In this document: in pieces, positions 1 to 41,518 of the stretch
Layout: every line of letters begins with the position of its first letter
Numbering within the stretch: the first letter of the stretch is position 1
NCBI GenBank assembly: GCA_029051525.1
Contig: JAIDKG010000116.1
Location: forward strand, 1-41,518
Direction: 5' to 3'
Length of the DNA stretch: 41,518 nucleotides
Source: Muribaculaceae bacterium
GTDB taxonomy: Bacteria; Bacteroidota; Bacteroidia; Bacteroidales; Muribaculaceae
Position numbers and translations under genes: made by a program
The notes under the pieces: generated by a model
What the model was told of the DNA's origin: nothing
The model's input: the letters and a program-made list of their open reading frames with translations, nothing else
Database searches by the model: none

Positions 1-41
1 TTCCTTCTTCGACTCGCAAAATCCACTCAAAAATCGCCGCC

Positions 42-77
42 CCTACGACCCCGAAATTTTAAGGAACGCGCTCTAAG
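42..77. repeat. Dispersed intergenic repeat, copy 1: CCTACGACCCCGAAATTTTAAGGAACGCGCTCTAAG
   Basis: Exact 36-nt match to 23052-23087; reverse complement of a 25-nt core at 20745-20769. Confidence 0.9.
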
Positions 78-194
78 CTATCACGAATGGCCTCTACCTG
101 TCATCGCGCGACAATTTCACCAATCAATCGCGCCTTATGCCTGCAAAGTTACGAAAAATTTTTCAATTTGCATAATTCATCAAGAACGCGCTCT

Positions 195-250
195 AACAAT
201 TCACCCCTCCTGATTCCATGTCAGCATGAAATCAGGAGGGGTGAATTGTT
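195..250. terminator. Long perfect hairpin (21-bp arms AACAATTCACCCCTCCTGATT/AATCAGGAGGGGTGAATTGTT) downstream of cstA
   Basis: Perfect inverted repeat 195-215/230-250 just 3' of the minus-strand cstA stop. Confidence 0.7.
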
Positions 251-290
251 GATTGTATGGCAGGGGGGCCGGGCGGGCCGGTGGGCCGCA

Positions 291-1760
291 TCAGTCGGCG
301 GCCACGGCGGCGCAGCGGCGCTGGAAGCGCGCGAAGATACCGGCGAGCAATACGGCTACGGCCAGCCCAGTGCCTACTGCTACCTCATATGGGAGGCCGA
401 AGCCTTCGGGACGACGGGCGAAGAGGATGTAGCTCACGCAGACCACCGTCATGAACATGGCCGGAATGATGGTCAGTAGCCAGGCGGGAAGTGTGCCGAA
501 AATACGGGTGCGTACCTCGCGCGAAAGCCACACAGTGACCGACCAGAGTGTGAACACGGCAAGCATCTGGTTGCACCATGCGAAGTAGCGCCATAGCACA
601 TTGAAGTCTATCATCATTACAAGGAATGAGAGGATAAAGATCGGAATCGATACGGCAAGGCGCTTCCAGAGCGTACCCTGCTCTATGTGCAGGAAGTCGG
701 CCGCTATCAGTCGGGCGCTGCGCAATGCGGTATCACCCGATGTGATCGGAGCTGCAATCACACCTATCATGGCCAACACTCCCCCTACGGCTCCAAGCCA
801 TTCAATCGAAATGCTATGCACGAGTCCGCCGGCTCCACCGTTGGAGGGATCGGCCATGAAAGCGGCCAGTTCGCCGTAGCCTCCGGTGAAGGCTATCGCG
901 GCAGCCGCCCAGATGAGGGCCACAATACCCTCACTCACCATCGCACCGTAGAAAATCGGTCGGGCCAGCTTCTCATTGGTCAGGCATCGCGCCATCATCG
1001 GACTCTGGGTGGCGTGGAAACCGGATATGGCTCCGCATGCTATCGAGACAAACATCATCGGAAACAATGGCGCGTCTGCCCCCAGCGGATGCCGGTTGGA
1101 CAAACCTGATGTCATGTCGTGCGCAATATCTACACCTCCGGCTATGAGCACATAGAGTATCCCGACGGCCATGAAGAGCAATGCACCGCCGAAGAGGGGG
1201 TAAAGATTCCCTATGAGTTTGTCGATCGGGAGCACCGTGGCGAGCATATAGTAGAGGAATATCAGCCCGATCCAGAATGTGGCGTTCATCCAGTCGGGGG
1301 TAAGGCTGGCTACGAGTGTGGCCGGTGTCATCACAAACACCGCTCCCACCAATATCATGAGCAGAAGCGAGAATACGCGCATCACCTGCTTCACTGTGCC
1401 GCCAAGCTGCTCGCCGACTATCTCCGGGAGCGACGCTCCGTCGCGGCGTATCGATATCACACCACTCATGAAGTCATGCACGGCTCCGGCAAAGATCGTG
1501 CCCAGCACAATCCAGAGAAACGCTGCCGGACCGAACATCACACCCATGATGGCCCCGAAAATCGGACCCAACCCCGCAATATTAAGGAATTGGATCAAAA
1601 ACACTTTCCATGCCGGCAAAGGCATGAAGTCCACCCCGTCGCGACGGGTATTGGCCGGCATCGGCCGCTTCGGGTCGAGTCGCACCACCTTCTCCATCAG
1701 GAGACCATAGATAAAATAGCCGCCTATCAGTACGGCCAATGAAACAAGGAAAGTAATCAT
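291..1760 (-). CDS. cstA: Carbon starvation protein A (CstA) family transporter
   Basis: 489-aa polytopic membrane ORF; CstA-like N-terminus and AWKVFLIQFLNIAGLGPIFGAIMG motif. Confidence 0.88.
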   Translation of the reverse strand: MITFLVSLAVLIGGYFIYGLLMEKVVRLDPKRPMPANTRRDGVDFMPLPAWKVFLIQFLNIAGLGPIFGAIMGVMFGPAAFLWIVLGTIFAGAVHDFMSGVISIRRDGASLPEIVGEQLGGTVKQVMRVFSLLLMILVGAVFVMTPATLVASLTPDWMNATFWIGLIFLYYMLATVLPIDKLIGNLYPLFGGALLFMAVGILYVLIAGGVDIAHDMTSGLSNRHPLGADAPLFPMMFVSIACGAISGFHATQSPMMARCLTNEKLARPIFYGAMVSEGIVALIWAAAAIAFTGGYGELAAFMADPSNGGAGGLVHSISIEWLGAVGGVLAMIGVIAAPITSGDTALRSARLIAADFLHIEQGTLWKRLAVSIPIFILSFLVMMIDFNVLWRYFAWCNQMLAVFTLWSVTVWLSREVRTRIFGTLPAWLLTIIPAMFMTVVCVSYILFARRPEGFGLPYEVAVGTGLAVAVLLAGIFARFQRRCAAVAAD

Positions 1761-1885
1761 CGCTATGTCAAGTGCTTTGTTAAGTTCTTTGTTATTTGCT
1801 ATTTAAAAAGCTGTCGTTGTGATCCTCATCCTGCTGCATACCGCCTCAGGATTCAGACCTGAAAAAAATTCCACCCCCTCCTATC

Positions 1886-3832
1886 TCATCCCAACAGCCG
1901 CGTGATTGATGACTGGTCAAGAAGAGCGAATACGCGGTTGCCATTCGGGGTGAATGCCGGGTCGGGGAGCGCGAAGAGTTCGGCCACCATATGCTCCATC
2001 TCCTCGGGGGTGAGGCGTCGGCCACGGGTTATGGCCGAACTGCGGGCCATGACGAGCGCCATGCGCTGAAGCATGCTCTCCACAGGCATCTGGTCGGCAC
2101 CGTAATTGATCGAATCCTCGCTCACAGAGTCGAGTATACGCATCACCACATCGGCAGGATCGGCTCCATGCAGATCTGAAGGGACTGATACGATTTTCCA
2201 TACCTCATCAGCATCCTTCTCCAATTCAAAACCGAGCCGGCGCAGATCTCCCTCCACCTCGGCAAGGGCAGTGAGCTGCTCATGCTCAAGCTGGAGCACC
2301 TCCGGGAATAGCACTCTCTGAGCCACACTGCGCTCGGCCTTCACATTGGCCAGATAGCGCTCGTAGAGCACCTTGACATGAGCCCTGTGCTGGTCGATAA
2401 CCAATACACCCTCGCGAGTGGTGGTGATGATATATTTCAGTCCATACTGCAGACACACAGCCTGCGGCCCACTGATCTCCTGACTTACTATACCCGGCAG
2501 CACCGCAGCCTCCGGACTCCCCTCATCCTGCGGATGCTCCTCGCGCTGCCGCTCCATAAATCCGGCATAGAGGCGGTCCCAGTCGCGCAGCGACGGGTCG
2601 GTATTTACGGCCCGGCGCGAGTGGCCACCCCCTCCCCCGCTTCGGCCGCCACTCAGGCTGCTTCCGCCACTACCGGGAGGATAATCGAAACCTCCGAAAT
2701 TGCCCAGACCGAAATCATCGTCGCGCTGCACATCGAAGGGGTTATAATCGGCCGGCATCTCCACCGCCGGAGTGTCGGGAGTCTCACCCTCGGGAGTCGG
2801 ACTCACCGGCACCGCATCAGAATCGAAATCGATCGATGGCACAGCCGAGTTCTTTCCGAGCGAAGCCTTCACCCCGGCCACAAGCAGCGGCCAGATCTCA
2901 TGCTCATACTCGAATTTTATCTCATTCTTGGTGGGATGGATGTTCACATCGATTGTGGCCGGATCCACCTCGAATTTCAGGAAATAGCAGGGTTGGGTGT
3001 CGGTGGCTATCAATCCATCGAAACAGCTCACAATCGCCTTATGGAAATATGGATGACGCATATTGCGCCCATTGACAATCAGAAACTGCAGGGCATTGCG
3101 TCGGCGTGCGAATTCCGGTCGCGACAGGAATCCATGTATCTTCACCAGCTGCGTGTCGACCTCCACCGGGAGGAGCTGCATCTTGAGATTGTTTTTCCAT
3201 ATGTCGTGGATGCGCTGATGGAGTGTGGCCGCACGTAGATCGAGCTGACGAGTGCCGGTATCGATACTCATGCGGATGCGGTTGTTGACCAGAGCCAGAC
3301 GCTCAAACTCGCGCATCACGTTGGATAGCTCCACATTGTCGCTCTTCAGGAATTTGCGGCGGGCAGGCACATTGAAGAATAGATTCTTCACACTTATGCT
3401 CGTCCCCTTCTCGCACATATCCGGCTGCTGACTCTCCACCTTGGAGCCATTGATGATGAGGCGCGTGCCCATCTGGTCGCTCTCGCGACGGGTGCGCAGG
3501 TCTACCTGCGAGATAGCACAAATCGAGGGCAACGCCTCGCCGCGGAATCCCATCGTCTGGAGCCGGAAGAGGTCGTCGGCACGATTTATCTTGGATGTGG
3601 CATGCCGCTCGAAGGCCATGCGGGCATCCACGCCCGACATGCCACAGCCATTGTCGACCACCTGTATCAGTGTGCGGCCGGCATCCTTGAGGTAGATGCG
3701 TATGTCGGTAGCGCCGGCATCCACGGCATTCTCCACCAATTCCTTGATCACCGAGGCCGGGCGCTGTATCACCTCGCCGGCGGCAATCTGATTGGCTACT
3801 GAATCTGGAAGGAGTTTGATTATATCGCTCAT
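1886..3832 (-). CDS. mutL: DNA mismatch repair protein MutL
   Basis: IIKLLPDSVANQIAAGEVIQRPASVIKELVENAVDAGAT, DNGCGM, GFRGEAL motifs. Confidence 0.97.
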   Translation of the reverse strand: MSDIIKLLPDSVANQIAAGEVIQRPASVIKELVENAVDAGATDIRIYLKDAGRTLIQVVDNGCGMSGVDARMAFERHATSKINRADDLFRLQTMGFRGEALPSICAISQVDLRTRRESDQMGTRLIINGSKVESQQPDMCEKGTSISVKNLFFNVPARRKFLKSDNVELSNVMREFERLALVNNRIRMSIDTGTRQLDLRAATLHQRIHDIWKNNLKMQLLPVEVDTQLVKIHGFLSRPEFARRRNALQFLIVNGRNMRHPYFHKAIVSCFDGLIATDTQPCYFLKFEVDPATIDVNIHPTKNEIKFEYEHEIWPLLVAGVKASLGKNSAVPSIDFDSDAVPVSPTPEGETPDTPAVEMPADYNPFDVQRDDDFGLGNFGGFDYPPGSGGSSLSGGRSGGGGGHSRRAVNTDPSLRDWDRLYAGFMERQREEHPQDEGSPEAAVLPGIVSQEISGPQAVCLQYGLKYIITTTREGVLVIDQHRAHVKVLYERYLANVKAERSVAQRVLFPEVLQLEHEQLTALAEVEGDLRRLGFELEKDADEVWKIVSVPSDLHGADPADVVMRILDSVSEDSINYGADQMPVESMLQRMALVMARSSAITRGRRLTPEEMEHMVAELFALPDPAFTPNGNRVFALLDQSSITRLLG

Positions 3833-3833
3833 A

Positions 3834-5900
3834 CTATTCTGGTGGTCGGGCGGGGCTTACGGTGCCGGTGATGAAATATTGCTCGAGTTCGGGGGTGAGT
3901 TCACCCAGATCATCGTCCCATTTCACCTGTGAGGGTTCAGGACCATACCACTCCCTCTTGGGGCGCAGCACCTCGAGCCATTGCGCTTTGGGGAGGAATT
4001 TCTGGCTTTTCTTGACCATGAAGAGCGGGGTGACGGTGCCTGTGACCTCAGGCCACATCTTCAGGCGATCCAACTCCCCTTTCTCCATCTCTACAGTGAG
4101 ATAGCTGCTCTCTGCGTCCACGAGGCGATTGAATGTGGAGTCGGCTTCCATCGGGATCATGATGGTCTGCACCGATCCCTCGGCATCGAGACGACGCAAC
4201 TCTCCATCCTCGAAATGCATCATCATCCTGTCGGCATGCAGCTGATTGAAATAATCCTCCTCTACATGCTCCATCATCATGGCCATGGAGGGTATGCGGG
4301 CATAGTCGGCGGTGGAGTCGCAGAAGTGCACCACAATAGTGTCGCCGCGCAACTGCCTCTCTTCGCTCCATACTATGGGCAGACGATTCATGCGGAGCAG
4401 TGAGTCGAGTTCGGTAAATATTATCGTATCGGCCACACCCTGCAGGTCCTTGCGGAAGAATCGTGCTCTCGGATAAGCCTTTGCCATATGCCATATGGAA
4501 TCCCCTTCGCTCTGTCGGGCCGGGATGGCGAGCCCCACGGGGGTGAGCATCTCACCCTCGATGTCGCGCGCCGGCGGGGCCACATAAAGCTGCGGGAGCT
4601 CCAGCGATATCGAGTCGGGACCGGCGCCGAAGGTCCAGCCCGGTGAGAACGGGAGAGCCGATTCATCCACATTCAGTGCGGCAATGGCCGCGGCTGCGCG
4701 CTGCTCGGCCACCAGACGCGGGCTGCGCTCCAGCATCCAGGTGCGGATAGTGTCGGCACGCAGGAAGAGAGTGTCGCCCTGCGAGTATTCCATCATGAGG
4801 GGATACTCTGTGGCCATCGCCTCGCGGGTGGAGTCGTTGTAGATACCGAAGCCACCTATGAGCACCGCCTTGCGGGCGGTATCGGTGATCACCATGGGGC
4901 GCGGACGCTTCGAGAGGTCGCGGAAACTGTAGGCACGGCTTATGCGTGTGCCGGGATCGTAGACTATCGAATCACCCTCGAGCGTGGTGGTGCGGTTCAG
5001 ACTGTCGGTGTGCAATATGGTGGAGCGGCTCATCAGCTCGGCCACACCGGTATCGGTGTTGTAGAAGCCTTCGGAGGTGATGATGTCGTCTTCAGTGGTC
5101 TCGATACGCGTCGGGGTCTCGATACGCGCTATGTGGGTATCGGTGTTGTAGTAGAGCGTATCGGTATACATATGGAAGTCATTCTGCTCCCCATGCAATT
5201 CCACATTGTGATAGAATGTGGCGTCATTGGTCGATGGGCTGTATTCGCCATATACCGAGGTGAGGGTGTTGAGCTCATCCTGCAATCGGCCGCCATGGGC
5301 ATACCAGCCTATGTCGGCGGCCAGATCATAGTCGAGACTGTCGGTGGTGAGGCTCACCTTGCGGTTGATCATCCTCACGCTTGGCTCGGTGGGGCCGCAG
5401 CGCAGGCGGGCGTAGCGGGCGGTGCCGTCGTAGTATAGTTTGTCGGAGTATACGAAGAGTGTGTCGCCCTGCTCCATACGCACATGTCCGAAGGCATCCA
5501 TCGAATTCCGCTCGGGGAAGTAATATGCTGAGTCGCAATACATCCACATTCCCATCTGCCGGAATTTCACATTACCCTTCACCAACTGCCGGTCGGCATT
5601 GTCGGTGTCGATGCCGGTCCCGGCCGTGCGTATGATTGAATCGGCCTGCTCAAGGAATACCTTGTCGGGCCGATTGCGGTTGGAGCCGCTGATCTGCGGC
5701 GTGAAAGTATGCGAGGGAGCCGGACGATGGAAACTGTCGGGCTGCTCCCCCGGCTTAAGCTGGCGCTCCTTCGCGGGAGCCACAGCCTTGGTATGGGCGC
5801 TCTGCGCCATGGCCTGGCGCACCAGACTGACGGCACAGAGCGACAATATCAGGGCCAGTGCCGCCACAACACGCCTCGGGTTGTGGTCGAGCCTTCTCAT
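3834..5900 (-). CDS. OstA/LptA-like LPS export protein
   Basis: 688 aa, signal-like N-terminus, OstA-type beta repeats; sits between surA and mutL as is common in Bacteroidales. Confidence 0.75.
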   Translation of the reverse strand: MRRLDHNPRRVVAALALILSLCAVSLVRQAMAQSAHTKAVAPAKERQLKPGEQPDSFHRPAPSHTFTPQISGSNRNRPDKVFLEQADSIIRTAGTGIDTDNADRQLVKGNVKFRQMGMWMYCDSAYYFPERNSMDAFGHVRMEQGDTLFVYSDKLYYDGTARYARLRCGPTEPSVRMINRKVSLTTDSLDYDLAADIGWYAHGGRLQDELNTLTSVYGEYSPSTNDATFYHNVELHGEQNDFHMYTDTLYYNTDTHIARIETPTRIETTEDDIITSEGFYNTDTGVAELMSRSTILHTDSLNRTTTLEGDSIVYDPGTRISRAYSFRDLSKRPRPMVITDTARKAVLIGGFGIYNDSTREAMATEYPLMMEYSQGDTLFLRADTIRTWMLERSPRLVAEQRAAAAIAALNVDESALPFSPGWTFGAGPDSISLELPQLYVAPPARDIEGEMLTPVGLAIPARQSEGDSIWHMAKAYPRARFFRKDLQGVADTIIFTELDSLLRMNRLPIVWSEERQLRGDTIVVHFCDSTADYARIPSMAMMMEHVEEDYFNQLHADRMMMHFEDGELRRLDAEGSVQTIMIPMEADSTFNRLVDAESSYLTVEMEKGELDRLKMWPEVTGTVTPLFMVKKSQKFLPKAQWLEVLRPKREWYGPEPSQVKWDDDLGELTPELEQYFITGTVSPARPPE

Positions 5901-7261
5901 TTTATCCAGCCTTCATATTTGAATTCACAGGGATACCATCCCTCTTCGATACGCACATGGGTTTCGCGGATCTTCTTCTCCACCCAGTCGCGCAGTATCT
6001 GCTCGGTCTCGTGGGCCTCATACATACCCTTGAGCAGATTGTAATCCTCAAGCATCGAGGCCTTATGACCATCCACACGGGCTGTGAGCTTCACAATGCA
6101 TGCCACATCGCGGTTCTTGCGCTCATCCTTCATGATGAAGGCTTCGCTCACCTCGCCGGGCTGCATCTTCTCGATGCGCTGGGCCACCTCGGGGGGAAGC
6201 TGCTGCATCTCGAAGCGGGTGGAGCCGGTCTGCTGGTTGACCATCACGCCGCGATTGTTGCGCGTGTCTTTATCCTGCGATACCACTCCGGCGGCCTGCT
6301 CGAATGTGAATTTCTCGGCGCGGATGTCGCGTCCCAGTGAGTCGAGGCGCTCCACGGCGAGCTGCAGGTCGGCGTCGCTCACGTGCGGACGCAGCAGTAT
6401 ATGGCGCACATTGGCCTGATCGCCGCGCTTCTCGATAAGCTGTATGATATGATAACCGAATTCAGTCTCCACGATACGGCTCACCTTCTTGGGGTCGGTC
6501 AGATTGAATGCCACATTCGAGAATTCCGGCACAAAGTCGGCCTTGCCGTGGAAACCGAGTTCGCCACCCTGCAGGGCCGAACCGCGGTCTTCACTGTTCA
6601 TGATGGCGAGCGTGGCGAAGTCGGCCTCGCCGCGGTTCACACGATCGGCATAATCGCGCAGGCGCGCCTTGACATCCTCCACCTCCTGACGCGGCACGAG
6701 AGGATTGAGCGTGATAATCTGAGCCTCGACGGTGAGAGGCACATAGGGTATGGAGTCGTCGGGGAGCGACTCGAAATATCGGCGCACATCGCGCGGAGTG
6801 CCCTTCACATCCTTGGTAAGGTTGGCCTTGACCTGCTCCACGATATAGCCGTTGCGGGTGATGTCGATGAGCTGCTCTCGGAGCTGCGGGAGGGGCTTGC
6901 GGAAGTACTGCTCTACCTTCTCCTTCGAGCCGAGATTGGCGATGAAGAAATTCAATCGGCGGTCCACCTGCGAGAGCACCTGCGATTCGGGAGCCTCGAT
7001 GGTGTCGATCTGCGCCTGATGGAGGAAGAGTTTCTCCACTGCGAGCTCTTCAGGGATGGTGCAATAGGGGTCGCCGGCTACGGGCGCACCCTCGGAGCGC
7101 ATCTGGGCATACATATCCTCCACATCGCTGCGGAATATGGCCTCATCGCCCACTACCCATGCCACCTCGTCGATCACATTCTTCTTAGGGGCTGCCATGA
7201 GGGTTATCGTGGCTCCGGCTATCACTGCGAGAGCCGGCAGAATCAGTTGTCTGGTCTTCAT
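5897..7261 (-). CDS. surA: SurA-like peptidylprolyl isomerase (parvulin)
   Basis: Signal peptide, SurA N domain, parvulin motifs (GGELGFHGKADFVPEFSNVAFNL, FGYHIIQLIEKRGD). Confidence 0.88.
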   Translation of the reverse strand: MKTRQLILPALAVIAGATITLMAAPKKNVIDEVAWVVGDEAIFRSDVEDMYAQMRSEGAPVAGDPYCTIPEELAVEKLFLHQAQIDTIEAPESQVLSQVDRRLNFFIANLGSKEKVEQYFRKPLPQLREQLIDITRNGYIVEQVKANLTKDVKGTPRDVRRYFESLPDDSIPYVPLTVEAQIITLNPLVPRQEVEDVKARLRDYADRVNRGEADFATLAIMNSEDRGSALQGGELGFHGKADFVPEFSNVAFNLTDPKKVSRIVETEFGYHIIQLIEKRGDQANVRHILLRPHVSDADLQLAVERLDSLGRDIRAEKFTFEQAAGVVSQDKDTRNNRGVMVNQQTGSTRFEMQQLPPEVAQRIEKMQPGEVSEAFIMKDERKNRDVACIVKLTARVDGHKASMLEDYNLLKGMYEAHETEQILRDWVEKKIRETHVRIEEGWYPCEFKYEGWIK

Positions 7262-7277
7262 TCAGTATTCTGGAAGA

Positions 7278-8195
7278 TTAAATTTTTTCTTTTTCAGTGC
7301 CGGGAGAGGGAGCGGATTGCTGCGGCTTGCGATAGTCGCGCAGGCGCCCCTCTTTTCGCGCCTTGGCATAGAGTCCGGCTATGAGCTGACGCTCATATTT
7401 CTGGCCGGCCTCCACTTCGAGGCGCTCGGCTATCAGGGGAGCGGCCACCTCATAGGGCATCACTTCGCCCGAGGGGAGATAGGAGGAGATATGCAGCAGA
7501 TAGGTCATGCCGCCATAGGTAGTCTCGAAGTTCTGCTTGGTGGCCACGAAGATATCGGGGTCGGGGAAGCGATAGGGTATCTGGCGCGCCACGATATCCC
7601 AATCAGTCCATTTATCCTCAAAAAATGAGTATTCGATCGCATCGGTCAGGCCGTAGCGCTCGAGATTGTCGATGGCATCGGGGGTGGCGGTCATCATCCA
7701 GCGGCGTATGTCGGCCAGACGCGAGGCATCGGCCGGAATCTTGACATATAGCCCCTTCATCACCGGACGCTCCAGGATGAGCGACTGCGAATTGGCCCGG
7801 AAGTAGCGCCGGATCGAATCCTCGGGCACACTCCATCGATGAGAGGCCCGCAGACTGCGCCGATAGGATGCCACGATGAGCTTCTTGCGATATTGCGCCA
7901 CCATTCGCTCTATCTCGGCCATGTCGTCGATATTGTCGCGCCCAATGTCGGTGAGCAACATCTGCTCCATCCAGCCATCCACAATCGAATTGAAGAGGGC
8001 TGCGCTGTCGGCCGGAGCTATGCCATGAGGTATGCGTTTCACCACATCGCTCACTGTGAGCGCGGAGTCGCCTACCTCTACTACCACATCCTCCACATCT
8101 GCCTGGACCGCATCGCCACGGCCACATGCAGCCACGCCCCACCCTCCTAAGAGCAGGCCGAGAGCCACATTCACCATATGCCGCATATGTCGCAT
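7278..8195 (-). CDS. SurA-N-like periplasmic lipoprotein without an obvious parvulin domain
   Basis: Lipobox-like GVAAC near N-terminus; VVVEVGDSALTVSDVVKRIP resembles SurA/PpiC N-terminal segment; next to surA. Confidence 0.6.
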   Translation of the reverse strand: MRHMRHMVNVALGLLLGGWGVAACGRGDAVQADVEDVVVEVGDSALTVSDVVKRIPHGIAPADSAALFNSIVDGWMEQMLLTDIGRDNIDDMAEIERMVAQYRKKLIVASYRRSLRASHRWSVPEDSIRRYFRANSQSLILERPVMKGLYVKIPADASRLADIRRWMMTATPDAIDNLERYGLTDAIEYSFFEDKWTDWDIVARQIPYRFPDPDIFVATKQNFETTYGGMTYLLHISSYLPSGEVMPYEVAAPLIAERLEVEAGQKYERQLIAGLYAKARKEGRLRDYRKPQQSAPSPGTEKEKI

Positions 8196-8269
8196 AGTCC
8201 AAGACTCTGTAAGTTACCTGCCGGTGCTATCCAAAAAAAAACGATACACGCCGACAGCCGCTTAACATG

Positions 8270-8301
8270 CAAAGTTAACAATTATTTCTGATAATAACGA
8301 A
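8270..8301 (-). promoter_or_regulatory. Bacteroidetes-type promoter for the PPIase-surA-ostA-mutL operon
   Basis: On the minus strand TAACTTTG (-7, 8270-8277), 20 nt from a TTCG -33-like element. Confidence 0.5.
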
Positions 8302-8581
8302 ATATGCACCCGTAATAATATATTCTTGCCAGCAACTTACCTATGGAAGTCGCCTGAACTTATTGCGAGGCAGCCATACCCTGCATTTACATTTTTTGTG
8401 GGAAGGGGTCTTACCGTAACAAATCCTTCAGAAAAGCGATTTACCTTTCTTCCCAAACCGGTATATTAACGTGAGAGTATTTCTACTGTCGAATATCAAC
8501 GATGGAAGGCATCGGAGAGTTGGCCGACAATTTCGTCAGATCCTTTCTCTAAGCAACTGAATGTAAAACTAAAAACATCCT

Positions 8582-9376
8582 ATGAACGAACTAAAAGACG
8601 CTCACCGCAAAACTATCAACAAACAGCTGGTGACAGACATCATCTTATTGACTATATTCTGGTTGACAATCTCTCCGCTCATGCTTACCGTCTATAATAA
8701 TAAGAAATATTTGAAGAAATGGGCAATAATTCTCGCAATCATCATCTCCCCGCTTTCACTGTTTGTGCTGCCATTCTTAATCGTAGGGGTTGATTTAGGT
8801 ATAGAAGTGATTAATATTCTCAATGAAAGTCAAACACCGGTAGATAACCAGTCTACAGACCCCTGGCTGGTATCGATTGCCCAAGTGATTGTCATACTGA
8901 TCCAAGCAGCGTGTGACATGATTGTAATCGGAGTTGCCAAGTGCACAGGATGGAACATTAATGAGACAGCGGTATATATATGCGAGTATTTCGCTCCCCT
9001 ATCATGCACATTCATCGCACTTATTGTTGCACTTATCATCCTCAGCAAATTCGGGAAGATGGATAAATACGGCAAATGCTTGTCACTGATACCCCTCTCA
9101 GTAGAAATCTATCAGGCATGGCATCACGTGCAAATCTATCTCGAACACAAAGCCACATATGCCGGCATGAGCATTGACAGTATTTTCCAAACCAGCAAGG
9201 ATTCACTCATACAGATGGCTGTGCACCACTATATTCTGGCCAACACGTATGACTACATCCTTCCCATGATAATCATATTACTCACCGGATTTATAGCAAA
9301 AATAATTTACAATAGAAGGAGAAAGATTCCGGCTCCCTGCCATCCACAAGAATCTCAGATCGCCAGTGACAAGTAA
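8582..9376 (+). CDS. Uncharacterised polytopic membrane protein
   Basis: 264-aa ORF with several hydrophobic segments; low-GC composition compared with flanks. Confidence 0.7.
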   Translation: MNELKDAHRKTINKQLVTDIILLTIFWLTISPLMLTVYNNKKYLKKWAIILAIIISPLSLFVLPFLIVGVDLGIEVINILNESQTPVDNQSTDPWLVSIAQVIVILIQAACDMIVIGVAKCTGWNINETAVYICEYFAPLSCTFIALIVALIILSKFGKMDKYGKCLSLIPLSVEIYQAWHHVQIYLEHKATYAGMSIDSIFQTSKDSLIQMAVHHYILANTYDYILPMIIILLTGFIAKIIYNRRRKIPAPCHPQESQIASDK

Positions 9377-9468
9377 ACAGACAGACACTAAACACCCTCT
9401 CCCCACTCCGCACAGCCGTAGGAACCCTACACGATTACCCCTGATTATTCATTTATCGAAGCAATTCT

Positions 9469-10557
9469 ATGAGTCGATATTATTATCCTTCAGCTCCTGA
9501 TGCTTTATCAGCCAAAAAGATGTTCCTTCGAGAGCATGGATATAAAATACCCCATTGTTTTAAAAACACATGGGGAGCTGGCTATGTTCTATTCGATTCA
9601 AAAGCAGATGTCAATAGTTGGCACAAGGAACATACCGGTCGCCCTTTCTACAAAGAAGAATATGAACCCGGAACAATCTTTACCAAGAATGATGCACTGC
9701 AAGAAATCGAAGAATCATACGGTGATCAGATAGACGAAGTTTTACGTTATCGAAACCCATTAATGCCGATTCTTGCAGTAGGACTTCCTTATTCATTTGG
9801 GAATCAAATGTTACTCAAGTTCGTAAAATCTTCGGATGAAAAAGATATAGAATACAAATTCCATATCCATTATGACGCATTCATTCTTGATGCGACTTGT
9901 GACATTCCTAACAGTACACTGAGAGAACAGATTGTTGCCATTATTTTCAAAATGTTCTACCACAGTCGTTTCAAAAAGCGGATTGAAGGATCTAATCAAG
10001 AGCTTGCTCGCAGAGAAGCAGTACGAAAAGCCGAAGAAGCGGAACGTGAGCGAATAAAGCGAGAAAGTCTATTGGAACAACAACGCAAAGCGGAAGAAGA
10101 ACGTAGGCAACAACGTGAAAGAGAAGAAGCAAAAGAGCGTGAAAGGAAATATCAAGAAGCTCTTGTCCGGTATTATGCCGACTTGGCAAAATATGAATCG
10201 GAGTTGAAAATATACAACGAAGCTATGGCATTGAAGAAACGTTTCACATATGGTGGGCAATTCCCTAATGGAGCATCGTTTATCTGTTTTATAATATTCC
10301 TTGTATTGATATTTTGCTCTTTTTTTCTGACAATGTTGGAAAATACAGTTCCTTATGGAATGTTAGTTCTTTTGGATATAGCCCTGCTTGTTGGAGGATA
10401 TAGGCTAATCTCTAAGAAACTGAACCCATATTTGGCAGAAGAACATTTTGATGAAAATGCATTCCGGCAATGGGAACTACAGAATCCTAACTCTCCATTG
10501 ATAAAATATGTGAGAAACAGTTGGCCTCCATCAACGCCAATCCAACCAACGCGATAA
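9469..10557 (+). CDS. Uncharacterised coiled-coil membrane protein
   Basis: 362 aa; charged Glu/Arg/Lys coiled coil (~175-250) followed by two hydrophobic helices; last ~10 codons lie in a direct repeat. Confidence 0.7.
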   Translation: MSRYYYPSAPDALSAKKMFLREHGYKIPHCFKNTWGAGYVLFDSKADVNSWHKEHTGRPFYKEEYEPGTIFTKNDALQEIEESYGDQIDEVLRYRNPLMPILAVGLPYSFGNQMLLKFVKSSDEKDIEYKFHIHYDAFILDATCDIPNSTLREQIVAIIFKMFYHSRFKKRIEGSNQELARREAVRKAEEAERERIKRESLLEQQRKAEEERRQQREREEAKERERKYQEALVRYYADLAKYESELKIYNEAMALKKRFTYGGQFPNGASFICFIIFLVLIFCSFFLTMLENTVPYGMLVLLDIALLVGGYRLISKKLNPYLAEEHFDENAFRQWELQNPNSPLIKYVRNSWPPSTPIQPTR

Positions 10558-10583
10558 ATTCAGAACTGCCGGCTCACTCGGAA
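10526..10583. repeat. Left copy of a diverged ~58-bp direct repeat flanking the signalling cassette
   Basis: CTCCATCAACGCCAATC...CTCACTCGGAA aligns without gaps to 20836-20893, 49/58 identical by eye, 8 of 9 differences are transitions. Confidence 0.8.
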
Positions 10584-10738
10584 TCTTAAAACATCAACAA
10601 GTGAGCCGCCTTCATACACTCGCCTGTGGCTAACAGCCGGATGAATGGCAAGAATCCTTACAACTATCCGGTCAATCTGCACCGCAAGTCGGGAAAACCT
10701 TTTGATGACCTCACCAAGCTCACATTACTGCCTTACCA

Positions 10739-10805
10739 CTGGCTTAGCTATTCAGTCCCCCCACTTAGGCTTGATCTGAGAGGGGGGACTGAATAGCTAA
10801 GCCAG
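10739..10805. terminator. 24-bp perfect inverted repeat between convergent genes, probable bidirectional terminator
   Basis: CTGGCTTAGCTATTCAGTCCCCCC / GGGGGGACTGAATAGCTAAGCCAG with 19-nt loop; no adjacent T-tract. Confidence 0.65.
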
Positions 10806-10856
10806 CGACAGTGGCAATATTAAAATCCGAAAATACAACGGTTTTTATGGGATTCA

Positions 10857-11951
10857 TTAATCCGCGACACGTTCAGGTTTAAAGAATTGCATCACGGTGT
10901 TTAGTACGTCGGCTTTATTGTTTTCACTTCCCTTTGAGAAATATTCATACATAAATATTCCCGCAATAATCAACAAAACTACAAGCACAATGCCGAGGAG
11001 CAATTTTACCTTTCTGCGCGAAAACTTGGGAATCTTAGGCAGTGATGGCACAGGAATCTGTATGGTCCACTTCTTGTTTTTGCCACCTTTCTCATCTTGC
11101 TTTATCGGCTTTTGGGGCATAGTAGTTACCTCTGCTTCCTGCTCAGCATCAGCTTGTATTACCTGAGATAAGTCGGATTTGCTCTTTATCTTGACTTTAT
11201 CAATTGGTATGAGCCAGCAAGTGTAGTTATCGCGAGTGTTGCCATCGCAGATTGACTTGATTTTAGCGAGTTTTTGGCTATCGTCAAGTTTTTTGTCGGC
11301 AAGGATCTCACAAAGCGCTTCATTTGATAGCTGTTCCAATATACCATCGCAACAGAGAAAGAAGTAATCACCGGCTTGAATGTCATCAAACTGATATACA
11401 TCTGCCTTATATCGTTTCGATAGATGTGGCTGCATCGCGCGGGTGATGATATTCTTCTGCGGGAAATCACGGGCTTCTTCCTCGGTCAGTTCTCCCGCTT
11501 TCAGAAGGTCGTTTACCAGCGAATGATCGGATGACTGATAAAGGATACCTCCGCGCCTTGTTTCGACATTGAAAAGCGACGGACGAATATGATATATACG
11601 ACTATCCCCTATATGGGCGACAAGATAATTATCTTCATTAAGACAAAGACAAGTCATCGTGGTACCCGGTTTTTTTGAAGAGTTGGTATCAATGCTATCC
11701 AACGCATCATACGCTTTTGCCAAACCGGTTTCAAAAGTGGGTATATCAATTTCCGAACACGAGGTGAGATAATCGCCAAGAGCGCTTGCGGCTGTCATAC
11801 TCGCTACTTCGCCATTGTCATGTCCACCCATGCCATCGCACATGATAAATACACGGGTGCGGGTATCCGCACATGACGGATAAAGATAATCTTCTTGATT
11901 ATCCTTTTTCCCTATTTCTGTAAAACACAGAGGTTTCCTGATTTTAATCAT
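10857..11951 (-). CDS. PP2C-family Ser/Thr phosphatase with C-terminal TM helix
   Basis: KKDNQEDYLYP, IMCDGMGGHDNGEVAS, AHIGDSRIY, CCDGILEQL motifs; TM LLLGIVLVVLLIIAGIFMYEYF. Confidence 0.95.
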   Translation of the reverse strand: MIKIRKPLCFTEIGKKDNQEDYLYPSCADTRTRVFIMCDGMGGHDNGEVASMTAASALGDYLTSCSEIDIPTFETGLAKAYDALDSIDTNSSKKPGTTMTCLCLNEDNYLVAHIGDSRIYHIRPSLFNVETRRGGILYQSSDHSLVNDLLKAGELTEEEARDFPQKNIITRAMQPHLSKRYKADVYQFDDIQAGDYFFLCCDGILEQLSNEALCEILADKKLDDSQKLAKIKSICDGNTRDNYTCWLIPIDKVKIKSKSDLSQVIQADAEQEAEVTTMPQKPIKQDEKGGKNKKWTIQIPVPSLPKIPKFSRRKVKLLLGIVLVVLLIIAGIFMYEYFSKGSENNKADVLNTVMQFFKPERVAD

Positions 11952-12499
11952 GCTAATCGGGTTGCTTCTTCGTCAACTATCTTAGACTCTAAAACTATGT
12001 CGGTAGTGCCCAATGTCATGGTGTCTCCGAATTTAAGGATAAGAACGTCTCCTCTATTTATCGGTCTACCATTTAGTTTAACGATGTTTGTAGAATTTAT
12101 TTCAACCAGATGATGCTCATAGCCGGTTGCTTTTCTCACTACGTCAATACGCACATGCTGCCGACTCATATACATATCGGTACTGATTTTAATATCGGCA
12201 GTGCCCGTCTGAGCCCGGCGGCCAATGATGTTCTGACCCTCCCGGAGAAATTGTATCTCGTTAGTTGCCGTTACTCTTATTTGCCCAATGTCTGCAACCG
12301 ATTTCGGAGGCATGACCAATTGAGTGGGCATTTCATCGGCACCTTGGGCACCACGTGCCTGAGTTCCGCTCTGATATACGCTGGCATTGGCCTTGAAGTG
12401 GCATTTGGGACACTCCACAACCATATTCTGATAGCCGGGCACTTCGTTGAACGAAAGTTGCTGATGGCACTCAGGGCATACTATGAATATCTTCCCCAT
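11948..12499 (-). CDS. Zinc-ribbon + FHA domain protein
   Basis: N-terminal CPECHQ...CPKCHF zinc ribbon; FHA signature IIGRR...MSRQHVRI...INSTNIVKLNG; 4-bp overlap with PP2C. Confidence 0.92.
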   Translation of the reverse strand: MGKIFIVCPECHQQLSFNEVPGYQNMVVECPKCHFKANASVYQSGTQARGAQGADEMPTQLVMPPKSVADIGQIRVTATNEIQFLREGQNIIGRRAQTGTADIKISTDMYMSRQHVRIDVVRKATGYEHHLVEINSTNIVKLNGRPINRGDVLILKFGDTMTLGTTDIVLESKIVDEEATRLA

Positions 12500-13422
12500 T
12501 ATACGGTCATGATTGAGTCGGCATCATTTATATAGTCGGGCATATCATCATTAGAGGCGTAAAAAAAGTCGCCCTCCTGAGCCACTTGAACCTCCATGAG
12601 ATCTGCAATATCAATACCCGCTCCGGAGATGTCGTGAATTTCTGATTCCTGAATCTGACCGTCTCCATTATCATCATGTAGAAGAACATCTATTGAGCCG
12701 TTGTTGTCGACATCAACCAACAGGGCCTGATCTCCTTCATGCTCAACCAGTGCGATGTTAATAATCTGGCCGTCTTCATTCTGCACCGCTTCAACTCCGA
12801 GCACACGAATCTCATTATCGATAGGCTCAGCCGAAATCATTTCCGCATTTGCAGGCACAACTTCCGGAGCAACATCATGGTGTTCAACTTCTTGCGCTGC
12901 AGCATAGGTGCTGTGAGAGTTACTATGATGAGACGGAGCAACCTCATTTACGCGGCTCTGATAATCAACCTTCTCTTCCGATGTCAGATTGTCCCACTCA
13001 TCAGCATAATAGGTACCGTAAAGTCTTCCATTATATTCAAAGACACCTCCGGGACCAACTTGTGAACGAGCCTGCGCAAAAGCATCGTTAAAGTTATCAG
13101 CTTCCACATGTGCGTAGCGTATACCTTCATCGTTAGCAAGAATTGCTTGCTCCGGAGCCGGAGCCTCGGGAGTTTCTTCAGTCGCAACATCATCCTGAAC
13201 ATCAACGAGTGCTTCGGGATCGACATTGGGAGTTGAAGCAGAGGCAGTTGTCGCAGCTCCGACAGCGGCACCGACCACAACCCCACCGGCAGCGGCTGCA
13301 ATAGTATTACCTTTTTTAGCTTTTTTAGTCGTTTGTGCCTCCGGCTGCGTCTGAGATGACGGAGTGGCTTGCTCTTTCTGAGCGGGCACATCATTGATGA
13401 GACGGGTTGCTTCGTTGTCCAT
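12499..13422 (-). CDS. Uncharacterised acidic protein with glycine-rich hydrophobic segment and EF-hand-like loop
   Basis: Start re-assigned to MDNEATRLINDVP (13422), 24 nt from a TAAATTTG -7 box; GNTIAAAAGGVVVGAAVGAA segment; DDNGDGQIQESE loop. Confidence 0.75.
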   Translation of the reverse strand: MDNEATRLINDVPAQKEQATPSSQTQPEAQTTKKAKKGNTIAAAAGGVVVGAAVGAATTASASTPNVDPEALVDVQDDVATEETPEAPAPEQAILANDEGIRYAHVEADNFNDAFAQARSQVGPGGVFEYNGRLYGTYYADEWDNLTSEEKVDYQSRVNEVAPSHHSNSHSTYAAAQEVEHHDVAPEVVPANAEMISAEPIDNEIRVLGVEAVQNEDGQIINIALVEHEGDQALLVDVDNNGSIDVLLHDDNGDGQIQESEIHDISGAGIDIADLMEVQVAQEGDFFYASNDDMPDYINDADSIMTV

Positions 13423-13445
13423 ATATGTTGTATTTAATTTTGATG

Positions 13446-13477
13446 CAAATTTAAGATGGTATTTTCTGAATCCCAAG
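13446..13477 (-). promoter_or_regulatory. Promoter for the 13422-10857 operon
   Basis: On the minus strand CTTG-N20-TAAATTTG. Confidence 0.6.
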
Positions 13478-13536
13478 CGTTTTCACTCTTGAATGATGAA
13501 ACTATGGAATTGGTTGATGAAATGTTATTACGACCA

Positions 13537-15045
13537 CTATTCTTTTACTGTCCAAATGTTTGCTTCCGCCGGGAAACCTTTTGCAAGGGTGTGAGTATAT
13601 TCCCCAAGGTAGAGGAAGTAATAATACAGACTGTTTGGTTTGAGACATTCAGCCGAGAGGTAGCGGTTCAACACCCCTAATGGCATCATTAGTATGTTAC
13701 CATTGGGTCCGATAATTTTGTATCCGTGCATACCATTCTCGGAGAAAGTCGTCCAACTGCAACGCTCAATCAGTTCCTCGAACTGTTTTGTGGTCGGAAG
13801 ATGATGCTCAGATAGAAAATCTTTTGGGCGAACAATGTCTCCTGTCTCCAATTGGAATGTGTAAACATCATCATTCATTACAGATTTAGCGATGCCACTT
13901 AATTTTGTTGCCCACTTCACTGATAGACCGAGGTCAAGATATTGCATATCCGAAGGAGGAACCACGCGCGGAGTATCATCAATGCTTTGCTCATCTTTTT
14001 TCGCTACGCTGTAGTTAGATAGAGGTACATTGAGGATGACCGTTTCTTCCACAAATTTAGGTTGCAAATTATCCTGCGGTCGAGAAGTTACAGTCTTTGG
14101 TTCAGAAGTAACTGCGGGAGTATTTATCACAACTGTTTCTTCTGAAGAAGTCGGACTGACAATATGTGTTGGTTCTTCAACCGATTGCTGTCCTAATTCA
14201 CTTAGGAACTGCTGTATTGTCGCCGGTCTCTTGTTCTTTTTAATCTCCATGGCGTGTTCAACGGCATCGGCTATGCGCTGCGACACGCTTGTCGGCAGTT
14301 CCGGCAGTCCGTCTTCGAGGATTTCACTATAGTGAGGCGGTACCAATCCTGACAAGAGATTATAAAGTGTTGCGCCGAGGGCGTAAATATCGGTCTGTGG
14401 AGTAAAGGTTGAAACTCCGCCGGGACGATATTGCTCCACAGGGGCAAAACCATGACTGATACCTACCGGGGTAGTTGAGGTCTGGCCACCACTTGAGTCA
14501 TACTGCTTCGATAGACCAAAATCTATGAGTATAGGCTCATCATCCTCTTTGCGCACCATAATATTGGCCGGTTTCAGGTCGAGATGGTTCATGCTCATGG
14601 AGTGCATATAGCATACGGCGTCAGCTACTTTGCGGATGTATTCTACCGCTTTTGCTTCCGTAAGCGCACCTTGCGACTTTACGATTTGCGAAAGAGATGC
14701 CCCCTCCACATACTCCATCACATAGTACGCAGTGTCATTCTCCTGGAATATGTCATATATAGTAATGATATTCCGATGATTGAGTTTCGAGATATTCTTT
14801 GCCTCCTTGATGAATTTAGCTTTTAGCATCTCAACTATCTCCACTGAGTTTTTAGTGCCAATAGTAAGATGACTTGTATTTTCATCACGGTCACAATACT
14901 CTTTCGGAAAGAATTCCTTTATCGCCACCATCTTGTCAAGCATTGTATGCTCCGCAAGATAGGTGATGCCGAATCCTCCCTGCCCGAGGACACGGAGGAT
15001 TCGGTATTTGCCGTTCTGCAACTCTGTATTAACCGATAACTGCAT
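13537..15045 (-). CDS. Eukaryote-like Ser/Thr kinase 1 with C-terminal Fib_succ_major/lectin-fold-like domain
   Basis: GQGGFGITYLAEH, VAIKEFFPKEY, HLDLKPANI, IDFGLSK motifs; C-terminus YLDLGLSVKWATKLSG resembles that family. Confidence 0.93.
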   Translation of the reverse strand: MQLSVNTELQNGKYRILRVLGQGGFGITYLAEHTMLDKMVAIKEFFPKEYCDRDENTSHLTIGTKNSVEIVEMLKAKFIKEAKNISKLNHRNIITIYDIFQENDTAYYVMEYVEGASLSQIVKSQGALTEAKAVEYIRKVADAVCYMHSMSMNHLDLKPANIMVRKEDDEPILIDFGLSKQYDSSGGQTSTTPVGISHGFAPVEQYRPGGVSTFTPQTDIYALGATLYNLLSGLVPPHYSEILEDGLPELPTSVSQRIADAVEHAMEIKKNKRPATIQQFLSELGQQSVEEPTHIVSPTSSEETVVINTPAVTSEPKTVTSRPQDNLQPKFVEETVILNVPLSNYSVAKKDEQSIDDTPRVVPPSDMQYLDLGLSVKWATKLSGIAKSVMNDDVYTFQLETGDIVRPKDFLSEHHLPTTKQFEELIERCSWTTFSENGMHGYKIIGPNGNILMMPLGVLNRYLSAECLKPNSLYYYFLYLGEYTHTLAKGFPAEANIWTVKE

Positions 15046-15238
15046 TTCTTCAAATATGTATTATTTCTGATTCCGAAATGGCCTCATCTACGCCTATTGC
15101 GACAATCTTCACTTGTTCGTTCTTATTGTTTATGTAATATGTGCCCGTATTAGAGACAGAATATTTGCTGCCATTTATAAGCAGGTACACTGAAACAGCA
15201 TCACTTACTGACCAAAAAAACTCAATTATTTCATCCCG
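14881..15238. repeat. Copy A of a 358-bp direct repeat (kinase 2 3' end + kinase 1 5' end)
   Basis: Ungapped match to 16244-16601 at offset 1363, about nine mismatches by eye. Confidence 0.9.
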
Positions 15239-16408
15239 GGTACAAACATTCATCCCTCGCTTTTGGGAAATTGATATTTTGGGAAACACTCTTGTATCTA
15301 CAATAGGAGAAAGGGCTTGCTCTTCATTAGTTTCAAGAGTTTCAGTCTGCAATATAGCCGTCTCTTCATCAGATGACTCTGATGATTCAATATGCTCATT
15401 TACCGAATTGAGGGATGCGACATCATTGCCATCTGTGACACTTGGTGTACTATCTTTTGAGGCAAAATCTTTAGGCGTGTCGATACATGTCTTGATTACA
15501 TCGCCATCGTTACTTTTAACAGAGAGCGGTTTCTCATCCGATGGTGTAAAGCCCTCAAAATGCTTCAAGAATTCTTCGACTGACTGTGGCCGTTTCTGCT
15601 TCTTCGTTTCAAGGGCATGTTCTACGGCCTCCTTGGTTATATCGCTAACTGAGGAGGGATATTCCGGAATGCCATTTTCTAATATTTCGCCATAGTGAGG
15701 AGGTGTTTTGCCAGTTAGCATTGCAAATAGAGTTGCACCAAGAGCGTATATATCTGTTTGGGGAGAGAAGGATGAAACTCCACCGGGAATATACTGCTCA
15801 ATTGGAGCATACCCATGACTAATACCAACCGGTGTGGTTGACGTTTGACCGCCCGCTGAATCATATTGTTTGGATAATCCAAAGTCAATCAGAATTGGAT
15901 CTCCATCCTTGGCACGAATCATGATATTCGCAGGCTTAATGTCAAGATGGGTCATTGACAACCCATGTATGTGCGAAATCGCAGAAGCAATTTTCATTAG
16001 CATATTTATAGCATTTGCCTCTGACATTGCTCCTTCACACTTGATTTTGGAACTTAAAGATTCGCCTTCGACATACTCCATGATGTAATATGCCGTACCG
16101 TTCTCTTGGAAAATATCAAAAATCTTGACAATTCCCGGATGATCCAACTTTGATATATTCTTAGCCTCTTTGAGGAACTTGGTTTTCAAAGTCTCCACAA
16201 GTTCGGAAGAATTTTTCAAGCCGATAGTAACCTGACTTGTTGATTCATCACGGTCACAATACTCTTTCGGAAAGAATTCCTTTATCGCCACCATCTTGTC
16301 AAGCATTGTATGTTCCGCAAGATAGGTGATGCCGAAACCTCCCTGTCCGAGAACACGGAGGATTCGGTATTTGCCGTTCTGCAACTTTGTATTAACCGAT
16401 AACTGCAT
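15050..16408 (-). CDS. Eukaryote-like Ser/Thr kinase 2 with short C-terminal beta/Ig-like domain
   Basis: Same kinase motifs as kinase 1; C-terminus IIEFFWSVSDAVSVYLLINGSKYSVSNTGTYYINN. Confidence 0.93.
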   Translation of the reverse strand: MQLSVNTKLQNGKYRILRVLGQGGFGITYLAEHTMLDKMVAIKEFFPKEYCDRDESTSQVTIGLKNSSELVETLKTKFLKEAKNISKLDHPGIVKIFDIFQENGTAYYIMEYVEGESLSSKIKCEGAMSEANAINMLMKIASAISHIHGLSMTHLDIKPANIMIRAKDGDPILIDFGLSKQYDSAGGQTSTTPVGISHGYAPIEQYIPGGVSSFSPQTDIYALGATLFAMLTGKTPPHYGEILENGIPEYPSSVSDITKEAVEHALETKKQKRPQSVEEFLKHFEGFTPSDEKPLSVKSNDGDVIKTCIDTPKDFASKDSTPSVTDGNDVASLNSVNEHIESSESSDEETAILQTETLETNEEQALSPIVDTRVFPKISISQKRGMNVCTRDEIIEFFWSVSDAVSVYLLINGSKYSVSNTGTYYINNKNEQVKIVAIGVDEAISESEIIHI

Positions 16409-16601
16409 TTCTTCAAATATGTATTATTTCTGATTCCGAAATGGCCTCATCTACGCCTATTGCGACAATCTTCACTTGTTCGTTCTTATTGTTTATGTAA
16501 TATGTGCCCGTATTAGAGACAGAATATTTGCTGCCATTTATAAGCAGGTACACTGAAACAGTATCACTTACTGACCAAGAAACCTCAATTATCTCATCCC
16601 G
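16244..16601. repeat. Copy B of the 358-bp direct repeat
   Basis: See copy A. Confidence 0.9.
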
Positions 16602-16602
16602 A
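16413..16602 (-). pseudogene. Truncated C-terminal remnant of a third kinase-2-like gene
   Basis: Minus-strand translation RDEIIEVSWSVSDTVSVYLLINGSKYSVSNTGTYYINNKNEQVKIVAIGVDEAISESEIIHI* nearly identical to the kinase 2 C-terminus, no kinase domain upstream. Confidence 0.85.
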
Positions 16603-16808
16603 TACCGTATACTTACGGCGTAACGACATGCGCTACTGTGCCAATCATTGATTCAGAATCTGCTACTACTGTGTCAATCACTTCGACATATTAATATGCT
16701 CTTCCTGCGGATTGAGCACTTGCTTTTATTATGCAAATAGCGGCATAAAAATCAAACTTATTGCTTTTCTCACTTTATATTGGGGGGAATTGCTGAAAAT
16801 CTTGGCTA

Positions 16809-18419
16809 TCAGTCCATCAATTTCATTCCTTCTGGATGATGAGATGTGAATGCTACGCGTGAAGTATTCGATATTTCAAAGCTTTCAGAAGTTGACATAA
16901 GCCTTACAGTCATACTCTTATTCCCATCCACAGCTGTTCCTGATAACCGGTAATCGTCTTCAGGAGATAAGAGCATTGTAAAGTCATTATTCCCATCCTT
17001 ACCGGACAACCGAATTTCATTTCCTTGAATCTGATAGCTCATCACGATGCGGCCACCATATGTAACATTCTTATATATTACTTTTTGAATATGATGGTCT
17101 GTCACTATAAAAGCGAGCATAACGGGGTATCTGTCATTTCTATAATAGAAATCACCCTTATAAAAATGAACGGATTGGCCGTCTTTAATGACGTAAGAAG
17201 AATTTAAAATCTGTTGGTTGGCTGTTAATGATTGAGTTTCATTGACTTGTTCGGTCATAGAATCAGTTGCAACACTTTGTGAGGATACTTCATCTGTGGT
17301 ATCTGAATTAGAATGAATCCAAACAAAAATTACTATACCCAACAGAATTGCCAAAATGACCCAAGTTGCTGAGCGCGATGAAGATTTAACCGGAGCATTT
17401 TGAGGGTTGGGTTCTTGAATTGTTGTCGGTTGTATTGCTATTGTCTTATCGGAATCAGCGATAGAATTACCGGAATTTGTTTTTGATTTTGCCTCTTCTG
17501 ACAGTTCAACAGCAGTCGGTCTATTGGCGGTACTATGGTATTGATTTGAAGATGATGTTTCTTCATTGGCGACAAGTCTGTCACAGAATATTGTTACGTG
17601 CGCCGGCCGTCTACTCCGTGCAGATTGCATAGCTTCTACAATAGCGTCTTTAATCGATTGGGATATAAAAGGAGGTAAGACTACCCCCTTTTCCATGACA
17701 GAGACAGCCATTGGTGGAGTCTCCCCCGTAAGGAGATAATACAATGTAGCTCCTAACGAATACACATCCGTCTGCGGCGAGAATGAGCTTATGGCTCCTG
17801 CATTGTACAATTCGATTGGGGAGTATCCCTGACTGACTCCTTGCATCAAAGTAGAAGTTGCATCTCCATATATGTCATACTGCTTTGATAGGCCGAAATC
17901 AATAAGGATTGGCCGGTCATCGCTGCGGCGCACGACAATATTTGCAGGCTTTACATCGAAGTGAGTCATATTGTGCGAATGGATGTAATCTAACGCATCG
18001 CCGACTTTACGAATATATTCTACGGATTTCGTCTCAGATAACGGACCATTGTGTTTGACCATCTCGTTGAGGTTCTCGCCCTCAATATAATCCATCACAT
18101 AGTAGGCGGTACTGTTTTCTTCGAAGATATCGTGAATCTTGACAATGCCGGGATGGTCAAGTTTCGCAATATTTTGAGCCTCTTTGAGAAATCTATGTTT
18201 AAGCTTTTCAACGGTTTCTGCATTATTCTGGGTGCCAAGTGTAACGTGATTCGTATCATCACGGCCACAAAAGTCTTTTGGAAAAGATTCTTTAATCGCA
18301 ACCAGTTCGTCGAAAGAAGTATGCACCGCAAGATAAGTTATGCCGAATCCTCCCTGTCCAAGGACACGGATGATACGGTATTTACCGTTCTGAAGCACTG
18401 AGCCGTCTTTTAACTGCAT
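16809..18419 (-). CDS. Transmembrane eukaryote-like Ser/Thr kinase 3 with extracytoplasmic C-terminal domain
   Basis: GQGGFGITYLA, HFDVKPANI, IDFGLSKQYD; TM WVILAILLGIVIFVWIHS followed by ~150 aa. Confidence 0.93.
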   Translation of the reverse strand: MQLKDGSVLQNGKYRIIRVLGQGGFGITYLAVHTSFDELVAIKESFPKDFCGRDDTNHVTLGTQNNAETVEKLKHRFLKEAQNIAKLDHPGIVKIHDIFEENSTAYYVMDYIEGENLNEMVKHNGPLSETKSVEYIRKVGDALDYIHSHNMTHFDVKPANIVVRRSDDRPILIDFGLSKQYDIYGDATSTLMQGVSQGYSPIELYNAGAISSFSPQTDVYSLGATLYYLLTGETPPMAVSVMEKGVVLPPFISQSIKDAIVEAMQSARSRRPAHVTIFCDRLVANEETSSSNQYHSTANRPTAVELSEEAKSKTNSGNSIADSDKTIAIQPTTIQEPNPQNAPVKSSSRSATWVILAILLGIVIFVWIHSNSDTTDEVSSQSVATDSMTEQVNETQSLTANQQILNSSYVIKDGQSVHFYKGDFYYRNDRYPVMLAFIVTDHHIQKVIYKNVTYGGRIVMSYQIQGNEIRLSGKDGNNDFTMLLSPEDDYRLSGTAVDGNKSMTVRLMSTSESFEISNTSRVAFTSHHPEGMKLMD

Positions 18420-18522
18420 ATTATGGTATTGTTGTTTTTTTTTGCAAATTTAATTGCTATTCACTTAAGTGTAATCAGGTGTTAAGTGATGATTGATAAA
18501 ACCCCAAAGTTAATTGATGAAA

Positions 18523-19251
18523 CTACTTTTTGCGATACTCCACAATGGTGAGATTATCATCAAATTTGCCCCACATCACCGGGTGTTGACGATTATTTGA
18601 CTGTAGCTTTACCCCATCACTGACATAGTTGAATAGCTCCCGGGCAGTAATCCGTTTATCCTTATTGGTGTCTGCCCCTCCGCCAAGTCCTCTTAGCAAA
18701 TACTTAGTGAAGTATCCGTTTGCAAGAAAGGGGCTTTCGGCTGAGTATTCGTTGCCTCTTGATGATAAGAAAAGCAAAACATTTCCTGCTTTAGGATCTG
18801 ACTCTGCCCCATTCTGACGGATAGCACCGCTATGACAGGCATCGGCAAAAATGAATTTGCTTTTTGCCTTGCACTTCTGCATAATGGAAATCACATCGGA
18901 GTATTTCAATCCTTCTTCAATCTTTGTCATGTCATAGGGGCAGAAGCCTCCGGGATAGCCATGCCCACTGAAAAAAAAGACAATCTTATCATCAGCTTTT
19001 GCACGCGCGAACTGACTCTTCAGGCTTTTGAGTATTTGCGACTTTGTCGCATATTTTCCGGTTATGGTAATCACGTTTAGAGTCCCTCTCCTATAAAACT
19101 CAGACATTGCCTTGGCATCAGCCTCCGTTTTTGTAAGATTCGGCACATTGGGATCTGAATAATTCCCAATACCCACGCAAACAACGTAGGTTTCTGCGTG
19201 AACGGCAAACGCCACTACGCAACTAATCATTAGCGAAATAACGCGTCTCAT
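18523..19251 (-). CDS. Caspase-like (peptidase C14) protein with predicted signal peptide
   Basis: FFFSGHGYPGG (His) and FADACHSGA (Cys) dyad; start re-assigned to MRRVISLMISCVVAFAVHA|ETYVV at 19251, ATGA overlap with the upstream FHA gene. Confidence 0.88.
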   Translation of the reverse strand: MRRVISLMISCVVAFAVHAETYVVCVGIGNYSDPNVPNLTKTEADAKAMSEFYRRGTLNVITITGKYATKSQILKSLKSQFARAKADDKIVFFFSGHGYPGGFCPYDMTKIEEGLKYSDVISIMQKCKAKSKFIFADACHSGAIRQNGAESDPKAGNVLLFLSSRGNEYSAESPFLANGYFTKYLLRGLGGGADTNKDKRITARELFNYVSDGVKLQSNNRQHPVMWGKFDDNLTIVEYRKK

Positions 19252-19961
19252 TTTTCTACGTATTTGCATTTGCAATAAGGGCATGACTGATGATTGCGAA
19301 CAAGCATTTTGTAATTCTTCGCAAGAAGTGAATGTCCGCACTCGGGATTAGGACATACCCAAGCATCATCGAATGCATCTTGGCGGCGTTGTCTTTCTTC
19401 TGCGGTTTCAGCGTTTCTCATGCCCGCAAAACTATATATGTTACCCAACACACCTATACCTGTCAGTGCATAACCGACGGGGCCGAAGAAGAATATTGTG
19501 GGCATTGCGCACATAGTGAATATGCCCAACCCGGTGCGAATCAGGTTTGTCTTTCGTTGTGAATCCGCCATCTCAATATTGGCATTGTTATAATCATCCC
19601 ATACTCTGCGAAGATGCGAAATGTTAAAAGTCTTTACCTCCGGCTGTGTCTTGGGCGAAGCTGTGCCTTGAGTGGCCGGTTTTGCTGAAGTTGATTGAGC
19701 CTGCGGCTTGCTTACAGCTTGAGGCACACCAATCAGTTCAACAAGTGTAGCACTGAAACTTTGTCCCAACTGGATTCTGCTATTAGGTTTTACAGTGGCA
19801 CGGACAATTTCTACGCCGTCTACTTTTGTGCCCGACGGACTCAAGTTCTCTATGATGTAGGTTCCATCACCGTTATCTGTCACCTTGCAATGCTTGCGGC
19901 TTACTGTCGGGTCGGTGATTGGTGTTTTCTGCGTGCCTTGTCGGCCTATGATGATTTCCAT
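19248..19961 (-). CDS. FHA domain + TM + C-terminal zinc ribbon protein
   Basis: IIIGRQG...PTVSRKHCKV...NLSPSGTKVDG; hydrophobic segment; CPNPECGH...CPYCKCKY. Confidence 0.9.
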   Translation of the reverse strand: MEIIIGRQGTQKTPITDPTVSRKHCKVTDNGDGTYIIENLSPSGTKVDGVEIVRATVKPNSRIQLGQSFSATLVELIGVPQAVSKPQAQSTSAKPATQGTASPKTQPEVKTFNISHLRRVWDDYNNANIEMADSQRKTNLIRTGLGIFTMCAMPTIFFFGPVGYALTGIGVLGNIYSFAGMRNAETAEERQRRQDAFDDAWVCPNPECGHSLLAKNYKMLVRNHQSCPYCKCKYVEK

Positions 19962-19962
19962 C

Positions 19963-20340
19963 TTAATTTACGATATAAAGTTGTTTTAGATTTTTAAGAG
20001 CCTCTTTCGATATAGAGATTTCAAGAATCACCGGAGAAACAAAGTCGGTAAGAATCAGTTTCTGACGGGGAATGTTAATCTGAAAGATATATTGCTTGTT
20101 GACTATAAACCGCTTACCAATGCGTATAAACATCGGGTTATCACCTTTGAAACGTTCAGTGAGAAGTCCTTCAATATTTACAAGACTTGTCAGAAGCGTT
20201 GCCTTCGCACCACTGATAAAAATGACATGACAATAGTTCGAGTCAGCCTCAAAGTAGGCCACTCGATCTAACTTCACCTTAATCATCTCATCTCTGGTGT
20301 TGAAGAATAAGGTTGTCTCAGATGCTTTGAAATGGTTCAT
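19963..20340 (-). CDS. Stand-alone LytTR-type DNA-binding protein
   Basis: VAYFEADSNYCHVIFISGAK...SLVNIEGLL...FIRIGKRFIVNKQYI is typical LytTR; no receiver domain. Confidence 0.85.
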   Translation of the reverse strand: MNHFKASETTLFFNTRDEMIKVKLDRVAYFEADSNYCHVIFISGAKATLLTSLVNIEGLLTERFKGDNPMFIRIGKRFIVNKQYIFQINIPRQKLILTDFVSPVILEISISKEALKNLKQLYIVN

Positions 20341-20500
20341 TATATTTTTGACGGGTTACCTTATTATATACCTTAGAATCGCAAAAGGTAAATGTGGGAA
20401 AAGAAAATTGTAGTATCCGTACTGTTCCCGACAGGCTGCTAAGAGTTAGCTCTTAAGTTATTGCCAAACGTCGCTAAAAACAGGCATTTCGTCTCAAATA

Positions 20501-20532
20501 TTTGGAAGGAAGATGAATTATTCGTAATTTTG
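20501..20532 (+). promoter_or_regulatory. Consensus Bacteroidetes promoter TTTG-N20-TAATTTTG
   Basis: TTTG 20501-20504 and TAATTTTG 20525-20532. Confidence 0.7.
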
Positions 20533-20547
20533 CAGAAAATAATTACT

Positions 20548-20748
20548 ATGTGTAACGACAATGTAACTCAAGATAAGAAAGTGAAAAACTTCAAGGGATC
20601 GGCTGTAAAGTCAGGCATCTCCTTTGGGTCAGCATTGGCTATGGTACTCAGCTATTGCACATGGCATTCAGTTGGATGGGCTATAGTTCACGGACTAATG
20701 AGTTGGTTTTACGTTATTTACTTCGTGTTGAAATACGCACACCATTAG
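20548..20748 (+). CDS. Small (66 aa) two-helix membrane protein
   Basis: ATG at 20548 lies just after the promoter at 20501-20532, so the TTG start at 20461 in the ORF track would be upstream of transcription; MCNDNVTQDKKVKNFKGSAVKSGISFGSALAMVLSYCTWHS... Confidence 0.7.
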   Translation: MCNDNVTQDKKVKNFKGSAVKSGISFGSALAMVLSYCTWHSVGWAIVHGLMSWFYVIYFVLKYAHH

Positions 20749-20769
20749 AGCGCGTTCCTTAAAATTTCG
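20745..20769. repeat. Dispersed repeat, inverted copy (TTAGAGCGCGTTCCTTAAAATTTCG)
   Basis: Exact reverse complement of 52-76 and 23062-23086; includes the stop codon of the 66-aa ORF. Confidence 0.9.
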
Positions 20770-20835
20770 TTTTGATCATGGCACAAAGGTAGTCATGTCT
20801 CCGCTATTCTGGCCTTGCGGGGTTTGTGACGTTTA

Positions 20836-20893
20836 CTCCATCAACGCCAATCTGACCAATGCGATGGATTCAGGACTGACGGTTCACTTGGAA
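20836..20893. repeat. Right copy of the ~58-bp direct repeat
   Basis: Aligns to 10526-10583. Confidence 0.8.
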
Positions 20894-20894
20894 G

Positions 20895-20935
20895 CGCAAA
20901 AGAGCTGTGACGCGAGGCGTCACAGCTCTTTTGCG
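20895..20935. terminator. Perfect 19-bp hairpin, bidirectional terminator at 3' end of the PPIase gene
   Basis: CGCAAAAGAGCTGTGACGC-GAG-GCGTCACAGCTCTTTTGCG. Confidence 0.8.
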
Positions 20936-20958
20936 TATTTGGTATACCCGGATGGGGT

Positions 20959-22887
20959 TTATTTTACTTTGCCGAGCACTTTGCGGTTGATTACCACGGG
21001 ATAGCGCGAACGGAGATCGGAGAGCCAGTTCTGCTCGAGTTCTTCCTGATAGTCGCTGGTCACCAGACCGCGTACATCACTCACGTCCTCGGGCGCATCG
21101 ATCACACGACCATCGATCACCAGGCAACTTGAGTAGCTCGAATTGGGCGAAGCTACCTCTCCGATGCCAAACATCAGGCTGTCGATCAGCGGGTTCTGTC
21201 CTTTCTGCACCAGCACGCGATCGATCGAGGCCTCTCCTTTATACTCTTTCTTGAGTGTGGCAATGGCCTCTTCCTTGGGGAGTTCGGCGTAGCGGCGCAC
21301 TATGTCGGCAGCTACTGAATCATTCTTGGCCTGCACGAGCACTCCCTTGGCGCGGGGCACATCCCAAGTATAGTTGGAGCGGTTGCGATTGAAGTATTCT
21401 TCAAGTCCTTCGGTATCTTTGGCGGCCTTATCCCATACATTGCGCACACTTGCCTCATAGAGGAGCGATCCGTTGGTATACTCATGGAGCAGGTTGCGAT
21501 AGTCGGTCTGATTGGCCTCCAGCCAAGCCTCTTCGATGGCTGTGAGGGTATTGTTTTCGAAGTTGGCTATCGATGCATCGAGGAATTTGCCTCCCTGCAC
21601 AGGGTTGGGCTGGCGCCCCTCATGCATCGAGGCCACAAGTCCCGACAGTGGTATGGAGGTCTTGCCTACCTTGAGGAGTTCGCGGGTGGCATAGCCGGGA
21701 GCGGAGAAATTGACGTAGAAGAGTGAATCCACACCGTTGGTGGCTACATATTCGCGGAGTTCGGCCACCAGAGCGTCGTTGAGACGCGCTTTGTGTTTCT
21801 TGGCGAGCATGGCCGTCTGATGCTCTTTGATCATTGCATAGCGCTCATCCTGCGGATTGCTGATGCGTGCGAGTTCGGCGGGCTTCATCTCCTGAAGCGA
21901 GGGGGGATCCTTGCGGTCGATCTTGCTGATGATGTGCCAGCCGAACTGTGTGCGCACCGGCTCGCTGATCTCTCCTACGGGGAGGGCGAATGCCACGCTG
22001 TCGAATTCAGCCACCATCATGCCTGAGCCGAACCATTGGAGCAGGCCACCCTGACGTGCCGAACCCTTATCATCGGAATAGCGCACTGCCATCTCCTCAA
22101 ATTTGGAGGGCTGGGCCTTCACAACGTTGTAGATGCTGTCGATGCGGGCCTTGCGTGCGACCGATGCCTCGGCATTGCCATCCTGATCGAGAATCAGGAT
22201 ATGCGCCGCGCGCACCATGCCGCGGGCCGGACGCCGACCGCCACATTTGATGATATGATATGCCACAGGGCTCTCCACTACATCCGATATCTCACCGGGC
22301 TGCAGCGAGAAGGCTGTCTCTTCAAAATGATAGGGATAGCGGCCGGCCGGAATATAGCCTAAGCTGCCGCCACGCTGATTGGAGCCGCGGTCCTGGCTGT
22401 AGGTCTTGGCCAGCTCGGCGAAATCGCCTCCGGCGCGGGCCACATCGCGCAGCGAGTCAAGACGCGCTATCGATGCTGCGTTGCCCTCGGCCGAGGGGGA
22501 TTTGAAATACATGATATGGCTCGTCTGCACCTCCTCGAGGCTACGGTCGTAGGCCTCTTTCACAAGCTGGTTGAGATACACCGAGTCGACCATATAGGGA
22601 GCAGCCAGGTCGTGGCGATACTGCTCCATCTCCTGGCGGAATGCAGCGGTGGTGTCGATACCGGCGGCCATGGCATCGGCCACTTTCAGACGGTAGTTGA
22701 CAAACATCTCCACATACTCATCGATCGGCTGCGGAGCCAGCTGCTGCTGGGAGTTCTTGTGGTAAAGATATTCAAATTCGGATTTGGCCACGTCAACTCC
22801 GTTGACGGTCATTATCACCGGGTCTTTGGCGGCCCAGGCCAATGCGCATACGCCAAGCCCGGCCCCCAACAGAAGTTTAGTCTTCAT
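20959..22887 (-). CDS. Periplasmic peptidylprolyl isomerase with two parvulin (PpiC) domains
   Basis: Signal peptide; GGSLGYIPAGRYPYHFEETAFSLQPGEIS and GGLLQWFGSGMMVAEFDSVAFALPVGEIS repeats. Confidence 0.9.
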   Translation of the reverse strand: MKTKLLLGAGLGVCALAWAAKDPVIMTVNGVDVAKSEFEYLYHKNSQQQLAPQPIDEYVEMFVNYRLKVADAMAAGIDTTAAFRQEMEQYRHDLAAPYMVDSVYLNQLVKEAYDRSLEEVQTSHIMYFKSPSAEGNAASIARLDSLRDVARAGGDFAELAKTYSQDRGSNQRGGSLGYIPAGRYPYHFEETAFSLQPGEISDVVESPVAYHIIKCGGRRPARGMVRAAHILILDQDGNAEASVARKARIDSIYNVVKAQPSKFEEMAVRYSDDKGSARQGGLLQWFGSGMMVAEFDSVAFALPVGEISEPVRTQFGWHIISKIDRKDPPSLQEMKPAELARISNPQDERYAMIKEHQTAMLAKKHKARLNDALVAELREYVATNGVDSLFYVNFSAPGYATRELLKVGKTSIPLSGLVASMHEGRQPNPVQGGKFLDASIANFENNTLTAIEEAWLEANQTDYRNLLHEYTNGSLLYEASVRNVWDKAAKDTEGLEEYFNRNRSNYTWDVPRAKGVLVQAKNDSVAADIVRRYAELPKEEAIATLKKEYKGEASIDRVLVQKGQNPLIDSLMFGIGEVASPNSSYSSCLVIDGRVIDAPEDVSDVRGLVTSDYQEELEQNWLSDLRSRYPVVINRKVLGKVK

Positions 22888-23051
22888 GCCTTGTTTAGGA
22901 TAGTTCTATTTTTTATATCTGGGTGCTCATGGCGAAAAGGGGTGAATTCACACCCTCGCTCTGATCACCTATTCTCTATAACGCTATCGAGTGCAAAAAA
23001 TTATCTATGCACCCTCTCCACAAAAAATGTTCACGCCGATATCGGCGAAAT

Positions 23052-23117
23052 CCTACGACCCCGAAATTTTAAGGAACGCGCTCTAAGAGCGCGTTCTAAG
23101 AAACGACGCGCTCTAAC
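23052..23117. repeat. Dispersed repeat, copy 2 with near-palindromic extension
   Basis: 36-nt match to 42-77, then AACGCGCTCT-A-AGAGCGCGTT (23075-23095) and a further CGCGCTCTAAC. Confidence 0.9.
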
Positions 23118-23139
23118 TGACCTGTCGGGCGGCTGCCGG

Positions 23140-25320
23140 TCAGCGATGCCAGGAGGAGAGGAATTTGATGCGCATCAGGCGTATCTCCTCTTCGGTGTAT
23201 TCCTCGCCAAATTCCTGTATCGCCGCCTCAAGATCATCTTCGGGGAGGGCCAGCATGAAATCCAGAATCTCCTGCTGGCATTCCTCTTCGAGTATCTCAT
23301 CGAGGTAGTAGTCGATATTGATCAGCGTGCCTTCGAGCACGAGTTCCTCCAATTCGCTGATCAGCTCCTCAAATTCCAATCCCTTGCTGTCGGCTATCGA
23401 TTCGAGGTCGATTTTGCGGTCGATACTCTGGATGATGTATATGCGCACTTTGCCTGTGTCGGCCACCGTGCGCACCTTGATGTCGGAGGGACGCAGGATG
23501 TCGTTGGCTTTCACGTATGACGCTATCACCGATGTGAAATCTCCGGCAAATTTCTTCGCCTTGGCCTGCCCTACCCCGGGGATATTGGAGAATTCATCCA
23601 TATCGGTGGGATACATTGTGGCCATCGCCTCGAGCACCGGATCTTGGAATATCACATAGGGGGGCACATCGTTCATGCGGGCCAGACGTCGGCGCACCTC
23701 CTTGAGGATTGAGAGCAGACACTCATCGGCCGCACCTCCGCCGCTGCCGTTGCTATAGTCATCGAAGTCATAATCGTTGATTTCCGAAGCCTCTACAATC
23801 ATGAATGACTCGGGCGAGGCGAGATACTGCCTCCCTTTGGCGGTGAGTTTGAGTATGCCGTAATTCTCCATATCATTGGCCAGATATCTGGCTATGATGG
23901 CCTGCTGTATGAGATTGTTGAGGAAGCGGTCTTCCACGTCGGAAAGCGAGCCGAATGCCGGGAGCGTGTCATGCCCTTTATGGCGCCCCTCTTCGGTGAA
24001 TCGACCAGTGAGGAAGGCCACTATATATTCCGACTTATAGCGCTCGCCGAGCTCGAGGATTCCGTTGAGCACGGCTGTGAGTTCGTTGCCGGCCTCGATA
24101 TGCTTCTTGGGGTGGCGGCAGTTGTCGCAGTTGCCGCAACGGTCGCCCTCCATCTCCTCGCCGAAGTAGCTGAGCAGAATCTTGCGCCGGCACACCGACG
24201 ACTCGGCGTAATGCGCCGTCTCGAGCAGCAGCTGGCGCCCTATCTCCTGTTCGGGCGCAGTTTTCCCCTGCAGGAGTTTGTCGAGTTTCTGCAGATCCTT
24301 GCTCGAATAGAAGGCTATGCAGAGCCCCTCGCCGCCGTCGCGTCCGCCGCGGCCGGTCTCCTGATAATACCCCTCGAGACTTTTCGGTATATCGTAGTGG
24401 ATCACATAGCGCACATCCGGCTTGTCGATACCCATTCCGAAGGCTATAGTGGCCACGATCACATCTACCTTCTCCATCAGGAAATCATCCTGATTGGCAG
24501 CGCGAGTGGCAGCATCGAGTCCGGCATGATAGGGATGCACACGGATATCATTGAGGCGGAGCACCTGTGTGAGTTCCTCCACCCGCTTCCGCGACAGGCA
24601 ATACACTATGCCCGACTTGCCGGGATGACTCTTGATAAAGCGGATCACGTCGCGATCCACATCCTTCGTCTTCGGCCGCACCTCGTAGTAGAGGTTGGAG
24701 CGGTTGAAGCTGGAGCGGTACACGCGCTTGTCGGTCATGTCGAGATTCTTCTGGATATCATGCTGCACCTTTGGGGTGGCCGTGGCCGTCAGGGCGATTA
24801 TCGGCCTCCGGCTTATGGCATCGATCAGGGTGCGGATGCGGCGGTATTCGGGGCGGAAATCATGTCCCCATTCCGATATGCAGTGAGCCTCGTCGATAGC
24901 ATAGAAACTGATCGGCACGCTCTGCAGCAGATCAATCGTGCGGAGCTTGGAGAGGGTCTCGGGAGCCACATAGAGCATCTTGGTGCGCCCGGTGCGGATA
25001 TCCTCCCTCACACGGGCCACAGCCCCCTTGCCGAGCGATGAATTCAGGAAATGGGCCACGGCCTCGTCGCCGCAATGCTGCCTTATGGCATCCACCTGAT
25101 TTTTCATCAGCGCTATCAGAGGTGAGATTATCACGGCAGTACCCTCCGACATTAGTGCCGGAAGCTGATAGCAGAGGGATTTCCCTCCGCCTGTGGGCAT
25201 CAGCACAAACACATCATTGCCATCCAGAAGATCGGCGATGATTTCCTGCTGATTTCCCTTGAATTTTTCAAAGCCGAAGTGCTTTTTGAGCGCCCGGAGT
25301 ATCTCTTTGCTATCTGCCAT
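23140..25320 (-). CDS. recQ: ATP-dependent DNA helicase RecQ
   Basis: LMPTGGGKSLCYQLPAL, DEAHCISEWGHDFRPEYR, GRGGRDG, zinc cysteines, HRDC region. Confidence 0.96.
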   Translation of the reverse strand: MADSKEILRALKKHFGFEKFKGNQQEIIADLLDGNDVFVLMPTGGGKSLCYQLPALMSEGTAVIISPLIALMKNQVDAIRQHCGDEAVAHFLNSSLGKGAVARVREDIRTGRTKMLYVAPETLSKLRTIDLLQSVPISFYAIDEAHCISEWGHDFRPEYRRIRTLIDAISRRPIIALTATATPKVQHDIQKNLDMTDKRVYRSSFNRSNLYYEVRPKTKDVDRDVIRFIKSHPGKSGIVYCLSRKRVEELTQVLRLNDIRVHPYHAGLDAATRAANQDDFLMEKVDVIVATIAFGMGIDKPDVRYVIHYDIPKSLEGYYQETGRGGRDGGEGLCIAFYSSKDLQKLDKLLQGKTAPEQEIGRQLLLETAHYAESSVCRRKILLSYFGEEMEGDRCGNCDNCRHPKKHIEAGNELTAVLNGILELGERYKSEYIVAFLTGRFTEEGRHKGHDTLPAFGSLSDVEDRFLNNLIQQAIIARYLANDMENYGILKLTAKGRQYLASPESFMIVEASEINDYDFDDYSNGSGGGAADECLLSILKEVRRRLARMNDVPPYVIFQDPVLEAMATMYPTDMDEFSNIPGVGQAKAKKFAGDFTSVIASYVKANDILRPSDIKVRTVADTGKVRIYIIQSIDRKIDLESIADSKGLEFEELISELEELVLEGTLINIDYYLDEILEEECQQEILDFMLALPEDDLEAAIQEFGEEYTEEEIRLMRIKFLSSWHR

Positions 25321-25493
25321 TATTGTTGCAATTGGAGTGGTGGATCTTCGGCCTCATCACCTGCGCTTCTGCGCCGTGGAGCCGCATGGAATTGATCTGT
25401 TATGCCGCTGACCAGCATCCACCATCACCTCTTCCCGCCCGGGGAGCGGAGGAACTGATGATTGGCCGTTAGTCCTCGTGAGCTTTCCATATT

Positions 25494-25522
25494 CAAAGTT
25501 AAAAAAAATTCTTGAAATCAAA
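25494..25522 (-). promoter_or_regulatory. Probable recQ promoter
   Basis: On the minus strand TAACTTTG -7 box and a TTTG 17 nt upstream (spacing shorter than ideal). Confidence 0.4.
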
Positions 25523-25552
25523 AACTTCAGGAGCGTAATTTTTCATTTATAC

Positions 25553-25600
25553 ATCAAAAAAAAAATTGCCTCCCCCGATTCTTGTCGGAGTTGGCAATCT
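25553..25600 (-). terminator. Rho-independent terminator of the clp operon
   Basis: Imperfect hairpin ATTGCC...GGCAAT followed on the minus strand by a T-tract. Confidence 0.6.
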
Positions 25601-25703
25601 TTATTCTTGGAGCAAGCAATCTCCCCAAGGCCTGTTTTACTATAGCCTAAGCGGCGGGGGGAGGGGGAGCTGCCGTGGCATATCTTAGGCAATGACACCG
25701 GTC

Positions 25704-27011
25704 TTAGTCGGCAAGCTTCACTTTGTCGAAGTGGGCCTGATCGAGGCGATCGAGCACATAGGCGGCATCTACGGTGAATTTCTTTACATCCATCGAGGGG
25801 ACGTCAAACATTGCATCTACCATCACCGTCTCTACAATCGAGCGCAGGCCGCGCGCGCCGAGCTTGTATTCTATCGCCTTGTCGACGATGGCATCCAGAG
25901 CATCGGGGGTGAACTCGAGTTTCACACCGTCGATTTCGAAGAGGCGCTTGTACTGGCGCACGAGGGCATTCTTCGGTTCGGTCAGAATGCGGCGCAGTGC
26001 ATCGCGGTCGAGAGGGTCGAGGGCGGTGAGCACCGGCAGACGTCCGATGATTTCGGGTATAAGGCCGAAACTCTTCAGGTCCTGCGGCAGGACGTAGCGC
26101 ATCAGATTGTCGCGCTGCTTCTTCTTGAGGGTCTCATCTTTACCATATCCCACCACATGGGTGTTCATGCGGTTGGCGATCTTACGCTCGATACCGTCGA
26201 AGGCTCCGCCGCAGATGAAGAGGATATTCTTCGTGTCGACGGCTATCATCTTCTGGTCGGGATGCTTGCGGCCGCCGTTTGGCGGCACGAGCACGGTAGA
26301 GCCTTCAAGCAGCTTCAGCAGACCCTGCTGCACACCCTCGCCGCTCACGTCGCGGGTGATGGAGGGGTTGTCGCTCTTGCGGGCAATCTTGTCGATTTCG
26401 TCGATGAATACGATACCCTTCTCGGCGCGATCCACATTGTAGTCGCAGTTCTGCAGCAGGCGGGTGAGGAGCGATTCGATATCCTCGCCCACATATCCGG
26501 CCTCGGTGAGCACCGTGGCGTCGACAATAGCGAAGGGCACATCCAGCAGGCGGGCTATGCTCTTGGCCAGAAGAGTCTTGCCGGTGCCGGTGGGACCCAC
26601 CATGATGATATTCGATTTCTCGATATCCACATCGCCGGCATCGGCCTTGGCGATGGCGCTGCGCAGAGCCGCCTTGGGAGCATTCTTATCCTTGGCACTC
26701 TCCTGAGCTATGCGCTTGTAATGGTTATAGACGGCCACCGAGAGATATTTCTTGGCCTCATCCTGACCGATTACGTACTGGTCGAGATAATCGCGGATCT
26801 CATGCGGCGTGGGGATATCCTCCTTCGCATGCACGCAGTCGGGGGTCGCGGAGTGCTTCTCGGCCATAGCGCTGTCGCGAGCGGTATCGATATAGGAGAT
26901 GCAGTCAGTGCAGAGGGTCAGGCCGTCGAACACCTGCACCACCGTGGTGTCTGCCGTCTCCATCGCGCCGCACATCATGCAGCGCTTGGGAGTCTCTTTC
27001 TTCTTTGCCAT
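25704..27011 (-). CDS. clpX: ATP-dependent Clp protease ATP-binding subunit ClpX
   Basis: N-terminal C4 zinc finger, [15 protein letters not shown] Walker [11 protein letters not shown] Walker B. Confidence 0.97.
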
Positions 27012-27019
27012 CCTATATA

Positions 27020-27733
27020 TCAGGCCTCTTTTTTGCGATTGTTGACGAGTATCCTGTCGATCATTCCATATTCCTTGGCCTCGGCTGCGATCATCCAGTA
27101 GTCGCGGTCGGAGTCGGCTGCCACCTTCTCGAAGGGCATACCGGAATGGTCGGAGATGATGCGGTAGAGCTCATCCTTGAGTTTGAGGATTTCGCGGGCT
27201 GTGATCTCGATATCGGATGCCTGACCCTGGATTCCGCCGAGGGGCTGATGAATCATCACGCGTGAGTGAGGCAGGGCGTAGCGCTTCCCTTTCTCGCCGG
27301 CCACCAGAAGCACTGCGGCCATTGATGCGGCCATGCCGGTGCAGATGGTCGACACGTCGGAATTGACATACTGCATCGTGTCGTATATGCCCAGACCGGC
27401 ATATACGCTGCCGCCGGGTGAATTGATATAGAGGGAGATATCCTTATCGGGATCCACCGAGTCGAGATAGAGCATCTGCGCCTGGATGATATTGGCGCTC
27501 TGATCGCTCACCTGGGTGCCGAGGAAGATGATGCGGTCCATCATCAGGCGGGAGAATACATCCATCTGCGTCACATTGAGCTGGCGCTCCTCAAGGATGT
27601 AAGGGTTGAGGTAATCGGCGCTGGGCATCGATACAGCTCCGGCCCGGGCATCCACATATTTCACGTAGGAGTCGAGCGTATTGGAACTCATGCCGAGGTG
27701 ATTGACGGCAAAATTCCTGAAATCGTTTTTCAT
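27020..27733 (-). CDS. clpP: ATP-dependent Clp protease proteolytic subunit ClpP
   Basis: [43 protein letters not shown]. Confidence 0.97.
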
Positions 27734-27822
27734 ATTCTATATCTCATTTTTCTTAAGCGACTCTTATAATCGGCATGGTTCCTGACAGTGGCTTCATCCA
27801 AGAGTCGGTTATGTTAATATGT

Positions 27823-27860
27823 ATCCCGGACTGTCCCCGCGGGCGGGTGCAGTCCGGGAT
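27823..27860. terminator. Hairpin between tig and clpP
   Basis: ATCCCGGACTG/CAGTCCGGGAT 11-bp arms. Confidence 0.6.
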
Positions 27861-27940
27861 CTTATCTATCGGGTCTGCATCGCGGGAGAATGAAGCCGCC
27901 GGGCGGCTCGCATCCCCGGATGCGGATCGTTCCGGTTTAT

Positions 27941-29329
27941 TTACTCTGCGGCTGCCTCGGTTGCCTCTGCACCGAGTTCGGGAGCGAAGAGGGCGCGGAA
28001 TTCATCTGTGCTTACCTCCTTCTCATCGAGAGTGGCATTCTCCTTGATGGCATTGAATACCTTGAAGTCCATGCTCTGCTGAGCCAGACGCTGCACATTA
28101 TTCTTATCCTTCAGGATCTCCTGAGCATACTTCTCGACCATCTCCTTCGGAGCATTGGCCATGCCATACTGCGCGAGCTGCTGCTGCACTGTAGCCATAG
28201 CAAGGCTCATCAGGTCGGCCTGCTCTACCTTCAGCTCAAACTGCTTGGCGATAGCCTCGGCCACGAGATCCCACACGAGCTGCTGACGCATCGATGCGAA
28301 AGCCTCGTCGACATTCTCGGCGGTGATCTTCTCCTCGCGCTGCATCAGGAATTCCTTGAGCACCTGCTCGGGAAGCTCAATCTCACCTACAGCCTTGAGC
28401 ACATCATTCTTGGCATCGATCGAGAAGCGATAGAAGCTGTCGTTGTTCAGGGCGTTGGAGATCATCTCCTTGATGGCGTTGCGGTATTCCTCCTCGTTGT
28501 GCACTTTGTCTTTGCCGAAGAGATTCTCGAAGTATTCCTCGTTGAGCTCGGCGGGCTGCACCACGATGATCTCTTTGATCTCCATCTGGAAGTCGCCGTG
28601 ATGATTGGCGGCCTCCTCCTTGTCGATGTTGAGCATCGATGAGAGCTCTGTCTCGTTGCCCTCGCAGGTGGCTGCAGGATTGAACACCACTGTCTCACCT
28701 ACCTTCTTGCCGTCGAAGAGAGCCTCCTGGGCTTTATCCTTGAAGTAGGAGGGAGCCACGATGCCGTTCTCCACAACGATACCTTCAGCCTTGGGCTGAC
28801 CGTTCTCGTCGAGCTCGGTGATCACACCCTTCACGAGTGCGTTGGGCTCTACAGCCTCACCGGGCACCTGCTTGCCGAAGCGCTTGCGGAGCTGCTCGTC
28901 TTCGTTGTTGATCATCTCCTCGCTCACTGTGATGTTGTAGTAGGGCACGTGGAGATCCTTGTTGACGTGAGTGTCGATCTCGGGAGCGACACCTACTTTG
29001 AATTTGAAAGTAAACTCCTTGTTGTTGAGATCGAAGTCCTCTTCCATCTTCACGGGCACGGGGTTGCCGAGCACGTGGAGCTTCTCGTCGTTGATATATT
29101 TATATACGGCCTCGCCTACCTCCTGGTTGATTACGTCGTATTTCACGGCGTCGCCATATTTCTTGCGGAGCAGGCCCATCGGAGTCTTGCCGGGACGGAA
29201 GCCGGGCTCCGGACGGCGCTGGGAGATTTCACGAAGCTGTTTCTCTACTTTGTCGGTATAATCCTTCTCTTCGATAGTCACGGTGATCTCACCGTTCACT
29301 TTGTCGATCGGGGCGTAATTTACGTTCAT
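27941..29329 (-). CDS. tig: Trigger factor
   Basis: Start re-assigned to MNVNYAPIDKVNGEITVTIEEKDY; RRPEPGFRPGKTPMGLLRKKYG matches trigger factor. Confidence 0.85.
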   Translation of the reverse strand: MNVNYAPIDKVNGEITVTIEEKDYTDKVEKQLREISQRRPEPGFRPGKTPMGLLRKKYGDAVKYDVINQEVGEAVYKYINDEKLHVLGNPVPVKMEEDFDLNNKEFTFKFKVGVAPEIDTHVNKDLHVPYYNITVSEEMINNEDEQLRKRFGKQVPGEAVEPNALVKGVITELDENGQPKAEGIVVENGIVAPSYFKDKAQEALFDGKKVGETVVFNPAATCEGNETELSSMLNIDKEEAANHHGDFQMEIKEIIVVQPAELNEEYFENLFGKDKVHNEEEYRNAIKEMISNALNNDSFYRFSIDAKNDVLKAVGEIELPEQVLKEFLMQREEKITAENVDEAFASMRQQLVWDLVAEAIAKQFELKVEQADLMSLAMATVQQQLAQYGMANAPKEMVEKYAQEILKDKNNVQRLAQQSMDFKVFNAIKENATLDEKEVSTDEFRALFAPELGAEATEAAAE

Positions 29330-29497
29330 TGGTTTTATTATCGGTTTTTGATATTTTTCGTAAAGCGATGTGGAGTGAGCGATGCCCGCAGGCATTGCCC
29401 GGCCACGGTATAACACTCACCGCGCCCGTATGGGTCGGCTCGTTAACTTCAGCCAACAAATACCGCGCCAAATTTCCCCTCAACACCTTCCAAAATG

Positions 29498-29529
29498 CAA
29501 ATTTAATAAAAAATTCGCACGTGAGCAAA
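29498..29529 (-). promoter_or_regulatory. tig promoter TTTG-N20-TAAATTTG
   Basis: Exact Bacteroidetes consensus on the minus strand; implies ~160-nt 5' UTR. Confidence 0.65.
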
Positions 29530-29640
29530 GAGTGCAAGTCGGCCGGAGGCCGGTGCACAGTGCCGCAAGGCACTTTGACTCACTACAAATTTACATAAAA
29601 TTTGCGATATACACCCTCTTTACAGCAATATTTTCACCTT

Positions 29641-31071
29641 TCAGCTGCGGTAGAAGCGGCTGAATACCTTCACGGTGTCGTTGAGGTCGCTCACTCCGCC
29701 TGTCTCGCAGGCTGAGTGCATGGCCCAAATGGCACAACCCATGTCGACCCCGGCTATATCAAGTTGTGAGGTGAGGATATTGCCTAAGGTGCTTCCGCCG
29801 GCCACATCGGCATGATTCACGAAGTATTGGCACTTCACACCCTCTTCCTGACAGATGGCGCGGAATATGGCATCGCCGCGTGAGTCGGTCATATATTTGC
29901 AGTTGGCATTGATTTTCACCACCGGGCCGCCGCCGATCACGGGGTGATTCGTCGGGTCGTATTTCTCGGGGTAGTTGGGATGCCATGCGTGGGCGTCGTC
30001 GGCCGAGATAAGGAATGTCGGTTCGAGTGAACGATAGAAGTCGTCGGGGGCAATCTCCTTGCCTGCGCCGCGGGCCAGACCTCCTGCTATGCGCTCCATG
30101 ATATTGCGCAGCGTGGGGGCGGCGGCTCCCTGACGGGTGCCGGAGCCGGTCTCTTCATTGTCGAAGATGGCCATCACGCGGGTGGCGGCTGTGCTCTCTT
30201 CGCATGTGGCAGTAAGGGCATCGAGCGCCGCGAAGGCCATGGAGAGATCGTCGAGGCGGGGAGATACGATATATTCCTCATTGATTCCTACGGCCGGGAA
30301 TACGGAATCCACCGGATAGAGCACCGCCTCCATGGCGAGGATATCCTCGGGCTCCACGCCGGCCTCGTCGGCTATCATCGATTTCACCACACCGCCGCGC
30401 TGCATCATGGCATCGAATTTCTCGCGGGGCATGTAGCCGATCACCGGTTTCATATCTTTCTGCACCGAGAGGGGATTCCCTTCGTTGACAGCGCGGTTGA
30501 AGTGGATGGCCAGATGGGGTATCACCGCCACGGCCGATGTGAGATCCACCAGGCGCACCTCAGGATGCAACGCATCCTCGCCGCGCAGCATCAGGCGGGC
30601 GGCTATCGAGAGTGGACGGTCAAACCAGGTGTACATGATCGGACCACCATATTTCTCCACATTGAGGCTCACCACTCCCCCGTCGCCATAGATTTCGGGA
30701 GCCGGCTTGAGTTTGAAACCGGGGCTGTCGCTATGAGCGGCGATGATATGGAAGCCGGCTTCGGCCGCGGGGGCCGTGCCGCAGATGAAGGCAAAGATGG
30801 CGGTATCGTTGCGTTTCACGTAGTAGCGTCCGCCGGGCTGCAGTGTCCAGGCCTCGGCAAGGTTGAGCTCTGTGAAGTCGTGATGCAACAGAATCTCCTC
30901 TATTTCAGCCACGGCGAAGAAATTGCACACGCTCGTGTTGAGCAGTGCGGCTATGCGGTCGGCGGGTGTCATAGGTGTCTCCATGGCGCAGTCGAGTGCC
31001 ATATCTTCCTGAATGCGCTGCAGCAGGCTATCGGTGAGTCCTTCGGTGCAATCGGTGTTATTGTTGTGCAT
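29641..31071 (-). CDS. M18 family aminopeptidase
   Basis: FHIIAAHSDSPGFKLKP, FDNEETGSGTRQGA, ISADDAHAWHPNYPEKYDP, CETGG motifs. Confidence 0.95.
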   Translation of the reverse strand: MHNNNTDCTEGLTDSLLQRIQEDMALDCAMETPMTPADRIAALLNTSVCNFFAVAEIEEILLHHDFTELNLAEAWTLQPGGRYYVKRNDTAIFAFICGTAPAAEAGFHIIAAHSDSPGFKLKPAPEIYGDGGVVSLNVEKYGGPIMYTWFDRPLSIAARLMLRGEDALHPEVRLVDLTSAVAVIPHLAIHFNRAVNEGNPLSVQKDMKPVIGYMPREKFDAMMQRGGVVKSMIADEAGVEPEDILAMEAVLYPVDSVFPAVGINEEYIVSPRLDDLSMAFAALDALTATCEESTAATRVMAIFDNEETGSGTRQGAAAPTLRNIMERIAGGLARGAGKEIAPDDFYRSLEPTFLISADDAHAWHPNYPEKYDPTNHPVIGGGPVVKINANCKYMTDSRGDAIFRAICQEEGVKCQYFVNHADVAGGSTLGNILTSQLDIAGVDMGCAIWAMHSACETGGVSDLNDTVKVFSRFYRS

Positions 31072-31111
31072 ATTTTTCTGGTATTTTCTGATTTAAAGCG
31101 TGAAGAAAATA

Positions 31112-31861
31112 TTATTTGAGAGTATTGTAATAGATATGGTTCAGCGCGCGAAGCACATTGCAGAGCGTCTGACTCCAATAGGCGGCAAATTCCTCGTGGG
31201 CATGCCGGTAGGCACCTTCGAGCTGCTCGCCATCGGTATCTTTTACAATCGAGATAAAGTTGTAGAGGGGCTGGAATATATCGGCCAGGCATTCGGATAC
31301 GGAGGCTGCTATCGGGGTATCGCTGTATTTCATATCCTCTTCGAAGGTTTCGAGAAATACGTCGTCAGGACCGAGAAGCTGCCCCATGTGGCGGCGCACA
31401 CTGTTGTAGTAATCCTCATCTATATATGAGCCGTAGTAGCCATCGTCGGGGTCATCGTCATCCTCTTCGAGCGATACGGTGCCATATTCATCCCATTCAT
31501 CTTCGTCGTGCGGATGATGGTGATGCCCGTGGCCGCACTCGCAGCCATCGCCGCAACCGCACTCATGCTCATCATCATCATCGTCATCGTCGTGGTGGTG
31601 ATGGCAATGGCAGTCGTCGCCGCAACCGCAGTCATGGTCATGGCTGCCCGGCTTACGCAGGTCGCGCCCCGGCACGATATCGTTAAACTCCATATAAATC
31701 CTCGGGAGCAGATGCAGCATATGTGCCACAAATTCGTCAGGCTCGGCCTCGGCGGCATTCTCTATGGTCACACAGTATTCGGCGGCCAGTGCCGTCACGC
31801 CGAGCAGACGCGTGCGCATCTCCCGGTTGCTATCGGTAGGATTATTCTTCATATAGTGCAT
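31112..31861 (-). CDS. DUF5063-like protein with His/Cys/Asp-rich insertion (start may be Met4 at 31852)
   Basis: N- and C-terminal parts resemble the Bacteroidales DUF5063 protein found beside nadD; metal-binding-like low-complexity middle. Confidence 0.65.
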   Translation of the reverse strand: MHYMKNNPTDSNREMRTRLLGVTALAAEYCVTIENAAEAEPDEFVAHMLHLLPRIYMEFNDIVPGRDLRKPGSHDHDCGCGDDCHCHHHHDDDDDDDEHECGCGDGCECGHGHHHHPHDEDEWDEYGTVSLEEDDDDPDDGYYGSYIDEDYYNSVRRHMGQLLGPDDVFLETFEEDMKYSDTPIAASVSECLADIFQPLYNFISIVKDTDGEQLEGAYRHAHEEFAAYWSQTLCNVLRALNHIYYNTLK

Positions 31862-32447
31862 TCTCTTTTATGTAATCGGCCACACGTGCCGGGAGCCCCT
31901 CGGGGTGCCGGCCTTGGGCCAATGCCTGTCGTATGGCAGTGCTGCTCTCCCCTTTCAGAGCCACATCCCTGAGTATAACACATCCGGCGGGGAGATTGCT
32001 CGCAGAGCTGGCATCTTCGCCGGGGCGGGGATATACTATGAGGCCGTAGTCGCGCAGTATCTCTTCGGGGGAACGCCAGCGGTGAAACGATTCGAGATTG
32101 TCGCCACCCACTATGAGGCGGAAGCGGCAGTCGGGGTAATCACGCTTCAGGGCGCGGAGGGTGGCCACGGTGTAGGATGGCCGGGGGAGTCGGCTTTCGT
32201 AGTCGCTCACCCGGATGCGGGCCTGCATCTCGGCCGGGAGCGATTCCACAGCTATGCGGGTCATGGCCAGACGATCTGCCTCGGCCGATATGCGGCGCCC
32301 CTGCTTAAGGGGGTTCTGCGGACTCACCATCAGCCACACCTCATCAGCCACACCCTGGCGCAGCGCGGCGCATGCCACAGCCATATGCCCCTCATGCGGC
32401 GGATCGAAGGTACCTCCGAATATCCCTATCGTGCGGTCTGACTCCAT
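31842..32447 (-). CDS. nadD: Nicotinate-nucleotide adenylyltransferase
   Basis: IGIFGGTFDPPHEGHMAVA, SSTAIRQ. Confidence 0.95.
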   Translation of the reverse strand: MESDRTIGIFGGTFDPPHEGHMAVACAALRQGVADEVWLMVSPQNPLKQGRRISAEADRLAMTRIAVESLPAEMQARIRVSDYESRLPRPSYTVATLRALKRDYPDCRFRLIVGGDNLESFHRWRSPEEILRDYGLIVYPRPGEDASSASNLPAGCVILRDVALKGESSTAIRQALAQGRHPEGLPARVADYIKENALYEE

Positions 32448-32509
32448 ATCTTTATAATAGTCAAGTAGCCACTAAGAATAAATAATTATCAGCCACTTAT
32501 AATCTGCTC

Positions 32510-33172
32510 TTACGCTTCAGAAGCGCACTCCTCCTCTTTGGCACCGCTCTCTATAAATCGTACTATCAATTCGGCCACTTCGGCCGATGCGCGCTCCAGG
32601 TCGTCGTTGACCACGCGGCAGTCGTAGCGGTCGGCGAAGCTGAGTTCATATTCCGCCTTGGCCAGACGCTTGAGGATGCGGTCTTCGGCATCGGTGCCTC
32701 GGCCACGCAGGCGCTCTTCGAGGGCCTCGAGGCTGGGAGGAAGTATGAAGATGGCGAGGGCGTCGGAGCCGTAACATCGCTTCACATTGAGCCCCCCTTT
32801 CACATCGATATCCATAATCAGATTATGGCCGCCGGTGGTGACGCGCTCCACTTCCGAACGCAGAGTGCCATAGCATGTGCCGGGATATACCTCTTCCCAC
32901 TCCACGAAGTCGCCGCGCTCGGCGCGCTCTTTGAATTCCTCGTTGGTGATGAAGTAATATTCGCGGCCGTTCTGCTCCTCGCCGCGCGGGGCGCGGCTGG
33001 TGGCCGAGATCGAAAAACCGAGTCGCAGACGCGGATCCCCGATGATGCGGGATATGATGGTGGATTTGCCGGTGCCCGAGGGGGCGGAGAGTATGATGAT
33101 CTTTCCCTTCATGTCAGTAAGGCCGGGAGAGGGGATTGATTGTGGATTGATGGTTTGTGTGGCGGTGTGCAT
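32510..33172 (-). CDS. gmk: Guanylate kinase (likely start MKGKIIILSAPSGTGKST)
   Basis: APSGTGKST P-loop, SRAPRGEEQNGREYYF, GTCYGT. Confidence 0.95.
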   Translation of the reverse strand: MHTATQTINPQSIPSPGLTDMKGKIIILSAPSGTGKSTIISRIIGDPRLRLGFSISATSRAPRGEEQNGREYYFITNEEFKERAERGDFVEWEEVYPGTCYGTLRSEVERVTTGGHNLIMDIDVKGGLNVKRCYGSDALAIFILPPSLEALEERLRGRGTDAEDRILKRLAKAEYELSFADRYDCRVVNDDLERASAEVAELIVRFIESGAKEEECASEA

Positions 33173-33189
33173 AAAGTTGTGGGGGGTTA

Positions 33190-34080
33190 TCAGAGCACAT
33201 TGAGCACCTGCTCTTTGATCTGCTCGAGTTCATCTTTCATTTTCACCACGATTTTCTGCATCTCGGCACTGTTGCTCTTGGAGCCGAGGGTGTTGATTTC
33301 ACGCCCTATCTCCTGGGCGATGAATCCGAGTTTCTTACCCTGGCCGGCTTCGGGGCGACCATCGGCCACACTGCCGAGAGTGTCGAGGAAGTAGTCAAGA
33401 TGCGACCGCAGACGCAGTTTCTCTTCGCTCACATCGAGCTTCTCGATGTAGAAGATGAGCTCCTGTTCGAGTCGGCCTTTGTCGTAGTCTATACCGCGCA
33501 GCGATGAGAGCTGCTCTTCCAGGCGCTGGCGGATTTTCTCCACCCTGCTCTTCTCGAAGGGTTCCACCTCGGCGAGCAATCCTCCGATATTGGCAATCTT
33601 CTCGCAGAAGAAGGCATGGAGCTTGGCTCCCTCGGTGATGCGGAATTCCGTGAGCGCCTCGGCGGCTGCCGCAGTGGCATCGAGGAATGCCTTACGGTCG
33701 GCGGGGAGGATCTCCTCCACCTTGGTCTGCAGGGTGTCGGGGAGTCGGAGCAGGGTGCTGTACCAGTCGGCGGGAGTGTCGATTCCCAGTCGGGCGGCCA
33801 TCTCCTCCACCTGCGCGCGATATGCCTCGATGACCGGAATATTAAGAGCCGTCGATGATGTAGGCGATGTGTGCTCTACAGCCACATTCATCTCCACCTT
33901 GCCGCGCTCCAGCACAGGAGCTATCAGCGAGCGCGCCTCGATCTCAAGTTCTCTGAAACATGAAGGCACTCGCATGAAGAGGTCGAGCTGTTTGGAATTC
34001 AGCGACTTTATCTCTACCGTAACTTTCCGGTCGGGCGAAGAGGCCGAGCCTCTTCCGAACCCTGTCATTGACAATATCAT
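33190..34080 (-). CDS. YicC family protein
   Basis: MILSMTGFGRG start; KKLGFIAQEIGREINTLGSKSN C-terminal signature. Confidence 0.95.
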   Translation of the reverse strand: MILSMTGFGRGSASSPDRKVTVEIKSLNSKQLDLFMRVPSCFRELEIEARSLIAPVLERGKVEMNVAVEHTSPTSSTALNIPVIEAYRAQVEEMAARLGIDTPADWYSTLLRLPDTLQTKVEEILPADRKAFLDATAAAAEALTEFRITEGAKLHAFFCEKIANIGGLLAEVEPFEKSRVEKIRQRLEEQLSSLRGIDYDKGRLEQELIFYIEKLDVSEEKLRLRSHLDYFLDTLGSVADGRPEAGQGKKLGFIAQEIGREINTLGSKSNSAEMQKIVVKMKDELEQIKEQVLNVL

Positions 34081-34431
34081 GGTGTATCTCTAACTATATC
34101 GATATGTAGCTGCTAAGAATAAATGCACATATAAGAATTTATAAAAACATTTCATCATTAATTCTTAGCAGCTACTTATATTTGGGTTAACTCGAAGATT
34201 CTCTCCTCCCCCGCGCTCGCTCTCGCACGCCTCTATGAGTCAGGGGCGAGCGTCATGGCATCGCCACCACCTTCATCCGTGCCGCCATCACTGATGCGGG
34301 GGGGGGGATACAATCTCTCCGGCTTAAGCCGCCACACGGGCACCGTGGAGATTCATTTCACAAAATTACTAAAAAATCCACCAACTCGCAATTTTAGGGA
34401 TTTTTATTGCACGCTTTTCCGTAATTTTTAT

Positions 34432-34439
34432 TACATTTG
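34432..34439 (+). promoter_or_regulatory. -7 box TACATTTG of the phosphohexomutase promoter
   Basis: TAnnTTTG consensus ~95 nt upstream of the CDS. Confidence 0.5.
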
Positions 34440-34533
34440 TGTTTTCTGAGTGTCTCGGTCACCTTTCCGCGCCGCCGACAGCGCACCGAGACCCGACCTG
34501 AAATCTAAAATTTAACCCCTTATATTCAATTCA

Positions 34534-36285
34534 ATGGATAACGAAACTTTATTGAAGACATGCATCGAGCGCGCCGAAAAATGGCTCACTCCCCAATACG
34601 ATGAAGAAACACGCAATGCCGTGAAGGCACTCCTCGACAATCCCGACCATACCGAACTCATCGATTCATTCTATAAGGATCTGGAATTCGGCACAGGTGG
34701 TCTGCGCGGCATCATGGGTGCCGGCACCAACCGCATGAACATCTACACCGTGGGTGCGGCCACCCAGGGTCTGGCCAATTATCTGAAGGTCTGCTTCAAG
34801 GATCTCCCGCAGATCTCAGTGGTCGTAGGCCATGACGTGCGCAATAATTCCCGCAAATTTGCCGAAATGGTGGCCGCTATCTTCTCGGCCAATGGCATAA
34901 AGGTATATCTCTTCGACGACTGCCGCCCCACTCCGGAGGTATCGTATGCCATCCGCCGTCTCGGCTGCCAGAGCGGTGTGAATATCACAGCTTCCCACAA
35001 CCCGAAGGAATACAACGGCTATAAGGCTTACTGGAGCGACGGCGCCCAGATGATTGCCCCCCACGATGTGGAGACAATCGCCTATGTCAATGCAATCACT
35101 TCGGTAGATCAGATCAAATTCGAGGCCGACCCGAGCCTCATCCAGATTATCGGCAAGGATGTCGACGAACCCTATCTTGAGGAGATCCTCGGCCTCTCAC
35201 TCTCACCCGAGGCCGACAAGCGCCACGCCGATATGAAGATTGTCTACACCCCGATCCACGGCGTAGGCTCAATGCTTATCTACGATTCGCTTGCGAAGTG
35301 GGGTTTCAAGAATGTAATCCATGTGCCTGAGCAGGATGTGAAGGATGGCAACTTCCCCACCGTCGTTTCACCCAATCCTGAGAATGCCGAGGCTATGTCG
35401 ATGGCCATCGCAAAAGCCAAGGAGACCGGAGCAAGCCTCGTGCTCGCATCCGACCCCGACTCCGACCGCATCGGCGTGGTGGTGCGCGACAAGAATGGCA
35501 ACTATCAGCTCGTCAACGGCAATCAGATCGTGATGATCTTCCTCTATTACCTCATCACCCGCAATGTGGAGCTTGGCAAAATCCAGGGCAACGAATACTG
35601 CGTGAAGACAATCGTCACCACCGAGACTATCAAACGCATCGCCGAAGCCAACAATGTGACCTGCTATGACTGCTTCACCGGATTCAAATGGATTGCCGAC
35701 GTGATGCGCAATCTGGAGACTACCGGTCGATACCTGGGTGGCGGCGAGGAGAGCTACGGCTTCCTGGCCGAGACTTTCGTGCGCGATAAGGATGCCGTAT
35801 CGGCTGTGTCGATGATGGCTGAAATCGCTGCATGGGCCGCCGATAAGGGTATGGACCTCTACGAACTTCTCATCGAAATCTACGCAAAGTATGGTTTCTC
35901 GCGCGAGCGCGGCGTGAGCGTGGTGCGTCCGGGCAAGACCGGTGCCGACGAGATTGTGGCCATGATGAAGAACTTCCGCGAGAATCCCCCGAAGCAGATT
36001 GCCGGCTCTCCCGTAGTGACTGTCAAGGATTATGCCGACCTCAACTGCACCGACCTGCGCACAGGCGCCGTGGAGAAGATGAACTTCCCCACCACTTCCA
36101 ATGTGCTCCAGTTCTTCACCGAGGCGGGCGACAAGATCTCTATCCGTCCTTCGGGCACAGAGCCTAAGATCAAGTTCTATATCGAGGTGCGCGAGAATAT
36201 GCCCTCCAAGGAGGCATATGAGGCAACCGTAGAGGCTGCCGACCGCCACATCGATCAGGTGCTCGTGGATCTCGGCGTGAAGTAA
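34534..36285 (+). CDS. Phosphoglucomutase/phosphomannomutase
   Basis: FGTGGLRGIMGAGTNRMN, TASHNPKEYNGYKAYW, DPDSDRIG, RPSGTEPKIKFY. Confidence 0.96.
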   Translation: MDNETLLKTCIERAEKWLTPQYDEETRNAVKALLDNPDHTELIDSFYKDLEFGTGGLRGIMGAGTNRMNIYTVGAATQGLANYLKVCFKDLPQISVVVGHDVRNNSRKFAEMVAAIFSANGIKVYLFDDCRPTPEVSYAIRRLGCQSGVNITASHNPKEYNGYKAYWSDGAQMIAPHDVETIAYVNAITSVDQIKFEADPSLIQIIGKDVDEPYLEEILGLSLSPEADKRHADMKIVYTPIHGVGSMLIYDSLAKWGFKNVIHVPEQDVKDGNFPTVVSPNPENAEAMSMAIAKAKETGASLVLASDPDSDRIGVVVRDKNGNYQLVNGNQIVMIFLYYLITRNVELGKIQGNEYCVKTIVTTETIKRIAEANNVTCYDCFTGFKWIADVMRNLETTGRYLGGGEESYGFLAETFVRDKDAVSAVSMMAEIAAWAADKGMDLYELLIEIYAKYGFSRERGVSVVRPGKTGADEIVAMMKNFRENPPKQIAGSPVVTVKDYADLNCTDLRTGAVEKMNFPTTSNVLQFFTEAGDKISIRPSGTEPKIKFYIEVRENMPSKEAYEATVEAADRHIDQVLVDLGVK

Positions 36286-36309
36286 CCCCCTCTCCCCTTC
36301 TTAATTTAT

Positions 36310-36364
36310 AATGCCCATGCAGCAGGCGGACCTCCGACTCTGACTGCATGGGCATTCTTTTTTT
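36310..36364 (+). terminator. Rho-independent terminator
   Basis: AATGCCCATGCAG/CTGCATGGGCATT 13-bp stem followed by T7. Confidence 0.9.
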
Positions 36365-36389
36365 CAGCTTTGGTGCCTGACGCTGTAGG

Positions 36390-36959
36390 TCAGCGGTGCT
36401 TCTTGACCGAGAAACCGAATGTGCCGAGGAGTTCGCCAAGACTGTAATAGCCGCCATGCACATAGGCCATCAATCCGGCATCCTTGAGCGAGAAGGCCCC
36501 GGTGGAGGGATCTATATAGCGATCATCGGCCCGCAGACAGAGCACATCGGCCATTATCATATCGTGACTGCCGAGATGAAGCACCTCCTTCACCCTGCAT
36601 TCGATGGCCAGCGGCGACTCGGCTATCGCAGGCGATTTCACCATCTCGCCGGGTTCGGGGGTCAGGCCGGTCTCTTTCCATTTGTCATAATCCTTGCCGG
36701 AGCGCACTCCGGCCCAATCGGTGGCACGAGCCATCGCCTCGGTGGTGAGATTGACGGTAAACTCCATATTGGCCATTATCAACGGATATGAGTGGCGCTC
36801 GGGGCGCACACTGATGTAGAGCATGGCCGGATTGGTGCAGATGGTGCCAGTCCAGGCCACGGTGAGCATATTCCAGTCGGCCGGCGTGCTGCCGCACGTC
36901 ACCAGTACTGCCGGCGCGGGATATACCATCGTGCCGGGTTTCCACGTTACTTTTCCCAT
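36390..36959 (-). CDS. Flavin reductase family protein
   Basis: NMLTVAWTGTICTNPAMLYISVRPERHSYPLI is typical flavin reductase-like. Confidence 0.9.
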   Translation of the reverse strand: MGKVTWKPGTMVYPAPAVLVTCGSTPADWNMLTVAWTGTICTNPAMLYISVRPERHSYPLIMANMEFTVNLTTEAMARATDWAGVRSGKDYDKWKETGLTPEPGEMVKSPAIAESPLAIECRVKEVLHLGSHDMIMADVLCLRADDRYIDPSTGAFSLKDAGLMAYVHGGYYSLGELLGTFGFSVKKHR

Positions 36960-36978
36960 ATATCTAATTATCTGATTA

Positions 36979-38211
36979 TTAATTCTCGTTGAGTTTGCGG
37001 CGGTTGAAGAATCCGCGTGTGAATAGGAGGAAGAGCAGCGCCCCGCCCCCCTGCATGAAGGCCACTATGTGGAAGGCTGTCACAAAACCGAAGCTCTCGG
37101 CTATCACTCCACCCAGCAATATCCCCAGTCCCATGCCGAAATCCCAGGAGATGAGGATTGATGAATTGGCCGTGCCTCGCTGATCATGACGCGCCACTTT
37201 CACAAACATTGTCAGGAATGCGGGATACATCTGCCCGTTGCCCAGTCCGATCAGCAATGCCGCCAGATAATAGCTCCAGGGAGTTATCACAAAAGCAAAA
37301 AGCGAATATCCCACAAGCGACAACAGCACACCCACAGCCGCATTGCGCGTCATCTTTCCGGCCCGCAGACTCTTCACGCCAAACATTCGGGAAATCATCA
37401 ATCCGGCTGAAAGCAGCATGAAGAAAAATCCGGTGCCGTCGGTGATATCAAGTTCCTCCTGCCCATAGATAGCCACATAATTGCTCATCACCCCCCAGCA
37501 AAGACCGAAGAAGATGATATTGACCGCCAGCAACCAGCCGCGCGTCAGAAAGAAATGGTCAAGACTCATCACCGGCCGACCGGGAGTCTTCTTGATTTTG
37601 GGCAACTTAACCGTGGTGGAACATATGAAACCCGCCAGCGCCAGAATCAGCGAAAGCCAGAAAAGTAGCATGAAATTGGAGGTGGCATGATAGATATAGA
37701 TACCGGCACTCGGAGCCACAGCCATAGCAAGATTATTGCTCAGCCCATAATAGCCTATCCCCTCGTTGCGCCGCGACGAGGGGAGCACATCGAGAGCCAC
37801 CGTACTGTTGGCCACCGTCGCGGCACCGAACGGAATCCCGTGCAACGTGCGCACAATCGCAAACATCAGCAGTGTCCCGGCCCCGATATATCCCGTAAAG
37901 ATTATAAAGAAAAGAAAGAAACAGGCCACAAGCACCCTCTTGCGATTGAACGTATCCACCACAAATCCGCTGAACGGGCGCACCAGAAGCGTAGCCACCA
38001 CATAGCCCGACAGCACCAGCCCGAGCATATCCTTATCGGCGGCAAACTGCTCATCGAGATAGATCGGCAGCAGCGGCGTAAGAAGATAGAAAGCGAAGAA
38101 TAGAAGAAAATTGCACAGCATCACCTTCACATATCCGGCATTCCAAAGCCGCTCCTTCCCATTTTTTTCATCCGGGAGTCCGCTCTCCCGCGCAATATTA
38201 CAGGACGACAT
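36979..38211 (-). CDS. MFS transporter
   Basis: 12-TM-like ORF; RPFSGFVVDTFNRKRVL motif. Confidence 0.9.
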   Translation of the reverse strand: MSSCNIARESGLPDEKNGKERLWNAGYVKVMLCNFLLFFAFYLLTPLLPIYLDEQFAADKDMLGLVLSGYVVATLLVRPFSGFVVDTFNRKRVLVACFFLFFIIFTGYIGAGTLLMFAIVRTLHGIPFGAATVANSTVALDVLPSSRRNEGIGYYGLSNNLAMAVAPSAGIYIYHATSNFMLLFWLSLILALAGFICSTTVKLPKIKKTPGRPVMSLDHFFLTRGWLLAVNIIFFGLCWGVMSNYVAIYGQEELDITDGTGFFFMLLSAGLMISRMFGVKSLRAGKMTRNAAVGVLLSLVGYSLFAFVITPWSYYLAALLIGLGNGQMYPAFLTMFVKVARHDQRGTANSSILISWDFGMGLGILLGGVIAESFGFVTAFHIVAFMQGGGALLFLLFTRGFFNRRKLNEN

Positions 38212-38334
38212 TTTTCCTTACAGTTTAGATACAATCTCCCCAATTAGCCACAGCATCCCTAAAAAACAACGCCCAATCCCCGCATTTAGCACATCCCACC
38301 CGACCTCAAACCAATCATTGACAAAAAAATTTAC

Positions 38335-38342
38335 TATATTTG
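38335..38342 (+). promoter_or_regulatory. -7 box TATATTTG upstream of the four-helix-bundle gene
   Basis: TAnnTTTG 24 nt upstream of ATG 38366. Confidence 0.45.
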
Positions 38343-38365
38343 CACATCAATATACACCCTCGCTC

Positions 38366-38911
38366 ATGAACGACCTTATTCCCAATATCGGAAATTACAA
38401 AAATCTGCTCACCTACCGGAAAAGCGATGTAATCTACCAGATTACCTACTATTTCTGCCACAAATACCTCCCACATGGCGACCGCACAATCGACCAGATG
38501 GTTCAGGCCGCCAGAAGTGGCAAACAAAACATCGTGGAAGGCTGTGCCGCAGCTTCGACATCATCCAAGACTGAAATCCGACTCATCAACGTAGCCAAAG
38601 CCAGCCTCAAAGAACTACTTGAAGACTACGAAGACTACCTCCGCACAAGAGGAAAGCCACAATGGCAGAAAGGGAGCATCGAATATGAAGCAATGCGCAA
38701 TTTAGGCCGCACTCACAACGATGCCGAATACTTCATGCCGCTCATCGAGACCCGCCCGCCCGAAACCATCGCCAACATGGCAATAATACTCATCAACCAA
38801 GCCGACTACCTCCTATTCCGGCAACTGCAACGCCTCTCCGCCGACTTCCTCAACAACGGCGGCTTCTCCGAAAGAATGGCCGCCCTTCGCCGCAAAAAAA
38901 GAGGCTACTAA
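38366..38911 (+). CDS. Four-helix-bundle (23S rRNA intervening-sequence protein-like) protein
   Basis: Start re-assigned to MNDLIPNIGNYKNLLTYRKSDVIYQITYYFC; QMVQAARSGKQNIVEGC motif. Confidence 0.8.
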   Translation: MNDLIPNIGNYKNLLTYRKSDVIYQITYYFCHKYLPHGDRTIDQMVQAARSGKQNIVEGCAAASTSSKTEIRLINVAKASLKELLEDYEDYLRTRGKPQWQKGSIEYEAMRNLGRTHNDAEYFMPLIETRPPETIANMAIILINQADYLLFRQLQRLSADFLNNGGFSERMAALRRKKRGY

Positions 38912-38921
38912 AGCCCCAAAG

Positions 38922-38993
38922 CCCTTAAAGTCCCTTAAAGACCTTAAAGTCCTTAAAGTCCTTAAAGTCCTTAAAGTCCTTAAAGACCTTAAG
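38922..38993. repeat. 9-bp tandem repeat (CCTTAAAGT)n
   Basis: About seven units CCTTAAAG[T/A] in tandem. Confidence 0.95.
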
Positions 38994-39032
38994 CCCCCCG
39001 CCCCCCAAAAAATTCAAATTGCCAGCCCCATA

Positions 39033-39064
39033 TTTGGGTAATTGCAAAAGGTTGAGTAATTTTG
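39033..39064 (+). promoter_or_regulatory. Promoter TTTG-N20-TAATTTTG for the class A PBP
   Basis: TTTG 39033-39036, TAATTTTG 39057-39064. Confidence 0.7.
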
Positions 39065-39133
39065 TAAGTTGAAGCGGATATGCGCCGGCCCCACGACCGC
39101 CACTCCGCATTCACCAACTTGAAATCCGATGTT

Positions 39134-41518
39134 ATGAAATTTTTTTCGATTTCCTCCGGCAAAATAGTGAAATGGCTCTGGATTTCCTTCCTTGGAGTCG
39201 GTTTCATAATAGCTATACTCCTGCTGCTCATCTACAATGGAGTAATCGGCTACATGCCTCCGATTGAGGAACTGGAGGATCCCCACGACAAACTGGCCTC
39301 GGTGGTCTATGCCTCCGACGGCACCACCGAGTTAGGACGATATTTCGCCGGTGCAGGCAATCGCGTCTACAACGACTACGATGCCATCTCTCCCCGGGTG
39401 ATCGATGCACTGATCTCAACCGAGGATGCACGCTTCCTAAGCCACTCCGGTATAGATTTCATGGCCTTAGGGCGCACCCTGGTCAAGACGGTGGCCATGG
39501 GCGACAAGTCGTCGGGTGGTGGCTCCACTATCACTCAGCAGCTCGCCAAGCAGCTCTATTCGCAGCCCTCCTCCAATATGCTGAAGCGAGCCATGCAGAA
39601 GCCTATCGAATGGATGATCGCCATCAAACTGGAGCGTTTCTACACGAAGAATGAGATCATCAACATGTATCTCAACCGCTTCGACTTCCTCAACAACGCC
39701 GTGGGCATCAAGACCGCCGCCAACGTATACTTCGGCAAGGAGCCCGGCGACCTCAATGTGCAGGAGGCCGCCATGCTGGTGGGCATGTTGAAGAATCCAT
39801 CCTACTATAATCCGCTGCGACATCCGGAGCGCACTCTCAGCCGCCGCAACACCGTAATCGACCAGATGGTCAAGGAGGGACGTCTCTCCCAGGCCGAGGC
39901 CGATTCAATCAAGCAGCTCCCGCTCGGACTTGACTATCATAAGGTAGACCACCGCGAGGGAGGCGCCCCATATCTGCGTGAGGAGATACGCCGACTCATG
40001 ACTGCCAAGAAACCCTCACGCCCCGACCGATCCAACTATGCCAATGAATTGGGCTACAACATAGCCTACGGTCAATACACCACCGACTCCACCCAGTGGG
40101 AGGATAACCCGCTCTATGGCTGGATTCTGAAGAATCCGAAGCCCGACGGCTCCTACTACAATCTCTACACCGATGGTCTGCAGATCTATAGCACTATCGA
40201 TGTGAAAATGCAGAAATATGCCGAGGAGGCCGTGTGGCAGCACCTCGGAGGATATCTCCAGCCGGCTTTCGATGCTGAAAAACGCGGTTCGGCCTTCGGC
40301 CCCTATTCCACCAATAGCGCGGAAATCTCGGCCGCCGGCGCACGCCGCCTTATCCGTAATGCCATGCGCCAGACGGAGCGCCACCGTGTGATGAAACTCG
40401 CCGGCTGTTCCGACGAGGAGATCGAGGCAGCTTTCCACCAACCGGTGCAGATGGATATTTTCACCTACGTGAAGAGCGACGGCAAAGTAGTGCCCGGCTC
40501 CAAGACTGTCACCATGACCCCCTACGACTCTCTACTCTATATGAAGTCGATACTGCGCACCGGCATGATGTCGATGGATCCCGTCACAGGCTATGTGAAG
40601 GCTTATGTGGGTGGTCCGGATTTCATGTTCTTCCAGTATGATATGGCCTCGCGCGGAAAGCGCCAGGTGGGTTCTACGGCCAAACCATTCCTCTATGCGC
40701 TGGCCTTCGAGCAGGAGTTTGACCCCTGCAGCACATTCTCCAACACACAGCCCAACTTCGGCGGCTGGATGCCGCGCAACACCGGCAAGAGCCGAATCGG
40801 CGAGAATGTCGACCTGCGATGGGCCCTCACCACTTCCAACAACTGGATCTCCGCCCGCCTCATCCACGAGCTCCGTGTGCCGACCTTCGTCGGCAAGCTC
40901 CGCATGTATGGCATAAGCGGATTCCTCACCCCGAACTATACGCTGTCGCTCGGATCATTCGATGCCTCGGTGGCCGAGATGGTGTCGGGCTACAGCACCT
41001 TCGCCAACAAGGGTGTGCGCGTTGACCCGGTCTACGTCACCCGCATCGAAGACAATCAGGGCAACGTGATTTACTCCCCTGTGGCCCACCGCACCGAGGC
41101 CCTCAATGAGAAGGCTTCGTATAAGATCACATCAGTGCTCTTCGATGTAATCGACAAGGGTACCGGCCGAAGCCTGCGCGGCAACTACGGCATCAGCGCC
41201 CAGATGGGCGGCAAGACCGGTACGACCAACTTCAACTCCGACGCCTGGTTCATGGGATTCACCCCCGACCTGGTGACCGGCATCTGGGTAGGCGGCGAAG
41301 AGCGCTACATCCACTTCAATTCCATGGCCTACGGTCAGGGCGCTCGCGCCGCCCTCCCCATCTACGGCCTATACATGAAGAAAGTCTATGCCGACAAGAA
41401 GCTACCCTATTCGCAAGACTCACGCTTCACATTCCCGGCCGACTTCACACCCTGCGACGGCTCGCGCTGGAGCAACGCCCCGGTCAGCGACGGCACCCCA
41501 TCGGAGGTCGTAGAGGGA
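39134..41518 (+). CDS. Class A penicillin-binding protein (PBP1A-like), 3' truncated by window end
   Basis: Open frame of 795 codons from ATG 39134; EDARFLSHSGID, GGSTITQQLAKQL (GT51), SMDPVTGYVKAYVGG, GSTAKPFLYA, TTSNNW, GGKTGTTNFNSDAWFMGF. Confidence 0.95.
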   Translation, partial: MKFFSISSGKIVKWLWISFLGVGFIIAILLLLIYNGVIGYMPPIEELEDPHDKLASVVYASDGTTELGRYFAGAGNRVYNDYDAISPRVIDALISTEDARFLSHSGIDFMALGRTLVKTVAMGDKSSGGGSTITQQLAKQLYSQPSSNMLKRAMQKPIEWMIAIKLERFYTKNEIINMYLNRFDFLNNAVGIKTAANVYFGKEPGDLNVQEAAMLVGMLKNPSYYNPLRHPERTLSRRNTVIDQMVKEGRLSQAEADSIKQLPLGLDYHKVDHREGGAPYLREEIRRLMTAKKPSRPDRSNYANELGYNIAYGQYTTDSTQWEDNPLYGWILKNPKPDGSYYNLYTDGLQIYSTIDVKMQKYAEEAVWQHLGGYLQPAFDAEKRGSAFGPYSTNSAEISAAGARRLIRNAMRQTERHRVMKLAGCSDEEIEAAFHQPVQMDIFTYVKSDGKVVPGSKTVTMTPYDSLLYMKSILRTGMMSMDPVTGYVKAYVGGPDFMFFQYDMASRGKRQVGSTAKPFLYALAFEQEFDPCSTFSNTQPNFGGWMPRNTGKSRIGENVDLRWALTTSNNWISARLIHELRVPTFVGKLRMYGISGFLTPNYTLSLGSFDASVAEMVSGYSTFANKGVRVDPVYVTRIEDNQGNVIYSPVAHRTEALNEKASYKITSVLFDVIDKGTGRSLRGNYGISAQMGGKTGTTNFNSDAWFMGFTPDLVTGIWVGGEERYIHFNSMAYGQGARAALPIYGLYMKKVYADKKLPYSQDSRFTFPADFTPCDGSRWSNAPVSDGTPSEVVEG

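Follow-up and report, generated by a model that had tools for sequence, protein, structure and literature searches.

A Recurrent Kinase, FHA, and PP2C Gene Module of Bacteroidota, Often with an Exported Caspase-Like Protease, and Its Likely Role in Envelope Sensing

We propose that an AT-rich island in a Muribaculaceae genome represents one copy of a signalling module that has spread horizontally in Bacteroidota, in which kinase-FHA-PP2C wiring would serve envelope sensing and surface remodelling; we put the probability of this reading at roughly 0.6. The island lies in a window of 41,518 bp (the whole stretch of DNA that was analyzed), a MAG contig from a source genome of 2.49 Mb that is 87% complete. 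Computational comparison shows a conserved core of FHA2, orf325, FHA1, PP2C, and at least one Hanks-type kinase, usually with LytTR in front, and many Bacteroidales modules also include an exported caspase-like protease (table 1).

Table 1. Features of the Island and Its Flanks in the Window
Feature	Position	Strand	Description	Basis
Whole insertion	8270..20890 (approximate ends)	none	Island	GC 0.425 vs 0.55-0.57; insert-free contiguous flanks in congeners
PPIa	7278..8195	-	Left flank of insertion	Flank comparison with relatives
mem264	8582..9376	+	Cargo membrane protein, about 5 predicted TM segments	Hydropathy
orf362	9469..10557	+	Cargo: soluble N-terminal part, coiled coil, 2 predicted TM near C-terminus	
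PP2C	10857..11951	-	Phosphatase, eraser, one predicted C-terminal TM	PF13672 8e-9; hydropathy
FHA1	11948..12499	-	Zinc ribbon, Thr-motif linker, FHA domain, C-terminal EEATRLA	PF00498 2e-8
orf325	12499..13422	-		In 71/80 loci; AF2 model
STK1	13537..15045	-	Ser/Thr kinase, tail motifs EETVVI and EETVIL	Pkinase 6e-41
STK2	15050..16408	-	Ser/Thr kinase, tail motif EETAIL	Pkinase 2e-39
STK3	16809..18419	-	Transmembrane Ser/Thr kinase, extracytoplasmic C-terminal domain	Pkinase 6e-39
Caspase-like protein	18523..19251	-	Caspase-like (C14) peptidase with signal peptide	Peptidase_C14 2e-18; AF2 caspase fold
FHA2	19248..19961	-	FHA domain, hydrophobic hairpin, C-terminal zinc ribbon	PF00498 3e-11
LytTR	19963..20340	-	Stand-alone DNA-binding protein, first gene of leftward operon	PF04397 2.5e-9; 60/80 loci
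orf95	20461..20748	+	Small hydrophobic ORF at island edge, uncertain gene	No homologue in module loci
PPI642	20959..22887	-	Two-parvulin PPIase, right flank of insertion	Pfam; homologues adjoin PPIa in relatives

Origin of the Island

The earlier note on this DNA had described a compact, AT-richer island inserted between conserved chaperone genes, and composition and gene order agree with that description. GC content is 42.5% over 8270-20890, compared with 57.4% in the left flank and 55.2% in the right flank. Comparison of gene order with relatives revealed empty sites: only about 100-320 bp lie between PPI642 and PPIa in the nearest relative found and in six genomes of the same genus, and island proteins gave no match at flank loci lacking the island (n = 16). 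The genes are not core at this locus, as the congeners show the gap without the insert. The nearest relative has its own copy of the module, but at another locus, and module sites differ between related genomes. The limits first given, 8582-20748, do mark an island, although its span is corrected here to 12.6 kb, with ends that fall past the PPI642 terminator (20895-20935) and short of the PPIa promoter region, both of which are intact.

Among module carriers, housekeeping-gene identities are not tracked by core-gene identities, and this discordance leads us to conclude that the island was acquired horizontally. Direct repeats were not found inside the insertion ends, nor was an integrase found in the island; the window contains no tRNA, and there is almost none among the matches listed for the scanned module loci. 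The island contains no phage genes, and searches of phage and viral collections gave no close match. A plasmid origin was considered and rejected, as among plasmids only a distant Runella caspase matched. Three of the seven Pkinase matches in the whole genome fall in the island, and FHA domains were found in that incomplete genome only in the two island genes.

Gene Content

All of the domains named from the sequence at the outset (three kinases, a PP2C, two FHA domains, a caspase, and a LytTR domain) are present at the place described. The LytTR regulator scores 37.7 bits in Pfam against a cut-off of 22.6; because no LytTR-site repeats are conserved upstream of it, autoregulation is unsupported. 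The phosphothreonine-binding residues (GR, SRxH) expected of FHA readers are conserved: S21, R22, and H24 are invariant in the FHA2 alignment, together with four Cys, and SRxH is kept in 77/80 FHA1 homologues. PP2C retains the motifs DGMGG and GDSR in 70-71 of 84 homologues and matches the NCBIfam Stp1 model at 1e-43, under that model's cut-off. Kinase catalytic residues are likewise conserved in homologues, and STK1 and STK2 are 57% identical. Hydropathy predicts a TM segment in most PP2Cs and kinases of the module, near residues 350-368 in the case of STK3.

The predicted peptidase belongs to the C14 caspase family, judging from its Peptidase_C14 match (PF00656, 67.5 bits; cut-off 21.4) and its AF2 model (pLDDT 92.8), whose fold matches GSU0716, MALT1, and metacaspases. 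It has an SGHG/DAC dyad, with H98 and C140 invariant in the alignment, and an EF-hand-like loop, DxNxDxxITAxEL. Its start is more likely ATG 19251, which overlaps the FHA2 stop by 4 nt and is followed by the signal peptide, than the GTG at 19341. The start of orf325 is similarly corrected, ATG 13422 being more likely. This protein has a disordered N-terminus with Thr motifs, a Gly/Ala-rich hydrophobic segment, a GPGGVF domain, an EF-hand-like domain, and a conserved C-terminus, PDYxNDA. Its AF2 model shows two confident domains and had no PDB analogue at E<=0.001. Plain hydropathy calls a TM segment in only 37 of 125 orf325 homologues, and therefore whether the protein crosses the membrane is uncertain.

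Cargo varies from locus to locus. No Pfam or NCBIfam match was obtained for mem264, which has a 37% relative in another module locus; orf362 has no other match among 149 family genomes and a 66% relative inside another module, between a kinase on one side and orf325 on the other. Recurrent cargo comprises exported BspA-LRR (24/134), Sel1, WG, and FGE proteins, and kinase tails carry domains like those of this cargo.

Recurrence of the Module

The GTDB genomes were scanned with a caspase alignment, the FHA2 alignment (18 sequences) being too divergent for a pattern scan. In this neighborhood search, LytTR, FHA2, orf325, FHA1, PP2C, and kinases each occurred within 10 kb in 60-71 of the best 80 caspase relatives, nearly always co-oriented and in near-constant order. 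The combination had been called unusual; it is not an oddity of one genome, as its parts co-occur at several hundred loci in gut Bacteroidales, at many different chromosomal places, and the module also reaches other Bacteroidota. Carriers include the isolates Odoribacter lunatus and Bacteroides caecigallinarum. In distant Bacteroidota, FHA2-orf325-FHA1-PP2C-kinase is kept and the caspase can be missing; since many distant members lack it, the caspase cannot be the universal output. A description of the module as a system was not found in the literature searched, which covered few subscription papers.

It could be argued that these signalling genes have no function in common and came together by chance, or that the metagenome contig is chimeric, given that the window is a MAG contig and that cargo differs between loci. 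We regard this as extremely unlikely, because tens of independent assemblies, isolates included, repeat the gene set in one orientation and in almost the same order, and related modules sit in the nearest relatives.

Proposed Phosphothreonine Wiring

The motif [DE]-x-T-x-[LIVYF] is enriched in the tails of orf325, FHA1, and the kinases, with 78 occurrences against 11.4 expected in orf325 and 48 against 5.5 in FHA1, in a test on homologous sequences whose dependence a 50% identity filter lessens and does not remove. Ser, Asn, and Lys versions of the motif are not enriched, and no enrichment was found in PP2C, FHA2, the caspase, or LytTR. FHA domains bind phosphothreonine, and a motif specific to Thr fits a pThr-FHA wiring of putative kinase, substrate, reader, and eraser. 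The hydrophobic position at +2 differs from the classical FHA rule, which is pT+3. There is precedent for a Thr-motif tail in GarA/OdhI, where an ETTS site lies beside the FHA domain (PMC12321487).

Under the reading that we favor, an envelope signal would act on the kinases, many of which have a TM segment and a domain on the outside, and these would in turn phosphorylate motif threonines in disordered tails, both their own and those of orf325 and FHA1. These phosphothreonines would be bound by FHA1 and membrane-associated FHA2, so that a complex forms at the inner membrane, and membrane-anchored PP2C would undo the phosphorylation. By reaching across the membrane, orf325 could link phospho-state both to the domains that it places outside and to the caspase in the periplasm. 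The substrate of the caspase is probably orf325 itself or BspA-like cargo that is exported, and operon transcription is probably set by LytTR. An inside-out route from kinase to caspase, in which pThr read by two FHA proteins in the cell controls, via orf325, a protease outside the cytoplasm, would be a previously undescribed transmembrane signalling system of Bacteroidota that travels as a mobile cassette; this is a more speculative suggestion that we advance only tentatively.

Probable Biological Role

Given an exported caspase, BspA-LRR cargo, and kinases and PP2C that span the membrane, the probable output is envelope sensing and response. Of the three roles raised for the island at the outset, envelope stress or sensing is the one to which the evidence points. 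Neither phage defence nor interbacterial competition is favored, as neither a curated defence system nor, in this genome, a T6SS tube was found. In an anti-phage or abortive infection system, kinases would sense infection and the caspase would kill or arrest the cell, comparable to KKP. The distribution is patchy, PADLOC kinase profiles (PD-T4-6, MAD6) match the kinases at about 1e-50, and a few loci have DUF2971/PDC-S31, YhcG/PDC-S02, or reverse transcriptase genes, such matches being limited to a few of the 134 cargo ORFs. However, the kinase matches are generic (MAD6 113-124 bits; cut-off 460), and the PADLOC scan found no other genes of the MADS or PD-T4-6 sets. The caspase would not act in the cytoplasm because it has a signal peptide, exported BspA-LRR proteins predominate among the cargo, and viral contigs and phage records hold no close relative. 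We consider defence improbable.

Post-translational regulation of a contractile injection system, as in the T6SS threonine phosphorylation pathway, was raised by a 76-kb Runella rosea plasmid record in which FHA2-orf325-FHA1-PP2C-caspase occurs with T6SS-type tube, sheath, TssF, TssN, and TssK genes. We think this very unlikely and reject it for Bacteroidales: the window's genome (87% complete) gave no TssD match, none of the 20 module carriers among 149 family genomes is one of the 5 that carry TssD, and the sheath was above cut-off in 0/37 carrier genomes.

To our knowledge, Ser/Thr phosphorylation in gut Bacteroidota has been little explored. A defined recurrent system can now be named, with predicted phosphosites (E-x-T-x-Y/F/L/I), together with readers, an eraser, and a protease as candidate output, and therefore its wiring is testable with peptides and, in carriers that are in culture, by phosphoproteomics. 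That the system moves between species and carries exported BspA-like proteins suggests that it takes part in the surface adaptation of gut bacteria.

Comparison with Known Systems

The island differs from PknB/Stp1-type PASTA kinase systems, its kinases scoring 159-165 bits against an NCBIfam cut-off of 450 and its phosphatase 149 against 230 for Stp1. As in the TerY-P triad and vWA-kinase-PP2C clusters (PMC7159879), a kinase adjoins PP2C, but the island gave no vWA match. A vWA gene does neighbor the Runella version of the module. Like KKP, the island is laterally mobile and places PP2C beside two or more kinases, and KKP-like clusters are reported in some Bacteroidetes (PMC11341870). In KKP, however, the two kinases that follow PP2C carry fusions, a cold-shock domain in one and FHA in the other, whereas STK1-3 have neither domain, the FHA proteins of the island are separate, a caspase is exported, and the locus is not in a prophage. 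With EACC1-associated and conflict-system C14 caspases, the island protein shares the caspase fold and His-Cys dyad; unlike them, it has a signal peptide and neither a STAND NTPase nor an EAD domain, and it scores 73 against NF047832, under the cut-off of 140.

The T6SS pathway (PpkA, PppA, Fha; PMC5995506) has a Hanks kinase writer, a PP2C eraser, an FHA reader, and a threonine switch. The island also brings together Hanks kinases, PP2C, and FHA proteins; it differs in adding a second FHA protein, orf325, LytTR, and an exported caspase, and in that the secretion machine was not found in the genome. Although GarA/OdhI with PknB/PknG is a soluble metabolic regulator of a different phylum (Actinobacteria) that lacks a caspase, orf325, and LytTR, its FHA domain, as in the module, adjoins an N-terminal tail that carries an acidic-Thr motif (PMC12321487).

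Insertion Site and Origin of the Island

The genes recQ, PPI642 (the two-parvulin PPIase), PPIa, surA, ostA, and mutL are contiguous in genomes of the same genus and family, and in six same-genus genomes only about 100–320 bp separate PPI642 from PPIa. The nearest relative found, G540, whose PPI642 is 79% identical to that of the window, likewise has an empty site there, of about 200 bp; its own module is on a different contig. The empty sites that the earlier note had proposed to seek by gene order thus exist. In two sister genomes a module lies downstream of cstA, about 8 kb from the PPI642–PPIa gap. Two unrelated small genes occupy the gap in these two sisters (L160 and L161), which makes it a possible, if modest, hot spot for insertions. 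The insert is bounded by a perfect hairpin behind PPI642 and by the PPIa promoter region, and therefore neither flanking gene is disrupted; direct repeats, an integrase, and a tRNA were sought at its ends, and none was found to mark them.

The window, 41,518 bases long, is an entire contig from a metagenome-assembled genome of 2.49 Mb and 87% completeness. The genes attributed earlier to positions 8582–20748 (a PP2C, two FHA proteins, three Hanks-type kinases, a caspase-like peptidase, a LytTR regulator, and unassigned genes) are all present, and the AT-richness ascribed to this stretch is borne out by a GC content of 42.5% within the insert versus 55–57% outside. The likeness of the kinases STK1 and STK2 suggests a tandem duplication. 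By eye, the STK1 tail resembles an Lcl_C/FISUMP-like domain, with no Pfam hit.

Coordinates of features in the window and at compared loci (L)
Feature	Position	Remark
Insert	about 8270–20890	
orf325 PDYxNDA(D) C-terminus	about 12502–12570	Conserved in roughly half of homologs; candidate docking or cleavage site
orf325 start	13422	Most likely start
STK1 and STK2	13537–16408	57% identity; N-termini near-identical
Caspase start	19251	Most likely start; ATG, 4-base overlap with FHA2 stop
Hairpin	20895–20935	
Small genes in gap	L160:3182–4310	
RelE, HEPN, and YhcG nuclease genes	L069:16551–16901, L068:10734–11147, L075:6437–7609	Acquired by module loci, between or beside core genes

An FHA2 relative is found in only 20 of the 149 family genomes. 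Identity is highest in other genera (72% in G058 and G120), and the two same-genus matches stand at about 35%. The LytTR protein shares 89% identity with its G058 counterpart and 59–61% with its counterparts in G536 and G537. In the latter two genomes, PPI642, SurA, and CstA are 74–82% identical to the window proteins. Core-gene identities are discordant with housekeeping identities, and on these sequence comparisons the island is a lateral acquisition. We consider it, with a probability of about 95%, an inserted, laterally moving, conserved module.

Recurrence and Conservation of the Module

A search of GTDB genomes with a caspase profile retrieved at least 490 relatives; the best 80 are in Bacteroidales-type records except for one titled Clostridium, which may be misnamed. 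Within 10 kb of the caspase at these 80 loci, which were chosen by the caspase and so say nothing of its own frequency, lie orf325 (71 loci), FHA1 (68), FHA2 (67), a kinase (66), PP2C (65), and LytTR (60). The combination, previously regarded as unusual, is therefore recurrent. The core genes nearly always have the same orientation, and a common arrangement is LytTR, FHA2, kinase, orf325, caspase, FHA1, PP2C, kinases. The window's own cargo genes, mem264 and orf362, have relatives within other modules. An FHA2-seeded search, read at order and phylum level, recovered a core of FHA2, orf325, FHA1, PP2C, and kinase in other Bacteroidota, with caspase or LytTR often missing. We came across no account of the module in the open-access literature searched; one may exist elsewhere.

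A Runella rosea plasmid holds FHA2, orf325, FHA1, PP2C, and caspase orthologs in one row. This 76-kb record (NZ_CP030851.1; L166–L168) also encodes a T6SS-type cluster, PAAR, HopA1-like, and glutaminase genes, and a separate kinase. In Bacteroides caecigallinarum and relatives (L133, L135, L136), a module can contain up to three orf325 paralogs, one of about 432 aa. Next come a BspA-LRR gene and a small gene for an exported coiled-coil protein, the latter recurring in 23 loci.

Most members keep the kinase motifs VAIK, HxDxKPxN, and DFG, the PP2C metal motifs, the FHA SRxH, and the caspase SGHG/DAC dyad. The predicted caspase model is of high confidence (pLDDT 92.8) and matches caspases and metacaspases. 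The orf325 protein combines a Gly/Ala-rich hydrophobic stretch with two small, confidently modeled domains, for which no PDB match was found.

Output of the Module

Most PP2Cs and most kinases have one predicted TM segment, and the caspase carries a signal peptide. Among 134 genes within the module span, BspA-type LRR proteins (24) lead, with Sel1 (9), WG (4), and FGE domains also recurring, and kinase tails bear Sel1, FGE, LRR, and PEGA domains. Together these features point to the envelope. We tentatively suggest that the output could be envelope sensing and remodeling with proteolysis by the caspase, a reading we hold with considerable doubt.

The phage-defense option raised in the earlier note gained no backing: no curated defense system matched over the cutoff, and, by comparison with viral and phage collections, the module is not phage-borne. 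A defense role is possible at some loci, because a few cargo genes match candidate defense families. A contractile-system link was rejected for Bacteroidales, no such system being found in this genome or the other carriers examined.

A Threonine Motif with a Probable Role in FHA Recognition

FHA domains bind phosphothreonine, and threonine specificity is accordingly a prediction of kinase–FHA wiring. When homologs are thinned to below 50% identity, the disordered N-termini of orf325 hold 78 copies of [DE]-x-T-x-[LIVYF], against 11.4 expected and at most 24 in 300 shuffles. The linkers and C-termini of FHA1 hold 48 (5.5 expected, at most 15), and the kinase tails 43 (24.7 expected, at most 38). 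Because the sequences share ancestry, these shuffles provide no formal probability. Ser, Asn, or Lys versions are at or below shuffle expectation, and no excess was seen in PP2C, FHA2, caspase, or LytTR. Some orf325 proteins have the motif more than once, several of them two to four times. In the window it takes the forms EATRLI (orf325), EATRLA (FHA1), EETVVI and EETVIL (STK1), and EETAIL (STK2). The module probably works by kinase–FHA threonine phosphorylation, reversed by PP2C. The ETTS site of GarA is a precedent for a threonine motif beside an FHA domain (PMC12321487).
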